This document shows, piece after piece, positions 1 through 64,000 of a stretch of DNA of 64,000 nucleotides. Each line of letters opens with the position of its first letter. Positions within the stretch are counted from its first letter, which is position 1. Position numbers and translations under genes: made by a program. The stretch is from Tenericutes bacterium HGW-Tenericutes-1 (GTDB lineage: Bacteria; Bacillota_I; Bacilli_A; Izemoplasmatales; Hujiaoplasmataceae), in NCBI GenBank assembly GCA_002839155.1, contig PGXM01000001.1, positions 186,001 through 250,000 on the forward strand. The letters run 5' to 3'. Below the pieces are notes generated by a model. That model was not told the DNA's origin and ran no database searches. It was given only the letters and a program-made list of their open reading frames with translations.

Positions 1-1025
1 CCTGACATTCCTAAAATTAAAGGTAAGTAGATTGCCAACTGTGCTGCTAAGATTTTTGCTCCTGATGAACCTGTTAAGATACCCTCAAAAAGCGTTAAAA
101 TAATGGAAGTAACCATGGATAAACCTAACAATATTGATAGCCAAGGCAACCTTTTTTTTACGGAAGATAAAACGGTTTCTGTTTTGTGATCAATATCGCC
201 AGACGATAAAGCAGCAAATTTTGCATAATCTTCTGACTTTGATTCTGAGATAATGTCCATCAAATCATCATAGGTTACTAGTCCAATCATGTGGAATTCT
301 TCATCGATAATCGGTAGTGATGAGACCCCATAGTCCTGAATCAATTGAGCGACAGATTCTTTATCATCATGAGGATGAGCAGATATAACTCTGGACTCCA
401 TAATATCTCCAATCAATTGACTGGCTCTAGCAATGATAAGATCCTTGAGCTTCAAATATCCGACAAGTTTATGCTTTTCGACAACGTATAAGATTGAAAT
501 ATATTCTGTATCCGCTGCGACAGTCGTCACTTTTTTCATGGCTTCTTTAACGGTCATTGACTTAGACAATTCAATAAAACTATTGGACATGGATGATCCA
601 ATTTCATCATCCTTATAATTCCATAGTTTTTTTAGTTCTAAACGTTTTTTAGGACTTAATAAATTGACGAGATCATAATCTTCATCGGTGTCTTCTAAAT
701 ATTGTAATAAGTCAACAGCATCATCGGAGTTCATATGGTCAATAATATTGACTGCGAATAACGATGGTACCTCTTTGATAAATTCGATTTGATCGTTATT
801 ATCAAATCTTTCAAAGATACCAGCAACCATATCTATTGGAAGTAAATTGAATACTTGAAGCCGGATATCTTTATTGACTTGAAATAATGCTTGTGCAATA
901 TCATAAGGGTGGTATTCATTGATTATTGAAACAAAATCCGTTGATTGAAGCTGCTCATTGAATAAACTAATTAATTCTTCTACGAAATCTCTTTCAGCTT
1001 CGTTGATGATTTTTTCAGTATCCAT
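1..1025 (-). CDS. mgtE: Magnesium transporter MgtE, second tandem copy (3' end off window)
   Basis: This frame is open on the minus strand from an ATG at 1025 to the left edge, about 341 codons, so the C-terminal membrane part is missing. It begins MDTEKIINEAERDFVEELIS. An MgtE N-terminal helical domain is followed by two CBS domains and the start of the channel (SSVKKRLPWLSILL, then FEGIL). It parallels the upstream paralog at 1036-2439 segment by segment. The SD (AGGAGGT, 1031-1037) overlaps the stop codon of that paralog, so the two are probably translationally coupled. The expected role is gated Mg2+ uptake across the membrane. Confidence 0.9.
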   Translation of the reverse strand, partial: MDTEKIINEAERDFVEELISLFNEQLQSTDFVSIINEYHPYDIAQALFQVNKDIRLQVFNLLPIDMVAGIFERFDNNDQIEFIKEVPSLFAVNIIDHMNSDDAVDLLQYLEDTDEDYDLVNLLSPKKRLELKKLWNYKDDEIGSSMSNSFIELSKSMTVKEAMKKVTTVAADTEYISILYVVEKHKLVGYLKLKDLIIARASQLIGDIMESRVISAHPHDDKESVAQLIQDYGVSSLPIIDEEFHMIGLVTYDDLMDIISESKSEDYAKFAALSSGDIDHKTETVLSSVKKRLPWLSILLGLSMVTSIILTLFEGILTGSSGAKILAAQLAIYLPLILGMS

Positions 1026-1035
1026 AGCGCACCTC

Positions 1036-2439
1036 CTACATCAACTCGCTAAGCATGAGCGTAGCGAGACCAAAATAAATAAGAAGCGAGATTATATCAT
1101 TGATAGTTGTAATAAAAGGACCAGATGCAACTGCTGGGTCGACTTTAATCAGTTTCATAAGTAAAGGAATCCCAGATCCAGCGATTGAAGCTGTCGTTAA
1201 CGCAACTGCAATTGAAATACTCGTAACTTTTGCAAATGTTAAAGAATCTGTCAAAGTTAATCCATCAAGTAATTTTATCACAAGCACCATGATAAACATC
1301 AAAATACCTATGACTATACCATTCACGATTCCAGTAAGAAATTCTCTTAGTAGATGTTTAAAAATATCTTTTCTTTCAGTCAACTGATTGGACGCAAAAA
1401 GTCGAATGATAACCCCTAGTGATTGAGTTCCAGTATTACCAGCCATATTTAATATGAGAGGCATAAATAATGCTAATGTCGGAATTGCAGTTAAAATTGA
1501 TTCAAATCCTGTAATGATGCCACTGGTAATTAAATTAATAAATAATAATATAATCAGCCAGGGAATGCGTTTTTTAACTGACGATACAACATTTTCAGTA
1601 TCTTCGTCAATGGTAACGTCCGTCACACCAGCGAGTCTACTATAGTCCATGTCTGATTCATAGTTCATTGTCTCAAACATATCGTCGAAAGAAACAATGC
1701 CGATGATATCATAATCATCATCTACGACAGGCAGTAATAAAAAGTCATAATTTTGCATTAAAAAAATAGCTTCTTCATTTTTTGTTTCTGGCGTTACCGT
1801 AATTAAATTGACTGTCATGATGTCAGAGATTAATTTTTCAGGTGTATTGCCTGCACTGATAATTTCCTTTAAAGAAATCGCTCCTACGAGTTTTTGATTT
1901 TCAACAACATACAAAACGTTAATAAACTCGATATCTTCTGCCATTTTAACCATGGTTTTAATAGCTTGTTTAACTGTCATATTCGGCGTTAGTTCAACAA
2001 AATTCGTATTCATAATCGAACCGACAACTGTGTCGTCGTAATCGATAAGTTGTTTAATTTCATTGCGTTTTGTAATATCAAGTAAGCCTAAATATTTAAT
2101 ATTTTCATTTCTGTCAGTAAATTCTTGCATAACGTCGACTAAATCGTCGACTTCCATGAAGTTGATGATTTTTCCTACATCAACCAAAGACATGCTCCTA
2201 AATAATAAAACTACGTCTTCCGGTTCTAGTTGTTCAAAGATATCGGCCAATTGTTTGGGGGGAAAACAAGCATATAAGATTTTCCGCTGAGAAGGGGTCA
2301 TCGCTAAGATACCGTTTGCTAAATCAAAGTTATGAAACTCGTCAAGTAATAACCGTTTTTGTTCTAACGGAATATCTTGTTTAACGATTTGAATGATTGA
2401 TTCTATCGGTGTTACTTCATATTCCATATTTTGTTCCAT
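1036..2439 (-). CDS. mgtE: Magnesium transporter MgtE
   Basis: This 467-aa protein has the full MgtE architecture: N domain (about 20-135), two CBS domains (about 136-260) and a five-helix channel domain (about 290-467). The family signature GNTGTQSLGVIIR lies near 334-346, and the Asp-containing GPFITTINDI near 441-450 matches the last channel helices. MgtE homodimers admit Mg2+ when cytosolic Mg2+ is low, sensed by the N and CBS domains. The ATG at 2439 follows GAGGAGGGA. It is the first gene of a two-gene mgtE operon. No M-box fits in the short upstream region. Confidence 0.95.
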   Translation of the reverse strand: MEQNMEYEVTPIESIIQIVKQDIPLEQKRLLLDEFHNFDLANGILAMTPSQRKILYACFPPKQLADIFEQLEPEDVVLLFRSMSLVDVGKIINFMEVDDLVDVMQEFTDRNENIKYLGLLDITKRNEIKQLIDYDDTVVGSIMNTNFVELTPNMTVKQAIKTMVKMAEDIEFINVLYVVENQKLVGAISLKEIISAGNTPEKLISDIMTVNLITVTPETKNEEAIFLMQNYDFLLLPVVDDDYDIIGIVSFDDMFETMNYESDMDYSRLAGVTDVTIDEDTENVVSSVKKRIPWLIILLFINLITSGIITGFESILTAIPTLALFMPLILNMAGNTGTQSLGVIIRLFASNQLTERKDIFKHLLREFLTGIVNGIVIGILMFIMVLVIKLLDGLTLTDSLTFAKVTSISIAVALTTASIAGSGIPLLMKLIKVDPAVASGPFITTINDIISLLIYFGLATLMLSELM

Positions 2440-2461
2440 AACATCCCTCCTCTTTGTGAAA

Positions 2462-2490
2462 ATTCTAACACTTTATATAATAAAACACAA
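2462..2490 (-). promoter_or_regulatory. Candidate promoter of the mgtE pair
   Basis: On the minus strand, TTGTGT (2485-2490) and TAGAAT (2462-2467) are 17 bp apart, about 23 bp upstream of the first mgtE start. The match is moderate. Confidence 0.45.
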
Positions 2491-2500
2491 CGTAAATTGA

Positions 2501-2527
2501 AAAAGAAAAGGCTGGATAATCCAGCCT
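2501..2527 (-). terminator. Rho-independent terminator after ftsZ
   Basis: Read on the minus strand, AGGCTGG and CCAGCCT pair around an ATTAT loop and are followed by a T-rich tract. It starts 6 bp after the ftsZ stop codon. Confidence 0.85.
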
Positions 2528-2532
2528 AATTG

Positions 2533-3705
2533 CTATTTTTTAAACCGATCTCGAAGCCAAGATGGAATTGCGACATCTTCTGTCTCTTCCTCAACTTTTT
2601 TTGGCATTTTATCTTGTTCTTTTTTTAGTTTTTCTTCTTTTTTCAAATCTTTTTTGGACTTAGGTGAAGGCTTGGTTATCACTTCATCGACTTTCGGTTG
2701 AGAGTTTTGATTGTTCTCAGCACGTTGAATCGTTGTTTCCTTGAAAAGTGGATCTTCTAGGTAACCCGTTGCAATAACGGTAACAATGATTTCATCATCT
2801 AAATCTGTATTGATGGCACTACCATAAATAACATTAATTTCCGTTGTCGAACTTTTGCGAATTTCTTCAATAATTTCATTGACTTCATATAATGATGCAT
2901 TAAAGCCAGACGTAATATTAACGATAGCATCCGTTGCGCCATTAATGGATGTTTCTAATAGCGGACTACGAATGGCTGCTCTTGCTGATTCAACAGCACG
3001 ATTTTCACCAGAAGCGATACCAATACCCATTAATGCGGTTCCTTTATCTTTCATAACGGTTTTAATATCGGCAAAGTCAACATTGACAACACCAGGAACA
3101 GCGATAATTTCCGTGATTCCTTGAACACCTTGACGTAAAATGTTATCCGCTTCACGGAAAGCATCTAAATAAGGTGTGTCTTTTTCAACAATATAAAGTA
3201 ACTTGTCATTTGGAATGACGATTAATGTATCGACGAAAGGTTTGAGTTCTTCAAGACCTTGCATTGCAACTGAGGCTCTTTTACGTCCTTCAAAACCAAA
3301 AGGTTTTGTCACAATACCAATGGTTAAACAACCCATTTCTCTAGCAATTCTAGCGATAACAGGGGCTGCGCCCGTACCGGTTCCACCACCCATACCTGCG
3401 GTGATGAAAACCATGTCAGTATCAGCTAAAATTTCACGAATTTCGTCTTCAGATTCTAAAGCAGCTTGACGTCCAACTTCAGGATTTGCACCAGCTCCAA
3501 GTCCTCTGGTTAACATTTTGCCGAGTTGTAAACGAACATCCGCTTTTGATAATCTTAAAACTTGAGCGTCAGTATTGACTGCGACAAATTCTACGCCTTG
3601 AACATCATTTTCGATCATGCGATTAATTGCAGATCCACCGCCGCCACCCACTCCGATGACTTTAATTACGGGTTTTTGATTAAATTTCTCGTTGATATCA
3701 AACAT
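2533..3705 (-). CDS. ftsZ: Cell division protein FtsZ
   Basis: FtsZ is a tubulin-like GTPase that polymerises into the division ring. The 390-aa protein has the nucleotide-binding start [17 protein letters not shown], the tubulin signature [10 protein letters not shown] (about 106-115) and the NTDAQVL segment. A charged Lys/Glu-rich linker (about 320-377) precedes a conserved C-terminal peptide, IPSWLRDRF, used by FtsA/SepF-type partners. No ftsA or other dcw gene is adjacent, so it stands outside a division cluster. The ATG at 3705 follows GGAGGT. It is monocistronic: its own promoters lie upstream and a terminator follows directly. Confidence 0.98.
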
Positions 3706-3736
3706 AAACTACCTCCGTAGCCAATCCTTATAAACT

Positions 3737-3764
3737 ATGTTATCACACATGCCAGTATTATCAA
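3737..3764 (-). promoter_or_regulatory. Candidate proximal ftsZ promoter
   Basis: On the minus strand, TTGATA (3759-3764) and TAACAT (3737-3742) are 16 bp apart, 32 bp upstream of the ftsZ start. This is weaker than the distal candidate at 3813-3841. Confidence 0.35.
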
Positions 3765-3812
3765 ATAAGGCAATAGAAAATAGTCTTCTTATTATTTAAT
3801 TAACTATTATTT

Positions 3813-3841
3813 ATTATACGAGAGAACTTACTTTTTTACAA
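3813..3841 (-). promoter_or_regulatory. Distal ftsZ promoter
   Basis: On the minus strand, TTGTAA (3836-3841) and TATAAT (3813-3818) are exactly 17 bp apart, giving an ftsZ leader of about 100 nt. The -35 box overlaps a perfect palindrome at 3837-3852. Confidence 0.6.
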
Positions 3842-3852
3842 CAGGTGTTGTA
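3837..3852. promoter_or_regulatory. Palindrome over the ftsZ -35 box, possible operator
   Basis: TACAACAGGTGTTGTA is a perfect 7-2-7 inverted repeat overlapping the -35 element of the distal ftsZ promoter. It is not followed by T residues on the ftsZ strand, so it is not a terminator. The same 7-mer half-site recurs in a palindrome upstream of yhhQ (5735-5750). The rest of 3853-3966 shows nothing recognisable. Confidence 0.4.
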
Positions 3853-3966
3853 CAGATTTCGAATAGAAGTAAATAAAGGTTTATCTAGGGTTAATACATT
3901 CGTAATAATCCAATTTGATGAAATCCATGATTAAGATAACACAAAACGAACACGATTTCAAGTTGA

Positions 3967-5091
<1,125 letters not shown>

Positions 5092-5664
5092 TTATAGTAT
5101 AATCCCGTAAACTTCTCCGGAAATACCAGCTGCATTTCCTTCATCAGTATCAATATGCATAGCTGTTTCAAAATCGCCACGGACACGAATAACAACATCA
5201 TCAAAAATTAATGAACGATCTTTAGTAGGAATCTTTACTTGAACGATTTGTTTATCCATTAAACCAAATCTAACAGCGTCAAGGGGCGTAACATGAATAT
5301 GACGTTTCGCAATAATAACGCCTTCAGAAATTTCAACAGATCCTTTAGGACCTACGATTCTACAAGGTGCCGTTTTAAAAATATCTCCGGATTCACGGAT
5401 GGGAGCAGCAATACCAATACTTCTTGCATCCGTTAATGATAATTCAACTTGAGTGTCTTTTCTAACAGGGCCTAAAATGGTGATATTGGGTAATTCTTTC
5501 TTTGGACCGACGACTGTAACTCTTTCTTCAGCGGCGAACTGTCCAGGTTGTGATAACATCTTCTTGACCGTTAATTCATAACCAGGTCCAAACAATGTTT
5601 CTAAGTCTGATTGAGAGAGATGAATGTGACGAGCTGATATTTCTACTAATACTTTTCTTTCCAT
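5092..5664 (-). CDS. pduL: PduL-type phosphate acyltransferase (phosphotransacetylase)
   Basis: PduL interconverts acyl-CoA and acyl phosphate and is unrelated to Pta. The 190-aa protein has two PduL halves, each with a metal-ligand His motif: ARHIHL (about 11-16) and KRHIHV (about 120-125). No microcompartment shell genes are nearby and there is no N-terminal encapsulation extension. The likely role is therefore cytosolic acetyl-CoA to acetyl phosphate conversion for ATP production, which is inferred. AGGAGGT precedes the ATG at 5664. It appears to be the first gene of a pduL-tgt unit. Confidence 0.9.
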   Translation of the reverse strand: MERKVLVEISARHIHLSQSDLETLFGPGYELTVKKMLSQPGQFAAEERVTVVGPKKELPNITILGPVRKDTQVELSLTDARSIGIAAPIRESGDIFKTAPCRIVGPKGSVEISEGVIIAKRHIHVTPLDAVRFGLMDKQIVQVKIPTKDRSLIFDDVVIRVRGDFETAMHIDTDEGNAAGISGEVYGIIL

Positions 5665-5690
5665 ATGGTACCTCCTAAAATGTCATAAAT

Positions 5691-5719
5691 ATTTTACTAC
5701 TTTTCGCATGTTTTTTCAA
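5691..5719 (-). promoter_or_regulatory. pduL-tgt promoter
   Basis: On the minus strand, TTGAAA (5714-5719) and TAAAAT (5691-5696) are 17 bp apart, about 27 bp upstream of the pduL start. Confidence 0.6.
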
Positions 5720-5734
5720 TGAAATATACTTTAT

Positions 5735-5750
5735 TGTTGTATTTACAACA
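5735..5750. promoter_or_regulatory. Palindrome between pduL and yhhQ, possible operator
   Basis: TGTTGTATTTACAACA is a perfect 7-2-7 inverted repeat just upstream of the yhhQ -10 element and about 16 bp upstream of the pduL -35. Its half-site is the 7-mer that forms the ftsZ upstream palindrome (3837-3852), in the opposite arrangement. Confidence 0.4.
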
Positions 5751-5756
5751 CATTTT

Positions 5757-5764
5757 GATATAAT
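5757..5764 (+). promoter_or_regulatory. yhhQ promoter (extended -10)
   Basis: An extended -10 element, TGATATAAT, ends at 5764. The predicted start near 5771 places the riboswitch at the very 5' end of the transcript. A -35 box is poor. Confidence 0.55.
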
Positions 5765-5770
5765 GAATGA

Positions 5771-5817
5771 GCAACGCAGTTCGAAATCCATCCTGCGTAA
5801 ACAAAACTAGGAGGAAA
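5771..5817 (+). ncRNA. preQ1-I riboswitch
   Basis: The short leader forms a 6-bp stem, ACGCAG (5774-5779) with CTGCGT (5793-5798), closing a 13-nt loop. An A-rich tail (AAACAAAACTA) runs straight into the SD AGGAGG. The loop contains TCC that can pair with GGA of the SD, which is the H-type pseudoknot logic of class I preQ1 riboswitches. Size and tail match known members such as the Thermoanaerobacter one. Ligand binding would hide the SD and lower translation of yhhQ. The downstream transporter supports the call. Confidence 0.88.
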
Positions 5818-5821
5818 CACA

Positions 5822-6502
5822 ATGCCCAACGAATTATTATGGATTATTTTTGCTTTAATGAATTTTATATTATTTATTGTTTGTTACAAATTGTTTGGAA
5901 AAACAGGTGTTTTTGTTTGGATTGCCATGGGAACCATTTTGGCGAATATTCAGGTTATGAAGACTGTCACTTTATTTGGTATTGAAGCAACTTTAGGCAA
6001 TATCATGTATGGTACTATTTTTCTAGCAACTGATGCACTAAGTGAAAAATATGGTAAAAAGTCTGCACAAAAAGCAGTTTACTTAGGTTTTTTCACATTA
6101 GCCGTTTCGATAATTATCATGCAAATAGCATTACAGTTTAACCCTAATCAATATGATACCGCACAACCACATTTAGACGCTATTTTTGGATTTTATTTGC
6201 GAGTTGCAGGCGCAAGTCTGATTGCCTATTTGATAAGTCAGACATTAGACGTATACATCTTTAATAAAATTAAAGACAGACTGCCAGATACAAAATGGCT
6301 TTGGGTTAGAAATAATGTCGCTACTATAATCAGCCAAATATTTGATACAGCGATTTTCGTCTCAATAGCTTTTATTGGTGTGATGGATTCTGACATCCTT
6401 TGGCAAATATTCATCTCAACATTTGTCATAAAAATGATGGTTGCGTTATTAGATACACCTTTTGTTTATCTTGTTAAGAAAATCACTCCATTAAATGATT
6501 AA
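5822..6502 (+). CDS. yhhQ: Queuosine precursor transporter, YhhQ family
   Basis: This 226-aa integral membrane protein of the VUT/YhhQ family (COG1738) has about six hydrophobic segments and the family stretch ATDALSEKYGKKSAQKAVYLG (split here: ATDALSEKYGKK, then AVYLGF). E. coli YhhQ imports preQ0/preQ1. A preQ1 riboswitch in its leader, with queA immediately convergent and tgt nearby, indicates uptake of preQ1 for tRNA modification. The ATG at 5822 follows AGGAGGAAACACA. A terminator follows its stop. It is one of the few plus-strand genes in the window. Confidence 0.93.
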   Translation: MPNELLWIIFALMNFILFIVCYKLFGKTGVFVWIAMGTILANIQVMKTVTLFGIEATLGNIMYGTIFLATDALSEKYGKKSAQKAVYLGFFTLAVSIIIMQIALQFNPNQYDTAQPHLDAIFGFYLRVAGASLIAYLISQTLDVYIFNKIKDRLPDTKWLWVRNNVATIISQIFDTAIFVSIAFIGVMDSDILWQIFISTFVIKMMVALLDTPFVYLVKKITPLND

Positions 6503-6523
6503 AGGGCTTTCGCCCTTTTTTTT
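6501..6523 (+). terminator. Terminator after yhhQ
   Basis: AAAGGGC and GCCCTTT pair around TTTC and a run of T residues follows. It separates convergent yhhQ and queA. Confidence 0.88.
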
Positions 6524-6527
6524 ATTG

Positions 6528-7559
6528 TCAAAATTTATGAATAAACATGGAATCTCCAAAGGAAAAGAAACGATATTTTTCTTCAACGGCTTTTTGATAT
6601 GCGTTTAAGATAATATCTTTAGAAGAAAATGCTGAAACTAGCATAATGAGCGTTGATTTTGGAAGATGAAAATTCGTAATTAAAGCATCAATAGCCTGAA
6701 ATTTAAAACCGGGATAAATAAAAATATCTGTCCATCCAGAATCTTTTATGAAATCACCATGTTTTTGATAAATTGATTCAAGAGTTCTAGTGGTTGTCGT
6801 ACCAACCGAAATGATTCTTCGGTTTTCCTTTTTCGCTAACTTTAAAATGTCAACTGTCTCTTGTTCTAACCGGTAAAATTCAGAATGCATTTTATGGTTT
6901 AAAACATCATCGACTGCGACAGGACGAAATGTTCCTAATCCAACATGGAGCGTTAGCGTACAAACGATAACCCCCATCTTTTTGATGGAATCTAGTAGTT
7001 CATTGGTAAAATGCAAACCAGCTGTCGGAGCTGCGGCACTACCAACTGCTTTAGAATATACCGTTTGATAGCGATCAGGGTCTTCTAGTCGTTCATGAAT
7101 ATAAGGGGGCAGTGGCATTTCTCCCAATTGATCCAAGATTTCTAAGAAAATACCTTTATAAATCATCTCAAAATGACGGATGCCCTCTTCGCCTTCTTTG
7201 ATACATTTCGCAGTAAGAAAACCATTCCCAAACTCAATTTCAGTGCCGACTTTCACTCTTTTTGCAGGCTTTGCCAATGTTTCCCATATGTTATTACCCA
7301 GTTCGGTTAATAATAAGACTTCGATGATTGCATTCGTTTCTTTTTTCACGCCTAATAGTCGAGCTGGAAGAACTTTGGTATCATTCAATACTAAAACATC
7401 ACCTGCATTTAAATAATGGGTGATATTTCTAAAAATATCATGTTTCAGATTAGTTGAAAAACGATCAACTAATAAAAGTTTGGAAGCACTTCGGTCTGAA
7501 AGCGGGGTTTGAGCAATTAATTCTTCGGGTAAGTAGTAATCAAAATCAGATGTTTTCAT
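6528..7559 (-). CDS. queA: S-adenosylmethionine:tRNA ribosyltransferase-isomerase QueA
   Basis: QueA transfers and isomerises the ribosyl group of SAM onto preQ1-tRNA to give epoxyqueuosine. The 343-aa protein has the family start ([20 protein letters not shown]), [12 protein letters not shown], and [10 protein letters not shown] followed by [10 protein letters not shown]. Its ATG overlaps the ruvB stop (ATGA), so the two are translationally coupled. With Tgt and YhhQ this completes a route from imported preQ1 to oQ-tRNA; the epoxide reductase (QueG/QueH) is not in the window. Confidence 0.97.
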
Positions 7560-8563
7560 TCAAATAACGTTCCTTGAAAAGATTTTTTGAGATGTTTATA
7601 AGCCTTTTCGGTGACGACACGTCCTCTTGGAGTTCGACTGATAAACCCTTTTTGAATCAAGAAAGGTTCATAGACATCTTCTAATGTTTGCGGATCTTCG
7701 CTGATGGAGGTGGCGATGGTTTCTAATCCAACGGGTCCTCCATGATATTTTTCTATGATTCCTAATAAATATTCACGATCTTTTCGATCAAGACCTGATT
7801 CATCAATTTTTAATTTCTCTAACGCAATTTTAGTGATATCTACAGTGATGACACCATCACTTAAGATATCAGCGTAATCTCTAACTCTTCTAAATAGTCG
7901 GTTAACAATACGTGGTGTTCCTCTACTTCGTTTTGCTAATTCTTGAATCGCGTATTCATGAATATCACAATTATAGATACTTGCGGTTCTTCTGCAAATA
8001 GTCTCTAAATCTTGATCATTATAAAATTCAAGTTTATGAACAATGCCAAAACGGTCTCGTAACGGACCCGTTAAGTCTCCAAAACGAGTTGTCGCCCCTA
8101 TGAGAGTAAAAGGAGGTAAGTCCACACGAATTGATTTAGCACCAGAATCTTTTCCGACAACGATATCGATGACAAAATCTTCCATCGATGAATATAAAAT
8201 TTCTTCAACGATTTTAGGTAACCGATGGATTTCATCAATAAATAAGACATCGCCCGGTTCAAGACTGGTCAGTATCGCTGCTAAATCTCCAGTTCTTTCG
8301 ATTGTGGGTCCACTGACTACCTTCATTGAAACGCCAAGTTCATTAGCGATAACTTGTGCAAGGGTTGTTTTACCAAGCCCAGGAGGGCCATAAAGCAATA
8401 CGTGATCTAAAGACTCATTTCGCTTTCTAGCAGCCTCAACTGCAATCTGAATCATTTCTTTGACGCTTGTCTGACCAATATATTCATTAAAATGTTGCGG
8501 TCTTAATGTTGCTTCAACTTCATCGTCCATTAATAAGTGATTCGTTAAAATGCGTTTGTCCAT
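7556..8563 (-). CDS. ruvB: Holliday junction DNA helicase RuvB
   Basis: RuvB is the AAA+ motor that drives branch migration with RuvA. It shows Walker A (GPPGLGKTT), Walker B (LFIDEIHRL), sensor [17 protein letters not shown] and a C-terminal winged helix ([20 protein letters not shown]). A GTG at 8572 is in frame, but the SD GAGGTG overlaps it and is well spaced from the ATG at 8563, so 335 aa is preferred. The stop is TGA. ruvA, usually directly upstream, is absent; the region upstream is divergent. Confidence 0.97.
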
Positions 8564-8581
8564 AGATAGCACCTCAATAAC

Positions 8582-8590
8582 ATTATACCA
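8582..8590 (-). promoter_or_regulatory. ruvB-queA promoter (extended -10)
   Basis: On the minus strand the extended -10 TGGTATAAT lies about 20 bp upstream of the ruvB ATG, so the leader is very short. No good -35 is seen. Confidence 0.5.
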
Positions 8591-8596
8591 AATAAT

Positions 8597-8616
8597 TACT
8601 TATTTTAAGATAAGTA
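8597..8616. repeat. Inverted repeat between ruvB and the coiled-coil operon
   Basis: TACTTAT and ATAAGTA form a perfect 7-6-7 inverted repeat midway between the two divergent promoters. It may be an operator or only AT-rich coincidence. Confidence 0.3.
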
Positions 8617-8631
8617 TTTCATGTTCTTTTA

Positions 8632-8660
8632 TTGTATTTAAACAAGACATAATATATAAT
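8632..8660 (+). promoter_or_regulatory. Promoter of the giant coiled-coil operon
   Basis: TTGTAT (8632-8637) and a perfect TATAAT (8655-8660) are 17 bp apart, about 30 bp upstream of the start codon. Confidence 0.7.
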
Positions 8661-8689
8661 AAAGTCAAAAGGTTCGAAGAGGTGAGGAA

Positions 8690-11600
8690 ATGCCAAGAAA
8701 ACGCGCTAATAACATTATTCCGCCGCAAGCATTCTCTCCTGAGATTTTAAAGCACGAACAAATTCAAAATGAGATACAAGAATCTATCCTCAAAATTGAA
8801 GAGAAATATCGTGTGGAAATCGCTAAAATTGAATCTAATTTCGCAGTCTTTGATGAAGAGTATTTTAGGACTTTTCAACAATATGAAACCGATTTTTCAG
8901 CTGCAATCGCCTATGTTGAGGATGAATATAGGCTTCTTTTTGATGCTTTATTGAACGATTTAGAAGATAATTCCAAAAAACAATCTTATATGATTGCTAA
9001 AGAGCAAAACGAATATGATACGATACTCGGTAAATTCGAATCACTTCAAAAACAAGCTCATGAAAAGTATATCGAACTATGTAAAGTATCTGAAGCTTAT
9101 ATCGACCGCGAGGCACTTATTCATACGAACTTTGTGAATGATGAAGATGCAAGATTTGATGCCATGAGGAAAAATTATTCCAGCATCAATAACAAACAAT
9201 ACGATACGCTCCTTTGGTCAATGGAAAAATCAAAGAATTCATTAGGTGATTTATCGAAGAAATTAAATGATCAAGGATTTAATGACGCAAAATTCTTGAC
9301 CACTTCTGTCATAAAAACAATAGAGGATTTAAGAGAAGCGAAAAACAATATTACAGTTTTGTTTAAAACAACGACGCAAGTATTTTCTCAAAAAAAGAAA
9401 GTTATTGATGATTTATCATTAGTAAGACAAAAACCTCATTCTGTATTAAATCAGAAATTAATCAACCAATTCGTTGAACAAATTCATAATGTCAATGATC
9501 AACGTCAATCATTTGAAACTTTAGTTAAAAATGATTTAAAAAAATCAGTAACCACCATCAGTGAAAAACTCATTCAAGCAGATCACGACAACGATGATAA
9601 ATTAATCAAAAAATATATCATGCAGTACAAAATTATCAATGCAAAAGCGGAGTTTCTTCTAAAAAGAAATCGTGAAATGTCTGACTTGCTCATCCAAAAA
9701 TATCAAAATGAAATTAAAAAAATTAAGATTGACTCATTCAGACGGGTTGAAGAGATAAAATTAGCTTATTATATGCCAAGTGAATTTTTTCAAAACAGTA
9801 TCAACCTGTATTCGAATTTTGCCTTTTATATCAATGAGTCAATGGATGAAATCGACAATATGTTGTCTGACTTTATTCGTTTTAATCAAAATATTGCTCA
9901 AACCGCAACGGATTATGTTTACACTTCTTCTAAGATATTTGAAGACTATAAAATTAATCTTTTAGTGACGGTGAATGATGCAACCAATCGATTAACTGAA
10001 CTGATTACGAATGTTGATCGAATCAGCAAAGAAATCATCGAATTGGAATCTAAAAACCGCTTGGAAATTGCACAAATTAGAAAAGACATGGAAAATCTCG
10101 ACATTACTGGAGACTACCAAAAATATGTCAAATCACTCGAATTTGATCGTTTTTTTGCTGATTATCAACATAAAATCAATACCCGAAAATTGTCGATCGA
10201 ATATGATAAAACCGAAAAATTATTATCGATTCAAAAACAATTGACTGATTCAAATCTCAAAAGAGAAAAAGCTAAGATTGACACAAAACATGTAAAATTA
10301 TTGAACGATTTAGAACGTAAGATTCATGAATCTGCTCTCGACAAGCAATTCATGATTGCGGAAACAATGCATAGAAAAACCTTAGAATTAATAGAGTCAA
10401 CGGGACAGTTAGCTTACTCAGATGAAGAATTGATTAAAATGAGAAAAGCATTTGTTATTGGAAAAGCAATTGAAAATCAAGAGAATGAATATATTAAAAC
10501 GGAAAAGAACGGAAATGCTTATGTAGTAGACTTTGTTCATGAAACACAAAAGTTGATCGACCTTCATAAAATACAAACCGCTAATGAAAAAGACTATATT
10601 TCAAATGATACACATCAATTACGTTATGCAAGAGTTATCGAAAATGAACGCAATAAAACAATAAAAGTTCATTCTGCAAAATATAACGATATGACACTTC
10701 AAAACCGTCAAGCAGTCACATACTTAAGCCAATATTTGTTCAAAACCCACACCCATTTAAGATATCGAATCGATAAAACTTCGAATCAAATTAAGAATAT
10801 GCTTGTAAATTTAAATGAAGAAACACTTTCACTACAACTAAAAGTTCTCGAAGCTGAAAACATGTTTAAATACAATGTATTTTATACATTTGATAGTGCA
10901 GTTGATACCCTTAAATCAGTGAATGATTCATGTCATTTATCAAAATTATCAGATCAAATATCTACACCGGTCGAACATTTTATCTATCGCTATAATTGTC
11001 TTTGTGATGAAATATTCCCTCATCTTTTCAAAAAAATGAAATCGAAGAATAAAATCAACCTAGTTGAGAAATTTTATATCGAAACTCTTCTTCTTATCAA
11101 AGACTATCATACATTCTTAGTTCTATTCTTTGATTACGCGTTAGAAGAAAGTATTCAAAATGACGTCTTAACGATTCGTTCAAAACGTGAAAAACAGTTT
11201 GAAGAGCAAAAAATTATCGATGATCATTACGATCAAAGAATATTTGAAGCAGCAACTAAAAAATCGAAGACGGCATCAATTCTATCCCATTTAGATTTAG
11301 AATATGCCAACTTTGAATTACTCATGAAAGAACGCGTTTTTCAATTGAATCAAACTTTTTTAACTGTCCTTAAGAAAGAAAAAGAAAAACTTAAATTTGT
11401 TAAGACTGAATTACTCAAATCAATTGATGATATCGACCAAGACAATCAAAAAACTAAATCTAAAATTGCAAAGTCAATTGCGTGTAAAATCGCTGTAGCT
11501 CAATTAAATTTCTATTATATTGAAAACGATTATAAAGCAAAGAAAATTATATTATTCGATGAGGCTCAGGCTCAAGCATTAGCAAAAGATAATGAGTTGG

Positions 11601-12148
11601 AACAAACCGAGAAAGAACAATCTACCTATCTTGAAACACTTAATCAATCCATTGCAACACTTCCTGAAGTTCAAAATCGTGAGATTGAACAAATGGAATC
11701 TGCTAAATTAGCGTTAATGAACGAGAAACGCGCAATCTTAAATCGTGAATTGACAGAGATTGAAGAAAAGAAATTATTAGCGACTCCAATTTATCTTGAT
11801 CAAATTGAAGCTGTTAAATCAAGATTGCCAAATGATTACATGGTTTTATATAAAGAAATTGCATTAGCTGAAGAGCAATTAATCAATGAACATCGAAATA
11901 TCGAAACAATTTATCAGCAAAATTTTGGTAGATTTATCGGTAATCAAATGGAATATAACAGTATTCTTTTCAATGATTCCGTTATTTTACATCCATTCGA
12001 CAAGCAAATGGATTCAACGAAGAAAATTATTAAAAAGTCGAACGAATTATTCAAAGATACGCTCGATAAATCATCCATGGCACAAGATAAAATTAATAAA
12101 AAAACCGTTGAATCCAATGAAAAACAAAAACGGGTATTAAACGTATAG
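8690..12148 (+). CDS. Giant cytosolic coiled-coil protein (1152 aa)
   Basis: Function is not recognised. The protein is almost wholly charged helix: heptad-like runs rich in Glu, Lys, Ile, Leu, Gln and Asn, about 1% Gly and one Trp. There is no signal peptide, no membrane segment, and no Walker A or P-loop, so it is not an SMC or Rad50 ATPase. Less charged, Tyr/Phe-rich stretches interrupt the coil near residues 365-410 and 740-830, suggesting globular knobs or hinges. The SD GAGGTGAGG precedes the ATG. It is followed 13 bp later by a second protein of the same type. A cytoskeletal or scaffold role is a guess. Confidence 0.85.
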   Translation: MPRKRANNIIPPQAFSPEILKHEQIQNEIQESILKIEEKYRVEIAKIESNFAVFDEEYFRTFQQYETDFSAAIAYVEDEYRLLFDALLNDLEDNSKKQSYMIAKEQNEYDTILGKFESLQKQAHEKYIELCKVSEAYIDREALIHTNFVNDEDARFDAMRKNYSSINNKQYDTLLWSMEKSKNSLGDLSKKLNDQGFNDAKFLTTSVIKTIEDLREAKNNITVLFKTTTQVFSQKKKVIDDLSLVRQKPHSVLNQKLINQFVEQIHNVNDQRQSFETLVKNDLKKSVTTISEKLIQADHDNDDKLIKKYIMQYKIINAKAEFLLKRNREMSDLLIQKYQNEIKKIKIDSFRRVEEIKLAYYMPSEFFQNSINLYSNFAFYINESMDEIDNMLSDFIRFNQNIAQTATDYVYTSSKIFEDYKINLLVTVNDATNRLTELITNVDRISKEIIELESKNRLEIAQIRKDMENLDITGDYQKYVKSLEFDRFFADYQHKINTRKLSIEYDKTEKLLSIQKQLTDSNLKREKAKIDTKHVKLLNDLERKIHESALDKQFMIAETMHRKTLELIESTGQLAYSDEELIKMRKAFVIGKAIENQENEYIKTEKNGNAYVVDFVHETQKLIDLHKIQTANEKDYISNDTHQLRYARVIENERNKTIKVHSAKYNDMTLQNRQAVTYLSQYLFKTHTHLRYRIDKTSNQIKNMLVNLNEETLSLQLKVLEAENMFKYNVFYTFDSAVDTLKSVNDSCHLSKLSDQISTPVEHFIYRYNCLCDEIFPHLFKKMKSKNKINLVEKFYIETLLLIKDYHTFLVLFFDYALEESIQNDVLTIRSKREKQFEEQKIIDDHYDQRIFEAATKKSKTASILSHLDLEYANFELLMKERVFQLNQTFLTVLKKEKEKLKFVKTELLKSIDDIDQDNQKTKSKIAKSIACKIAVAQLNFYYIENDYKAKKIILFDEAQAQALAKDNELEQTEKEQSTYLETLNQSIATLPEVQNREIEQMESAKLALMNEKRAILNRELTEIEEKKLLATPIYLDQIEAVKSRLPNDYMVLYKEIALAEEQLINEHRNIETIYQQNFGRFIGNQMEYNSILFNDSVILHPFDKQMDSTKKIIKKSNELFKDTLDKSSMAQDKINKKTVESNEKQKRVLNV

Positions 12149-12161
12149 AAAGGAGCAAATT

Positions 12162-15107
12162 ATGGCAAAAGATAATAAATTCATTGCTTCAGAAAATAAA
12201 ACTCGATATCGTTCACAAGTGAACGCTTCTTTTGCCAACGAAACAGCCCTCTATGAATCGTTTTTTCAAAAAATAACTGATTATGCAAAGACACATAAAC
12301 AAATAACCATTAACAATTTAAATCAAGTTGAAACAAGATTAAGACAGTTAAAAAAACAAGCTGCAGTACTTCAAGAATCAATTTTATTTCATGATGAAGA
12401 AGTGGTTGTGGAACGTTCAAAAATCATTCGAAATACTGAAAATTTAACTCATAATCAAAATGAAAATATTTTGCATTATGATCGAATGAATGCTGATGAA
12501 ATTATCAATGCTGTCGACTACCTTTCAAAGGCACTGCTTACGGTCAAAAAAGACTTCTTCGATTTTCACGAACATGCTTATCTCAATGAAATCATTGCTA
12601 ATGAATCATATTTCGAATTTTATACTCAAAAAAGCCAAAAAATTCAAGCAATTCTAGACAAGCATCAAGACAATATTTATCAAATGTTTACAGAACTTGA
12701 TGATGAAATCAAATTCATGGATGATAACATCTCAAGAATCTTAAGTGATAAAAACCATAAAATGCTTCAAATCAACGCATTTTATGAAAAAGAATTAAAG
12801 CATTATTCAGATAATCAATTAACCTATTCCGCCGAGTCTGATCCCACTTCTATTGAAGTTCAAGCTTTGACCAGCGACAAGATTAACCAATACAACACCT
12901 TTAAAGAACATCAAAGTTATCAAAATGCTCAAATTCGGCAACAATTACATGTTGAATACATGACGCTTTTTAATCATATTTTCGGACGTCTATTACGCAC
13001 TCAATCCTATGAATGGGTCAAAGCATATGATTTCTTCGATGCTCCCGAAGTCTATTTAAATGATTATAAATTAACAGCACTCGATTTAGAGAGAATCGAT
13101 AATAAAAAAGACCTCATTCCAATGCTTAAATTAATACAAAAACTTGAAAAGTGGCCATTGGTAAAACAGCATTTAGAGAAAAAAGCACATCATTTACTTC
13201 GTCAACAAATGCACGATAAAGTTCGAATGATCGTTTATAATGAAAAACATAGTGCGAAACAATTATCCAAAATGGAACTTGCTTTGGATCAATACCTTAA
13301 AGTGATGAAAATTGATCCCTTCTTAGCACAATCTTTAGGGGATCAAAGTTCAACGTTAATTAAAGATGAAAGAATGTATCTTTCAGTCCTTAAAGTCAAT
13401 AAGGAATTAAAAGCAAATATCAATTACGATATTCAAACGGCGAAAATAAAAAGCGATATTAACTCCATTGAAACAAATCTTAGATACAGCGTTAAGAAGA
13501 CGATGTATAAACAAGAAATTGAAATTCTCGATGAAATCCTTGATATTAATCTATTTGTTTTGTCTGGAAGTTTAAATCGCGCTTTAGCAAAACAATCAAT
13601 TCTAAAAGAGCGTGCCCTTATTGAACGCCTTGATAAGGCTGCAAATGAACATCTTGCGTATCTTATTGAGTCATTTAACACGAATCGTATGTGGTTATCG
13701 CTTGTAAGTCAAGCATTAATCGACGCGACAAGGGCGAAAGAAACGCATAATATCTATGTTGCGGAAGCAAAATCAAAAATCGAGTATATTTTAAAACAAT
13801 ATGAGATGAGAGCTTTATTCTTTAAAGCAATGTATGAAAATGAATTAAATTATTTAGTGGGGCAACAATCTCGCGTTGATAATGAATCAAAAATTCATAA
13901 CGAGTTTGTTCTCAATACGTATTTAAATCAAATGCGTTTCGCTGAAGAACAAGTTAAGTTTGCTGAATACGAATACCGACTTCGACTTGAAGCTATAACT
14001 GATACTATAGACGGTGAAAGAGCTTATCATCATGAAATGATCAATACGACTAAACATCGTTATAGTGAGCAAATCAAAGTTATCAAGAACGAATATGAAG
14101 CCTATTATTACCAAGACTCTAGACAACTTGAATTTGCGAAAGATGATAAAATCAAAAAAAGTATTATTCAAAAGATAGAAAAAGCAACGAAGAGTCGTGA
14201 TCAAAAAATAAATACCTTAATTCAAGATATGTCTGATAATCAAGTCATTCATAAAGCAGAGTCTGAATTGGCCCAGTTAGATGAATACCTTCAAGATGCA
14301 ATCAATGACGCTACAGAATTACGTGACACCACCATTAGCGAATTCTCTGAATTATATCGTTTTTCGAAAGAACGTTATGATGTCTTGAAACCTTACTTAG
14401 AAAGTTCGGTCAATATTTTAGATCCAACTTTCTATGACATGCTTGAAAGAATCAATAATCGCATGCAATTTCAAATGAAAAAAGCTGAAATCGAACTCGA
14501 TGACAATACTAAAGATTTAATGAAAAATTACCTTGAAATATATTTCCAGAAAACGGAAGACATTAATCAAAAAGATTACAGTGAATTAATGGATGACATT
14601 TATAATTCTCGAGAACAAATAAAAACCCGCTATGCAGCAAGACTTCAAGCCGTTGAATCTGCTTTCGTCAATAAGATTTCTGAATTCTCACGAATTGATG
14701 AAAGTATGAAAAAAGAAGTCGAATCTTTAAAATTCAATTGGAAGACGCGTCACGATACGACCGTAGCTCAATTGAAGCAACAATTGCAAAATGTTGAGAA
14801 TGAATATATTGCTCAAGTCAAAATTGATCAAGCAAAAACTGAAAAAACGGTTGCTAGACTATCTAGCGAATATCGACTAGCAATAAAAACAAATCGTCAA
14901 TTTACCGACGGAGTCGCTGAAGATTTCGACAAATTAATTAAATCTTATCGACCCTATATGAAAATTGCGAAAAAAGACATCGAATTCAATAAAATCGTTA
15001 AGCCGTTAATTAAAAAGAATCGAATCAAATTAAAACGAAATCTCCGAGATATTGAATTACGCTACCATCGATATCAAATTCGTTCCTTAGTTGAAAACTC
15101 AAATTAA
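12162..15107 (+). CDS. Giant cytosolic coiled-coil protein (981 aa)
   Basis: This is the second gene of the coiled-coil operon, with SD AAAGGAG. The protein is again nearly all predicted helix, Gly-poor, with no signal peptide, membrane segment or nucleotide-binding motif. A more globular part (about 225-340, containing FNHIFGRLLRTQSYEWVKAY) separates an N-terminal coil from a long central and C-terminal coil. The last about 30 residues are strongly basic (KKNRIKLKRNLRDIELRYH), which could bind membrane, nucleic acid or a partner. No clear alignment with the upstream protein is visible by eye, but composition and build match. Function unknown. Confidence 0.85.
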   Translation: MAKDNKFIASENKTRYRSQVNASFANETALYESFFQKITDYAKTHKQITINNLNQVETRLRQLKKQAAVLQESILFHDEEVVVERSKIIRNTENLTHNQNENILHYDRMNADEIINAVDYLSKALLTVKKDFFDFHEHAYLNEIIANESYFEFYTQKSQKIQAILDKHQDNIYQMFTELDDEIKFMDDNISRILSDKNHKMLQINAFYEKELKHYSDNQLTYSAESDPTSIEVQALTSDKINQYNTFKEHQSYQNAQIRQQLHVEYMTLFNHIFGRLLRTQSYEWVKAYDFFDAPEVYLNDYKLTALDLERIDNKKDLIPMLKLIQKLEKWPLVKQHLEKKAHHLLRQQMHDKVRMIVYNEKHSAKQLSKMELALDQYLKVMKIDPFLAQSLGDQSSTLIKDERMYLSVLKVNKELKANINYDIQTAKIKSDINSIETNLRYSVKKTMYKQEIEILDEILDINLFVLSGSLNRALAKQSILKERALIERLDKAANEHLAYLIESFNTNRMWLSLVSQALIDATRAKETHNIYVAEAKSKIEYILKQYEMRALFFKAMYENELNYLVGQQSRVDNESKIHNEFVLNTYLNQMRFAEEQVKFAEYEYRLRLEAITDTIDGERAYHHEMINTTKHRYSEQIKVIKNEYEAYYYQDSRQLEFAKDDKIKKSIIQKIEKATKSRDQKINTLIQDMSDNQVIHKAESELAQLDEYLQDAINDATELRDTTISEFSELYRFSKERYDVLKPYLESSVNILDPTFYDMLERINNRMQFQMKKAEIELDDNTKDLMKNYLEIYFQKTEDINQKDYSELMDDIYNSREQIKTRYAARLQAVESAFVNKISEFSRIDESMKKEVESLKFNWKTRHDTTVAQLKQQLQNVENEYIAQVKIDQAKTEKTVARLSSEYRLAIKTNRQFTDGVAEDFDKLIKSYRPYMKIAKKDIEFNKIVKPLIKKNRIKLKRNLRDIELRYHRYQIRSLVENSN

Positions 15108-15150
15108 AAAAAACCTAGCAAAAGGGTTGTGCCTTATGCTAGGTTTTTAT
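15103..15150. terminator. Bidirectional terminator between the coiled-coil operon and nhaC
   Basis: AAAACCTAGCA (15110-15120) and TGCTAGGTTTT (15137-15147) form an 11-bp stem, with A residues before it and T residues after it. It can end transcription from both sides. Confidence 0.9.
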
Positions 15151-16575
15151 TTATTCTTCAATAGTCTCTTTTAATTCTTCTCCATTTTTGCCTTCGTATT
15201 TTAAACCCCATCCAGTAATAACAGCGAATAATAATACTAGGAATAAAATAAATGAGTACAATGATCCTAAAGCGACTTGATATGGACTTAATCCCGTTAA
15301 AGCAACGCCAATGAAAACAAATGCACTTAAGAAGGGAACATTATGTGGAATACTGTTAGCAAATCCATCTAACAAGTTCGCTCTGCGATAAGGATGGATA
15401 TTTTTTCTTTTACCTATCTCATCGACAACCGGACCGAATGTCAAGATTGAAGCACTTGTAACTCCTCCAAATAATAATGTTGTAAGAATCGTTCCAAGCA
15501 TAATAGCTACTTCAGCTCCACGTGTAGTTTTAGCCATTTTACTATTAAGAATGCCAGATACTAATTTATCAAGAGCACCAGCTTCTTGTAATACTCCCAT
15601 AATGCCGAATACGGAGATAACTAACGTTACAGTTCCCATCATATTTGCAATACCGTTTGATAAGAATCCTGTTGTTGCACCATTATTTACGCTGAACACA
15701 CCAGCAAATGTAATTAACCCTGATGCTAATGCAACGATCATACCTGATAAAAGTCCAACTGTGACAGATGCAAATATGTCTCTTGTTTTAATCGCAACGA
15801 ATAATAACAATGCGACTGGTATTAACATGATTAGTGGTAATGGATTACCTTGAACTCCTGCATCTACACCCATTGTACCACCGATTCCACCTAGTACAGC
15901 AAATAAGACGAAGGTTATCGTAGCTGCAACAATTGAGTATTTAAATCTCGTTGCTACAACCCCAGCTATTTCAGCGGTTTTTAACCCACCACGATATGTT
16001 TGAGTATTAGCTGATGCAATCGTCGTATCTGAAATTGGAGCTAGATTATCTCCAAATATTGCACCGCCAATTAATGCTCCTGCAAGGAAGATTGGGCTTG
16101 CGCCTAATAGTAATCCTGCTGGATAGAAAATTGGGAATGCTGCAAACATGGTACCAATTGATGATCCAGTTGCTGTCGAAATAATACAACAAGCTAAGAA
16201 TGCAAATGCAACGTATAAACCAGCTTTAAGTCCAATTGAACTCGCCAACCATAAGAATCCATTTGAAACTCCTGCAGATTTCATTAATTCAGAGAACATT
16301 CCGATAACAAATAGAATAATGATGACTGCAACACTTGTTGGACTTGCAATGCCCTTCATTACAGCGCCCCAATAACGGCCGTAATTTTTAAATCCTTTTA
16401 CAAACAAACCACCAATGACAAGACCGAAAAATCCTCCCATTGCCAAAGCATGCATATCAAATGCCATGAAAACAATAAAAAGTAATACGCACACAATGAA
16501 GAAAACTGCCATAGGAATGAATGACATTCCCCATCCGCCACGAAACTCAAGCTTTTCTTTTTTAACTTCGTTCAT
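15151..16575 (-). CDS. NhaC-family Na+/H+ antiporter-type transporter
   Basis: This 474-aa membrane protein has about 11 hydrophobic segments and the NhaC signature FGDNLAPISDTTIASA near 173-188. Family members exchange Na+ for H+, and some move organic or amino acids coupled to Na+ or H+. It is the last gene of a regulator-aminotransferase-transporter unit (14 bp after the aminotransferase, SD AGAGGAG). That context suggests an amino acid or its product as cargo rather than simple Na+ extrusion; this is inference. It shares a terminator with the convergent coiled-coil operon. Confidence 0.88.
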   Translation of the reverse strand: MNEVKKEKLEFRGGWGMSFIPMAVFFIVCVLLFIVFMAFDMHALAMGGFFGLVIGGLFVKGFKNYGRYWGAVMKGIASPTSVAVIIILFVIGMFSELMKSAGVSNGFLWLASSIGLKAGLYVAFAFLACCIISTATGSSIGTMFAAFPIFYPAGLLLGASPIFLAGALIGGAIFGDNLAPISDTTIASANTQTYRGGLKTAEIAGVVATRFKYSIVAATITFVLFAVLGGIGGTMGVDAGVQGNPLPLIMLIPVALLLFVAIKTRDIFASVTVGLLSGMIVALASGLITFAGVFSVNNGATTGFLSNGIANMMGTVTLVISVFGIMGVLQEAGALDKLVSGILNSKMAKTTRGAEVAIMLGTILTTLLFGGVTSASILTFGPVVDEIGKRKNIHPYRRANLLDGFANSIPHNVPFLSAFVFIGVALTGLSPYQVALGSLYSFILFLVLLFAVITGWGLKYEGKNGEELKETIEE

Positions 16576-16589
16576 TTTTTTCTCCTCTT

Positions 16590-17813
16590 TTAGTTTATTC
16601 CTTTTTGATTTGCCAATTTCGTTAATGCACTTGCTATTCGATTAAAGGCATCGACAGCTTCATTATCATCATTAAAACAGGCTATGACGATTCGTAAGTG
16701 TCCTTCACCTTGAAATCCGTAAGGAGTTCCTTCATTGACTAGGATATGAGCATCTTCTAAGATTTGAGCTGATGCTTCTTTTGCTGTTCCTAATTTTGAA
16801 ACATTTAACCAACATAATATTCCACTTTCAGGCATTGAAAGTGTAACACCTGGTATTTTTGAAAATACTTCATAAGCGAGTCTACGTCTTCTTTCTAAAC
16901 GTTCATACGTTACCTTTAAGTGTTCTTCATCTTTCAAAGCAGCGATTGCCCCGATAGATGATACTGTGGACGCAGCCCCTAACACATTAACAGCTCCACC
17001 ATAGAGTACATCCATGATTTTATCATCTGCGTAAATATATCCGATTCTTAGTCCGCTTAAACCAATTCCTTTTGAAATTGAACATACAGTAACTGTTCTT
17101 TCCCACATACCTGGGAGTGTTGCAGGAATAACAAACTCAATATCGTCATATATGTGATCTTCAAAAGCTTGGTCTGAGACTAAGATTAAATCATTTTTAA
17201 CAATGAAATCACATAATTTTTCGATGGATTCTCTTCTGAAAACTGTCGTCGTTGGGTTATTCGGATGAGTGATTAAAACCATTTTTGTTTTAGGTGTCAA
17301 TCTTTTTTCAAATTCTTCAATCCTAATTTGATAGTTATCTTCTTCATAAAGTGGGACATGAACCGCAACTCCACCTAGCAATTTAGGGTTTAAGAAATTA
17401 CTTGGATAACTTGGATCTGTGATTAATACTTCATCTCCTTCATTGATGAATGGCATCATTGAATAGAGTAATCCGGAATCTGATCCAGGTGCTACAATCA
17501 CGTTTCTACTTGGATTAATTTTGAGTCTGGTTTGTCTTTCAACTTTCTTAGCGATTTCTTGTCTTAAGTCAAATAACCCGATTGGCATTGAATAATGGGC
17601 TGGAAATCCACCTTCAATTGCTTTAATCATTGCATCTTTGACAGAATTAGGTATAGCTGGATCTGGAAAAAAGGGATCTGCCCAAGCCATAATCTTATAG
17701 CCTTTTTCGAGTAATTTACCAACGCCTTCGCCGACATCTGCTTTTGTGACTTCTAGGAAAAGTCCACCTTGCAAATCAGAAAATTTTTGATTCATTTTCA
17801 ACTTAACATCCAT
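16590..17813 (-). CDS. PLP-dependent aminotransferase, class I/II
   Basis: This 407-aa fold-type I aminotransferase has APGSDSGLLYSMMPF, the THPNNPTT motif, VSDQAFED (the PLP-ring Asp), the Schiff-base Lys in CSISKGIGLSGLRIGY, and a substrate-carboxylate Arg in HLRIVIA. The ATG at 17813 follows GGAGGT. It lies 20 bp after a DauR-like regulator and 14 bp before an NhaC-type transporter. Substrate is not determinable; the context points to catabolism of an imported amino acid. Confidence 0.92.
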   Translation of the reverse strand: MDVKLKMNQKFSDLQGGLFLEVTKADVGEGVGKLLEKGYKIMAWADPFFPDPAIPNSVKDAMIKAIEGGFPAHYSMPIGLFDLRQEIAKKVERQTRLKINPSRNVIVAPGSDSGLLYSMMPFINEGDEVLITDPSYPSNFLNPKLLGGVAVHVPLYEEDNYQIRIEEFEKRLTPKTKMVLITHPNNPTTTVFRRESIEKLCDFIVKNDLILVSDQAFEDHIYDDIEFVIPATLPGMWERTVTVCSISKGIGLSGLRIGYIYADDKIMDVLYGGAVNVLGAASTVSSIGAIAALKDEEHLKVTYERLERRRRLAYEVFSKIPGVTLSMPESGILCWLNVSKLGTAKEASAQILEDAHILVNEGTPYGFQGEGHLRIVIACFNDDNEAVDAFNRIASALTKLANQKGIN

Positions 17814-17833
17814 TATAAACCTCCATTTAAATA

Positions 17834-18490
17834 CTATTTGCTATCAAATTCCTTAATATATCGATATAACGTTTGTGGAGATACATCGAGTCTAGAAGAC
17901 ACATGATTAACTGCACCTTTAAATTTAAATACGCCTCGGTTATGCATCTTATAAACTAAATCTTTTCTTTCAGTTTGAGTTGTATTTAGAACATTTACGT
18001 TAGAATCAAGCAAGACACTATCAACTATTTCAGTTACGATTTCATCAATCGATAAATCAAATCTTTCAGGCTCTGTTGGTTTATCTTCATACTGTTCTAA
18101 GTTAAAACGAATAAGACTATTTAATTCATCACGTAACTTAACAACATCAGTAATATCAATATTCACACACAATAAACCGATAGTTTCCTTTGCTTCATTT
18201 CGGATGAATAAAGTCGATGATCTCATTAGCTTACCTGATTTCTCATTTTTGCCAATGTAGTTAACATAATGATCTTGTTTAGCATCATCATGTTTCATGA
18301 CTAAATCTAAAGCATATTTTGTAATAGATCCCCCAACTTGTCTTCCAGAAATATGAGAATTTAAAATGTAAATAATAGAGTGCTCTAAGTCTGAAAGATC
18401 ATGCAAAATAACCTCGCATTTTTCTCCATTGACTTTCGCAATGAAATCAGCAATCGGAATATAGTTTTTAATTAAATCCACATTTTTCAT
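17834..18490 (-). CDS. DauR/YheO-like transcriptional regulator (PAS_6 + HTH)
   Basis: The N-terminal half (about 5-125) matches the YheO-type PAS domain (EVILHDLSDLEHSI, LFIRNEAKETIGLLCVN). The C-terminal half (about 145-218) matches the HTH_22 module (VYKMHNRGVFKFKGAVNHVS, then VSPQTLYRYIKEF). DauR of Pseudomonas represses D-arginine catabolism. A GTG at 18499 is possible, but the SD TAGGTG is better spaced from the ATG at 18490. It heads the aminotransferase-transporter operon and probably binds the repeats in its own promoter. Confidence 0.88.
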   Translation of the reverse strand: MKNVDLIKNYIPIADFIAKVNGEKCEVILHDLSDLEHSIIYILNSHISGRQVGGSITKYALDLVMKHDDAKQDHYVNYIGKNEKSGKLMRSSTLFIRNEAKETIGLLCVNIDITDVVKLRDELNSLIRFNLEQYEDKPTEPERFDLSIDEIVTEIVDSVLLDSNVNVLNTTQTERKDLVYKMHNRGVFKFKGAVNHVSSRLDVSPQTLYRYIKEFDSK

Positions 18491-18522
18491 ATTTTTCACC
18501 TACTAAAAACGCTTTCAGGAGT

Positions 18523-18551
18523 ATTATATGAGAAATTTTTAACAAAGTCAA
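18523..18551 (-). promoter_or_regulatory. Promoter of the regulator-aminotransferase-transporter operon
   Basis: On the minus strand, TTGACT (18546-18551) and TATAAT (18523-18528) are 17 bp apart. One copy of a 17-bp direct repeat fills the spacer and a second lies directly upstream of the -35. Confidence 0.85.
18528..18544 (-). promoter_or_regulatory. Operator-like direct repeat, copy 1
   Basis: ATGAGAAATTTTTAACA on the plus strand occupies the -35/-10 spacer. It is identical to copy 2 and starts 31 bp from it, about three helical turns. It is a likely binding site for the DauR-like regulator. Confidence 0.7.
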
Positions 18552-18558
18552 TACATAA

Positions 18559-18575
18559 ATGAGAAATTTTTAACA
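18559..18575 (-). promoter_or_regulatory. Operator-like direct repeat, copy 2
   Basis: This 17-bp sequence is identical to 18528-18544 and lies just upstream of the -35 box on the same DNA face. Confidence 0.7.
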
Positions 18576-18586
18576 TTAAAGATTAT

Positions 18587-18612
18587 AAAAAAATCGTCCT
18601 TTGAAGGGCGAT
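18587..18612 (-). terminator. Terminator after ridA
   Basis: On the minus strand, ATCGCCCTT and AAGGACGAT pair (one mismatch) and seven T residues follow. It insulates ridA from the regulator operon. Confidence 0.85.
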
Positions 18613-18619
18613 TAAATTT

Positions 18620-18997
18620 TTATCTAACGCAAATTGCATCTATTTCTACTAGAACATCCTTAGGTAATCTCGCTACTTCAATCGCAGCTCTAGCGGGCTT
18701 ATGATCCTTAAAAAACTCTTGATATACTGAATTCATTTGTGAAAACATATTCATGTCTTTTAGATAAACTGTGCACTTAACGATATCAGTTACCTTAAAA
18801 CCAGCTTCTTCGATGATGCCTTTAATATTTTCTAGTGATTGTCGAGTTTGAGATGAAATGTCTGGGCCAACTAAAGTCATCGTTGATGGAACGAATGGAA
18901 TTTGACCAGATACATATAAAGTATCGTTTGTTTGAACAGCTTGAGAGTAAGGTCCGATTGCTGCTGGTGCATTATTTGTTTGAATAAATTTTAGCAT
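18620..18997 (-). CDS. ridA: RidA family enamine/imine deaminase
   Basis: RidA hydrolyses reactive enamines and imines, such as 2-aminoacrylate, released by PLP enzymes. The 125-aa protein has the family features APAAIGPYSQAV, LYVSGQIP, VKCTVYLKDM, and ARAAIEVARLPKDVLVEID (active-site Arg and Glu). The ATG at 18997 follows CGGAGGAT; an upstream in-frame start would add 14 residues without an SD. Its own promoter and terminator flank it, but its position upstream of an aminotransferase operon fits a detoxifying role there. Confidence 0.96.
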   Translation of the reverse strand: MLKFIQTNNAPAAIGPYSQAVQTNDTLYVSGQIPFVPSTMTLVGPDISSQTRQSLENIKGIIEEAGFKVTDIVKCTVYLKDMNMFSQMNSVYQEFFKDHKPARAAIEVARLPKDVLVEIDAICVR

Positions 18998-19027
18998 AAT
19001 TATTATCCTCCGATTTTCTACCCTTAG

Positions 19028-19056
19028 ATTATATAGCACTTATTTCAGAAAAACAA
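19028..19056 (-). promoter_or_regulatory. ridA promoter
   Basis: On the minus strand, TTGTTT (19051-19056) and TATAAT (19028-19033) are 17 bp apart, 30 bp upstream of the ridA ATG. Confidence 0.7.
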
Positions 19057-19122
19057 GAGTTTAAATTGTGGAATTTTCGTTTATTATTTAATAATAAATA
19101 TTTTTTTCATGTTCTCTTATTC

Positions 19123-19154
19123 AAAAAAAATGATTGACTTGAGAAAGCCAATCA
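19123..19154 (-). terminator. Terminator after deoB
   Basis: On the minus strand a 10-bp stem (TGATTGGCTT with AAGTCAATCA, one G-U pair) is followed by eight T residues. Confidence 0.9.
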
Positions 19155-19169
19155 CGTATCAAATATTAA

Positions 19170-20348
19170 TTATAATAGTTTCTTCAATAAGCTCTTGCCA
19201 TAGGCTGTTTGAGCAACATTGAAGTTGTCAGCAATCGTAGCTCCAAGATCCGCAAAAGTATCGCTATCAGGCAAAATACTGCCCTTAAAGTACCGGTTAT
19301 AAAAGAACATTGGAACATATTCTCTCGTATGGTCGGTTCCTGAATGTGTTGGGTCATTTCCATGATCAGCTGTAATAATTAACAAATCTTCTTCACCGAT
19401 TAATGGAAGTAAATTCCCTAGATCATGGTCAAATTCTTCTAAAGCATTTTTATATCCAATTGCATCACGACGGTGTCCGTATAATGCATCAAAATCAACG
19501 AGATTGACAAAACATAATCCCATGAAATCATCTTTTGCAATAGCCATCGTTTTTAACATTCCATCATGATTTGAGACAATTGAGTGATGCGCATTAATAC
19601 CAGACCCATTGAAGATATCACGAATTTTTCCCACTGAGATAACATCAAACCGAGACTCATCAAGGTAATTTAAAACCGTTTTTTCAGTTGGACTTAAAGC
19701 ATAATCATGACGGTTTGTCGTTCGTTTGAATCCATTGACTTCATCCCCTAAAAAAGGTCTAGCAATGATTCTTCCAACTTTCCACTCGTCTTTCATCATA
19801 ATCTCACGTGCTATGTGACAAATATGATAAAGTTCTTCAAGCGGTACTACTTGTTCGTGAGCAGCAATTTGTAAAACGGAGTCCGCACTGGTATAAACGA
19901 TTAACGCCCCTGTTTTCACATGCTCCGGCCCAAGTTCAACTAAGATTTCTGTTCCACTCGCTGCTTTATTTCCAATCACTTTTCTTCCGGTTTTTTTCTC
20001 CAATTCGTCAATCAATTCCTGAGGGAATCCCGTATCAGTAAATGTTTGGAATGGCGTTTCGGTTTTTATTCCGACAAATTCCCAGTGTCCCGTCATTGTG
20101 TCTTTACCATTGGATAGCTCTGCCATCTTTCCAACATTAGCTATTGGATTAACTACAGGCTTAACTCCTAATATTTCGGTTAAGTTCCCATAACCAAAAG
20201 ATTCTAATACTGGTAAAGATATTCCACCAGCGGCTCTTGATAAATTACCGATTGTGTTGCTACCGACGTCGCCAAATTTAATAGCATCAGGCATTGCCCC
20301 TACGCCAACAGAGTCCATGACGATTAAAAATATTCTTTTGTATTTCAT
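19170..20348 (-). CDS. deoB: Phosphopentomutase
   Basis: DeoB interconverts ribose-5-P and ribose-1-P (and the deoxy forms) in nucleoside salvage. The 392-aa protein of the alkaline-phosphatase superfamily has IVMDSVGVGAMPDA (metal Asp), KDTMTGHWEF (phosphorylated Thr), HEQVVP and the metal-binding ITADHGNDPTHSGTDHTREY. Its start overlaps the xerD stop by 4 bp (ATGA). The xerD-deoB order matches Bacillus. It is the last gene before a terminator. Confidence 0.97.
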   Translation of the reverse strand: MKYKRIFLIVMDSVGVGAMPDAIKFGDVGSNTIGNLSRAAGGISLPVLESFGYGNLTEILGVKPVVNPIANVGKMAELSNGKDTMTGHWEFVGIKTETPFQTFTDTGFPQELIDELEKKTGRKVIGNKAASGTEILVELGPEHVKTGALIVYTSADSVLQIAAHEQVVPLEELYHICHIAREIMMKDEWKVGRIIARPFLGDEVNGFKRTTNRHDYALSPTEKTVLNYLDESRFDVISVGKIRDIFNGSGINAHHSIVSNHDGMLKTMAIAKDDFMGLCFVNLVDFDALYGHRRDAIGYKNALEEFDHDLGNLLPLIGEEDLLIITADHGNDPTHSGTDHTREYVPMFFYNRYFKGSILPDSDTFADLGATIADNFNVAQTAYGKSLLKKLL

Positions 20349-21268
20349 TTTATAACTTCCTTTCGATTCGCACGAGGATGTGCGGATTGGTATGCATTTT
20401 GTAAGTGTTGTTTTGAGATATGCGTATAATTTTCAGTCGTCATGATATCCTCATGACCAAGCAGCTCTTGAACAGCCCTAAGATCAGCGCCATTTTCTAA
20501 CAAGTGAGTTGCGAAAGAATGTCTTAATGTATGAGGAGAAATCGATTTTTCTATCCCGGCGGTTTGAGCCAAATTTTGGATAATCTTATAAAATCCGACC
20601 CTTGAAAGTCTTTGTCCAGTCCGATTGACAAATAACATGTCTTTGCCTTCTGGATGAATTAATGGTCTTGAATCAACAAGATATTTTCTTAAAGCAATTA
20701 CTGCATTTTCACCTAAAGGAACAATTCTTTCTTTTGATCCTTTTCCAACTATTTTAACCAATGAATTGTTTAAATGCAAGTCCGATATCTTTAAATTAAT
20801 TAATTCAGAGACTCTTAGTCCTGAACCATAAGCTAATTCAATCATCGCAAGATTTCGAATCTCAAGAATTTTTGATTCACCCTTGGCGGCTTCTATGAGT
20901 TTCATAATCTCTTCTTGATTTAAAACTACGGGTAAAGCATTGGTCACTTTCGGTTGTGAAATTGATAAGATAATATTATCATCACAAAGTTTCTCAGAAA
21001 CTAAATAATGGTGAAACGACTTAATCGCTGAGAGTTTTCTTGCGATTGACCTAGCAGTTAGTTCTGCGCGTTTTAGATGATTTAAATAGTTTAAGGCATG
21101 CTGTTTTTCAATTCGGTCAGGTTTGGTAATATGATATTGTTTATCCATAAACTGAATATAATCGAGTAAATCATTCTGATAAGAAATGATGGTGTTTTTT
21201 GCAAGATTTTTTGTAATTTTCAAATAGTAAATGTATTCTTTTAAAAATCCCTCTAACAATTCAATCAC
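20345..21268 (-). CDS. xerD: Tyrosine recombinase XerD
   Basis: XerD resolves chromosome dimers at dif. The 307-aa protein has an N-terminal SAM-like core-binding domain (about 5-90). The catalytic domain contains R (GSGLRVSEL), K (VGKGSKERIVPL), H-x-x-R (HTLRHSFATHL), H (LGHEDIMTTENY) and the nucleophilic Tyr in NYTHIS. Its housekeeping context (hemW upstream, deoB downstream) argues for the chromosomal Xer enzyme rather than a phage integrase. Whether a XerC partner exists elsewhere is not known. Confidence 0.93.
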   Translation of the reverse strand: MIELLEGFLKEYIYYLKITKNLAKNTIISYQNDLLDYIQFMDKQYHITKPDRIEKQHALNYLNHLKRAELTARSIARKLSAIKSFHHYLVSEKLCDDNIILSISQPKVTNALPVVLNQEEIMKLIEAAKGESKILEIRNLAMIELAYGSGLRVSELINLKISDLHLNNSLVKIVGKGSKERIVPLGENAVIALRKYLVDSRPLIHPEGKDMLFVNRTGQRLSRVGFYKIIQNLAQTAGIEKSISPHTLRHSFATHLLENGADLRAVQELLGHEDIMTTENYTHISKQHLQNAYQSAHPRANRKEVIK

Positions 21269-21274
21269 TCCTTA

Positions 21275-22387
21275 CTAGATAAAACTTCGTTCAACGTAAT
21301 TCAGTAGTAGCATGCCCTTTTGAGTTAATTTTAAATAATCATTTTCAACGACTAATAAATGATCTTCGATATTTTTTAATATCTTTGGATAAAGCATCAA
21401 TGGATTGATTAAAAAACGATTGGATACAGCTGTCAAATTGACACCTTCAACTTTTCTAAGTCCCATCAGAAAAGTTTCTTGAATTAAGTCACATGCATCA
21501 TAAGATTCAATTCCGCAATGATTATTTTCCACATTCAAAAGATACTCTTTAATGTGCGTTGAATTATGAAATCTTTTGGTATCGACTTGTGAATGAGCTC
21601 CCATACCGATTCCTAAATATTCATCTAAATTCCAATATGCCAAATTATGTTTTGATTCATATCCTTTTAAGGCAAAATTACTAATTTCATAGTGATTATA
21701 ACCATTCTTGGGTAATTCATCTAACAAATATTCATACATCGATGCATCGGTGTCTTCATCAATTAATGCAACTTCATGGTTGATATAGTCATGGTATAAT
21801 TTGGTTTTTGGTTCGAGAATTAACGCATAAAATGATAAATGAGTGGGTTTAAGTGACAACGCATAACGTAAGTCACGTTTTAATTCTTCCATCGTTTGTT
21901 GGGGCCAAGCATAGATAAAATCAAGATTAATATTATGAAATCCATGACGATGAAGCAGTGATACCGCCTCTTCTACTTGATGAATCGTATGCGAGCGATT
22001 CATCGCTTTTAAATGGAGTGGATTACTTGATTCTACTCCCAAGCTTAGACGAGTGACATGATACTTCTTCAGTAGCATTACTAATTCTTCACTGATATCA
22101 TTAGGGTTCGCTTCCATACCAAATTCTTTGAGTGATTTTAAATTAAAAAGATGAGAAAGTTTTATCAATAACTTCTGTAATAATTCGATAGGTAAAGCTG
22201 AAGGTGTTCCTCCACCTATATGGATAGTTTCAATGTTCGTCAAATCTTGTGAGTAATAATCGAGTTCTTTAATTAATGCTTCGGTGTATTCCAACATTAA
22301 AGAAGGATTGCCAACTAATTTAGCAAAATCACAATAGGTACAAATTTGTTTACAAAAAGGTATGTGAATATAAAGACTTTTAATCAT
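21275..22387 (-). CDS. hemW: Radical SAM protein HemW (heme chaperone-like)
   Basis: HemW proteins are radical SAM relatives of HemN that bind heme and have been linked to heme delivery. The 370-aa protein has the cluster motif CKQICTYC (Cys12, 16, 19), IHIGGGTPSAL, and a HemN C-terminal domain. The CxxxCxxC-Asp-Phe pattern fits HemW rather than true HemN. It follows lepA as in Bacillus but is separated from it by a terminator, and two palindromes lie in its upstream region. The SD is GGTGAT. Confidence 0.92.
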   Translation of the reverse strand: MIKSLYIHIPFCKQICTYCDFAKLVGNPSLMLEYTEALIKELDYYSQDLTNIETIHIGGGTPSALPIELLQKLLIKLSHLFNLKSLKEFGMEANPNDISEELVMLLKKYHVTRLSLGVESSNPLHLKAMNRSHTIHQVEEAVSLLHRHGFHNINLDFIYAWPQQTMEELKRDLRYALSLKPTHLSFYALILEPKTKLYHDYINHEVALIDEDTDASMYEYLLDELPKNGYNHYEISNFALKGYESKHNLAYWNLDEYLGIGMGAHSQVDTKRFHNSTHIKEYLLNVENNHCGIESYDACDLIQETFLMGLRKVEGVNLTAVSNRFLINPLMLYPKILKNIEDHLLVVENDYLKLTQKGMLLLNYVERSFI

Positions 22388-22398
22388 AAGATCACCGT

Positions 22399-22416
22399 TA
22401 TTATGTTAACATAATA
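22399..22416. promoter_or_regulatory. 18-bp perfect palindrome upstream of hemW
   Basis: TATTATGTTAACATAATA is fully self-complementary and sits 11 bp upstream of the hemW start, next to the SD. It could be an operator or an mRNA hairpin. Confidence 0.4.
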
Positions 22417-22426
22417 TCTTAAAAAT

Positions 22427-22440
22427 GTATATTGATATAC
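22427..22440. promoter_or_regulatory. Second palindrome upstream of hemW
   Basis: GTATATTGATATAC is a 6-2-6 inverted repeat located 10 bp from the first palindrome, in a region where a hemW promoter would lie. Confidence 0.3.
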
Positions 22441-22450
22441 TTAAAATGGT

Positions 22451-22482
22451 AAAAAAAGGATGACGATTAATCCTCATCATCC
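22451..22482 (-). terminator. Terminator overlapping the lepA 3' end
   Basis: On the minus strand, GGATGA and TCATCC pair and seven T residues follow. The 5' arm is within the last lepA codons. Confidence 0.7.
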
Positions 22483-24296
22483 AATGATAAAACACTCATA
22501 AATGCTTCTTGAGGGATTTCTACGGATCCAACTGATTTCATCCGTTTCTTTCCTTCTTTTTGTTTTTCAAGTAACTTTTTCTTTCGAGAGATGTCGCCAC
22601 CATAACATTTCGCTAATACGTCTTTACGCATTGCCTTAATGTTAGATCTTGCGATAACTTTTGAACCAATGGCTGCTTGAACAGGAATTTCAAACAATTG
22701 CTTCGGAATTAGATTCTTTAATCTGCTGCACATTTTGCTTCCCCGTTCATAAGCGAATTCTTGATGAACAATCATCGCTAAAGCGTCAACGGGCTCACTG
22801 TTTAATAAAATGTCGAGTTTTACAAGTTTAGATTCCTTGTATCCTGATAGTTCATAGTCTAAAGAAGCATACCCTTTCGTCGATGATTTTAATTTATCGA
22901 AGAAATCGAAAATGATTTCTGAAAGGGGAATATCATAAATTAATTCGACGCGGTTCGCAGAAATGTATTGCATATCTTTGAACGTTCCGCGTTTTCTTTG
23001 ACAAAGTTCCATGATATTTCCAACGTACTCAGAAGGTGTTATAATCGTGGCTTTCACATAAGGTTCTTCAATATGATGAACACGTCCTAAATCCGGTAAC
23101 ATCGCAGGATTATCAATATCGACAATCTTTTTGTCATTTAAGACAACACGGTAATTTACCGAGGGTGCTGTCGCAATGACATTTTGATTGAATTCACGGT
23201 CTAAACGTTCTTGGAAGATTTCCATGTGTAACAACCCTAAGAACCCAACTCGGAAGCCAAAGCCTAAAGCACTTGACGTTTCTGGTTCATATTGCAATGA
23301 AGCATCCGATAATTTTAATTTATCCAAAGATTCTCTTAAGGTTGAATAATCACTTGCATCGACTGGATAAATACCACAGTAAACCATCGGTGTTAATTTT
23401 CGGTATCCTGGCAGTGGGGACACCGCTTGTTCAAAGGCATGGGTAATTGTATCACCGACATGGATGGTTTCAATGTTTTTAATGGCAGCCGTTAAGAAAC
23501 CAACATCACCCGTCGCAAGAAATTCTCTTGATTCTTCTTTTGGGGTATATACACCCAAATCAATAATCTCATATTCTGCATTTGTCGCCATCATCTTAAT
23601 CTTATCGCCTTTACGGATAATCCCGTTTACGACTCGAATCAAAGGAATGACGCCACGATAAGCATCATAATAAGAATCAAAGATTAATGCTTGTAAAGGA
23701 GCATCCAAATCTCCTGTAGGAGATGGTACATTTTTTACAATTGATTCTAAGATTTCAGAAATTCCGATTCCCGCCTTAGCCGATGCTAAAATAGCATCTT
23801 TTCCATCGAGCCCAATCGTATCTTCCATTTCTTGGATAACTTTTACCGGGTCGGCGTTCGGTAAGTCGATTTTATTGATAACTGGAATAATTTCTAGGTT
23901 GTTATCAAGCGCTAAATAAACGTTCGCTAACGTTTGAGCTTCTATGCCTTGAGAAGCATCAATAACTAATATTGCACCATCACACGCTGCTAAAGACCTT
24001 GAAACTTCATAGGTGAAATCGACATGCCCTGGTGTATCGATTAAATGAAAAATATAATTGTCACCATTTTTTGCTTTATATTGTAATTCAACGGAATTCA
24101 GTTTAATGGTAATGCCTCGTTCTCTTTCAAGGTCCATTGAATCTAGTAATTGATTTTTCATTTCTCGCATTGGGACCGCTGAAGTTGATTCGAGAATGCG
24201 GTCAGCGAGCGTGGATTTACCATGATCGATGTGGGCAATAATCGAGAAGTTTCTAATGTGCTTTTGTCGCAATTTTAATAGATCTTGGTTACTCAC
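22467..24296 (-). CDS. lepA: Elongation factor 4 (LepA)
   Basis: LepA/EF4 is a ribosome-binding translational GTPase. It has G1 (AHIDHGKST), G3 (DTPGHVDF) and G4 (NKIDLPNA). It also has EF-G-like domains and the LepA-specific C-terminal domain ([20 protein letters not shown]). Start codons are unclear: GTG at 24305 overlaps the SD-like AAAGGGTGAGG, and GTG at 24296 is preferred, giving 609 aa. Downstream lies hemW, as in Bacillus. Confidence 0.96.
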
Positions 24297-24363
24297 TAGC
24301 CTCACCCTTTCTTAAATTTCTTATGCTGCTTAATTTTACACTATATTGCTGTATTTTTCAATG

Positions 24364-24393
24364 AAAAAAGCATAAACATTGTCTATGCTTTTT
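24364..24393 (-). terminator. Terminator after rnpB
   Basis: On the minus strand, AAAGCATA and TATGCTTT pair and are followed by T residues, directly after the RNase P RNA. Confidence 0.88.
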
Positions 24394-24395
24394 AA

Positions 24396-24749
24396 AAAGT
24401 GCCAGGTTATCTGTAAGCCATGTTCTGTTCCTCTTACGAGGTGGCAATCATTTATCTGCGACGTGAGTCGCCAGTCGGCTGAATTGAATTCTTCGCCTTC
24501 CGTGCCCCTACCAAATTTGGGTTTCTAGCTTGAGGGGTTTACCGCGTTTCATTCATGCATATTTTGCATGAGTCGTCTCTGTGGCACCTTAGGGGTATAG
24601 GGCCTTTGAAATCCCGTTTCCCGCCGTCACCATTGCTGGTGCCTGAACTTATTTGTTCGTTCAGCACAATCACTACAAGCATCTCAGCCTGTGCTAGCAT
24701 GGACTTTCCTAACACTTGCGTGCTCGATTGCCCAATAACCTGACACTTT
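24396..24749 (-). ncRNA. rnpB: RNase P RNA, type B
   Basis: The catalytic RNA that removes tRNA 5' leaders lies on the minus strand. The two ends pair as P1 (AGTGTCAGGTTAT with ATAACCTGGCACT). Conserved cores are present: TAGGAAAGTCCATGC near the 5' end, GAAACGCGGTAAACCCC in the middle, and ACAGAACATGGCTTACAG near the 3' end. About 350 nt and the overall arrangement fit type B of Bacillota and Mollicutes. It fills almost the whole gap between lepA and pnp. Confidence 0.96.
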
Positions 24750-24750
24750 T

Positions 24751-24759
24751 ATTATATCA
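24751..24759 (-). promoter_or_regulatory. rnpB promoter (extended -10)
   Basis: On the minus strand TGATATAAT lies directly before the P1 stem. The upstream part of the promoter falls within the last codons of pnp. Confidence 0.6.
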
Positions 24760-24764
24760 CAAGA

Positions 24765-26888
24765 TTATTTTGAAATTGCTTCAAGTAATACTTTGCGAGA
24801 TAAATCTACGCGACCTTTTTCATCGACGCCAATAACTTTAACAGCGATGATATCACCAAGTTTAACCACGTCTTCTACTTTCGCTACACGTTCTTTAGCG
24901 ATTTGAGAGATATGACATAAACCATCTTGTCCTGGCCAAAGTTCAACGAATGCGCCGAATTTTTCAATTCTAACGACTTTACCATTGTAGACTTCGCCAA
25001 CTTCAACAGAGCGGATGATATCTTCAATCATCTTCATCGCTTGATTAATGAAGAACATATCGGTATGCATGAATATGACTCTACCATCTTGTTCGATATC
25101 GATTTTAACATTATTGCATTTTTCAATAATGCTTGTAATTGTTTTTCCACCAGAACCAATAACGTCACGAATTTTATCGGGATTGATTCTCATCATTTTA
25201 ACTTTTGGAGCGTATTGATTCAATTCTTCACGTGGTGTAGATATAACTGAATCCATCACGTCAAGAATTTGTAAACGAGCGGTCTTAGCTTGAGCAAGTG
25301 CTTCTTTTAAAATTTGACGGCTAATACCTGAAATTTTGATATCCATTTGAAGGGCCGTGATGCCAGTTCTAGTACCAGCAACTTTGAAATCCATATCACC
25401 AAAATGATCTTCTAAGCCTTGAATGTCAGTTAAAATCGTATAGTGTTCATCTTTTTTAACAAGACCCATCGCAATACCAGCTACTTGTGCTTTGATGGGA
25501 ACACCGGCTGCCATTAATGATAATGAGCCAGCGCAAATCGTTGCTTGTGATGATGAACCGTTAGATTCTAAAACTTCACCAACGACTCTAATGGTATATG
25601 GGAATGTTTCTTCATCAGGAATGACTTGGAGTAACGCTCTTTCGCCTAAAGCTCCATGACCGATTTCACGGCGTCCAGGAGACATATAACGACCAGTGGA
25701 TCCAACAGAGAATTGTGGGAAGTTATAATGAAGCATAAAACGTTTGCCTTCTTCAATGGAAACACCATCGATGATTTGAGCTTCGCCTAATGCACCTAAT
25801 GTGGTAACACCTAAAACTTGAGTTTGTCCACGGGTGAATAAAGCAGAGCCATGGGTTCTTTCAAATAAATCAATTTCAGCAGCTAATGGACGGACTTCAT
25901 CGGTTTTTCGGCCATCAGGACGAATTTTATCTACGGTAATCAAACGACGAACTTCGTTGACTTGAATTTCTTCTAAAACGCGGCTGACATAGGCAATTTT
26001 AACTTTAGTATCTTCTTTATCTAGCCCTTCAGCTTTGTATTTTGCTTCCATGATTTCAATAATTTCTTCTTCAATGGCACGAATTGCATCGCCTCTAGCA
26101 AGTTTTTCATGAATTGATACGGATTTAACAATTCTACCAGCTTCTAATTCATAAACAGCCGTACGAATGTCTTCAGGAACGTTATCAACTTCAACGACGA
26201 TCGTTGGTTTTCCATATGCCGCAATAATTTCTTCTTGGAAAGCAACTAATTCTTTAATTTTTTCATGGGCGAACATAATCGCGTCAAGCATGTCATCTTC
26301 ACTGACTTGTTTAGCACCAGCTTCAACCATGTTAACGGCATTTTTCGTACCAGCAACAGTTAAATCTAAATCAGAAGCCGCTAATTGTTCAACGGTTGGA
26401 TTGCAAATGAATTCACCATTGAGTTTTGCGACAACAACGCCAGCGACAGGTCCATTGAATGGAACGCCACCTAATCCTAAAGCTAAACTTGATCCAAATA
26501 AAGCAGCCATATCAGGTGCGTAATCTGGGTTCGTTGATAACACTGTATTTATAATTTGAACTTCATAACGGAAATTGTCATCAAACAACGGACGAATTGG
26601 ACGGTCGATAGCTCTCGCTGCCAATGTTTCGCGTTCAGATGGACGACCTTCACGACGTAAGAAACCACCAGGGATCTTACCCGCTGAATAAAGTTTTTCC
26701 GTGTATAATACCATTAACGGAAAGAAATCTTGTGTTGTTGGTTTATCACCAATAACAGCGACTGATAATACGGCTGTGTCAGCGTAGCGAACTAACGCTG
26801 CACCCGTTGCTTGTTTTGCGAGTTGACCAATTTCTACGACGAGTTTGGCACCGGCAAATTCTCTTTGTAATACGACTTTTTCACTCAT
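24765..26888 (-). CDS. pnp: Polyribonucleotide nucleotidyltransferase (PNPase)
   Basis: PNPase degrades RNA 3' to 5' by phosphorolysis. The protein has two RNase PH domains linked by a helical domain, then KH ([11 protein letters not shown]) and S1 ([20 protein letters not shown]) at the C-terminus. The ATG at 26888 follows AGAGGG and gives 707 aa, the usual length; an earlier in-frame start would add 22 unusual residues. It follows rpsO as in most bacteria, and its leader holds a perfect hairpin (26911-26929). Confidence 0.97.
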
Positions 26889-26910
26889 TTTATATACCCT
26901 CTTCTCCCTA

Positions 26911-26929
26911 CCAAATATCCCATATTTGG
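26911..26929 (-). promoter_or_regulatory. Hairpin in the pnp leader
   Basis: CCAAATAT and ATATTTGG form an 8-bp stem with a 3-nt loop, 22 nt upstream of the pnp start. There is no T tract. By analogy with E. coli pnp it may be an RNase cleavage or autoregulation site; this is inference. Confidence 0.4.
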
Positions 26930-26988
26930 CCTCTTTTGATTCTATTTTTATCATTTTTTTTTAGAAAAAAATGAAATAAACAAATAAT

Positions 26989-27014
26989 AAGCACCCAAAC
27001 TTCTTTGGGTGCTT
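26989..27014 (-). terminator. Hairpin after rpsO (attenuator or terminator)
   Basis: AAGCACCCAAA and TTTGGGTGCTT form an 11-bp stem between rpsO and pnp. The following tract (ATTATTTG) is T-poor, so partial readthrough into pnp or RNA processing is likely. Confidence 0.7.
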
Positions 27015-27024
27015 GTTCTTTAAA

Positions 27025-27294
27025 CTATCGACGTAATCCGAGTTTTTCGATTAAAGCTAAATAGCGTTCAGGCGAAATTGACTTTAAATAATCAAGTAAA
27101 CTTCTTCTGTTACTAACTTTCATCAATAATCCGCGTTTTGAATGATAATCGTGCTTATGTACTAATAAGTGCGAATTCAATGTCGTGATTTCTTCGGTTA
27201 GTAATGCGATTTGAACTTCTGGTGAACCAGTGTCGCCCTCTTTAAATTGATAAAGTTTAACGATTTCTGCAGTTCTTTCTTTGCTTAGTGCCAT
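27025..27294 (-). CDS. rpsO: Ribosomal protein S15
   Basis: S15 is a primary 16S rRNA binding protein. It has 89 aa, the normal length, with [40 protein letters not shown] and LLDYLKS. The SD GGAGGAAATATC precedes the ATG. It has a strong promoter and a structured leader of about 75 nt upstream, and pnp follows. Confidence 0.98.
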
Positions 27295-27320
27295 GATATT
27301 TCCTCCTTATATTTTAACTT

Positions 27321-27363
27321 ACCTAGATCCGAAGCAAACGTTGGAGTGTCGATTGTTCCAGGT
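27321..27363 (-). promoter_or_regulatory. Structured rpsO leader, possible S15 autoregulatory element
   Basis: On the minus strand, ACCTGGA and TCTAGGT pair (one G-U) and enclose about 29 nt that can form a further short stem, just upstream of the rpsO SD. S15 represses its own mRNA in several bacteria by binding such leaders; membership of a known S15 leader class was not tested. Confidence 0.4.
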
Positions 27364-27378
27364 TTAGGCGCGATGATT

Positions 27379-27407
27379 ATTATAACATAATAGATAATAA
27401 TATGCAA
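27379..27407 (-). promoter_or_regulatory. rpsO promoter
   Basis: On the minus strand, TTGCAT (27402-27407) and TATAAT (27379-27384) are 17 bp apart. The leader is about 75 nt. Confidence 0.75.
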
Positions 27408-27414
27408 GCAATAT

Positions 27415-29238
27415 TTATGAGTGGATGCGAGATAACAATGCTTCTTTAATTAAGTACATCGCGTAAGAATCTTGTTGACAATAATCAAGTAAATTTTGAA
27501 TAGTTGAAGACTTCATTTCATCACTCATTTCTGGCAGTTTTGCATAATGGACAAAGGCTAATTCCCCATTATTTATCGGTAGTGCTGAATAATCAACATT
27601 GCACAAAGCTGGTAGCACTTTTTTTAATGAGTAGCTTCCATCGAGTTCTGGCGAATAAAAATTATATGAGTCAATTTCGGATTTTGAAAAATGATGTTTT
27701 TGATAAAAGATTGGATCGTTTTTAATGACTTTATATAAATCAAATAATCGATCAGTCAATTCTATTAATCGCTTTGCATGTTTTGGAAATAGTGATGCTA
27801 ATTCAATCAAACGATTTCTTTCAAAAGTTTGGTTGTAAACAACGATTGAGCCGCCATCACTAGGGATTGCATCTAACAAGGCATTAATTAAGTCTAGACG
27901 GTGATCTTCGCCATCCTGAGCAAGGTAATAACGGTGATATTGACTATCGTTTCGATTGACTTTTTCCCCTTGTTGTTCAATATGCAATGAGAATTGAAAG
28001 ACAGACTGTTGATAAGGTGATTCCCCTCTAAAACGCGGTAAAATGGAGGGAAAAGCTTCAAAATCTAGATAATAAACGGGATATTTAAGTGTCTGTAAAT
28101 AGAAATCAATTTTACTCTTGTTAATAAAAGTATAATCGTTTTCAATACAATAGCGTTGCATTAAATTTTTTTCACGGTGTAGCCATGAAATAGGCACATC
28201 ATCCATACTGACGATTCCCTGATTAATGAGATCATACGTATCGTGAATAATCTCTTGAGTATTTGTTTTTTCAAGAAATCCTTGATGATTATAAAAATAA
28301 TGTAAAATAGAATGTTTTTCGGGTAAATGCGAAAAACAATAATCGACAAACTGACATTCAAATGCTTGATTTTTACAACACTCGTTTTTAACTAACATAC
28401 AACGTGAATCATCATCGAGTTCAATGTGATTTATCATTCGGTAAAGATCAATTTCAATCATTGACTGCATTTTATCAACAATATAAGTCATGTCAAAACA
28501 AGAGATAAGATCATTCGAGTAAACTCGACCTTGTTCATTGGTTTGACCATCAAAAACATATTGGTGATTAATGACGGATAATAAGTACTTTTTAGTAGAA
28601 TTAGGCAAAATTTTATTCATGATAAATGCTTTAAAAGCCAAATGGTAAAGATGTCTTCCTAACGAATGATGTCGATCCATTAACTTTTTTAATTTATCGT
28701 CATAATTGTTTTTTATAGCATCAGACAATGGATTCATATCTGGGTAAAAAATACCATCAACGTTAGGCGTGAAAAATGGTTTACGATCTTTATTAACCGA
28801 ATACTTTAAATTTTTAAATTCCTTATCCGTGATAGGGAGAACCGTTATTACCGTATAATCATGATTGTTTTTTGACAAAAAATCGATTCTCGTCGATAGA
28901 GTAATTTCATCCGTGAAGTCATACGAAATTATTTTATTATCTTCAATATCATTCAAATTAAATCGATTTACAAACAACTGATAAGTCTGGTTTTTTAAGG
29001 TCTTAATCGCTGAATTCATGAGTTCTTTTGAAACGTTTTCAGCGCTTATCGTTGAAATTTCTTCATCATCAGCATCTTGTGATGTTTCAAAACTAGATAA
29101 GCCACTTAGATAAAGCATTTCTTGAAATTTATCATCAATACCTTGCTTTTCATATCTTCGTTCTTGTGAAACCCTATCAAGCGGTGCATAACGCGTACAA
29201 CGAAGATAATTCAACAAATCAATCGTAGTTACAATCAT
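27415..29238 (-). CDS. DUF2779-type protein: Cas4-like iron-sulfur module fused to DEDD exonuclease fold
   Basis: The start (LLNYLRCTRYAPLDR) and Cys14 with Cys288, 295 and 301 resemble the iron-sulfur cysteines of Cas4/AddB-like nucleases. Around residue 117 (STRIDFL...YTVITVLP) the nuclease fold seems present, but the E-x-K is replaced by T-V-L, so that site looks dead. The C-terminal third matches DUF2779 with a DEDD exonuclease pattern: DFEAF (Asp392, Glu394), YNQTFE (about 468-473) and YCQQDSYAMY (Asp590). Its role is unknown; DNA or RNA repair is plausible. It has its own promoter, and no terminator separates it from rpsO. Confidence 0.75.
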   Translation of the reverse strand: MIVTTIDLLNYLRCTRYAPLDRVSQERRYEKQGIDDKFQEMLYLSGLSSFETSQDADDEEISTISAENVSKELMNSAIKTLKNQTYQLFVNRFNLNDIEDNKIISYDFTDEITLSTRIDFLSKNNHDYTVITVLPITDKEFKNLKYSVNKDRKPFFTPNVDGIFYPDMNPLSDAIKNNYDDKLKKLMDRHHSLGRHLYHLAFKAFIMNKILPNSTKKYLLSVINHQYVFDGQTNEQGRVYSNDLISCFDMTYIVDKMQSMIEIDLYRMINHIELDDDSRCMLVKNECCKNQAFECQFVDYCFSHLPEKHSILHYFYNHQGFLEKTNTQEIIHDTYDLINQGIVSMDDVPISWLHREKNLMQRYCIENDYTFINKSKIDFYLQTLKYPVYYLDFEAFPSILPRFRGESPYQQSVFQFSLHIEQQGEKVNRNDSQYHRYYLAQDGEDHRLDLINALLDAIPSDGGSIVVYNQTFERNRLIELASLFPKHAKRLIELTDRLFDLYKVIKNDPIFYQKHHFSKSEIDSYNFYSPELDGSYSLKKVLPALCNVDYSALPINNGELAFVHYAKLPEMSDEMKSSTIQNLLDYCQQDSYAMYLIKEALLSRIHS

Positions 29239-29275
29239 ATTTGTCTCCTTCGAAAAGAGTTTTATTTCTGATTTA

Positions 29276-29284
29276 ATTATACCA
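29276..29284 (-). promoter_or_regulatory. Promoter of the DUF2779 gene (extended -10)
   Basis: On the minus strand TGGTATAAT lies about 38 bp upstream of the start codon. The -35 is poor. Confidence 0.5.
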
Positions 29285-29304
29285 TAAATATCGACTTTAT
29301 TTAA

Positions 29305-29333
29305 GAAAAAAGAAAACTCCTAATAAGGAGTTT
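29305..29333 (-). terminator. Terminator after the Nudix gene
   Basis: On the minus strand, AAACTCCT and AGGAGTTT pair around TATT, followed by TCTTTTTT. It ends the four-gene esterase operon. Confidence 0.88.
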
Positions 29334-29811
29334 ATAAACTATTCAATAATCCGATGAGTTCACGTTCATGAATATTCTGACCATAAAGGTGATTTGTCGG
29401 TGACGATTCAAAGATTTCTAGAAGATGATACAATTCAACCCAACGGGTTTCCATTTGCGCTAGTTGTTCTTCTTCCGTTGGAATGGTATCATGATTTTTT
29501 CCATTAATTAATTCACAACGGAAATAATGCGTCTCCCATGTGGAATCAGGATAATATTCCATCACAGTTACAGTTTCTGTCATCACTTCAATTTGATACC
29601 CTGTTTCTTCCAATGTTTCTCTTACGCAACATTCTTTTAAGGTTTCATTTTTTTCAATGCCACCACCAGGGAGATTATAATGATCTGTTTTATTGAAATA
29701 GACGGTTAAAATTTTACCATCTTTTTCAACAACACTTCGGCAAGTTATTTTATGATTATTTAAATTAATGCTAGAGCGGTCTAACCCATCTCCAAATATT
29801 TCAATTCGCAT
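29332..29811 (-). CDS. Nudix hydrolase
   Basis: This 159-aa protein has an intact Nudix box (GGIEKNETLKECCVRETLEETG, given here as GGIEKNE, then RETLEETG), so it should hydrolyse a nucleoside diphosphate-linked substrate. The substrate is not predictable. The ATG at 29811 follows GGAGGTATTTG and lies inside the end of the YczE-like gene, which it overlaps by 11 bp. It is the last gene of the operon. Confidence 0.9.
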   Translation of the reverse strand: MRIEIFGDGLDRSSINLNNHKITCRSVVEKDGKILTVYFNKTDHYNLPGGGIEKNETLKECCVRETLEETGYQIEVMTETVTVMEYYPDSTWETHYFRCELINGKNHDTIPTEEEQLAQMETRWVELYHLLEIFESSPTNHLYGQNIHERELIGLLNSL

Positions 29812-30448
29812 CAAATACCTCCAACAATTTAAATACTGGTTTTTTAAATACATCAATCATTTTACCAATGCCTAGAGCAAATATAATAGTCGTGGGTCCA
29901 ATAAAAAAGTATTGTTCATAGTGGCTAAAGATTACCCCTGAAATGATAGCTAAAACGAGAGCTAATATCTCACCAATCAATTTACCTTTTCCATATGTCG
30001 ATTTCAATGCCGCTCCGATGCCATAACATAGTTCATCAAGGGCTGGGAGGGGATATTGACAAAAAACGACAAAATTAAGACCAATCGCACAAATAATCAT
30101 CGCTAGAACTAAATATAAAATATTCCAAAACAATCCTGCTCCCACTACTGAAGGTATAACCAATAACAACAAGTCTATGATGACCCCAATGTAAAAACTA
30201 ATCACCAAGGGAAAAAGCATCCATAAACTCCAACGTTTTTTTTGAATTAAGTAAGCTATTGGTATTAATATTAAAGCAATAATCGGATTTAAATATTTAT
30301 ATTCAAGCGGTATTCCTTCATATAGATTTCGATAAAAAGCATCCCAACTACTCATTCCTAAATTTGTTTTTTGAATTAAAGTTACACAGATTCCTAACAT
30401 CGCAAGTCCAAGCAAATAGATGACTGATTTTTTAATGGTTAGTTTCAT
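29801..30448 (-). CDS. YczE/YyaS/YitT-like membrane protein
   Basis: This 215-aa protein has about five to six membrane segments and begins with the YczE-type pattern LGICVTLIQKTNLGMSSWDAF. The family has no firmly assigned function. The ATG at 30448 follows AAAGGATCCT and lies within the 3' end of the GltD-like gene, a 17-bp overlap that suggests translational coupling. Neighbours are a flavin oxidoreductase and a Nudix hydrolase. Confidence 0.75.
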   Translation of the reverse strand: MKLTIKKSVIYLLGLAMLGICVTLIQKTNLGMSSWDAFYRNLYEGIPLEYKYLNPIIALILIPIAYLIQKKRWSLWMLFPLVISFYIGVIIDLLLLVIPSVVGAGLFWNILYLVLAMIICAIGLNFVVFCQYPLPALDELCYGIGAALKSTYGKGKLIGEILALVLAIISGVIFSHYEQYFFIGPTTIIFALGIGKMIDVFKKPVFKLLEVFDAN

Positions 30449-31679
30449 AGGATCCTTTCGCAATTTGGTTAGCAACCGTCAATCCAGTCACCATCGCATC
30501 GACAATTCTCTTGTTTTTATTAATACGATCGCCACCGACGAAGATGTGTGGATAATTAGTCGCGAATGGAGATATTTCTGGGGTTTGAACCACACCACTG
30601 TCGTGAAACAACACTTCACTGGTTTTTTGACCTGTTGCGAAAATCAAATCATCGATTTGAAAGTAAGTTTCACTATTTGGAACTCTTTGGACTAATCCTC
30701 TTCCACCGGTTGTCGATTGAACTAAACATGTTTTTTCACAGTTTAATAATTTAATTTTGTTCTTCATTTTATATGAAACGGGTCCGATTAACTCATGAAT
30801 GGTAACACCTTCATTTATTGCTGCTTCAATCTCTGATTTGCCAGCTGGAGCATCCTCGATTGTTCTACGGTAAATAATATGAACTTCCTTATGTAGTCTT
30901 CGAAGCGTTCTTGCCATATCAATGGCAACATTACCTAACCCGACAATATAGATTTTATCCCCAAGCATGGCGGATAAATCTTTTTTACTGTATATATTTT
31001 TATTTAATAAATCCTGTGCATAATAGACTTTTAAATGTTCAACTTGAATATCAACCGATGAAGGTAATCCTAACCCATCTGCTATGAAAATTGTATCATA
31101 TTCATGGATTAAGTCTTTTAATAATACATCTTTTCCAACATAGGTATTATAGCGGATTTTAATCCCTAATCGATCAAATTTATGTTGAATATCATTGAGA
31201 ATTGATTTGTCAAACCGAAAATCAGGAACAAGATTATAGACAGTTCCGCCAAGTAAAGCGTTAGAATCAATTGCTTCAACAATATATCCATATTCAGCCA
31301 TTTTAAGCGCGTTTGCAATGCCTGCTGGCCCAAGGCCAATAACAAGATGACGATGATTGATTTTATCTTTTGGATAATCAACAATCTCTTTAAATAGTTC
31401 AGAAACTCCTTTTTCTATAAAACCGATTTTGACGGGTTTGTGAATTTTGTTGAGTGTACATGCGCCTTCACACATATTTTCATTTTGACATAAAGACCCA
31501 CATAGTTCTGGTAAATTAGACGTAGAATGCCATATTGTTCTAGCTTCTTCCCATAAACCTTGTTTGATTTTACTCATATACTCAGGAATATTATTATGGG
31601 CAGGGCATGCATAAACACAAGGCTTATGTTTGCACTCTAGACATCTTTTCGCCTCTGTTTGTATGATAAATTTATCCAT
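30432..31679 (-). CDS. GltD-like FAD/NAD(P) oxidoreductase with iron-sulfur N-domain
   Basis: The N-terminus has the cysteine arrays of glutamate synthase small-subunit proteins (CLECKHKPCVYACP, then CGSLCQNENMCEGAC) for [4Fe-4S] clusters. Two Rossmann motifs follow: FAD (VIGLGPAGIANA) and NAD(P)H (YIVGLGNVAIDMA), and a final FATGQK. At 415 aa it is slightly short for GltD. No gltB is nearby, so it probably passes electrons to another partner. The ATG at 31679 is better spaced from GGAGGG than the one at 31685. Confidence 0.85.
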   Translation of the reverse strand: MDKFIIQTEAKRCLECKHKPCVYACPAHNNIPEYMSKIKQGLWEEARTIWHSTSNLPELCGSLCQNENMCEGACTLNKIHKPVKIGFIEKGVSELFKEIVDYPKDKINHRHLVIGLGPAGIANALKMAEYGYIVEAIDSNALLGGTVYNLVPDFRFDKSILNDIQHKFDRLGIKIRYNTYVGKDVLLKDLIHEYDTIFIADGLGLPSSVDIQVEHLKVYYAQDLLNKNIYSKKDLSAMLGDKIYIVGLGNVAIDMARTLRRLHKEVHIIYRRTIEDAPAGKSEIEAAINEGVTIHELIGPVSYKMKNKIKLLNCEKTCLVQSTTGGRGLVQRVPNSETYFQIDDLIFATGQKTSEVLFHDSGVVQTPEISPFATNYPHIFVGGDRINKNKRIVDAMVTGLTVANQIAKGSYETNH

Positions 31680-31702
31680 TAGCATTCCCTCCTACTTATA
31701 AA

Positions 31703-32437
31703 TTATAGCACAGTGTGTTTTGTAATAAACGTTATCACAAAATTTTCCATTTCACTCGTGATAACATGTCCAACTGGAAAATCAATATATTCGATATTGC
31801 CATATCCTTTACTCTTCATTCTTGTGTAAAAATCGTAAGCATTACGATAGGATACAATCGGATCGTTTTTACCTTCGACAATGAGCATTAAATCGTTTTT
31901 ATTGTATATTGAATCGTCGTTGTTAAGTAAAGAAAAGACAGAATTCAGTTTATTCATTCGATCGGGATTAATGATATGTGATTTCATTTCAATATAATGT
32001 CTTTTTAAATCTGGGGATCCGATAAGGGGAATTAACAAATCGATTTTTTGAATATATTTAGGCATTTGAAAGACAATATGCCCACCCATAGAAATCCCTA
32101 AAAAACCAAGTTTCCCACCGATTTCTTGATAGATATTCTGATATAAATACAATAGATCACTGCTAGTTCTTTGGATAACTTCAAGCATGGCTTCTGTTTT
32201 TTCAAAGTCTTGACCCGTTAGATAGGGTTCTTCGATGCGATCACCATGTTTGAAAGCATCGATTGATACGACTAAATAGCCCAAATCTGTTAATCGCTCG
32301 GGGAATGTTCCGAAATACATGGGATCTTTGGAACAAGTGTGACCATGAACTAAAAAGAAAACTCCCATGGGATGAGCGGTATTTGGACTAAATTCTATCA
32401 CTGGGATCTTATTGTATATTTTATTAACTTGGATCAT
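31703..32437 (-). CDS. Alpha/beta hydrolase (putative esterase)
   Basis: This 244-aa alpha/beta-fold protein has FLVHGHTCSKD (oxyanion region), the nucleophile elbow GISMGGH, a likely catalytic Asp in VEGKNDPIV and His in FPVGHVI. It resembles Bacillus YitV-type esterases. There is no signal peptide, so it is cytosolic. It is the first gene of an operon with GltD-like, YczE-like and Nudix genes. Substrate unknown. Confidence 0.85.
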   Translation of the reverse strand: MIQVNKIYNKIPVIEFSPNTAHPMGVFFLVHGHTCSKDPMYFGTFPERLTDLGYLVVSIDAFKHGDRIEEPYLTGQDFEKTEAMLEVIQRTSSDLLYLYQNIYQEIGGKLGFLGISMGGHIVFQMPKYIQKIDLLIPLIGSPDLKRHYIEMKSHIINPDRMNKLNSVFSLLNNDDSIYNKNDLMLIVEGKNDPIVSYRNAYDFYTRMKSKGYGNIEYIDFPVGHVITSEMENFVITFITKHTVL

Positions 32438-32488
32438 ACGTTACACATCCGTTCACACTTACGAGATTATTAAATCTTACTCCATTAT

Positions 32489-32517
32489 ATTATATATGGC
32501 AATCGCTGATAAAACAA
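32489..32517 (-). promoter_or_regulatory. Promoter of the esterase operon
   Basis: On the minus strand, TTGTTT (32512-32517) and TATAAT (32489-32494) are 17 bp apart. A second overlapping TATAAT follows at 32484-32489. Confidence 0.65.
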
Positions 32518-32519
32518 GA

Positions 32520-32542
32520 AAAAATGCCATCCAAAGGATGGC
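32520..32542 (-). terminator. Terminator after lon
   Basis: On the minus strand, GCCATCC and GGATGGC pair around TTT and six T residues follow one A. Confidence 0.85.
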
Positions 32543-32547
32543 AAGTT

Positions 32548-34869
32548 TTATGATTTTAAAGCGTAATTTAATACATCATCAATCGTTTCGGCGAAATCGA
32601 TCTTTAAAACGTCACGAACTTCTTTAGGAATGTCATCAACGTCTTTTTCGTTTCCGCGTGGAATGATGATTTGTTTTAACCCACTTCTAGCGGCAGCTAT
32701 CGCTTTTTCCTTGAGTCCGCCAATCGGCAATACTCGACCTTTTAACGTAATTTCACCGGTCATACCTGTGAATCGGTCGACTTTGCGATTTGAGAGAACT
32801 GATACAAGTGCAGTCGCAATCGTTACACCCGCTGAAGGTCCATCTTTAGGAATTGCGCCTTCAGGAACATGAATATGAATATCCGATTTTTCGAATAATT
32901 GTGGATCAATGCCTAAACGGCCAGCATTAGTCCGAACGTAACTTAAAGCTGCCATCGCAGATTCTTTCATGACATTGCCTAGGTTACCAGTTGATACCAT
33001 GCTAGTCTTACCTTCATAATACGTAGCTTCTACATCTAACGTATCGCCGCCTGCGACGGTATAAGCAAGTCCTGTAACCACACCAACCATATCTTCTTTT
33101 TGAATTTGATTATTATGGAATATCGGTTTCCCAAGGTAATTACCAAGATTACTAACTTCAATCGTCACTTTGTCGAGTTTATTGACAAGAATTTCTTTGA
33201 TGACTTTTCTGACAATCGAACCAAATAAACGTTCTAACTGTCTAACGCCAGCTTCTCTTGTATAATCTTTAATAATGGAGCGAATCGCATCATCCGTAAA
33301 GATGAGTTTATCACGGTCAAGACCATGGGAATCAACTTGTTTGTTAATCAGGAAGCGTTTGGATATATGGAATTTTTCAATTTCAGTATAAGAAGATAGT
33401 TCGATAATTTCCATGCGGTCGCGAAGCGGTGCAGGAACATTTTCTAAATAGTTTGCGGTCGCAATAAACATGACTTTTGACAAATCATAGTTTTCTTCGA
33501 CATAATGATCGCTGAAAAATTGATTTTGTTCTGGGTCAAGCACTTCTAAAAGAGCTGATGAAGGATCGTTTCGATCATCATAAGTCAATTTATCGATTTC
33601 ATCGATTAAGAATACCGGATTCGACACTTCAGCTTTAATCATTCCATTGATAATTCTACCGGGTAAGGCACCAACATAAGTTCTGCGGTGTCCTCGAATC
33701 TCAGCTTCATCTCTTACGCCACCCAGTGAGGTTTTAACAAATTTACGATTCAAAGCATTCGCGATGGATTTTGCAAGCGAGGTTTTACCAACGCCAGGAG
33801 GCCCATATAAGCATAGAATGGTTTGAGGATTTTTACCCGTTAACATTTTGACTGACAAATATTCAATAATTCTTTCTTTGACTTTTTCTAAGCCATAATG
33901 CGCTTGTTCAAGTTTATCGATGGCGACATTGATGTCTTTTTCATCAGTCGTTGTTTTTTGCCACGGAATGCTAATTAAAGTTTCTAAGTACGTTCTAACA
34001 ACGTTACTTTCGCTTGAGTTCGCGGACAAGTACTCATATCTTTTGAGTTCTTTGAGCGCCTTCTCTTTAACTTCTTTGGGCATATCGGATTTTTCAATGC
34101 CTTCCATCAACTTCGTGACGTCATCTTGTTTCGAGTCACCGAGTTCTTCTTGAATGGCACGCATTTTTTCTCTTAAATAATATTCTTTTTGGTTTTGATC
34201 AGCTGATTTACGAACTGACTCATTAATCTTAGATTCAATCGATTGAAGTTGTTTTTCTTTTTCGATATCTTCAAGTAAATACTGTAAACGCGTATTAATT
34301 GAAATCGTCGTTAAATATTTGACTCTTTCGTTTTCAGATATTCTCAGTTCGGAAGCAATCATATCACATAATTTATCACTTGTGATACCGCCTTGCATGG
34401 AATCTAAAACTTTTTTTGAATCCCGGAACAAGTAAGCTGCGTTTTCAACGATTTCTTTCGTCACCATCTTTAACAAGACTTGTTCTTCATCTAAATTTTC
34501 AGGACGTAAAACAATCGATGTAAAATCGATTAAGTAAAAAGGATCTTTCGTAATTAAATCATTGATTTGAACACGAGTAATCGGCTCAAACTTAATTTTA
34601 AAATTACCGTTAGGAAGTTTGATTTTAACACTAATTCTCGCTAAAAGTCCAACTTCAATTAAATCATTGAATTCAGGTTCAATAATTTCTGGATTTTGTT
34701 GAAACAATAAGACAACATATCCATCACGATTTGTTTCTGATTCAAATACTGCATTCTTAGAAAAATCGCGTCCAACTTCAACTCGAACATCTGAATTAGG
34801 GAGAAATATTACACCTCTAACCGGAACAGCTGGTAAGCGATCATTAAATATCTTAGTAGCATCATACAT
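32548..34869 (-). CDS. lon: ATP-dependent protease La (Lon)
   Basis: Lon is a cytosolic AAA+ protease for misfolded and regulatory proteins. It has an N-terminal substrate domain (LPAVPVRGVIFLPN), Walker A (GPPGVGKTS), Walker B (VFLIDEIDKL), and a protease domain with the catalytic Ser (KDGPSAGVT) and Lys (GGLKEKAIAA). The ATG at 34869 follows AGAGGTGATTACA and gives 773 aa, typical for LonA. tig lies directly upstream, separated by a terminator. No CIRCE or CtsR site was recognised. Confidence 0.97.
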   Translation of the reverse strand: MYDATKIFNDRLPAVPVRGVIFLPNSDVRVEVGRDFSKNAVFESETNRDGYVVLLFQQNPEIIEPEFNDLIEVGLLARISVKIKLPNGNFKIKFEPITRVQINDLITKDPFYLIDFTSIVLRPENLDEEQVLLKMVTKEIVENAAYLFRDSKKVLDSMQGGITSDKLCDMIASELRISENERVKYLTTISINTRLQYLLEDIEKEKQLQSIESKINESVRKSADQNQKEYYLREKMRAIQEELGDSKQDDVTKLMEGIEKSDMPKEVKEKALKELKRYEYLSANSSESNVVRTYLETLISIPWQKTTTDEKDINVAIDKLEQAHYGLEKVKERIIEYLSVKMLTGKNPQTILCLYGPPGVGKTSLAKSIANALNRKFVKTSLGGVRDEAEIRGHRRTYVGALPGRIINGMIKAEVSNPVFLIDEIDKLTYDDRNDPSSALLEVLDPEQNQFFSDHYVEENYDLSKVMFIATANYLENVPAPLRDRMEIIELSSYTEIEKFHISKRFLINKQVDSHGLDRDKLIFTDDAIRSIIKDYTREAGVRQLERLFGSIVRKVIKEILVNKLDKVTIEVSNLGNYLGKPIFHNNQIQKEDMVGVVTGLAYTVAGGDTLDVEATYYEGKTSMVSTGNLGNVMKESAMAALSYVRTNAGRLGIDPQLFEKSDIHIHVPEGAIPKDGPSAGVTIATALVSVLSNRKVDRFTGMTGEITLKGRVLPIGGLKEKAIAAARSGLKQIIIPRGNEKDVDDIPKEVRDVLKIDFAETIDDVLNYALKS

Positions 34870-34952
34870 TGTAATCACCTCTTGTATCATCAATGAGTTT
34901 GTATAGATTTTAACAAAAACATGTGAAGGTTTTATGTTAAATCTCTATTAAT

Positions 34953-34981
34953 TATTTTATCATAAAATACCAAACAAACAA
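34953..34981 (-). promoter_or_regulatory. lon promoter with an inverted repeat over the -10
   Basis: On the minus strand, TTGTTT (34976-34981) and TAAAAT (34954-34959) are 16 bp apart. A 7-3-7 inverted repeat (TATTTTATCATAAAATA, 34953-34969) covers the -10 and may be an operator or AT-rich coincidence. Confidence 0.5.
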
Positions 34982-35001
34982 AACAAATGCAATTATTAAA
35001 G

Positions 35002-35034
35002 AAAAGAATTCTTAGGCACGAAACCTAAGAATTC
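35002..35034 (-). terminator. Terminator after tig
   Basis: On the minus strand, GAATTCTTAGG and CCTAAGAATTC form an 11-bp stem followed by TTTTCTTT. Confidence 0.9.
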
Positions 35035-35048
35035 AAAAGTTTGTTCAA

Positions 35049-36344
35049 CTACTCGATAAATTTAACGTTTTGAACTAGTAAATCAATGGCTTTTTTAAAG
35101 ACAATTTCATCGACAACAGCGGTTTCAGGAATCGCTGCTTGTGCTTGTTCCAAAGTAACATTTTGGATCTTGTATTGTTCAACAATTTCAAGATATTTCG
35201 CTTCGATTTCTTCTTTCGTTGCGCTGAGATTTTCTTTTTTGCCAATGGCTTCAACAACGAGTTGAGAACGAATGGTTCTTGTAGCTTGCGCTAACAAGTC
35301 AGCGTCGTACTCTTCTTTTGTTTTTCCCATGTATTGTAAATACATTTCAAATTCTAGTCCGTATTGTTTAATTTGTTTTTCAGTCGTCTCATGAAGTCTA
35401 GCAGATTCTTCTTTAATCATTTCTTCTGGAACTTCAAAGGTAGCATTAGCAGTTGCTAATTCAACAACTTTATTTGTGATTTCATTCACGTTTCTATCAG
35501 CTTTTCCTTTTTCGAGGTTAGCTTTAACACTTGCTTTATACTCATCAACAGTATTGATATTTTCTAAATCAAGACCAACTACGAATTCATCGTTAAGTGT
35601 TGGAACAACACGTTGTTTAATTTCGTGTAATTTAACAGCAAATACCGCTTCTTTACCGGCTAAAGATGCTTCATGGTAATCAGCTGGGAATGTAACAACA
35701 ACGTCTTTGTCTGATTCTGGCGTCATGCCAATCATTTGTTCTTCAAAACCAGGGATGAATTGTCCAGAACCAATGACTAATTCATAATTTTCTGATGTTC
35801 CACCGTCAAATTTCACACCGTCAACTGAACCAGAAAAGTCAAATACAGCTGTATCAGTGACTTCAAGTGCACCTGATTCTTTAAGAACCATTTCTGCATT
35901 TTTTTCTAATTCCTTTGTAATCGTTGCGTCAATTTCTTCATCCGTTGCAACATCTGAAGGTTTTTTTACTTCTAAGCCAAAGTATTCACCTAGTTGAATT
36001 TCTGGTTTAACAGCGACAACAACTTCATAAGTGAAGTCTTCGCCACGTTTAACCTTATTAAAATCAAGATTGATTTTTGGTTGAGCAACAACAGAAATAT
36101 TATTTTCTACGACTGCGTCATAATAAGTATCTTGCATTGCGTGGTTGATAGCTTCTTCAAATAAAGATTCAACGCCATACTTTGCTTCATAGACACTTCT
36201 TGGTGCTTTTCCTTTACGGAAACCTTTAATTTCAACTTTTTGATTCATTTCTTCGAATGCATGATCGAGTGCATGTTCAAAAAGCTCTTTGGTCACGGTT
36301 ACTTCAAAGCGAACCTTTGACCCACTTAATTTGTCAATTATCAT
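35049..36344 (-). CDS. tig: Trigger factor
   Basis: Trigger factor is the ribosome-bound chaperone with prolyl isomerase activity. The 431-aa protein has the ribosome-binding loop GFRKGKAPRSVYEAKYG (about 41-57), an FKBP-like PPIase domain (about 160-245) and a long helical C-terminal chaperone domain. It lies between its own promoter and terminator. The ATG at 36344 follows GGAGGATACAA. The tig-lon neighbourhood is shared with Bacillus, although clpX is missing here. Confidence 0.97.
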   Translation of the reverse strand: MIIDKLSGSKVRFEVTVTKELFEHALDHAFEEMNQKVEIKGFRKGKAPRSVYEAKYGVESLFEEAINHAMQDTYYDAVVENNISVVAQPKINLDFNKVKRGEDFTYEVVVAVKPEIQLGEYFGLEVKKPSDVATDEEIDATITKELEKNAEMVLKESGALEVTDTAVFDFSGSVDGVKFDGGTSENYELVIGSGQFIPGFEEQMIGMTPESDKDVVVTFPADYHEASLAGKEAVFAVKLHEIKQRVVPTLNDEFVVGLDLENINTVDEYKASVKANLEKGKADRNVNEITNKVVELATANATFEVPEEMIKEESARLHETTEKQIKQYGLEFEMYLQYMGKTKEEYDADLLAQATRTIRSQLVVEAIGKKENLSATKEEIEAKYLEIVEQYKIQNVTLEQAQAAIPETAVVDEIVFKKAIDLLVQNVKFIE

Positions 36345-36376
36345 TTGTATCCTCCATAGAATTTAATCGCTGTTTA

Positions 36377-36405
36377 ATTATAACAAATCACTTACTTTAA
36401 ATCAA
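36377..36405 (-). promoter_or_regulatory. tig promoter
   Basis: On the minus strand, TTGATT (36400-36405) and TATAAT (36377-36382) are 17 bp apart, 32 bp upstream of the tig start. Confidence 0.75.
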
Positions 36406-36417
36406 TCTTTTTGAACT

Positions 36418-37332
36418 CTAAACGAATTTTTCAAAGATGGATTTTAATCGAGACGGCATTCGTTTAATCGACTCAACTAAAACACTCGGTAATAAAAGCA
36501 TTGCTTCTGCAAATGCATTTTTGCGTAAATCTTTTTTTGTTTGGCCTTTTAAATTCATAAATAAAAAGTTTCTACAGATAATACCAACTCTAAGAGATAA
36601 TAAAGCATTCCCAACACCTTGAGCCAAAGAACCTGTTAGAACTTTCATAAATGGAATTTCGTTTAATGCTTGCAAGCCTTTTGCCGGAAACAATTCATTT
36701 AAATCAATACCTTCTAAAGATTCAGCGATGACTGCCGAACTCATGACGTTAAGTGATAATTTTCCTAAAGCCGTGTAACTAGGTCTAAATCCGCACTTCA
36801 CAACCAATTCTTTAATAAGGCGGAGATTGATAATTAATACAGCCGCTAAATCAAGTCTTCCATTTTGGCTGATTGCCGTTGATAGAAAGACAGTTTCGGC
36901 GTGACCTACGATAATTTTATTGAGTTCTTTTTTGATTGTCTCATCAAAAACCTTGCTTAAGACTGATTTTAACATCAAGGAATCTGACAAGGACGATTTA
37001 ATCGCTTCTTTTTGCTCATCAGATATATAAGATTCTTCGAGTAAATTGTTAGCCACTTTTTTATACATGCGATAGTTCTTTTTAGCATTGGCTTCTTCGT
37101 CAAACAAAGTATCTATGGAAAATGTTGGCGAGAAAAGGATTATTCCAATCGGTCTGACAACTAATAAAACGAATAAAATTACCGCCAATCCATAAAAACC
37201 ATATTCAAGATAAGGACTTATAGCTCTAATTCGTTCACCTAAGTCCAATACACTTGATAATAAAACCATGATAATAAAGAATAAAGCACCAATACCTAAC
37301 GTAATCCAAAAAGCTTTACTTACTTTTTTCAT
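36418..37332 (-). CDS. YcjF-like (DUF697) membrane protein
   Basis: This 304-aa protein begins with two membrane helices (about 10-30 and 44-68). A soluble helical part follows, and a C-terminal domain (about 170-270) resembles DUF697/YcjF (DLAAVLIINLRLIKELVVKCG, given as NLRLIKELVVKCG, plus GVGNALLSLRVG). Such domains often accompany Era-like GTPases; function is unclear. The ATG at 37332 follows AGAGGTCCTAAT, and a longer start would overlap ribF by 80 bp. It starts 1 bp after the ribF stop and is the last gene of truB-ribF-ycjF. Confidence 0.75.
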   Translation of the reverse strand: MKKVSKAFWITLGIGALFFIIMVLLSSVLDLGERIRAISPYLEYGFYGLAVILFVLLVVRPIGIILFSPTFSIDTLFDEEANAKKNYRMYKKVANNLLEESYISDEQKEAIKSSLSDSLMLKSVLSKVFDETIKKELNKIIVGHAETVFLSTAISQNGRLDLAAVLIINLRLIKELVVKCGFRPSYTALGKLSLNVMSSAVIAESLEGIDLNELFPAKGLQALNEIPFMKVLTGSLAQGVGNALLSLRVGIICRNFLFMNLKGQTKKDLRKNAFAEAMLLLPSVLVESIKRMPSRLKSIFEKFV

Positions 37333-37333
37333 A

Positions 37334-38245
37334 TTAGGACCTCTTTTTCTTGAAGAATTCGAGCGTTTCTTTTTCATCAATATGCATTCTAGCAACCAAG
37401 TCACTGGTTGAATCATATTTTATTTCATCTCTTAAATACTTTTCAAAAGCAATTGAAACTGTTTTTCCATAAAGAGAGTGAGACCATTTAAAAATATTAA
37501 CTTCAAATGTCACAAATTTATTAGCGAAAGTCGGGTTATCACCGACATTCGACATCGACTCGTACTCGATTCCGTCGATATAAGTTGTCGTTACATAAAC
37601 CCCAGCTTTGGGTAATAGATATCCATCATAATCAATATTTGCCGTTGGAAATCCTAAATATTTCCCTCGACCTTTTCCACGAATCACTTCACCTGAAATC
37701 GTATAAGGATATCCAAGTAATTCATTCGCAAGTTCAATGTTTCCTAGCGATAAAGCTTCACGGATTCGTGTTGAACCGATTTTTTCTGACGCATATGTCA
37801 TTTCGTCTAAAACAATTGTTTGAAAAGCCGTTGAGGCTTTAAGTAAATCAATATTTCCTTTTCCACGCTTACCAAATGTGAAATCAAATCCAACAACGAC
37901 GGTGTGAGCACAAGTTAAGAATCTTGAAATAAATAACTCGGGTTCTAAATTAACTAAGTCATCTGATACTTCAAAAACAAGCAAATAGTCAAAACCCATT
38001 TTTGAAGCAATTTTTGCTTTTTCATCTAAATTGGTTAAATGTTTAAACTCTTGTTTTTGGATAAAAGACAAAACATGAGTTGAAAAAGTCATCATCGCTG
38101 ATTTCTTATTATTTTTCTTTGCAATATCTAATGTATGATTCAATAATGTTTGATGAGCCACATGAACCCCATCAAAAAATCCTAAAGAGACAACTAAATT
38201 ATCTAAATTAATTGAATCATCAAATTTTAACGTAATAATTTCCAT
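37334..38245 (-). CDS. ribF: Bifunctional riboflavin kinase / FAD synthetase
   Basis: RibF makes FMN and then FAD from riboflavin and ATP. The N-terminal nucleotidyltransferase part has LGFFDGVHVAHQ and VVGFDFTFGKRGKG, and the C-terminal kinase part has GRGKYLGFPTANI and NVGDNPTF. The length (303 aa) is normal. Its start overlaps the truB stop by 1 bp (TAATG). The truB-ribF pair is conserved in Bacillota. Confidence 0.96.
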   Translation of the reverse strand: MEIITLKFDDSINLDNLVVSLGFFDGVHVAHQTLLNHTLDIAKKNNKKSAMMTFSTHVLSFIQKQEFKHLTNLDEKAKIASKMGFDYLLVFEVSDDLVNLEPELFISRFLTCAHTVVVGFDFTFGKRGKGNIDLLKASTAFQTIVLDEMTYASEKIGSTRIREALSLGNIELANELLGYPYTISGEVIRGKGRGKYLGFPTANIDYDGYLLPKAGVYVTTTYIDGIEYESMSNVGDNPTFANKFVTFEVNIFKWSHSLYGKTVSIAFEKYLRDEIKYDSTSDLVARMHIDEKETLEFFKKKRS

Positions 38246-39117
38246 TATAATAGCACCGACAATCTCATGATATTTTTCGTTTGATCTAATGTATAAATCG
38301 CTAAAGGTTTTCCTGTTTTGTCACATACAAGCGTCTCTTCTTTGTTTGGGAAAATACTCATTGGTAAAAACGCACCATTAGCGACTTTAAAAAGATATTC
38401 ATCATCAATGTGGATTTCTTGAAATCCAAGATAATGAATGGGGTTAATTAAATGAAGTGTATCTATGGATAAATTCTCCATCAATGAAGCTTCTTTTTCT
38501 TCAAATTGACCGACTTTAGTCCTTCTTAAGTTTGATAACGTTGCTGGAACATTCATCGATTGTCCGATATCTCTGGCTAAAGCACGAATATAAGTACCTT
38601 TTGAACAAACGACTCTAATTGAAAACAGGCACTTGTCATCTATAAAAACTGGATTAGAAACCAGTTTAATTGCATGAAATGTGACTATTCTTGGCTGCAT
38701 TGTAGGTGCATCTTGTTGCTTATGAATAAATTCGTAAGCTCTTTTTCCATTAACTTTAATTGCTGAAGCGACGGGTGGAATTTGACTCATCGTTCCAACA
38801 AACGATTTGAGAATATTTTCTAAAATCGATTTTTCAAACGTTGAAATAACAGCTGTATCTATCACTTCACCAGTAATATCATCCGTATTGGTTTTGACGC
38901 CAAGGGTGATTTCGGCAATATATTCTTTATCATGTTCAGTTAGATATTTAACAAATTTAGTCGCATTTCCAAGACAAACAACTAAAAGGCCAGTAGCCAT
39001 GGGATCTAATGTTCCTGTATGGCCAATTTTTTTGGTGTTTAATTGTTTTCTTAACTTAGAAACGACATCATGGCTCGTCCAACCCTTTGGTTTATCGACC
39101 AATATGATTCCATCCAT
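38245..39117 (-). CDS. truB: tRNA pseudouridine-55 synthase
   Basis: TruB forms pseudouridine 55 in the tRNA T-loop. It has DGIILVDKPKGWTSHDVV, the catalytic motif GHTGTLDPMATGLL (Asp39) and KGTYIRALARDIG. At 290 aa the length is typical. It is the first gene of truB-ribF-ycjF, with promoter and SD GAGGTG upstream. Confidence 0.97.
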   Translation of the reverse strand: MDGIILVDKPKGWTSHDVVSKLRKQLNTKKIGHTGTLDPMATGLLVVCLGNATKFVKYLTEHDKEYIAEITLGVKTNTDDITGEVIDTAVISTFEKSILENILKSFVGTMSQIPPVASAIKVNGKRAYEFIHKQQDAPTMQPRIVTFHAIKLVSNPVFIDDKCLFSIRVVCSKGTYIRALARDIGQSMNVPATLSNLRRTKVGQFEEKEASLMENLSIDTLHLINPIHYLGFQEIHIDDEYLFKVANGAFLPMSIFPNKEETLVCDKTGKPLAIYTLDQTKNIMRLSVLL

Positions 39118-39141
39118 AGTCGCACCTCAAATCACAAAAAG

Positions 39142-39150
39142 ATTATACCA
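39142..39150 (-). promoter_or_regulatory. truB operon promoter (extended -10)
   Basis: On the minus strand the extended -10 TGGTATAAT lies about 25 bp upstream of the truB start. Confidence 0.55.
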
Positions 39151-39184
39151 TAGAATAGGGGCAGAATAAAGGATTTTTCCATGT

Positions 39185-39211
39185 AAAAAAAGAATCGTCT
39201 TACGACAATTC
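39185..39211 (-). terminator. Terminator overlapping the trxA-like 3' end
   Basis: On the minus strand, GAATTGTC and GACGATTC pair (one G-U) around GTAA and seven T residues follow. The stem includes the last codons and stop of the thioredoxin gene. Confidence 0.85.
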
Positions 39212-39532
39212 TTCAAATTCTTTGACTTGATGAATCCATTCTTTAAATTCTTCAAAATTAACCGAGCCGCCCAATCTTATGACTTCCTTTCCCTGCTGTA
39301 TAAGCATAATGACGGGAACACCTAAAATATCATATTTATTCATCACTTCTTTATTTTGATCAATATCGATTCGAATGATTTTTAACAAATCCATCGAATC
39401 GACGTGTTTTAACATTCTTGTGACACTTCGACAAGTACCACACCAACTAGCATAAAACTCAAGTAAAACAAACTGATTTTTAATCAGTTTCTGACATTCA
39501 TTAAAGGTTTCTTGATTATAATCTATCATCAT
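39200..39532 (-). CDS. Thioredoxin-like protein
   Basis: This 110-aa single-domain thioredoxin fold has LLEFYASWCGTCRSV and the cis-Pro loop LGVPVIML. The redox motif is WCGTC rather than the standard WCGPC, which should raise or shift the redox potential. It has no signal peptide and is cytosolic. It follows mutS2 by 11 bp, the mutS2-trxA pairing seen in Bacillus. SD GGGAG. It may be the general thioredoxin or a specialised one. Confidence 0.92.
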   Translation of the reverse strand: MMIDYNQETFNECQKLIKNQFVLLEFYASWCGTCRSVTRMLKHVDSMDLLKIIRIDIDQNKEVMNKYDILGVPVIMLIQQGKEVIRLGGSVNFEEFKEWIHQVKEFEELS

Positions 39533-39543
39533 AAAGAACTCCC

Positions 39544-41859
39544 TTATTTGAAGTATAGGACGGTGACACCAGAACCGCCTTCACCTTCACCGCCAACGCG
39601 AGAGGATTTGATTTGTTTATTCTTGCGAATAAGTTCTTGAACCCCTTTTCTTAATGCGCCTGTTCCATACCCATGAATGACATATGTGAACTCTAAATTA
39701 TTGATTAAGCAATCATCGATATGTTTTTCTAAAGCCATCATCGCTTCTTCGAAGCGCATCCCGCGTAAATCTAGTTCAACTTTTGGACTGCTAGACCGAG
39801 TGACTGAAACTCTTACTTTTTGTTCATTTGATTTTCTATCTGAGTATTCTAATTGATCTTCTGAAAAAACTGAGGTTAAGATTCCCATTTGAACTTCATA
39901 TTTATTCGCTCCAGCTAGTTTCATGACAATCCCTTGTTTTTGGTAAGGAATTACAGTAACAATATCACCGATGCTAATCTTTTTCTGATTGATTTTTTTC
40001 ATTAAAATTGGATCAGTTCCTAAATTCTTAATGTCATGCTTTAACTTTGCAAGTTCATGCTCTTTGAAACTTTCTTGTTTTCGCATGATATCTAATTCTT
40101 TAATTAATTCCATCGCTTCTTCTTTTGTTTTTTCAATGATTTCAGCTTTATATTTTTCTAATTCGACATATGCTTTATTTTGATCTTTCTTTGTTTGATC
40201 CAATACTTTTTGAATTTCATGATTTCGTAATTCTAACGCATTTTTCTTTGATTTATAATCATCGATTTCTTGATTCAATTCGATACTTTGGATTTCCAAT
40301 TTTTTCATTAACACAGACGTTTGATTATCAAATGATAAAGATACTTTTTTTGCATGCTCAATGATGTCGTTTCTTAATCCTAATCTTTTCGCAATTTCTA
40401 AAGCATTCGAGGTGCCCGGTGTCCCTATTTGAAGACGGTATGTCGGCCTTAAAGTATCGATGTCAAATTCAACCGAAGCATTAACAGTGTCATCTAAATT
40501 AAATGCATATAACTTCATTTCTGGGTAATGTGTCGTGACCATCGTATAAGCTTTACTTTCTCTTAAATAATCCATAATTGAGATAGCTAAAGAAGCCCCT
40601 TCTTTGGGGTCGGTACCTGATCCTAATTCATCTAACAATACGAGTGATTTTGAATCAACGGACTCAAGGATTTTAATGATTTTCGTAATATGACTTGAAA
40701 AAGTTGATAATGATTGTTCAATCGATTGTTCATCACCAATGTCTGCGAATATATTTGAAAATACCATTGTTTTCGAACCCTCATCTACAGGAATCAAAAG
40801 CCCCGATTGGACCATAATGGATAATAATCCAAGAAGCTTTAATGCGACTGTTTTACCCCCAGTATTAGGCCCAGTAATGATGATTGAACGATACCTTCCA
40901 AAATGAATGGTGTTCGATACGACGAGTTCTTTTGAAATTAAAGGATGACGCCCTTTAATGAGATGAATGGTGTTATCAGTAATTTCTGGTTTTGTGCCAT
41001 CGTTCGCAATTGCATACTTTGCTTTTGCAAAAATTACGTCAAGCGTTGTTAATAAATTAAAGTTACTCATGAGTTCAGTGGCGTGATCACCAACGATCCC
41101 CGAAAGTCGCGCTAAAATTTTTTCAATAGCGTCACTTTCTTGAAGATAAAGCGTTTGAATTAAGTTGTTGATTTCAACGCAACCCATCGGTTCAATAAAT
41201 ACAGTTTCTCTTGAACTGGATTGGTCATGAATAATGCCTTTAAAGCTATTTTTAAACTCAGCCTTAACCGGTAATACTAAGCGGTTATTTCTAATCGTTA
41301 TAATACTATCGGTCAACTTTTGACTTTCACTTTTTAAAAGACTATCCATTTTCTCGGTAACGCGTTTTTGATTGACAGTTAGTTTTTTTCTAATGGTCGC
41401 CAATTCTTCAGAGGCATCGTCATAGATTTGCCCTTTGACATCAATGCATTTGTCAATTTCTGTTTTAACCATAGTAAGCGTTACTAACTCATCATAATAA
41501 TGGTTCAATGTCATGCAAGAAATTTCTAATTGTCGAATTTTTCTTATATATCTTTGATTATTCGCAACCGCTTCTACTAACGAAACAATATTAAGCAAAT
41601 CTTCAATTGATAACGTTGAACCAAGACTAGCGCGTTTTATCTGCTCGGCAACGTTTAAAACACCACCCATAGGCGATGTGTCGTAACGTTCAATCATGGT
41701 TTTAGCTTCAAATACTTCATCGAGCCACACTTTTATGAGGTCAGAATTGTTTGTAGCTTCAATCCCCATGACATTTAGTTTTCCAATATCAGTTTCTGCG
41801 TAATTCTTAATTTGTGCTAAAATCTTTGGAAATTCAAGCACGGTTTGATTAAACATCAT
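39544..41859 (-). CDS. mutS2: MutS2 (ribosome rescue / recombination ATPase)
   Basis: MutS2 acts on collided ribosomes and branched DNA. The 771-aa protein has core and clamp helices, Walker A (GPNTGGKTVALK), LVLLDELGSGTDPKEGASL, a coiled-coil and KOW-like part (about 505-650), and a C-terminal Smr domain (VELDLRGMRFEEAMMAL, VIHGYGTGALRKGV). It lacks the mismatch-binding domain of MutS1, as expected. The SD is GGGTGAAAAAAT. It diverges from rnhC with overlapping promoters. Confidence 0.96.
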   Translation of the reverse strand: MMFNQTVLEFPKILAQIKNYAETDIGKLNVMGIEATNNSDLIKVWLDEVFEAKTMIERYDTSPMGGVLNVAEQIKRASLGSTLSIEDLLNIVSLVEAVANNQRYIRKIRQLEISCMTLNHYYDELVTLTMVKTEIDKCIDVKGQIYDDASEELATIRKKLTVNQKRVTEKMDSLLKSESQKLTDSIITIRNNRLVLPVKAEFKNSFKGIIHDQSSSRETVFIEPMGCVEINNLIQTLYLQESDAIEKILARLSGIVGDHATELMSNFNLLTTLDVIFAKAKYAIANDGTKPEITDNTIHLIKGRHPLISKELVVSNTIHFGRYRSIIITGPNTGGKTVALKLLGLLSIMVQSGLLIPVDEGSKTMVFSNIFADIGDEQSIEQSLSTFSSHITKIIKILESVDSKSLVLLDELGSGTDPKEGASLAISIMDYLRESKAYTMVTTHYPEMKLYAFNLDDTVNASVEFDIDTLRPTYRLQIGTPGTSNALEIAKRLGLRNDIIEHAKKVSLSFDNQTSVLMKKLEIQSIELNQEIDDYKSKKNALELRNHEIQKVLDQTKKDQNKAYVELEKYKAEIIEKTKEEAMELIKELDIMRKQESFKEHELAKLKHDIKNLGTDPILMKKINQKKISIGDIVTVIPYQKQGIVMKLAGANKYEVQMGILTSVFSEDQLEYSDRKSNEQKVRVSVTRSSSPKVELDLRGMRFEEAMMALEKHIDDCLINNLEFTYVIHGYGTGALRKGVQELIRKNKQIKSSRVGGEGEGGSGVTVLYFK

Positions 41860-41884
41860 ATTTTTTCACCCGTCTTTATCTTCT

Positions 41885-41913
41885 ATTCTATCACATAGTA
41901 TGGTAAAATGTAA
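41885..41913 (-). promoter_or_regulatory. mutS2 promoter
   Basis: On the minus strand, TTACAT (41908-41913) and TAGAAT (41885-41890) are 17 bp apart. It overlaps the rnhC -10 element. Confidence 0.6.
41901..41909 (+). promoter_or_regulatory. rnhC promoter (extended -10)
   Basis: TGGTAAAAT lies about 20 bp upstream of the preferred rnhC start and overlaps the mutS2 -35 on the other strand. Confidence 0.45.
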
Positions 41914-41929
41914 CCTAGGATGTGAGATA

Positions 41930-42853
41930 ATGAACTATGTATTTTCATTTAAAAAAAGTGATATTGATCTCTTTAGTGAACACTATGGTGTACAACCGGA
42001 AATTCCCCTTGATACGCGAATATTAATGATTTTTAAGATGGAAGATGTCACATTAACACTTTACAATTCTTTTAAAGCAATGTTACAAGGAAAAAATGCC
42101 TATGAAGATTATTTAATGTGGTCAGAAATTCTAGGGTTTGAAATAACTGAAGAAACGGTTCCAGCGGCAATTAATGTAACTGCTGATAAACAAAATAAAA
42201 GTTCGATTTATCTCACCTCTTCGATTGGTTCAGATGAAGTGGGTACTGGAGATTTTTTTGGGCCGGTAGTCGTAGCATCAGCATTTGTTGATAAATCAAT
42301 GATCCCTGCACTTGAAGCGATGAGAATTAGGGATTCAAAACTGATGACGGATGACTATATCATGTCAATCGGTTCAAAACTCAAATCGATGCTTACTCAT
42401 ATTGTTCTTGTGACCGATAATGTCAAGTTTAATGACCTCACAAAACAAGGATTCAATATGAATAAGATTAAAGCGTATTTACATAATCACGCGATAAAGA
42501 AATGTGTTAAATTGGTCACTACGCCAATGGACCATGTCATTCTCGATCAATTTTGCAGTCCAAAGCTCTACTTTGAGTATTTGAACGAAGTAGACACTTA
42601 CAAAGATATTACCTTCCTTGAAAAAGCAGAAAGTGCCCATCTTAGTGTCGCAGCTGCATCCATCATAGCGCGTTATACATTTATAACGCATATGCAAGAA
42701 CTCAATCATCTTGCAGGATTAAATTTACCTTACGGCGCAGGTCCTGGCGTAGACGCTGTTGGTCAAGTACTTGTATTAAAAAAGGGGATTGAATTCTTAT
42801 CTAAAGTCGCTAAAATAAATTTCAAAAATTATGAGAGAATTATCAGAAAATAG
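41930..42853 (+). CDS. rnhC: Ribonuclease HIII
   Basis: RNase HIII cuts RNA in RNA-DNA hybrids. The 307-aa protein has the N-terminal TBP-like substrate-binding domain (about 1-85) and the type 2 RNase H core with GSDEVGTGDFFGPVVV (DEVG motif, Asp/Glu ligands), RDSKLM, and SVAAASIIARY. The ATG at 41930 follows GGATGTGAG and begins at the family start (MNYVFSF); an earlier ATG at 41900 lies before the SD. Its proximity to mutS2 is as in Bacillus. Confidence 0.96.
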   Translation: MNYVFSFKKSDIDLFSEHYGVQPEIPLDTRILMIFKMEDVTLTLYNSFKAMLQGKNAYEDYLMWSEILGFEITEETVPAAINVTADKQNKSSIYLTSSIGSDEVGTGDFFGPVVVASAFVDKSMIPALEAMRIRDSKLMTDDYIMSIGSKLKSMLTHIVLVTDNVKFNDLTKQGFNMNKIKAYLHNHAIKKCVKLVTTPMDHVILDQFCSPKLYFEYLNEVDTYKDITFLEKAESAHLSVAAASIIARYTFITHMQELNHLAGLNLPYGAGPGVDAVGQVLVLKKGIEFLSKVAKINFKNYERIIRK

Positions 42854-42865
42854 TCTTAAATATGT

Positions 42866-42892
42866 CCCTTTTCTTTGGAAAAGGGTCTTTTT
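42866..42892 (+). terminator. Terminator after rnhC
   Basis: CCCTTTTC and GAAAAGGG pair around TTTG and are followed by TCTTTTT. Confidence 0.88.
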
Positions 42893-42901
42893 ATCGTTAT
42901 C

Positions 42902-42919
42902 AGTTAGTTTAGTCTAACT
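42902..42919. promoter_or_regulatory. Palindrome upstream of sodA, possible metal-regulator operator
   Basis: AGTTAGTTTAGTCTAACT is a 6-6-6 inverted repeat 16 bp upstream of the sodA -35. The TTAG-n-CTAA pattern recalls DtxR/MntR-type sites, but the regulator is not identified. Confidence 0.4.
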
Positions 42920-42934
42920 TTTAGTGCATATGAT

Positions 42935-42963
42935 TTGCATTGCCTTATAATTCATGATAAATT
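42935..42963 (+). promoter_or_regulatory. sodA promoter
   Basis: TTGCAT (42935-42940) and TAAATT (42958-42963, with TG two bases before it) are 17 bp apart. A TATAAT at 42946-42951 is an alternative -10. Confidence 0.5.
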
Positions 42964-42998
42964 AAGGGTGTAAATCAAATATATTAGGAGGATTTAAA

Positions 42999-43607
42999 AT
43001 GAAACATACATTACCTACCCTTAACTATAACTATAATGCGCTTGAACCATTTATCGATGAATTGACAATGACGATTCATCATACGAAACATCACCAAGCA
43101 TATGTTGATAACCTCAACGCTGCTTTAGACAAACATCCTGAACTTTACAACACTAGCTTAGAAGAATTGCTCATAAATTTGGAAACACTCCCTTCGGACA
43201 TTCAAACCGCTGTAAAAAATAATGGTGGCGGCCATTATAACCACTCCTTATTTTGGACTTTACTTAAAGTCAACAATGGGGAATTACCTAAGGGTGCTTT
43301 AAAAGATGATATCGAAACTTCATTCGGATCATTTGAAAACTTTAAAGATTTATTTTCAAACGCCGCTAAAACTCGATTCGGATCTGGATGGGCATGGCTC
43401 ATTGTCAACAAACACAACCGTCTTGAAATCGTATCAACCCCTAACCAAGATCCAGTGTTCACACACGGAAAACCAATTCTAGGGTTGGATGTTTGGGAAC
43501 ATGCTTATTATTTGAAATATCAAAACCGTAGACCTGAGTATATCAACGCTTTCTTCAATGTTGTGAATTGGGATGCCGTAACTGAACTTTATAAAAAAGC
43601 GAAATAA
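42999..43607 (+). CDS. sodA: Superoxide dismutase, Mn/Fe type
   Basis: This enzyme dismutes superoxide to H2O2 and O2. The 202-aa protein shows the metal ligands in [13 protein letters not shown] (His), GHYNHSLFW (His) and [20 protein letters not shown] (Asp, His), plus [11 protein letters not shown]. There is no signal peptide, so it is cytosolic. Mn versus Fe cannot be set from sequence alone. AGGAGGA precedes the ATG. It is monocistronic, with its own promoter, a nearby palindrome and a terminator, and it implies exposure to oxygen. Confidence 0.97.
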
Positions 43608-43613
43608 TTGATT

Positions 43614-43653
43614 GATAAAAAAACGATGTCCAAATTTGGCCATCGTTTTATTT
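43614..43653. terminator. Bidirectional terminator between sodA and the lipoprotein gene
   Basis: AAAACGATG (43620-43628) and CATCGTTTT (43641-43649) pair, with an inner CCAAA/TTTGG stem. T tracts are present for both directions. Confidence 0.88.
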
Positions 43654-43663
43654 TCATCATTTC

Positions 43664-44086
43664 TTAAGATTTCGCGTATAGTTCTGGATTATAATCGCCA
43701 TTGAATATTTCAATCATTTGGGTTTTACCATCTGAAGTCAATGATATAGGAATAAGCAAGAAATTCCCTCTTACTAAATCCGCATCATCTAAATCGGCGA
43801 TTAAACCTTTAAGCGTGTCATTATCTTCGAGTTGTTCTTTCATTTCTTTTTCCGCATCAAATTCAAGCACAATCGCTGTGTTTAATCCTCTCGTGAATAC
43901 ATGAACTTGAATAGAAATACCTTCTTCTTCAAATCCTGTTAACAAACTTGAAATCCAAGAACTTCCATCCTCTGAGTAAGTATAACCTGCTTCCTCAAAA
44001 TCAGATTTGATTGAATCAAGATTAACACAACCGACTAAAATAAATAAAAAAGCAAACACCATCATTGAGGTTAATATTTTTTTCAT
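43664..44086 (-). CDS. Putative lipoprotein, function unknown
   Basis: This 140-aa protein begins MKKILTSMMVFAFLFILVGC, a signal peptide ending in a lipobox (LVGC) with the lipid-modified Cys at 20. LspA in this window could process it. The mature part is acidic with alternating strands and helices and no recognised domain. It has its own promoter, an SD (GGGGAG) and the shared terminator, so it is monocistronic. Confidence 0.85.
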   Translation of the reverse strand: MKKILTSMMVFAFLFILVGCVNLDSIKSDFEEAGYTYSEDGSSWISSLLTGFEEEGISIQVHVFTRGLNTAIVLEFDAEKEMKEQLEDNDTLKGLIADLDDADLVRGNFLLIPISLTSDGKTQMIEIFNGDYNPELYAKS

Positions 44087-44127
44087 AAAATCTCCCCTTA
44101 TAAACTATTTTTTATTCTATTAAGTTT

Positions 44128-44156
44128 ATTGTAGCCTTGTTCATATAATTAGTCAA
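44128..44156 (-). promoter_or_regulatory. Promoter of the lipoprotein gene
   Basis: On the minus strand, TTGACT (44151-44156) and TACAAT (44128-44133) are 17 bp apart. Confidence 0.75.
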
Positions 44157-44169
44157 TCGAATTAAAAAG

Positions 44170-44195
44170 AAAAAAGGCAACCCTCTCGTTGCCTT
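44170..44195 (-). terminator. Terminator of the ABC exporter operon
   Basis: On the minus strand, AAGGCAAC and GTTGCCTT form an 8-bp stem followed by TTTTC. It lies 9 bp after the small protein gene. Confidence 0.85.
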
Positions 44196-44204
44196 CATGA
44201 AAGA

Positions 44205-44327
44205 TTAGTCTTCGTCGTGATGTTCTTTGTTTTTTGGCTTTTTGATCATTTTATTGAAAATTTTGAGTTTTAAATACCCTAAAGCGACAACACCTACAAC
44301 AATTAATACCCACCAATACCATTCCAT
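44205..44327 (-). CDS. Small membrane protein (40 aa), last gene of ABC operon
   Basis: This short frame encodes MEWYWWVLIVVGVVALGYLK, followed by a basic segment and a His/Asp/Glu-rich tail (HHDED). One membrane helix (about 3-20) leads into a positively charged cytosolic side. A strong SD (AAAGGAGG) precedes the ATG, and a terminator follows the stop. It is 16 bp downstream of the second permease, so it is co-transcribed with the exporter and might be an accessory or regulatory subunit. No family is recognised. Confidence 0.75.
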   Translation of the reverse strand: MEWYWWVLIVVGVVALGYLKLKIFNKMIKKPKNKEHHDED

Positions 44328-44343
44328 AAAAAATCCTCCTTTA

Positions 44344-45153
44344 TTATGTTAATTTCTTAACAAACATTTTTAATGCGATGACACCTAAGAATATGGGATA
44401 GATTGCTCCTATGAGCATGTAAAGCCAAAAGTCTAGATTTGCTGCGTTCTGTGTTCCTAATGACAAGTTCAGTATTGCTTTAATTGGCCAGAAGTTCGGA
44501 AATATTCCAAAAATATATTGTTTGGCACCTTGAAAGGAATCAAGTAAGACAAGCATCGGTATCATGACGAAGAGTCCGCCACCTTTAACCATCGCAAAGC
44601 CTTCTATTTTATTTTTGGCAATTGCCCCTAACACCAAAGCAACAAAGGGGACTATAAGTCCAGATACAATTGAAAAAATAATAATATGTCCATAAGTAAT
44701 ATTATCTAGTAACCCAATCGTTACGCCACCATATACCACGACGTAACTTTCACTGGCGAGAAGTTTTAACCCTCCCACCATGAAAATATTGCCTAGAATC
44801 GCTAAAACATAAGTATATATAATTTTAAATGTTGCATAACCAGAGACAGTTACAGGGGAAGCTGCGATATTTAATAATGTATTTTCATCGCGATTATCAA
44901 GCAGTGAAAATCCGAGCATCGCTCCCATCATAAACCCACCAATCGAGATTAATAAAACAAACCCAATGAGTAACGTAATTGCACTGGTATTGGGATCAGA
45001 TCCAGCTGCTCTTTTTACAATTGCTGGCAATAAATATCCGCAAATAAATAACATAAGTACAGGATACAAAAGAATGAACAGATTCATGAGGTCTTTAACG
45101 ATGGTTTTGAATTCGTACTTAACTAAACTTAAGTATTTTTTCATACATATCAC
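44344..45153 (-). CDS. ABC-2 type transporter permease B
   Basis: This 269-aa protein has about six membrane segments and begins with the cytosolic helix of ABC-2 permeases (KKYLSLVKYEFKTIVKDL). It overlaps the upstream permease by 4 bp. With that permease and the ATPase it should form a heteromeric exporter (2 TMD + 2 NBD). The substrate is unknown; a TetR repressor upstream suggests a toxic compound or an envelope component. Confidence 0.85.
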   Translation of the reverse strand: MICMKKYLSLVKYEFKTIVKDLMNLFILLYPVLMLFICGYLLPAIVKRAAGSDPNTSAITLLIGFVLLISIGGFMMGAMLGFSLLDNRDENTLLNIAASPVTVSGYATFKIIYTYVLAILGNIFMVGGLKLLASESYVVVYGGVTIGLLDNITYGHIIIFSIVSGLIVPFVALVLGAIAKNKIEGFAMVKGGGLFVMIPMLVLLDSFQGAKQYIFGIFPNFWPIKAILNLSLGTQNAANLDFWLYMLIGAIYPIFLGVIALKMFVKKLT

Positions 45154-45878
45154 CCCTCAATTGCGACTTTCTTAAACTTTTTATACACATAGCCGACATA
45201 GATTCCCATTCCAAGAACCATCAAATAGACATATGCAATCAGTTGTTTTACAACATCGAGTTTGACAAAGGAACTTTGAATTAAGAATTCGCCAGAATAA
45301 CTCGGTGATATAAACGCTAATATCTCTAAATTACTGCCTACTATTTCTAACGATATCAATAATGTCGGTGTATAAAATAAAAGCATTAGTCCAGCGTATT
45401 TGACCAGCATCGCCATAAAATCTTTACTTCTTAAAATCAAAATGTATCCAATCGCTGTATGGCTGATAACAACAGCCAAAATATAGACGAATAGTTTAAG
45501 TATTTGAACTTCTAGTCCATGAAAAATAATCGCAAAACCAACAACGATAATTAAAGAAATAAATGCTGTAAAAATTGCTGATACGACTTTAGCAATTAAA
45601 ACTTGTACTAAAGATACGGGTGAAACAAGTAAAGATTTAACGGTATTTTCTTGTTTTTCAAAATAGAAACTCGCGCCAATCAAGATGATTGCCATCAACC
45701 CTGAATCCGTCACGATTAAAAGCGGAATAATTGCTTGCGCTTGTTCTGGGGTTTGAAATCCAATGACAAGTAACCAAATCAAAGAGACCAAAATGCCAAA
45801 GAAAATGATTTTATACTTAAACAACCGGATGATTTCACCTTTGATTAAATGTAGTAAACTACTCATACTTCTCTTCAC
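45150..45878 (-). CDS. ABC-2 type transporter permease A
   Basis: This 242-aa protein has about six membrane segments and resembles permeases of drug-type ABC-2 exporters (SLLHLIKGEIIRLFKYK start, FEKQENTVKSLLVSPVSL loop). It overlaps the ATPase gene by 20 bp and the next permease by 4 bp, which indicates tight translational coupling. Confidence 0.85.
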   Translation of the reverse strand: MKRSMSSLLHLIKGEIIRLFKYKIIFFGILVSLIWLLVIGFQTPEQAQAIIPLLIVTDSGLMAIILIGASFYFEKQENTVKSLLVSPVSLVQVLIAKVVSAIFTAFISLIIVVGFAIIFHGLEVQILKLFVYILAVVISHTAIGYILILRSKDFMAMLVKYAGLMLLFYTPTLLISLEIVGSNLEILAFISPSYSGEFLIQSSFVKLDVVKQLIAYVYLMVLGMGIYVGYVYKKFKKVAIEG

Positions 45879-46722
45879 CCGTCACTTTGATGAAAATATC
45901 CTCCATGGAAGTTTCACCGCTATGAATTGTCTCTATCGCGTAATTCTTGATGACACTTAAAAAGGTTTCGTCTGATCCAATGTTTTCTAACGAGAAGGTG
46001 TCTTTTTTTCTTGTATTTCCATTTAAATATTCAACATAAATTTCTTTTTTACCATATTTAAGTTTTAATTCTCTTGGCGTCGAGACTTGGCTGATCTTGC
46101 CCCTAGTAATAAATACGACTTTATCGCAAAGTTGCTCAACGTCACCCATTAAGTGCGTCGTAATAAAAATGGTTTTTCCTTGATTTTTAAGTTCATGAAT
46201 GATGTCTTTAATGACTTTAGCATTTTTTGGATCAAGACCATTGGTTGGTTCATCTAAAAAGATTACTTCCGGATTATTGAGTAAAGCTCTGACAAAATTC
46301 AGACGAATTTTCATTCCTTTTGAAAATTCTCCCACCATTTGGTCTTTGGCTTCATACAAACCCACACGCCTTAGAAGTTCTTCATAATTAATGGTTTTCT
46401 TGTATAATCCAGCAAAATACTTTAAATTCTCAAGCGCCGTTAATTTATTGAAATGAACAGGCATTTCAAAGCCTACGCCAATATTCTCGTAGTAACTCTT
46501 GTTATACGTATTTAAATCTTTTCCATCATAAAGAATGGAACCCGTGTAGCCCGTCAGTAATTTCGTCAAGATTTTTTGTGTTGTTGATTTCCCAGCTCCC
46601 GAGGGTCCTAGCAAACCAAAAATGATGCCTTTTTCCACTGAAAATGAAATTGATTTGATGGTATCTTCTTGATGTTTTGGATACTTAAAACATAAATCTT
46701 TTACTTCGAATACATAAGCCAT
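45859..46722 (-). CDS. ABC transporter ATP-binding protein
   Basis: This 287-aa NBD energises the ABC-2 exporter. It has Walker A (GPSGAGKSTTQK), signature (FSKGMKIRLNF, a variant of LSGGQ typical of drug/ABCA-type NBDs), Walker B (VIFLDEPTNGLDP) and the switch His (FITTHLMG). A C-terminal extension (about 215-287) is typical of this class. It begins 4 bp after the TetR gene, with the SD inside the last TetR codons. Confidence 0.93.
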   Translation of the reverse strand: MAYVFEVKDLCFKYPKHQEDTIKSISFSVEKGIIFGLLGPSGAGKSTTQKILTKLLTGYTGSILYDGKDLNTYNKSYYENIGVGFEMPVHFNKLTALENLKYFAGLYKKTINYEELLRRVGLYEAKDQMVGEFSKGMKIRLNFVRALLNNPEVIFLDEPTNGLDPKNAKVIKDIIHELKNQGKTIFITTHLMGDVEQLCDKVVFITRGKISQVSTPRELKLKYGKKEIYVEYLNGNTRKKDTFSLENIGSDETFLSVIKNYAIETIHSGETSMEDIFIKVTGEEKYE

Positions 46723-46726
46723 TGTG

Positions 46727-47323
46727 TTATTTCTCCATTCCTCTGATGATGATTTTTAGAAACTCAATTGATTCATTTTTTATCGAATTAAGCATTTCGT
46801 AATTCACATTTTTATTAACATAAGTTGCTTGTAATCCTGCAATTGCCAAATTAAGCGTTCGTTCAAAAGTTTCTTGAGTGATATCATCACGTAAATGATC
46901 GCGGTTAATTAGTGAAAATAAGGATGTAATTGACAACTCGCGAAGAACGACTAAAGAACTAAGTAATTGATTTTTGATGGCAGTTGGAGGATTCGCAATT
47001 CCTTCAAGCAAAACATTCGCAGCTTCTGGATGTTCATTTGTGTATTGACCCTTCCAAATAATAATATCAATGATTTGTTCAAATACATCCGTAGATACTA
47101 CCTTTTGGAAATGTCGATAGGCGTCCATAAACTTTTCAAGTTCCATTTCATATACTGCGTAAAACAATTCAGCTTTACTTTTAAATTTTTTAAAAATTAG
47201 TCCTTTCGATACTTTTGCATTAGTAGCTATCGTGTTAGTTGATGAAAGAATATAGCCTTTAGTCCCAAATTCATGCAACGCGGCGAGTAGAATTCGATCG
47301 TTTTGATTTAAATCATCCATCAT
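46727..47323 (-). CDS. TetR family transcriptional regulator
   Basis: This 198-aa protein has a TetR HTH at the N-terminus (ILLAALHEFGTKGY, TIATNAKVSKGLIFKKFKSK) and a helical ligand/dimer domain. The ATG at 47323 follows AAAGGACCGATATC; longer frames would begin inside the operator. It heads the operon with the exporter genes and most likely represses it through the 16-bp palindrome at the transcription start. Confidence 0.92.
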   Translation of the reverse strand: MMDDLNQNDRILLAALHEFGTKGYILSSTNTIATNAKVSKGLIFKKFKSKAELFYAVYEMELEKFMDAYRHFQKVVSTDVFEQIIDIIIWKGQYTNEHPEAANVLLEGIANPPTAIKNQLLSSLVVLRELSITSLFSLINRDHLRDDITQETFERTLNLAIAGLQATYVNKNVNYEMLNSIKNESIEFLKIIIRGMEK

Positions 47324-47345
47324 GATATCGGTCCTTTCATCATTA

Positions 47346-47361
47346 GTGACCACGTGGTCAC
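47346..47361. promoter_or_regulatory. TetR operator of the exporter operon
   Basis: GTGACCACGTGGTCAC is a perfect 16-bp palindrome, G+C rich against its surroundings. It begins 6 bp after the -10 element, so it covers the transcription start, and lies just upstream of a TetR gene. Confidence 0.85.
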
Positions 47362-47367
47362 AACCCT

Positions 47368-47396
47368 ATTATAAGACAATTGAATATAGGAATCAA
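47368..47396 (-). promoter_or_regulatory. Promoter of the tetR-ABC operon
   Basis: On the minus strand, TTGATT (47391-47396) and TATAAT (47368-47373) are 17 bp apart, directly upstream of the palindromic operator. Confidence 0.8.
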
Positions 47397-47402
47397 GTAA
47401 AA

Positions 47403-47429
47403 AAAGAAAAAAACTACACGAATGTAGTT
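47403..47429 (-). terminator. Terminator after rluD
   Basis: On the minus strand, AACTACA and TGTAGTT pair around a TTCG tetraloop and T residues follow. It ends the long lspA/sepM operon. Confidence 0.9.
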
Positions 47430-47430
47430 C

Positions 47431-48351
47431 TTATTTTCTATATTTCTGTAATTTTGTTTCGAAATCAGGTGGTAATGGAGAAGAAAACTCGAGATATTCT
47501 TTCGTTCTAGGATGGGTAAACCCTAAGACGGCAGCGTGTAAATATTGCCCAAAGTCGGAATCAGAACCTTTTTTTGAGTAAACTGGGTCACCAATCACTG
47601 GATGACCAATAAACGCCATATGAACCCGAATTTGGTGGGTTCTACCCGTTTCTAGGACACATTTCACAAGTGTTGCATCTTCAAAACGTTCTAAGACAGT
47701 GAAGTGTGTAACTGCAAGTCTTCCGCTATCAGAAACTTTCATTTTTTTACGGTCTTTGAAATCTCTGCCGATAGGGGCATCAATTTTACCGGTCGTATTA
47801 TTAATTCTACCTGCGACTAACGCGATATATTCTCTTTTCGTTACTTTTGCTTTTAATTCGTCTGCTAAGATACGGTGCGCTTCATCATTTTTTGCAACCA
47901 TTAGTAACCCACTCGTATCTTTATCGATTCGGTGAACGATGCCTGGTCTTAAGGGATGTGAACCTGATGATAAAGCATTGATATGATACAAAAGACCATT
48001 GACGAGGGTATGTTCATAATTGCCTGGTGCGGGATGAACAACCATCCCAGAAGGTTTGTCCACAACTAAAACATCATCATCTTCATAAACGATATTTAAA
48101 TCAAGTGGTTCTGGGAGTAAATCCATTTCAAAGAATGGAATTTCAGTTACCTGAATTAAGTCGTTAACTTTAACGACGTAGTTGGATTTCGTCGGTTTTC
48201 CATTCACGATTAATGATTCTTGAGTAATTAGTTTTTGGACGAGCGTCCGTGAATACTGAGGAAATAGTAAAGAAACGAATTTATCAATCCGTGATAATTC
48301 GTCTGTTTCAATGACCTCATATTCTACTGCATACTCAAGCTCTGTTAGCAT
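47431..48351 (-). CDS. Pseudouridine synthase, RluA/RluD family
   Basis: This 306-aa protein has an S4 RNA-binding domain (about 20-85) and the RluA catalytic motif HRIDKDTSGLLMVAKN (catalytic Asp). It also has GRTHQIRVHMAFIGHPVIGD and LHAAVLGF. It modifies rRNA uridines; the exact target is not predictable, though Bacillus YlyB is the syntenic counterpart after lspA. It overlaps lspA by 17 bp, with GGGTGAAAGCTG as SD. Confidence 0.93.
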   Translation of the reverse strand: MLTELEYAVEYEVIETDELSRIDKFVSLLFPQYSRTLVQKLITQESLIVNGKPTKSNYVVKVNDLIQVTEIPFFEMDLLPEPLDLNIVYEDDDVLVVDKPSGMVVHPAPGNYEHTLVNGLLYHINALSSGSHPLRPGIVHRIDKDTSGLLMVAKNDEAHRILADELKAKVTKREYIALVAGRINNTTGKIDAPIGRDFKDRKKMKVSDSGRLAVTHFTVLERFEDATLVKCVLETGRTHQIRVHMAFIGHPVIGDPVYSKKGSDSDFGQYLHAAVLGFTHPRTKEYLEFSSPLPPDFETKLQKYRK

Positions 48352-48835
48352 CAGCTTTCACCCTTTTTGGATCTAAGATAAATTGATCAAACATAAATAT
48401 CGATATCCCAACCGTTAAACACATATCCGCAACGTTAAACACATAATCCCAAATCCCACGAAAGTCTAAAAAATCAACGACCTTATGATCGGGTTGAAAA
48501 ATTCTATCGATGAAATTTCCCAAGGTGCCCGCAACCAATAAAGCAAGGGCGATATTATATAACCATTTGCGTTTATCTTTCCAATTGTTCGTAATGAACA
48601 TGTAAGTAAATAATCCAATCGCTATAACACCAAAACCGATAAAGATTAAGTAGTTATAGCCGGAATCTCCGCCTAATCCAAAGACAGCACCGGGATTTCT
48701 AACATAGGTAAAATGAAAGAAATCTTGAATGATGGGAATGGTATCTCCTACACTTTCAAAAGCAGTGACAACCCAAGCTTTTGTTAATTGATCAATAATA
48801 ATGAGTGTCACAAAAATGACAATGTATACAATCAT
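48335..48835 (-). CDS. lspA: Lipoprotein signal peptidase
   Basis: LspA is the membrane aspartyl protease that cleaves prolipoproteins. The 166-aa protein has four membrane helices and the catalytic Asp motifs GTLGNFIDR and FNVADMCLTVG, with VRNPGAVFGL. The lspA-rluD pair is conserved in Bacillota. It follows a small membrane protein gene by 12 bp. Confidence 0.95.
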   Translation of the reverse strand: MIVYIVIFVTLIIIDQLTKAWVVTAFESVGDTIPIIQDFFHFTYVRNPGAVFGLGGDSGYNYLIFIGFGVIAIGLFTYMFITNNWKDKRKWLYNIALALLVAGTLGNFIDRIFQPDHKVVDFLDFRGIWDYVFNVADMCLTVGISIFMFDQFILDPKRVKADANRA

Positions 48836-48847
48836 ATAAGACTCCTT

Positions 48848-49216
48848 TTAAACCCATAAAATCGGGATAATAATTGTGATAAATATAATACCAATGATGA
48901 GCACAATTGACATCCAAAAGATGGCATGTGCAATCATGATAGAGCGAATATCTGAGGTATGCTCCGGTTTTTTTAGTTGTAACGCTTTTAAAGTTAATTT
49001 ATTGATAATGAAGACATTAAACATGGCAGTAAAAGTGATAATAACGACAAATGTATAAAGTTGATACATAAATATCATCGCGATTTCAACGAGAATGATA
49101 TAGACAGGTACAAAGATTAATAATCCATACAAGATTCCACCAAATAAGGCATCTATAATGGCATTTAACCCATATTCAGCTTTTAAATCTTTCCATTTCA
49201 ATAGTAAGTTCTTCAT
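48848..49216 (-). CDS. Small membrane protein, unknown
   Basis: This 122-aa protein has three strongly hydrophobic segments (about 25-45, 48-70 and 95-120), with a basic N-terminus (KNLLLKWKDLK) and a short charged loop. No family is recognised. It lies 1 bp after sepM and 12 bp before lspA in a housekeeping operon. Confidence 0.65.
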   Translation of the reverse strand: MKNLLLKWKDLKAEYGLNAIIDALFGGILYGLLIFVPVYIILVEIAMIFMYQLYTFVVIITFTAMFNVFIINKLTLKALQLKKPEHTSDIRSIMIAHAIFWMSIVLIIGIIFITIIIPILWV

Positions 49217-49217
49217 A

Positions 49218-50270
49218 TTAATCCCCCAATCCTTGTAAGTAATCGAGTGCGTCTTGGAAGGTAGCGACGGGCACTAACCATCCAGTTGGATCAATATTTA
49301 ACTCTTCACAAGCTTTTAAGGCTTCTTGATAATTATCATAGGTATAGTTGTCATCTAGATTAGGAATAAAGAAGACATCGACTTTATTCAAATACGCCGT
49401 CGCAATTTTTTGTTTCACGCCGCCGATATAACCGACACTACCATCATACTGAATCGTTCCTGTTCCGGCAATTTTTAGTCCTTGGGTGATATCTTCAGGA
49501 ACTAACATATTATAAATTGCCAGTGTTTGTAATAAACCGCCGCTAGGTCCGCCAATATTGGAATTCGCAACATTATATTCTGGAAAAGTTGTTTCGCGGT
49601 TGACGATGTAGGCTGTTCTAAATGTAATCCCAAATTTTAAAGTTTCTGAATCCTTGGTTAAAGTTACCGTATATTCTTCGCCATCTACTTTATTAAATGT
49701 AAAGTCATAGGCATCTTCAAGAAGGGTATTGCTTGCAATATCATCAATCGATGTAATCGTTCCAGTGTCGCCAACAAGCGAAATGAATTCATCACCAAAA
49801 CTGATTAAATCGTAATTTGATAAATACGTAGCTTTACCGAAAACAAAGACTTTTTCGACGTAATCGATAATGATTTCAGAATTATCATTGCTCGCCGCTT
49901 GAAAAGCGACGATAATGGATGCATCTACGGATGTATACTTGTCCCAATAACTGATTTGAGAAATTTCTTCATTGGTGTAATCAGCATATGAACCTGTTAA
50001 TGCATCAATGGTCGTATAAGGGCTGAAATACCCAACCATGAATTGAAAGAAACTAGGACGATTTAAAGCGACAATATAGGTCGTTGAAATCGTTCCTTGT
50101 GTAACTTTATCTTCGTTATAATTAACATCGATTAAACTTTCTACTTCCGTCAATCCTCCTGGCGCATCAACGTAATATTCAATCGGATAGATTAATAAAA
50201 ACATTAAGCAAATATAAGGAATGAGGAGTAGTTTAATGATGGGCCAAGCTTTTTCAGTTAGTTCATTCAT
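49218..50270 (-). CDS. Membrane-anchored Lon-like serine protease (SepM/YlbL family)
   Basis: This 350-aa protein has a single N-terminal membrane anchor (about 12-30), an extracellular PDZ-like part (about 120-205) and a Lon S16 domain. The catalytic dyad is Ser in IGGPSGGLL and Lys in IGGVKQKIA. SepM in streptococci trims a competence pheromone, and YlbL is the Bacillus relative. The substrate here is unknown. It overlaps comEB by 8 bp. Confidence 0.88.
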
Positions 50271-50739
50271 GAATTATCACCGATAAGTTAAAGTTTTCAA
50301 GCTTTCTTGTGGACACATTGGCTGCTTTTAACATCCGTTTTGAAGCGATATCTGTCTCTGTACCTAAATATTTGTCAGAAAGGTAAATGATTTCTTTGAT
50401 ACCTGATTGGATAATGAGTTTTGCGCATTCATTGCATGGAAACAATGTCACATAGATTTTAGAGCCTTCTAAAGGAACCGTTGCATTTAATATCGCATTG
50501 GGTTCAGCGTGGACCACATAAGGATATTTCGTATCTAAAAAGTTTCCTTCTCTTTCCCAAGGAAATTCATCATCTTCACAACCGATTGGCATGCCATTAT
50601 AACCAATACCAACGATTCGTTTTTTTTGATTGACAATGCAAGCTCCAACTTGGCTTGAATCATCTTTAGATCTTAACGACGATAAATAAGCAACGCCCAT
50701 GAAATAGGTATCCCAAGATATATAGTCTTTACGCTTCAT
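50263..50739 (-). CDS. dCMP deaminase (ComEB-like)
   Basis: This 158-aa zinc cytidine/deoxycytidylate deaminase has the H-A-E motif [11 protein letters not shown] and PCNECAK. It has QVGACIVNQ at the nucleotide site. It converts dCMP to dUMP for thymidylate synthesis. In Bacillus it lies in the competence locus comE by position only. It sits between psuG (4 bp) and sepM (overlap). Confidence 0.92.
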
Positions 50740-50743
50740 CGTA

Positions 50744-51658
50744 TTATTTCCTTTCAGTATAGGCTTTGGAAATTTGTGCAGCTAGCTTGCAGTTATTGTA
50801 GACTAAAGCGATGTTAGCTTCTAAGCTCTTCCCACCCGTAATTTCAACGATACGTTTTAATAAAAACGGTGTTGTTTCTTTGCCCTTAACTCCTAAAGAT
50901 TCCATATCGGCAAGGGCTTGATCAATCGCATCATCGATAAGTTTTTTTGGAAAAGAATATTTTTCAGGAATCGGATTACAAACCAAAGTCCCTCCGGATA
51001 AGTGAAGCGATTCTTTTGAAAGGATAAAATCAGCGATGGCTTCAGGGGTATCAAGTTTGAAATCTAAATCAAAATTGGATTCTCGCGTATAAAATGCAGG
51101 AAGTTTCTTCGTTTGATAACCGATAACGGGAACCCCTTTTGTTTCTAAGTATTCTAACGTTTTACCTAAATCTAAAATCGATTTCGCACCAGCGCAAATG
51201 ACAGTAACGTCAGTTTTTCCCAGTTCATCTAAATCCGCAGAGATATCCATACTCGTTTCGCCGCCACGATGTACGCCACCAATTCCACCCGTCGCAAAAA
51301 ATTTAATATTGGCTAACTTAGCCGCAATCATCGTTCCTGACACGGTTAACGCTCCATCTAATTTTTGACTAATGACGTAAGGAAAATCACGTCTTGATGT
51401 TTTATAGACATGCTTCGTTTCAATAGCAATTTTTTCTAATTCTTCATTCGTTAAGCCCACGGTAATAACCCCATCAATAATCGCGATTGTTGCAGGTGTC
51501 GCACCATGTTTTCTAATAATTGCTTCGCATTCTTTTGCCGTTTCGATATTTTGCGGATAAGGCATGCCATGTGAAATGATTGTTGATTCTAAAGCAACGA
51601 TCGGTAAATGATTGTCTAATGCTTTTTGAACTTCAGGATGAATTTTAAGATTGACCAT
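50744..51658 (-). CDS. psuG: Pseudouridine-5'-phosphate glycosidase
   Basis: PsuG splits pseudouridine 5'-phosphate to uracil and ribose-5-P. The 304-aa protein has [36 protein letters not shown] and [15 protein letters not shown]. The kinase PsuK is not adjacent, so the phosphorylated substrate must come from another gene. It lies 3 bp after msrA. It may recycle pseudouridine from RNA turnover. Confidence 0.95.
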
Positions 51659-51661
51659 ATT

Positions 51662-52159
51662 TTACTCCTTTGCTTCTTCTTTTTTTAATAGATGAAGATT
51701 GATATGACAGTAACCTGTCGGGTTTTTGAGTAAATAATCTTGGTGATAGTCTTCAGCATCATAAAAAATACCTGCAGGTTTAAGATAAGTATATATCTTT
51801 TTTGTGTATTTTTTCTGAAGTTGAGTCAAATAGTCTTGAATAACAGGAACATCTGATTCATCATAGTAAAAAATAGCCGTGCGATATTGGACTCCGATAT
51901 CATGACCTTGACGGTTATTTTCCGTAGGATCAATGATTCGGAAGAAATGTTCAAGAATTTTGGTTAACGGCGTCACTAATTCATTATATGTGATATAGAC
52001 AGCTTCGACATGACCTGAACTATTGCATACGTCTTTATAGGTTGGATTTTTGCCTTCTGCGTCAGTGTAACCGACTTGTGTCGTTTCAACACCTTTAACT
52101 CTAGAGAAATAAGCTTCTACGCCCCAAAAACATCCACCCGCTAAAATTATTTTTTTCAT
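51662..52159 (-). CDS. msrA: Peptide-methionine (S)-S-oxide reductase
   Basis: MsrA repairs oxidised methionine. The 165-aa protein begins IILAGGCFWGVEAYF with the catalytic Cys in GCFWG, and has DPTENNRQGHDIGVQYR and YYDAEDYHQDYL-like segments. No msrB is fused or adjacent. It starts 1 bp after tcdA. Together with sodA it points to oxidative exposure. Confidence 0.96.
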   Translation of the reverse strand: MKKIILAGGCFWGVEAYFSRVKGVETTQVGYTDAEGKNPTYKDVCNSSGHVEAVYITYNELVTPLTKILEHFFRIIDPTENNRQGHDIGVQYRTAIFYYDESDVPVIQDYLTQLQKKYTKKIYTYLKPAGIFYDAEDYHQDYLLKNPTGYCHINLHLLKKEEAKE

Positions 52160-52160
52160 A

Positions 52161-52853
52161 TTAATTTTCCTCCATTAAAAATTGATTGATAACATAAGAT
52201 GCAAGCATTAAACCCGCTGAGGGGGGAACGAATGCCGTACTTCCTAATTTTACTGAATCTATGTGAGACTTAAGAGGTTGTTCTTTTGAATACACAACCG
52301 GAATTTTTAAATTGATTCCCGCTTTTCTTAATCGGTACCGGATTTCTTTTGCAAGCGGATCCATTTCGGTTTTATCCAAAGTGGTTAATTCAATTTTCTC
52401 AGGGTGCAATTTTAAGGCAAAACCCATTGAAGCGATGATTGGGATATTTCTTTGAGCACAAGCGGCGATTAACAAACATTTCGATGGAACTGAATCAATG
52501 GCATCAATGACAAAATCAATTTTTTGATTTAAAAGTGAATCGATGCTGGTTTCATCGATATAGAGTTGAAGCGGTGTCACAATGGCATTTGGATTAATAT
52601 CTAAAATTCGCTTCATCATAACTGACACTTTCGGTTGGTTCAATGTTGATTCTAAAGCGATGATTTGACGGTTGATATTAGTAATATCAACGATATCGTT
52701 ATCCACTAAAATCAAATGTCCGATTCCACTTCTCGCAAGAGCTTCAGTAGCGTAAGAACCTACGCCGCCAATGCCACAAATAAGAACGGTTTTATCGTTT
52801 AATTGATTGAGTTTCATCAATCCAATCAAAGCTTCAAGGCGTTGAAATCGCAT
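52161..52853 (-). CDS. tcdA: tRNA threonylcarbamoyladenosine dehydratase (TcdA/YrvM)
   Basis: This 230-aa E1-like ATPase has the nucleotide motif ICGIGGVGSYATEALARSG, DNDIVDITNINRQ and VIDAIDSVPSK. It cyclises t6A37 in tRNA to ct6A. In Bacillus the ortholog yrvM follows hisS-aspS; here it lies downstream of hisS with two genes between. Its SD (GGGAGTG) follows a hairpin directly. Confidence 0.9.
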   Translation of the reverse strand: MRFQRLEALIGLMKLNQLNDKTVLICGIGGVGSYATEALARSGIGHLILVDNDIVDITNINRQIIALESTLNQPKVSVMMKRILDINPNAIVTPLQLYIDETSIDSLLNQKIDFVIDAIDSVPSKCLLIAACAQRNIPIIASMGFALKLHPEKIELTTLDKTEMDPLAKEIRYRLRKAGINLKIPVVYSKEQPLKSHIDSVKLGSTAFVPPSAGLMLASYVINQFLMEEN

Positions 52854-52872
52854 GGTTTCACTCCCAACAAAT

Positions 52873-52892
52873 AAGGCTGCAATCGCAGCCTT
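52873..52892 (-). terminator. Internal hairpin before tcdA (attenuator-like)
   Basis: AAGGCTGC and GCAGCCTT pair around GATT directly after the upstream stop. The following ATTTGTT is a weak T tract, so only partial termination is expected inside the operon. Confidence 0.55.
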
Positions 52893-53335
52893 TATTTCTT
52901 TTTCATATAATCAAATTTATAGAATTTTCGGCCAAGTTTTAACAATATATAGAATAGAAGTGCCGCTGTGACAATGAGAACATTGGCGATAAATTGGCGA
53001 TCAAATCCCATATAATCATAAAATACAACAAATCCAAGAAGTCCAAAGGCACAAACGAATAACAAATAGACAAATTCGTTACGATAGCCCGCTTTAACCT
53101 TACGTTTCATCGCATCTCGCTTTAACAATAATACACCGGTTCCAATCAAGGTGATGACCCCATTAGAAATCGCTGTCCAAAAAATGAACTGGTTGATATT
53201 AAGCAAACGATCTACTTCAAAGACATACGTCACAACCAAAATCATCGGTAATAACCAAATCATCGAAGCATAGAAGTTAATGACATTGATTTCATATTGC
53301 GAGTAAATGCGTAACTTCCGTTTAACATCCATCAT
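52892..53335 (-). CDS. Four-helix membrane protein, unknown
   Basis: This 147-aa protein has a basic N-terminus (VKRKLRIYSQYE), four hydrophobic segments (about 22-40, 50-70, 88-106 and 112-132) and a basic tail. No family is recognised. Its start overlaps the stop of the AI-2E family gene (ATGA), so the two are coupled and may act together. Confidence 0.65.
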   Translation of the reverse strand: MMDVKRKLRIYSQYEINVINFYASMIWLLPMILVVTYVFEVDRLLNINQFIFWTAISNGVITLIGTGVLLLKRDAMKRKVKAGYRNEFVYLLFVCAFGLLGFVVFYDYMGFDRQFIANVLIVTAALLFYILLKLGRKFYKFDYMKKK

Positions 53336-54468
53336 CCTGAATTCGCTACTCCCTCATCAGCCTGAGCCATTTTTCGCGTTTTTAATTCTTTAAAGAAGTT
53401 CCAAATGACACGGATTGAAGCGGCGATTGGTGATGCAAAGACAACGCCTAACGCTCCGAATAAAGAACCAAAGAATAAAATTGAGACGATAATGACAATT
53501 GGATGCATCTCAAGTTGATGACCCATGATAATTGGTTGGAAAATATTGCCTTCGATAAATTGAATGACGACATTGACCAGTAAAACTAATAACGGACCAG
53601 GACCAACAGGTGCACTAATAAACGCATATACAATCGGCGGTACAGCCGCAATGATGGTTCCAAAATATGGAATGATGTTCGTTAATCCAACGATGAGTCC
53701 AAAGACAAAGAAATATTTTAATCCAATGAGTTTATAAACAATTGTCGCTACAGCGCCAATAGCGAGCATTAATAGTAATTGACCGCGTAAATAAGCACCA
53801 ACCGTTTGATTTAATCTCGAACCGAGTTCTGCGACGTTCTTTTCATGCTTTGATGGAATGATAGAACGTAAGCGTTCGTTAATCATTTCATAATCAATCA
53901 AGTAATAAAGTAATAAGATCGGTAATAATGCTAATGTTGTCAGTAAAGGTAATGCTATACTACCAATCGAAGCTAAGAATGTTGGTAATAAACTATTGAG
54001 CCAAGCTCCAATGATATTTGTGTCTTCAATATAGGCCATAATTCGATCATAAATATCTGTGCCTAAGATAAAGGTATCTCGCATATCTACGGTGATATAA
54101 GTGATAATTCTTGGAAAATCATTGGAGAAAAAGTTATTGATTTCAGAAATGATAATCGGCGTAATGAAATAAAAACTTGCAAAAATCAAACCTACTGCCA
54201 AAATAAAAACAATAGCTAGTGATAAACCACGTGGACCAATTCCCTTTTTTTCTAAATATTTCACAAGTGGGAATATAATCAAGGCAATTAGATACGCTAA
54301 AGCAACAGGGACCATCGCAGACTTTATCGCTGCTGTTATCCAATTCCATAAATCCTTGAATTGAATTGCCATAAACAAAATAGCCAATACCAATAATGCA
54401 ATGGCTAAATATTTAATGACACGATTAAGTGTTTGATCGGAGATGGGTTGTTTTTTCAAAAACATCAC
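53332..54468 (-). CDS. AI-2E family transporter (YdiK/PerM/TqsA-type)
   Basis: This 378-aa protein has about eight membrane segments and the family's conserved region GLTNIIPYFGTIIAAVPPIVYAF (given as GLTNIIPYFG, then AAVPPI), plus NIFQPIIMGHQLEMHP near the C-terminus. Members export autoinducer-2 or act as Na+/H+ antiporters; the specific role here is not known. It is the first gene of the long operon down to rluD. Confidence 0.9.
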   Translation of the reverse strand: MMFLKKQPISDQTLNRVIKYLAIALLVLAILFMAIQFKDLWNWITAAIKSAMVPVALAYLIALIIFPLVKYLEKKGIGPRGLSLAIVFILAVGLIFASFYFITPIIISEINNFFSNDFPRIITYITVDMRDTFILGTDIYDRIMAYIEDTNIIGAWLNSLLPTFLASIGSIALPLLTTLALLPILLLYYLIDYEMINERLRSIIPSKHEKNVAELGSRLNQTVGAYLRGQLLLMLAIGAVATIVYKLIGLKYFFVFGLIVGLTNIIPYFGTIIAAVPPIVYAFISAPVGPGPLLVLLVNVVIQFIEGNIFQPIIMGHQLEMHPIVIIVSILFFGSLFGALGVVFASPIAASIRVIWNFFKELKTRKMAQADEGVANSG

Positions 54469-54484
54469 GTCCTTCCAAGGAACA

Positions 54485-54513
54485 ATTATAGCATAATAAG
54501 GGATAAAAAACAG
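54485..54513 (-). promoter_or_regulatory. Promoter of the AI-2E to rluD operon
   Basis: On the minus strand, CTGTTT (54508-54513) and TATAAT (54485-54490) are 17 bp apart, 17 bp upstream of the gene. The -35 is weak. Confidence 0.5.
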
Positions 54514-54524
54514 GTTATTTTCGA

Positions 54525-55844
54525 TTATTCACAATCATCTTCGCATTCTGAACAATGTCCAGAACATTGATGTGCTTCACTTTGAATAGCATCAACGATA
54601 TAACGATAGACTTCTTCTAAAGCAACGGTTTCTTGTGTTCCCGTTTTTGTATTTTTAACATTAACAACATTTTGTGCTAATTCGTCATCGCCCAAAATAA
54701 GAATAAACTTCGGATTGACTCTTTCAGCTTGTTTAAATTGTCCCTTTAAAGGACGGCTAAAGAAATCTGTTTCACAAATTAAACCGCCATGACGGAGTTT
54801 CGTTAAAAGATTCATCGAGGCAACACTCGCTTTATCTCCAAGAGCAATCATGAATACATGGGTATAAGAAGCTGGTTTTTTTTGTTCCATGCTCTCTAGG
54901 GCTAACAATAGTCGTTCCATGCCAAATGCAAAACCAACGGCAGGAAATGCTGGTCCATCTAAACTCTCAACTAAATCGTTATATCTTCCTCCGCCCCCGA
55001 GGGTTGCTTGAGAGCCTAAGGTTGGTAAGTCTGCCTCTAATTCAAAAACTGTGTGGGTATAATAATCAAGCCCTCTAACGAGAGATTCATCAACAATGTA
55101 ATCAATCCCCATTGCATCAAGATAGGCTAATACTTGATTAAAATGGAGTTGATCGGCTTCGTTTAAGGATTTTAATGGTTTAGGAGCATTGATTAAAATT
55201 GGATTGTCATGATCAACTTTACAATCTAAAACCCTTAGTGGGTTTTCTAAATATCGGTGTTGACAATCGGTACATAACCCTTCAACTTGGGTTGATAAGT
55301 ACGCTTGTAACGTCGTACGGTAAGATAATTTGCTTGCTTTATCGCCTAATGAATTGATCTTGACTTTTACATTTTCTAATCTCAATGCTTTTAATAACGT
55401 CACCGCATACCCAATGACTTCAGCGTCTAATCTCGGATCAAAAGAACCCATTGCCTCTGCGCCAAATTGATGAAACTGACGTTGACGACCTTTTTGAGGT
55501 CTTTCATAACGAAACATCGGTCCGATGTAATAATATTTCAGCGGTAGATTTGGGCTTGAATACAATTTATTTTCAATAATACTTCTTACAACCCCAGCCG
55601 TTCCTTCAGGACGTAATGTCACTGAACGATCGCCACGATCTAAGAAATCATAAGTTTCTTTTTTAACAATATCAGTGGTATCACCGACACCTCGGTGAAA
55701 TAACTCGCTAGCTTCAAAAATCGGAGTCCGAATCTCTTGAAAATGGTATAATTTTGAAACAGCCGCGATTACTTCTTCAAGTTGTTGCCAAGCGGCAGTT
55801 TGTTCTGGTAATAAGTCATAGGTTCCTTTAATTTTCGTAATCAT
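54525..55844 (-). CDS. hisS: Histidyl-tRNA synthetase
   Basis: This class II synthetase charges tRNA-His. The 439-aa protein has motif 2 (MFRYERPQKGRQRQFHQFG), the HisA-type LVRGLDYYTHTVFE and motif 3 (AVGFAFGMERLLLAL), then an anticodon-binding domain. Unusually, it ends in a Cys/His/acid-rich tail (HQCSGHCSECEDDCE) with four Cys that is not part of the standard enzyme. No aspS follows, unlike Bacillus. Its SD (AAAGGAG) directly follows a terminator. Confidence 0.96.
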   Translation of the reverse strand: MITKIKGTYDLLPEQTAAWQQLEEVIAAVSKLYHFQEIRTPIFEASELFHRGVGDTTDIVKKETYDFLDRGDRSVTLRPEGTAGVVRSIIENKLYSSPNLPLKYYYIGPMFRYERPQKGRQRQFHQFGAEAMGSFDPRLDAEVIGYAVTLLKALRLENVKVKINSLGDKASKLSYRTTLQAYLSTQVEGLCTDCQHRYLENPLRVLDCKVDHDNPILINAPKPLKSLNEADQLHFNQVLAYLDAMGIDYIVDESLVRGLDYYTHTVFELEADLPTLGSQATLGGGGRYNDLVESLDGPAFPAVGFAFGMERLLLALESMEQKKPASYTHVFMIALGDKASVASMNLLTKLRHGGLICETDFFSRPLKGQFKQAERVNPKFILILGDDELAQNVVNVKNTKTGTQETVALEEVYRYIVDAIQSEAHQCSGHCSECEDDCE

Positions 55845-55862
55845 TTTTTACTCCTTTTTTTG

Positions 55863-55908
55863 AAAAAAATCGTCCTCTTGTCAAGGACGATATCCTCTTT
55901 TTTAGAGG
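55863..55908 (-). terminator. Terminator/attenuator between acpP and hisS
   Basis: On the minus strand a hairpin CCTCT/AGAGG (55894-55908) is followed by ATCGTCCT/AGGACGAT (55869-55891) and seven T residues. It ends acpP transcripts. The hisS SD begins only a few bases later and no hisS promoter fits between. Confidence 0.85.
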
Positions 55909-55933
55909 TGTTAATAAGTGATTTAATTAAGAG

Positions 55934-56194
55934 TTAAGCAAAATATTTTTCGCTAACATGTTCTAAAACAAAGTCAACGAGGTCACTAACGTCTTTCATT
56001 TTCATTGCTGCATCATCAGAGATAGTGACTAAGAATTCACTTTCAATTTGGTTGAATAATTCAAGAGCGTCGAGTGAATCGGCTCCAAAATCGTCTGCCA
56101 AAGCAGCAGTTAAAACAACTTTCTCTGCTTTTACGCCGAGTTCTTGAACGATAATTTCTTTAATTTTGTCAAATACTACTTGTTTCTTATCCAT
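55934..56194 (-). CDS. acpP: Acyl carrier protein
   Basis: This 86-aa protein carries the phosphopantetheine site GADSLDALEL (modified Ser) in the typical four-helix ACP fold. The ATG at 56194 follows TTGGAGGAATTATC; the longer frame upstream covers the promoter. ACP usually lies in fatty-acid clusters; here it is alone between dtd and hisS with a near-consensus promoter. Confidence 0.96.
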   Translation of the reverse strand: MDKKQVVFDKIKEIIVQELGVKAEKVVLTAALADDFGADSLDALELFNQIESEFLVTISDDAAMKMKDVSDLVDFVLEHVSEKYFA

Positions 56195-56237
56195 GATAAT
56201 TCCTCCAAGAATTTTTTTTGATGTTACTATATGTAAG

Positions 56238-56266
56238 ATTATATTATTAAACACTTTTAAAGTCAA
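56238..56266 (-). promoter_or_regulatory. acpP promoter
   Basis: On the minus strand, TTGACT (56261-56266) and TATAAT (56238-56243) are 17 bp apart, close to consensus, 43 bp upstream of the start. It probably also feeds hisS. Confidence 0.85.
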
Positions 56267-56286
56267 ACAATATAAGAATACATTGC

Positions 56287-56733
56287 CTATTTTTTGCTCT
56301 CTAAAATAATTGTGCACGGACCGTCATTGATGAGTTCAACGTCCATGTTCGCCCCAAATATTCCGGTTGCGACAGGAATATTATATTTATGTGTGATTAA
56401 ATCAATCATTAACTCGTAAAGGGGTATCGCAATTTCAGGTCTTGCAGCTTCTGTAAAAGAAGGCCTATTTCCATCAACTGTAGTGCCATATAGCGTGAAT
56501 TGGGATACCAGAAGAATGGAACCAGACATATCGGTAATTGATTTATTCATCTTTCCTTGATCATCTTCAAAAATCCGTAGATTAGCGATTTTCCTGGATA
56601 AATACTCAGCATCCTCTATCGAGTCATCACTTTTAATTCCAAGCAAAATCATGTAGCCTTTATCGATTGATCCGATCAATTGATGATCCACTTTAACAGA
56701 TGCTTTTTTAACCCTTTGAACAACAGCTTTCAT
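56287..56733 (-). CDS. dtd: D-aminoacyl-tRNA deacylase
   Basis: Dtd clears D-amino acids (and Gly) wrongly attached to tRNA. The 148-aa protein has MKAVVQRVKKASVKV, the active-site SQFTLYG and NRPSFTEAA, and the GIFGANMDVELINDGPCTI end. Its start overlaps the rel stop (TAATG). It is the last gene of recJ-apt-rel-dtd. Confidence 0.96.
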   Translation of the reverse strand: MKAVVQRVKKASVKVDHQLIGSIDKGYMILLGIKSDDSIEDAEYLSRKIANLRIFEDDQGKMNKSITDMSGSILLVSQFTLYGTTVDGNRPSFTEAARPEIAIPLYELMIDLITHKYNIPVATGIFGANMDVELINDGPCTIILESKK

Positions 56734-58919
56734 TAGGCAATCCTCTCAATCGAAAATATTCCTCTGATTTTAGAAATATTCGCTAATATTTGATCAAGTT
56801 CGATAACAGAACCAACCTCTAGTTTCATTTTGATGATGCCTTCTTTTGAGCGGTTGACCTGTGCAGAAACTTGATTTATCTTTCCTTTTGATGAGGTTGC
56901 AGCATTAATAATTTCTGCTAAAACGTTGTCGCGGTTGATAACTGTAATCTTAATTTGAGTTTCATATTTTCTTAAAGCATTATTACCCCAGAAAACATCA
57001 AGTAATCGTTCTTTTTCAAACGTCTGAACATTCTTACATATTTTCCGGTGTACGACGATTCCCGTCCCTTTTGTGATAAACCCAATGATTTCGTCGCCTA
57101 ATACAGGCGTACAACAATTTGCCAGTTTAACCGATGGATTCGTCAAACCTTCAACGACAATATTCACATCTGAATGTAGTGTCCTAAGTTTCCCTTGACG
57201 CTTGGCTTCCGGAACTTTATTGATTGAATCAATGAGCATATCTTCGGTAATGGTTTCTTTACCTGTAATTGCATTAATAACCGTAATCGGAGATATTGTA
57301 TTTTTTCCAATTTCATAGTATAAATCTTCAATATTTTTGACGCCTTTTGTTTCAAATAACTCTTTACATTGTTTATCCGTCAAGGTTAAAATGATATGAC
57401 GAGATTGAATTTCTTTTTCTAAATCGTCTTTACCTTGTTCAACTAATAGATCACGACGTTGACGATTCAAGAAATTCTTTATTTTACTTCTAGCATTACT
57501 TGTTTTAGCTATTTTTAACCAGTTGTCGTTGGGACCAACAGCATTTTGTGACGTTTTAATTTCAACGACATCGCCGGTTTTTAAAGTATAATCAAGCGGA
57601 ACGATTTTTCCATTGACAATTGCCCCAACCGTTTTTTCACCGACACGAGTGTGAATTCTAAATGCGAAATCTAAAGGTGTTGCTCCAACAGTTAAGTCGA
57701 TGATATCGCCATTTGGCGTAAAGACATAAACATTGGCATTTAAAATATCGTCTGTGAAAATATTTAAGATTTCTTCATCAGAATTGGATTCTTCAGTATA
57801 TTTAATTAATTCAGAATACCATCGCAATTTTGATGAAATAATATCTTCAATATTTTTACGACTCTGACCCTGACTTTCTTTATATGCCCAGTGAGCAGCA
57901 ACCCCTTTTTCGGCAATTTCATCCATTTGCTTAGTCCGAATTTGAATCTCATAGATTTTTCCATGATAAACAACGGTGGTATGAAGCGATTGATACATAT
58001 TGGGTTTTGGCATCGCGATATAATCTTTAAATCTACCCGGAACTGGAACAAACTTAGAATGAACGATTCCAATCGCTCGGTAACAATCACTGATGGTTTC
58101 AACAATGATTCTTAAAGCGAGTAAATCGTTGATTTCCTCAAATTCTAAATCCTTAATATGCATTTTCCGATAAACGGAATAGATATTCTTAATTCGGCCG
58201 TTAATGTTAAATAGTTGGAATCCCTCGGTTTTTAGTAAAACTTCCAACTCTTTTTGCATCAGTTTTATATCAACTTCACGATTGCCTTTTTTATCTTTAA
58301 TTTGCTTGGCAATTTCCAGGTAATCTTCGTTATATAAATACTTGAAAGCCAAATCTTCAAGTTCTGCTTTCATTCGGTACATACCGAGTCGATGAGCAAT
58401 TGGTGCGAAAATATCTAATGTTTCACGACTGATACGAACTTGTCTTTCATAATCTAAATGCGATAAAGTACGCATATTATTTAAACGGTCTGACAATTTA
58501 ACAAAGATAACACGAATGTCTTTAGCCATCGCTAAAACCATTTTTTGATGGTTTTTCACTTGTTCCGAAGCTTTTGAACCTTCATAATGCAGTAAATGTA
58601 ACTTCGTTAATCCTTCAACGATATCCGCAACTTCTTCACCAAATAACGTTTTTAAATCAGAATATTTCGTATCGGTGTCTTCTAACAAGTCATGCATCAA
58701 TCCGCTTGCAATCGTCGATGGATCCACTTGGTATTCGGCGAGGGTACAAGCGACTTGAATTGGATGAATAATATATGGTTCACCAGATTTACGTAATTGT
58801 CCAGCGTGTTTTTCATAAGCAAAATCGAACGCCTTTTGAATAAATTCAAGGTGTTCGGGTCTGGTTAAATATGAAGATATGGCGTTCTGTAACGGCTTAA
58901 AAATGTCCGCTTTGGTCAT
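56733..58919 (-). CDS. rel: Bifunctional (p)ppGpp synthetase/hydrolase Rel
   Basis: Rel sets stringent-response alarmone levels. The 728-aa protein has an HD hydrolase domain (AGQLRKSGEPYIIHP, HDLLEDTD), a synthetase domain (RFKDYIAMPKPNMYQSLHTT), TGS (VYVFTPNGDIIDLTVG), a zinc-finger-like region (NCCTPVLGD) and ACT. Conserved HD residues are intact, so both activities are expected. The ATG at 58919 follows GGGAGGCG; a TTG five codons earlier overlaps the SD. It lies between apt and dtd as in Bacillus. Confidence 0.96.
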   Translation of the reverse strand: MTKADIFKPLQNAISSYLTRPEHLEFIQKAFDFAYEKHAGQLRKSGEPYIIHPIQVACTLAEYQVDPSTIASGLMHDLLEDTDTKYSDLKTLFGEEVADIVEGLTKLHLLHYEGSKASEQVKNHQKMVLAMAKDIRVIFVKLSDRLNNMRTLSHLDYERQVRISRETLDIFAPIAHRLGMYRMKAELEDLAFKYLYNEDYLEIAKQIKDKKGNREVDIKLMQKELEVLLKTEGFQLFNINGRIKNIYSVYRKMHIKDLEFEEINDLLALRIIVETISDCYRAIGIVHSKFVPVPGRFKDYIAMPKPNMYQSLHTTVVYHGKIYEIQIRTKQMDEIAEKGVAAHWAYKESQGQSRKNIEDIISSKLRWYSELIKYTEESNSDEEILNIFTDDILNANVYVFTPNGDIIDLTVGATPLDFAFRIHTRVGEKTVGAIVNGKIVPLDYTLKTGDVVEIKTSQNAVGPNDNWLKIAKTSNARSKIKNFLNRQRRDLLVEQGKDDLEKEIQSRHIILTLTDKQCKELFETKGVKNIEDLYYEIGKNTISPITVINAITGKETITEDMLIDSINKVPEAKRQGKLRTLHSDVNIVVEGLTNPSVKLANCCTPVLGDEIIGFITKGTGIVVHRKICKNVQTFEKERLLDVFWGNNALRKYETQIKITVINRDNVLAEIINAATSSKGKINQVSAQVNRSKEGIIKMKLEVGSVIELDQILANISKIRGIFSIERIA

Positions 58920-58936
58920 TTTTTCGCCTCCCAACT

Positions 58937-59449
58937 TTAGTATTTAATCAAAACTTTTACTGGGAATCCTTTGAGTCTTTCTCTTCCTTTAAGTTCGACT
59001 AATTCAATTAAAAATCCTAAACCAACAACGATTCCTCCAGCAGCTTCGATTAATTTTATCGTCGCTTCCATCGTTCCACCCGTTGCGAGTAAATCGTCGA
59101 TGATCACAACTTTTTGACCAGGTTTTATCGCATCTTTATGCATAGCGAGCGTATTTTTACCATATTCTAAATCATAATCATATTGAATCGTTGCTCTGGG
59201 CAATTTTCCCGGTTTACGCACTGGGATAAACCCAACACCTAAAGCATAGGAAACGGGTGAACCAAATATGAAACCTCTAGCGTCGGGTCCGACGACTAAA
59301 TCAGCGGCTTGTTTTTTCGCAAAATCAGCTAATTCATTTATGGCATAACGATAAGCTTCGCCATCACCAATCAACGGAGTGATATCTTTAAACTGAATTC
59401 CAGGCAGTGGAAAATCTGGTACATTGGTTATAAATTTTTCTAAGTTCAT
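58937..59449 (-). CDS. apt: Adenine phosphoribosyltransferase
   Basis: Apt salvages adenine to AMP with PRPP. The 170-aa protein has the PRPP motif [14 protein letters not shown] and [18 protein letters not shown] plus RKPGKLP. The length is standard. Its SD (GGAGG) is inside the end of recJ, 1 bp away, so the two are coupled. Confidence 0.97.
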
Positions 59450-59450
59450 A

Positions 59451-61553
59451 TTAAACCTCCAATAAGTTTACAAAATGTTTTTTAAGATATATATAAGGAT
59501 TGTCTATGTAGAAATCATAGGCTGATTTCATTTTCTTCAAATAGCGATAGGTGTCTGAATCATCAAGGCTCTTTTTAATGCCTGTTTGTTTTAATATTTT
59601 GATTGAATTATCAATGCATTCAATCAATCCGATTTCACAAAATACTTTCAGTGCCATTTCAACAAGCCAAGGGTTCCCACCAATGAGTGGATAGAGTTGG
59701 TGCCGCTCAATCGATAATTTATTTTGAATTAACCGGTAGATGGGTGCAAGGTAATCTTTTGAAAGTAGTTTGTTAATATAATTGGCTTTTTTAAAGGGAC
59801 CGATAACAATCGTTAAAGGGCTTAAAGGTTGTTCGATTTTTTGGTTATCGAGATGGGTCTCAATATAGGAATCGTCAATCACCAAAGATGTTGGACTTTG
59901 AAGCGTTGGCAAAAGCGTGTTTTCTTGATAATTACGCCAATCCAACAATTGAAAGTCCTGACAACGTAAATCTTTAATCAAGATTTGTAATGATTCTTTT
60001 GATTTCCATTGGTTGATGCTTAATCCTCCGACTATGTCGATGACATCGCCAGGTTCTAGTAAATAATAGTAATCAAGATGGTTGAAAATGATTGCTTCAA
60101 AAGATTTAAAGTCATCTTGCACTAACAATTTCGTATGTTTTTGCGCTAAAATCATTTTTGACACAACGACGAGATGACTGAATAGATAAGCCCCCGTAAA
60201 AAATGAGTATTTTTCTAATTTTTTGACGGTCGATAATGATGTTTCAGAGATTTTTAATTCCATATCAATCGTTAATATCGGCTGCGATGATGTTTTTGAA
60301 AAACTGTTCAATCGTTTAATGAGTTCTGGAATTTTTCCCGCTTCAATGGTTAATCCAGCTGCTTGAGAGTGTCCCCCATATTTAACCAGTAAATCGGATG
60401 AAGCGTCCAGCATTTCCAAGATGTTGTCTTGACCAAATGCTCGACAAGAACCTTTGCCAATGCCTTCTTCATCAATATTAATAACAATTGTCGATTTTTG
60501 ATATTTTTCAGCGATTTTTTGAGCACAAATTCCAATGATACCTTCATGAAGTTCTGTACTCGCGATGACTAAAACGTTGTTTTCAATATTCATAACTCGT
60601 TCGCAGGTAATAAATGATTCTTCAGTTAAATCTTTTCTAGTGGAATGATTTTGTTCAATATCCAAGATTAATCGGTTTGCTTCTTCATCAGAATCAGTGA
60701 TTAACAATTGAACTGCATCTTTTGCTTTCCCTAAACGACCACTACTATTAATCTTTGGTGCAATTTTAAAAGCAATTGCCGTTTCATTCAATTGATCTAA
60801 ATGAGAATGTTGAATCAGTTTTTTCAACCCCGGATGCGTTGTTTTTTGGAATTGCTTTAATCCAAGATTCACTAGCGCTTGATTTTCATCTTTTAAAGGC
60901 ATTAAATCCGCGATAGTTCCGATCATAACTAAATCCAAAAGTTCATCTAAATCGTTGTCTAAAACTGCGACAGCGAGTTTATAAGCTACCGCAACACCTG
61001 CCAATTCTTTCCACGGATAATGATTGCTTATCTTCGCATGAATAATGGCGAATGCTGGAGGGAGTATGCCTTTTTGTTCATGATGGTCGGTAATGATACA
61101 ATCAATGCCTGCTTTTTGAAGCTTTTCGACTTCATCGATACAGGTAATGCCATTATCTACCGTTATTACGAGTTTATAGCCTTTTTGAATGATATCATCA
61201 ACCGCTTTGAGATTTAATCCATATCCATCAGAAAAGCGGTCAGGAAGGTCATAATGAATGTTTGCATTGAGTTTTTTTAATGCGCGATATAAAACACTGA
61301 TGGCGGTGATGCCATCGCAATCATAATCTCCATAGATGATGATGGGATCATTTAGAGATATCGCCAGTAAAATTCGGTTGACGGCTTTTGTCATGTCTTC
61401 TAGTAAAAACGGATTATGTAAACTTTCTTTTCCCATGTTAAAAAAATGGTCTGCATCTTCGATGCCCCGGTTTTTTAAAATATGGTTAAAAATGTCTTGG
61501 TCAGCGACAATTCCATCCACTGACAACTCCCACCCGTATTTTGCTTTTAACAT
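59451..61553 (-). CDS. recJ: Single-stranded DNA exonuclease RecJ
   Basis: RecJ degrades ssDNA 5' to 3' in recombination and repair. The 700-aa protein has the DHH motifs [20 protein letters not shown] and ITDHHEQKG, then [10 protein letters not shown] and the DHHA1 motif ([14 protein letters not shown]). A C-terminal part (about 530-700) resembles the extra domain of Bacillus-type RecJ. It is the first gene of recJ-apt-rel-dtd. Confidence 0.95.
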
Positions 61554-61579
61554 TTATTTCACCAATTTCCTAACAATCT

Positions 61580-61607
61580 ATTATATCGAAAAAGATAAAA
61601 ATATCAA
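61580..61607 (-). promoter_or_regulatory. recJ operon promoter
   Basis: On the minus strand, TTGATA (61602-61607) and TATAAT (61580-61585) are 16 bp apart, 27 bp upstream of the recJ start. Confidence 0.65.
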
Positions 61608-61627
61608 AGGGTATCTATAAAAATATC

Positions 61628-62449
61628 TTATTGAAATTTCAAAGAAATATCTAATGAATCATAGGAGTGTGTTAATGCGCCCACAGAGATATAATCAACG
61701 CCAGTTAATGCAACATCTTTAATTCTTTCAAGTGACATGTTTCCACTCGCTTCAAGTAATTTTTTATGGGCCGTAATTTTGACACATTCAGCCATCATAG
61801 GACAACTCATGTTATCGAGCATAATGATATCGGCCTCGGTATTTAATGCTTCTTTCAATTGCTCGATAGATTCAACTTCGACTTCAATTTTGATTGAATC
61901 AGCAATTTTATTTTTAAGAATAGATACTGCTTTAGTGATAGAACCAGCGGCTTGAATATGATTATCTTTAATCATTGCCATTTCTGATAAATTCATCCGG
62001 TGATTCGTTCCACCGCCATCTTTCACCGCTTGTTTTTCTAAAATGCGTAAATTGGGGGTTGTTTTTCTTGTATCTAATATTTTGGCATTTGTCCCTACAG
62101 TTTGTGATACAAACAAATCAGTTAACGTTGCAATACCGCTCATGCGTTGCATGAAATTTAAGGCGACGCGTTCTGCTTTTAAAATCGAACTTGATAGCCC
62201 TGAAACTCTGGCGATAATATCCCCTTTTTTAACCCGTGATCCATCTGGCATAAAAACATTAAATTCAAGGGATGAATCGACTTGCTTAAACGTTTCATAA
62301 GCGACGGTCACACCTGAAATGATTCCTGAAGCTTTAGCGATAAATAGAGCGATTGATTGTTCGTTTTTAAACAAATTATCAGTGGTAATATCGCCACTAG
62401 GCATATCTTCTTTAAGTGCATTTTGGATAATTGTTGTGAGATCATTCAT
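61628..62449 (-). CDS. nadC: Nicotinate-nucleotide pyrophosphorylase (quinolinate phosphoribosyltransferase)
   Basis: NadC makes nicotinate mononucleotide from quinolinate and PRPP. The 273-aa protein has DTRKTTPNLRILEKQAVKDG, HRMNLSEMAMIKDNHI and the C-terminal VDYISVGALTHS. nadA and nadB are not nearby, so quinolinate may be made elsewhere or imported. It starts 2 bp after a gene for a Fic-like/winged-helix protein, so the two are an operon. Confidence 0.96.
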   Translation of the reverse strand: MNDLTTIIQNALKEDMPSGDITTDNLFKNEQSIALFIAKASGIISGVTVAYETFKQVDSSLEFNVFMPDGSRVKKGDIIARVSGLSSSILKAERVALNFMQRMSGIATLTDLFVSQTVGTNAKILDTRKTTPNLRILEKQAVKDGGGTNHRMNLSEMAMIKDNHIQAAGSITKAVSILKNKIADSIKIEVEVESIEQLKEALNTEADIIMLDNMSCPMMAECVKITAHKKLLEASGNMSLERIKDVALTGVDYISVGALTHSYDSLDISLKFQ

Positions 62450-62451
62450 AG

Positions 62452-63540
62452 TTATTCTCCTAAGTCAAAATTCATTTGTTTTAAAATTGATTTTTTTGAT
62501 TCTTTTTGATAAAGTTTCGTCCATTTAGCACTTCTACCTTTACCAAGTGGACGGATCTTGTTTTCATCTTGCATCCGTTTCAATGTACGATTGATGGTTG
62601 AATCAGAAATGAGAGGATGTTTAAGTCTTATATCTTCTTTAGAGAAGATTTGATTTAGTTTATCAATCGTGTTTTCGATATAATCGGATTTTGAAATTTC
62701 TAAGGAAGACTCATATTGATAATCTCTAGCCATTTCTTCAAGTTCATTATAAAGTTCATAATGTATCCGTAACATTAAACGGTGTATTGGATTGATTTCA
62801 GAGTAACCGTCTTTCCAATTCATTTTCGAAAAATCTTTTGCGGTATTATACTCTTTTAAGTTTAACAAAAGTTTACCAAAAAAGGATACATATTGCGTTG
62901 CATTAATGCCATCTTGCATACAAATAATATAATAAATCAAGATAGAAACAACGTCAGAATCTGGAATTTTATAAATATCCATATTCATGAAATCGACCAT
63001 AAAATTTAAGTTAACATAACTGAGTTCATACTCATTAGCGCGTCTAATAGATGAATATAAGGCTATCATTTGTTCTAAAGATTCTCTTTTTGAAATTGAC
63101 TCAACAGAAAGCAATGAGTGTTTAACTCTTTCAAGTTTATTATAGGACAATTGATCTTTGGTGTAATAATCTTTATAGAGCAATAAGACGAGGTTATGAA
63201 TCTCAGTGACCGTGAGTTCAAACGGCGTTCTTCTTGGAGCGTGAACAATATTGAAGACTTCTAAGATGTTCTTATAAAGTGTTTCCGCTTTATTTTTCGG
63301 TCTTGTAGAATCGAGTTGTAATGATTTTAATCTGGATTCAGGTATTTTTAAATCCGTGTAAAAGCAGCGATAAAAACTATACGCTTCAAGGGTTGTTAAT
63401 TGCTTGGATAAAAACTCATAATCGTCTTTAAATAATTCGTTATAATGTTGGTTTTTTCCAATCTCGCGGTAAAGACGTAACGACTGAATAATGACATCAT
63501 TAGGGATTTGTTTTTTTGTAATATTTTCTAAACATTTCAT
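62452..63540 (-). CDS. Fic-like protein with degenerate active site and C-terminal winged helix
   Basis: This 362-aa protein is not confidently assigned. A helical core (about 90-275) follows the order of a Fic domain; the end KEYNTAKDFSKMNWKDG resembles the tail of Fic proteins. At the catalytic loop, where HPFxDGNGR is expected, it has VNLNFMVDFMNMDIYK, so AMP transfer is unlikely. The C-terminus (about 290-342, SDSTINRTLKRMQDENKIRPLG) looks like a winged helix as in Fic regulators. The ATG at 63540 is well spaced from AGGTG. Coupling to nadC suggests a regulator of NAD synthesis; this is inference. Confidence 0.6.
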   Translation of the reverse strand: MKCLENITKKQIPNDVIIQSLRLYREIGKNQHYNELFKDDYEFLSKQLTTLEAYSFYRCFYTDLKIPESRLKSLQLDSTRPKNKAETLYKNILEVFNIVHAPRRTPFELTVTEIHNLVLLLYKDYYTKDQLSYNKLERVKHSLLSVESISKRESLEQMIALYSSIRRANEYELSYVNLNFMVDFMNMDIYKIPDSDVVSILIYYIICMQDGINATQYVSFFGKLLLNLKEYNTAKDFSKMNWKDGYSEINPIHRLMLRIHYELYNELEEMARDYQYESSLEISKSDYIENTIDKLNQIFSKEDIRLKHPLISDSTINRTLKRMQDENKIRPLGKGRSAKWTKLYQKESKKSILKQMNFDLGE

Positions 63541-63558
63541 TTTCATCACCTGAAAAAC

Positions 63559-63579
63559 ATTATACAATATCAGTATAAT
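63559..63579. promoter_or_regulatory. Inverted repeat at the Fic-like/nadC promoter
   Basis: ATTATAC and GTATAAT form a perfect 7-7-7 inverted repeat. Its left arm contains the minus-strand TATAAT (63559-63564) about 19 bp upstream of the start. A protein bound here would block the promoter. The rest of 63580-63690 is AT-rich with no clear feature. Confidence 0.5.
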
Positions 63580-63684
63580 ATTTGATATAGTTTATAGTAA
63601 AAAAAAATATAAAATATTCGATTAATCATAATCATTTTAAAGAATATGAGTATATTTAAGTAATGATATCGCATTTTTTCGTTT

Positions 63685-63717
63685 CAAAAAGAAAACCGCG
63701 ATTGCTTCGCGGGTTTC
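63685..63717 (-). terminator. Terminator of the right-edge gene
   Basis: On the minus strand a CCGCGA/TCGCGG stem (extended by A-T pairs) is followed by TTTTC and TTTTTG. Confidence 0.75.
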
Positions 63718-63732
63718 ATTGAATTAAGAATT

Positions 63733-64000
63733 TTATTCTTGAGTAAGGTGATTTATTGCTAGAGTGATGAAATCAACATCATCCCAAAGTAGAGTTGTTT
63801 CATACCATGATGTATTCGTGATATTATCAATTGTAGTCAATTCGCCTAAGGTGACTTGGGGTGTAAAACTTGAATGGATGATAAAGTAACTATTCTCAAC
63901 CACCGTCAAATCGTTGATCGATCCAACTAATCCTGAAACACTAAACCCGGCTTCTTCTGTCCCATCAACGTCTAAGAACACTGCTATATCAACGACACTC
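63733..64000 (-). CDS. C-terminal fragment of an unknown protein (5' end off window)
   Basis: The frame is open to the right edge; about 89 codons are visible, ending in LAINHLTQE. The visible part is beta-rich and acidic (FLDVDGTEEAGF, TWYETTLLW-like aromatic stretch) without a recognised motif, and could belong to an exported or surface protein. The GTG within it is not taken as a start because the frame continues upstream. A terminator follows. Confidence 0.6.
   Translation of the reverse strand, partial: SVVDIAVFLDVDGTEEAGFSVSGLVGSINDLTVVENSYFIIHSSFTPQVTLGELTTIDNITNTSWYETTLLWDDVDFITLAINHLTQE

Follow-up and report, generated by a model that had tools for sequence, protein, structure and literature searches.

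Crescentin, FilP, Scy and the Ccrp proteins are large, charged, almost entirely helical and non-enzymatic proteins of particular lineages; they have been proposed to act as scaffolds, and they rest on heptad coiled coils. Internal structural proteins are also found in wall-less bacteria, namely HMW1 and HMW2 of the Mycoplasma attachment organelle and the fibril protein of Spiroplasma, and long helices in proteins of similar length characterize the condensin ATPases SMC, MukB and JetC. The two giant proteins described here, A and B, and the single giants that occupy the same chromosomal slot in other families, share the general properties of the first group but differ from it in having a hydrophobic period of 3.62 residues in every lineage, and they show no sequence relation to any family of Pfam or the PDB. 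HMW1, HMW2 and fibril belong to other lineages, and searches of the Pfam and NCBIfam libraries gave no match for A or B. The condensins supply the top structural matches of the giants, which nonetheless have no ATPase heads, hinge or P-loop.

Two adjacent genes for giant helical proteins

The window (the whole stretch of DNA analysed, 64,000 nucleotides from Tenericutes bacterium HGW-Tenericutes-1) contains two consecutive plus-strand genes, A (8690-12148; 1152 aa) and B (12162-15107; 981 aa), both of which are intact and which, by their open reading frame coordinates, are separated by 13 bases; lengths and strand agree with the initial annotation. A putative operon promoter can be read from the sequence at 8632-8660 on the plus strand, with a -35 hexamer TTGTAT, a 17-base spacer and a -10 hexamer TATAAT (8655-8660). 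The latter is a perfect consensus, whereas the -35 matches at only three of six positions, so that the earlier description of a consensus promoter stands for the -10 element and is overstated for the -35; this is also why the promoter falls below the threshold of 9 of 12 matches in our promoter scan and is not listed there. Good Shine-Dalgarno sequences had been claimed for both genes, and are visible upstream of A (AGAGGTGAGG, 8678-8687) and of B (AAAGGAG, 12149-12155), again read from the sequence of the plus strand. The single rho-independent terminator of the pair, at approximately 15109-15148 on the plus strand, has a 12 bp outer stem followed by T's, with a folding energy of -21.8 kcal/mol (z = -5.45) that none of 200 shuffles equalled, and it may also serve the convergent gene.

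The compositions bear out the view that these are charged helical proteins with about 1% glycine. Glycine accounts for 0.8% of A and 0.6% of B, proline for 1.0% and 0.9%, and the four charged residues (K+R+D+E) for 31.1% and 30.9% respectively, and AlphaFold2 predicts helix contents of approximately 95% for A and 89% for B with mean pLDDT values of 79 and 80. The pTM values of just 0.33-0.37 indicate that the overall packing in these models is not trustworthy. Neither protein has a membrane segment (the highest 19-residue hydropathy means are 1.28 in A and 1.29 in B), a P-loop motif (GxxxxGK[S/T]), or a signal peptide or membrane anchor such as would mark an S-layer or secreted protein. The strongly basic tail noted for the second protein is also evident, the last 75 residues of B having a net charge of +11, and basic C-terminal tails are present in B of both the window's family, Hujiaoplasmataceae (f1), and Izemoplasmataceae (f3), as well as in the single giants. 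Sequence conservation is greatest at about residues 105-545 of A and 540-620 of B.

Conservation of the pair and its chromosomal slot

Gene A is divergent from ruvB (7556-8572, minus strand), which serves as the marker of a conserved slot and lies beside queA (6528-7559); on the other side of the pair, beyond four intervening genes in the window genome, is deoB (19170-20348, minus strand), followed by xerD, hemW, lepA and pnp. This place is fixed in Izemoplasmatales, with queA-ruvB on one flank and deoB-xerD-hemW-lepA on the other and with occasional insertions, and ftsZ lies in the same neighbourhood about 5 kb away (2533-3705 in the window). Within Hujiaoplasmataceae, B is present in 33 of the 34 genomes and A in 32, and the two are neighbours in every genome where one contig spans both. 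One of the gaps is a genome that lacks both genes and also the ruvB region, and the other is a contig end. The order ruvB, A, B, deoB is common to all three Izemoplasmatales families found, and a survey of the slot yielded about 25 Izemoplasmatales loci with a giant helical protein; relatives that bear names in the GTDB collection comprise Candidatus Izemoplasmatales, Izemoplasma/Izimaplasma and MAGs related to them. Among the carriers of the pair are two cultured organisms, Hujiaoplasma nucleasis zrk29 (G019), a published genome of the window's family (PMC10470597), and Xianfuyuplasma coldseepsis zrk13 (G041), a published Izemoplasmataceae genome (PMC8397711); both have been described as wall-less.

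In Izemoplasmataceae the arrangement is the same, with A' of about 1190 aa and B' of about 975 aa. Profile comparison relates B to B' with an E value of 6e-38 over 931 columns and A to A' with 1e-9, colinear over 1041 columns, although Blast gave no link between A and A'. The third family (f2) has a pair beside ruvB (L147, L148) that sequence search had overlooked; its B matches that of Hujiaoplasmataceae by profile (1e-11 over 858 columns), and its A was recognized from place and character alone. Cross-comparisons gave 0.014 for A with B, 0.07 for A with B' and 2e-4, over a short stretch, for B with A'; the first of these values lends no profile support to the idea that A and B are paralogues. 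In one member of Izemoplasmataceae (G055) a single 702-aa helical gene (L209:7680-9788) replaces the pair between ruvB and deoB, and in one MAG (G032:C56:26355-29145) many stop codons interrupt gene A while B is intact, reflecting frame decay or assembly error. As many of the genomes are MAGs, the breaks in a few copies (G032 and G013, for example) may be assembly errors.

The nearest relative is 78% identical to the window in A and 82% in B, with pN of 0.13 and 0.11 against a near-saturated pS of 0.73 and 0.77. The dN values of 0.145 for A and 0.123 for B lie between those of queA (0.088) and hemW (0.221). Both genes are under purifying selection; they are neither chance open reading frames, nor phage genes, nor decayed, and they are long-lived, vertically inherited and non-mobile. 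Co-conservation of the pair in three families of a wall-less order, one with kinship to Acholeplasma, sustains the proposal of a paired, lineage-specific system of giant helical proteins. Close relatives show no pattern of widespread loss accompanied by decaying frames; the sole Hujiaoplasmataceae genome without the pair is the one that also lacks the ruvB region.

The system is not limited to pairs, however, since a single giant of like character holds the ruvAB slot in all 12 Acholeplasmataceae loci and in two related families, f16 (four loci) and f22 (eight loci). Genes were assigned to the family if they lie beside ruvB, exceed 900 aa, contain less than about 2% each of glycine and proline and have a period of about 3.62, and the single giants have all of these properties; most are of 1126-1240 aa and divergent from ruvA, and one f22 copy ends at a contig end. 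On the opposite side, most loci of Acholeplasmataceae and f16 have obgE-rpmA-rplU, and in f22 ftsZ directly follows the giant at five of the eight loci and is one gene farther in a sixth. Several f22 loci (L162-L167) have small LysM-like and zinc-ribbon-like genes adjoining the giant that resemble genes beside ruvA in f5. Three of the genomes, G142, G213 and G201, we take to be A. laidlawii PG-8A, A. palmae J233 and A. brassicae O502. In G213 the single giant seems to be split into frames of 104 and 1002 aa (L138), by decay or sequencing error.

The single giants of f12, f16 and f22 are mutually homologous and colinear (profile E values of 2e-33, 6e-17 and 2e-13, with reversed controls at 1.6e-4 or worse), and their profile finds a giant in 48 of 88 Acholeplasmataceae genomes, which represent the majority of the free-living genera; in genus g136, whose 29 small genomes resemble phytoplasmas, it finds none. 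The Izemoplasmatales A profile matches the single giant at 5e-9, in register at the N-terminus, with a reversed control that is raised (8e-6) and block-shuffled controls at 1e-3 or worse; the C-terminal third of B matches nearly as well (1e-7). The common slot and orientation, similar length and weak in-register profile match make orthology between A and the single giant likely, though short of proof. By a RuvB tree the giant could have arisen once, through one change that is weakly supported (62/7), and the SMC-bearing lineages all fall to one side of a branch that is well supported (97/88). Absence in other orders was judged by the synteny of this one slot and by profiles that fail between families, such that carriers elsewhere could be missed. 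Shorter helical genes poor in glycine and proline also lie beside ruvA in f5 (588-613 aa; L132, L141) and in f18 (428-614 aa; L146, L176, L177), the latter with a hydrophobic period of about 3.64. Their membership of the same family has no profile support; they are possible precursors of the giant.

Straight helices and the search for known relatives

Hydrophobic residues recur with a peak at 3.62 residues in A, in B and in all single giants, as against 3.50 in the SMC arms used as a control and 3.36-3.56 in the arms of JetC, a second control. The peak holds at 3.61-3.63 for sequence windows of up to 300 residues, and autocorrelation peaks fall at 7, 11, 18, 22, 29 and 36 in the giants compared with 7, 14, 21, 28 and 35 in SMC. 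Because an alpha-helix free of supercoiling naturally turns with nearly this period, the hydrophobic stripe would run straight along the helix, and to judge from the sequences the helices are straight, and not heptad supercoils, in every lineage. The initial annotation had called these proteins coiled coils, a designation that does not survive in its heptad sense, and heptad arms of the SMC, crescentin or intermediate-filament type are not found in them.

Projection on a helical wheel gives a hydrophobic stripe and a polar face that bears charges of both signs, has no lysine rim and is hydrophobic at about 20% of its residues. This pattern favours helix-helix bundles over membrane helices in the style of apolipoproteins, whose expected lysine rim is missing. 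Weak profile matches in the PDB were obtained with TIP-99a from B and from the single giant (1e-5 and 6e-3), and with apolipophorin-III from A (0.0085). TIP-99a is a designed straight-helix bundle. Both TIP-99a and apolipophorin-III are small proteins, unlike the giants, and the weak likeness is one of pattern, that of a straight amphipathic helix period, with no evidence of descent. The remaining weak PDB matches of the single giant are to ordinary coiled coils and fall on its residues 730-960.

Searches of Pfam, NCBIfam, PHROGs, PADLOC and the PDB with single proteins and with profiles gave only marginal helical matches, and no family there covers the giants. Foldseek comparisons of the A and B models with the PDB, and of the B model with viral structures, returned long helices of the SMC, MukB and Rad50 type, the best with TM-scores of about 0.1 and rmsd values mostly above 50 Å, which indicates a generic long-helix similarity. 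An SMC, Rad50 or MukB ATPase head is also lacking, since A and B have no Walker A motif and no match to Pfam AAA or SMC families. The matches to SMC, a phage tape measure or an S-layer protein that might have overturned the initial annotation were sought and not found, and we found no description of the giant family in the literature. Extreme sequence drift at a place of fixed synteny would account for its escape from homology searches.

A candidate internal scaffold and competing roles

Carriers of the giants share a number of absences. ScpA is found in none of the 29 carrier genomes tested, and true SMC is likewise absent from all tested, while the Mycoplasma-type and walled lineages in the genome set mostly have both, and those SMC-bearing lineages whose ruvAB locus was opened have no giant there. 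SMC is also missing from f5, f7 and f18, although these have no giant of this size. Neither a transpeptidase nor a true MreB is encoded in the window genome, where the only MreB match lies in a 617-aa frame of DnaK size. MreB is missing from all carriers tested except Izemoplasmataceae, which have three copies; five of these genomes (G035, G037, G041, G045 and G050) have three MreB genes in a row and no transpeptidase. Transpeptidases are missing from the carriers tested save three f22 genomes, whose possession of a giant indicates that it is not strictly a wall substitute, and the phytoplasma-like genus of Acholeplasmataceae, which is also wall-less, has lost the giant, which is thus dispensable there. 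The link of the giant to the disappearance of SMC, MreB and wall genes holds between clades and does not represent many independent events. Chromosomal JetA-JetB-JetC operons of the MksBEF-like type are present in the window genome (L205:4806-10034, G000:C5) and in a second carrier (L207:808-6060, G142:C1), and no JetD nuclease gene adjoins the operon in these two genomes. JetABC is more likely than the giants to be the condensin of these two genomes; its presence without SMC-ScpA gives the appearance of a swap of the main condensin within the clade.

We give about an even chance to the interpretation that A and B together make up a structural, non-enzymatic system of internal rods or scaffold, with the basic tail of B as its anchor. 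In each giant, straight amphipathic alpha-helices would follow one another almost without a break over a very great length; they probably pack within and between A and B to form rigid, non-supercoiled rods or bundles, and these in turn could build an internal framework that is either cytosolic or beneath the membrane. The conserved tail of B may tether this framework to an acidic surface, for which the anionic lipid membrane is the likeliest candidate and DNA the other. Where cells have no peptidoglycan and in most cases no MreB, the framework might help to set size and shape and give mechanical support for division. The pair is co-conserved, and the remaining two families of the order have it in the same slot; the predicted helix content and 3.62 period extend to all giants, and the helical wheel fits helix-helix packing. 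The TIP-99a matches of B and of the single giant, and the wall-less context, are consistent with this arrangement. Against it are the untrustworthy packing of the AlphaFold models, the transpeptidase-bearing f22 carriers, retention of the pair by Izemoplasmataceae alongside three MreBs and the wall-less phytoplasma-like genus without a giant, and the basic tail suits DNA as well as it does a membrane. A broader version, which we regard as doubtful, is that the giants constitute a new class of skeleton made of untwisted rods, with a single origin in the common ancestor of Acholeplasmatales and Izemoplasmatales that predates full loss of the wall. This skeleton would have turned into a system of two proteins in Izemoplasmatales, and it would let free-living cells forgo peptidoglycan and, for the most part, MreB.

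The absence of SMC suggested a chromosomal role, in which A and B would bind DNA through the tail of B and organize the nucleoid in cells without SMC-ScpAB. This would accommodate the distribution of SMC and ScpA relative to the giants, the basic tails in B of two families and in single giants, and the neighbouring ruvAB, which is a DNA-repair operon. We nevertheless think it unlikely, as SMC loss extends beyond the giant to f5, f7 and f18, both traits may stem from one ancestor, neither protein has an ATPase, and the JetABC condensin of the window genome and of G142 can do this work; the same operons weaken the notion that the giants have replaced SMC. In another reading the amphipathic helices themselves might lie flat on the inner leaflet in the manner of apolipoproteins and stiffen or curve it directly. 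A straight stripe would suit a membrane-lying helix too, and A has its match to apolipophorin-III, but this lone match is marginal, and the mixed charges and hydrophobic residues of the polar face, with no lysine rim, leave such a coat quite improbable.

Proximity to ftsZ, which adjoins or nearly adjoins the giant in six f22 loci and is about 5 kb away in Izemoplasmatales, raises the prospect that the giants work with FtsZ to support the Z-ring in place of the wall machinery. We consider the prospect slim, given that the neighbour in Acholeplasmataceae and f16 is obgE-rpmA-rplU rather than ftsZ and that the phytoplasma-like genus divides without a giant. Long helical proteins with fast sequence change are also reminiscent of structural proteins of phages or mobile elements, such as tape measures, or of defence proteins. 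Phage records, IMG/VR, PHROGs and PADLOC yielded no match to A or B, and in one family after another the genes keep to one place among housekeeping genes. The likelihood of any such role is close to nil, and a phage origin is ruled out by the synteny and vertical inheritance of the genes, barring a prophage homologue.

The internal scaffold stands as our preferred interpretation, and the giants provide a concrete and unannotated candidate, of more than 1000 residues, for a determinant of shape, size or division in wall-less bacteria beyond Mycoplasma and Spiroplasma. Some carriers are culturable, H. nucleasis zrk29 and X. coldseepsis zrk13 among them and presumably A. laidlawii PG-8A. The giants have kept their one chromosomal place through the whole history of two orders, and their straight-helix period would be an unusual way in nature of building a structural protein of this size in bacteria.

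Follow-up and report, generated by a model that had tools for sequence, protein, structure and literature searches.

The window, that is, the whole 64-kb stretch of DNA analyzed here, carries near its right end a gene for a protein of 362 amino acids (62452..63540, minus strand), which we call reg. As the initial annotation had described, the open reading frame is real and there is a 2-bp gap between its end and nadC (61628..62449, minus strand), which matches TIGR00078 with an E-value of 8.7e-98. Upstream of reg lie an inverted repeat of the 7-7-7 type, ATTATAC-n7-GTATAAT (63559..63579, no strand assigned), and a dyad, TTAAATATACTCA-N12-TGATTATGATTAA (63622..63659, minus strand), which is a putative reg site. 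The dyad is located 81 nt before the reg ATG and scores 19.6 bits. The window also holds a gene for an XerD-type recombinase (20345..21268, minus strand), which is expected to act at dif; judging from the translations, its neighbors are presumably a phosphopentomutase-like gene and a HemW-like gene, one on each side. The XerD model TIGR02225 matched in all 41 relatives and exceeded its cut-off in 28 of them.

We predicted the structure of reg with AlphaFold2 from a 51-sequence alignment (mean pLDDT 87.8). The closest solved structure to the model is the Fic protein 8uqu (Z 28.2, TMt 0.89, rmsd 2.3, 251 aligned residues), and the next matches are further Fic proteins that carry a winged helix at the C terminus. 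A phmmer search with reg returned the same Fido-domain protein 8uqu as the one solved relative (E 3.7e-8), with the alignment running through the winged-helix end. Pfam and NCBIfam gave no match over cut-off for reg, and where kinship with the NAD regulators was considered, the Fic fold was found instead. The predicted winged helix comprises residues 282-343 (62512..62697, minus strand) and is the best-conserved part of the protein, with a run, STINRT, that is almost invariant among relatives. Its structural matches, at Z 8-9, are the winged helices of DIP2311, DpnI, and ORC/MCM.

The Fic active-site loop survives as a remnant at residues 183-200 (62941..62994, minus strand), in which the His, both Gly, and the Arg of HPFxDGNGR are replaced. 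None of the 51 aligned relatives retains the AMP-transferase motif HPFx[D/E]GN[G/K]R. The column of the catalytic His contains no His in any of them, and the loop has lost its Gly-Arg end, while Pro-Phe and Asn often persist. In fold and domain order, reg resembles the Fic proteins of 360-370 amino acids with a C-terminal winged helix (8uqu; SoFic, 3eqx/3zcn), but differs from them by the loss of the catalytic motif in 51/51 reg relatives. The fold match, the motif loss, and the conserved winged helix together support the model-based view that reg is a catalytically dead Fic fold joined to a winged helix, as the initial annotation had proposed from the core layout, the degenerate loop, and the C-terminal segment.

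A genome scan yielded 77 reg loci, whose titles are mostly Izemoplasmatales, Acholeplasmatales, Mollicutes, and unclassified Bacilli or Bacillales. There were reg matches in 38 of the 41 relatives, one of them (G017) weak and looking like a paralogous Fic. In the class sample, 153 of 296 genomes matched when weaker matches were included, and we read the weaker ones as putative active Fic paralogs.

The initial annotation had suggested that reg is an autoregulated repressor of NAD synthesis. The 2-bp gap favors such a role, as does the presence of nadC within 40 nt of reg in 39 of 78 loci. However, nadC is absent from the available stretch in 35 of the 78, all of which offer 1 kb of room or more, and the remaining 4 are too short to judge. 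In many loci without nadC the order is parE-parC-reg, followed by argS or a PHP phosphatase gene (names read from translations). The consistent link to NAD genes that is expected of NAD regulators (NiaR, NrtR, NadQ) was thus not found, and the association of reg with nadC is a neighborhood of particular lineages. The proposed operator fared no better. The 7-7-7 repeat is indeed exact and overlaps the TATAAT −10 region, and at 0 mismatches it occurs once in the whole window. In the orthologous promoters examined, including that of the 78%-identical sister L002, it was not seen, a finding that the initial annotation itself had named as counting against its proposal; the GTATAAT arm is the −10 region common to the relatives. 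Genome-wide, the core TATACN7GTATA with up to one mismatch is rarer than its reversed control (64 vs 150), and of two further exact core matches one lies within a repeat-protein gene and the other in an operon with a carbamoyltransferase-like gene. We therefore rejected the repeat as an operator. The dyads described below follow dif and reg, standing beside dif and, in Acholeplasmatales, before parE, and we consider the NAD repressor largely refuted by gene context and motif evidence, with hardly any probability left to it.

The upstream element that is conserved among reg genes is a different dyad, TTAAAYATANTCA-N11-14-TGANTATRWTTAA, whose half-site TGANTATRWTTAA usually lies 49-81 nt before the ATG. 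A matrix was trained on dyads of reg promoters only, and a sequence model of the 27 dyads was searched in 41 genomes. At 16.5 bits or more, the dyad is present in 23/31 intergenic reg promoters vs 2/1550 shuffles, the same promoters having trained the matrix. Of the eight promoters that lack it, three (L088, L092, L097) have the dyad upstream of parE instead. All four Acholeplasmatales parE-parC-reg operons with the parE promoter at hand, none of them used in training, carry it there at 17-29 bits; no dyad was found before parE in eight loci of the CSSed group. Since neither dif nor parE sites entered the training, the dyads at these two places are independent tests of the matrix. The position of the dyad in reg's own promoter suggests that reg probably regulates itself, and this part of the initial annotation is supported, with another putative operator.

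Bacteria untangle their doubled chromosomes at dif, the XerCD recombination site. Chromosomal dif is usually given a length of 28 bp, with XerC, XerD, and FtsK as the proteins that serve it. In addition to the reg promoters, the 27-dyad model found a second set of strong sites in the 41 genomes, near a 28-bp element. This element matches the B. subtilis dif, ACTTCCTAGAATATATATTATGTAAACT, as quoted in PMC3025954. We found dif in 33 of the 41 relatives, mostly as a single copy, and did not find it in the other 8; that of the window genome lies outside the window (G000:C4:115889-115913). In 31 of the 33 loci, the best matrix dyad within 300 bp of dif lies at 99-100 bp from the dif pattern, and in the other two the contig ends before the place of the dyad. 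With 11 further genomes of other families added to the relatives, 42 dif loci of reg families could be tested, and 41 of them carry the dyad on the XerC side at a distance of 98-100 bp from the pattern; these counts are inflated by kinship, as the loci are not independent. The placement on the XerC side is inferred from the conserved right arm (PMC5357621). By comparison, the dyad was present at none of 12 dif loci in 11 same-class genomes without reg and at 12 of 3068 control positions. Four of the 15 reg-less genomes (G041, G059, G061, G068) were unused as their dif was unconvincing, and G052 was used at 3 mismatches; G089 was left out, its dif being indistinguishable from chance hits, and no dyad was found in its two candidate stretches.

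As dif begins two bases before the pattern, the distance from the dyad to the 28-bp dif is 97-98 bp in families f1-f3; in the Acholeplasma-like family f12 it is 96-97 bp. The sole miss (G189) has the right half-site only, with reg present 0.5 kb from dif (L272), and in another locus (L271, G054) the reg gene is about 1.0 kb away. The testable loci include two draft genomes, G016 and G017, that carry the dif dyad though we found no reg ortholog in either. In the GC-rich or distant relatives G034, G040, and G054 the dyads have drifted but keep their symmetry (12/13 in G034, 11/13 in G054). An alignment of 32 loci at dif gave 0.56 and 0.80 bits per column for the dyad halves and 1.40 for dif, vs 0.32 for the spacer and 0.14 for the upstream flank. 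We had considered that the stretch from the dyad to the asparaginase gene might encode a conserved RNA, but Rfam was empty in 14 loci and the conserved block is dif itself. A DnaA-box-like sequence, TGTGGATAA, lies with 0-1 mismatch exactly at −38 from the dif pattern in 16/43 loci (for example L146, L147, and L276) and in 0/12 dif loci without reg. In three loci of one genus (L278-L280; G127, G106, G082), the interval from the main dyad to dif contains a further half-site or partial dyad.

An autoregulated transcription factor of the ordinary kind, whose dif-side dyad controls the neighboring gene, would account for the dyads in the promoters of reg and of parE-parC-reg. However, the genes beside the dif dyad change among lineages (PHP phosphatase and asparaginase in some, ruvA and rarA in others), whereas the distance to dif is nearly constant. 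In L070 (G034), where two places were examined, there is no dyad before parE and the dif copy alone is retained. We regard this explanation as quite unlikely. In six loci (L132, L136, L141, L142, L147, L148), the dif region is flanked by genes resembling nadB, PHP phosphatase, and asparaginase.

The arrangement of dyad and dif resembles, by its architecture, the accessory system of the plasmid site cer. In ColE1, the XerC site of cer has the Arg-box 98 bp upstream (PMC2409434). ArgR and PepA wrap the DNA there so that dimers alone are resolved (PMC2409434; PMC5357621). The reg dyad shares with cer a regulator site at a fixed distance of about 98 bp from the core on the XerC side, and ArgR, as would hold for reg, both binds this DNA and has a part in gene control (PMC2409434; PMC5357621). 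The differences are that cer is a plasmid site and dif is chromosomal, that a Fic-derived protein would replace ArgR, and that the window genome has no PepA.

We favor, with modest confidence and from comparative sequence evidence, the reading that reg is a pseudo-Fic DNA-binding accessory factor at the chromosomal dif which also controls its own expression. A dead Fic protein would thus have turned into a sequence-specific DNA binder of the chromosome terminus. It would bind the dyad 96-98 bp from the XerC arm of dif, probably as a dimer via two winged helices. Once bound, reg could assist XerCD recombination, as an accessory protein or by shaping the architecture or topology of the DNA, much as ArgR does at cer; alternatively, it could assist the work of topoisomerase IV and FtsK at dif. 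Through the dyad before its own operon, which includes parE-parC in Acholeplasmatales, it may set its own level. More tentatively, a cer-like complex may stand at the chromosomal dif in a large part of the class, in which a dead Fic protein gates XerCD and, in Acholeplasmatales, couples it to the expression of topoisomerase IV. In some genomes, such a complex would have the DnaA-box-like site between the reg dyad and dif. The dif dyads of G016 and G017 without reg, the half-site of G189, the dyad-less parE promoters of the eight CSSed-group loci, the absence from the window genome of PepA, which is the main architect at cer, and the extra terminus dyads of G036, which point to a wider role, are points against.

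Two further ideas about this machinery were rejected. PepA (M17 aminopeptidase, PF00883) is present in 117/296 genomes and absent from the window genome, so that it is not a general partner of reg. Nor does reg replace FtsK, as the FtsK-gamma domain is present in 264/296 genomes, including that of the window. In many reg families the FtsK-gamma E-values (about 1e-12 to 1e-23) are weaker than those in many reg-less families (about 1e-24 to 1e-32), families f10 and f9 being exceptions.

The main rival to the accessory-factor reading is a terminus organizer comparable to MatP at matS, in which reg binds many dyads of the terminus and organizes or tethers the region with no action on recombination. 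One genome, G036, fits this well: the 400 kb around its dif contain eight dyads of at least 14 bits, none of them farther than about 75 kb from dif, vs no such dyad in 400 kb elsewhere. Wrong-gap controls in its terminus gave 2, 0, and 0, and eight of the nine matches listed for it are within C1:820-998 kb. The reg gene itself is roughly 90-180 kb from dif in eight genomes (G000, G019, G026, G028, G032, G036, G147, and G170). However, the enrichment is weak in G032 (9 per 240 kb vs 2 per 160 kb; wrong gaps 2, 5, 2) and absent in G026 (7 vs 3; wrong gaps 2, 1, 2), and all three genomes belong to one genus. Terminus-specific sites, the likeness to MatP/matS, are therefore clear in G036 alone, and we rejected such clustering as a general rule. 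The fixed site at dif and the small number of sites distinguish reg from MatP, whose fold is unrelated, and an exact dif spacing is unexpected for an organizer. A wider role of reg in the terminus is possible, though not a general one, and the organizer as a full explanation seems to us unlikely, if worth keeping in mind.

The terminus location, the site at its own promoter, and the winged helix are also reminiscent of RTP, which, like Tus, binds Ter sites in the terminus and has a site at its own promoter. On this model reg would be a replication-fork trap with termination sites near dif that represses its own gene. The reg dyad, however, is near-symmetric, usually present in one copy, and held at a fixed distance from dif, and the opposed polar arrays of the RTP/Ter and Tus/Ter systems were not seen around it. 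We consider a fork trap very improbable.

If the accessory-factor reading is correct, reg and its dyad would be, as far as the literature searched shows, the first accessory protein and site dedicated to a chromosomal dif, and reg the first Fic fold recruited for chromosome segregation. A pseudo-enzyme Fic fold would then have a chromosome function, and a core gene of Acholeplasmatales and Izemoplasmatales without a family name would have a job. In the open-licence PMC literature we found no paper linking reg to dif, including for 8UQU. According to the Xer review PMC5357621, the B. subtilis translocases SftA and SpoIIIE are not direct activators of its Xer recombinases, and how recombination is switched on is left open there. 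This question would become testable with a conserved protein whose site keeps a fixed distance to dif, and reg may reveal how a large group of wall-less bacteria controls the dif step. Upstream of xerD, at about 1.1 kb from its start, two genomes also carry a dyad (G032:C1:1818629 and G036:C1:862107), the G032 copy lying inside the gene before xerD.
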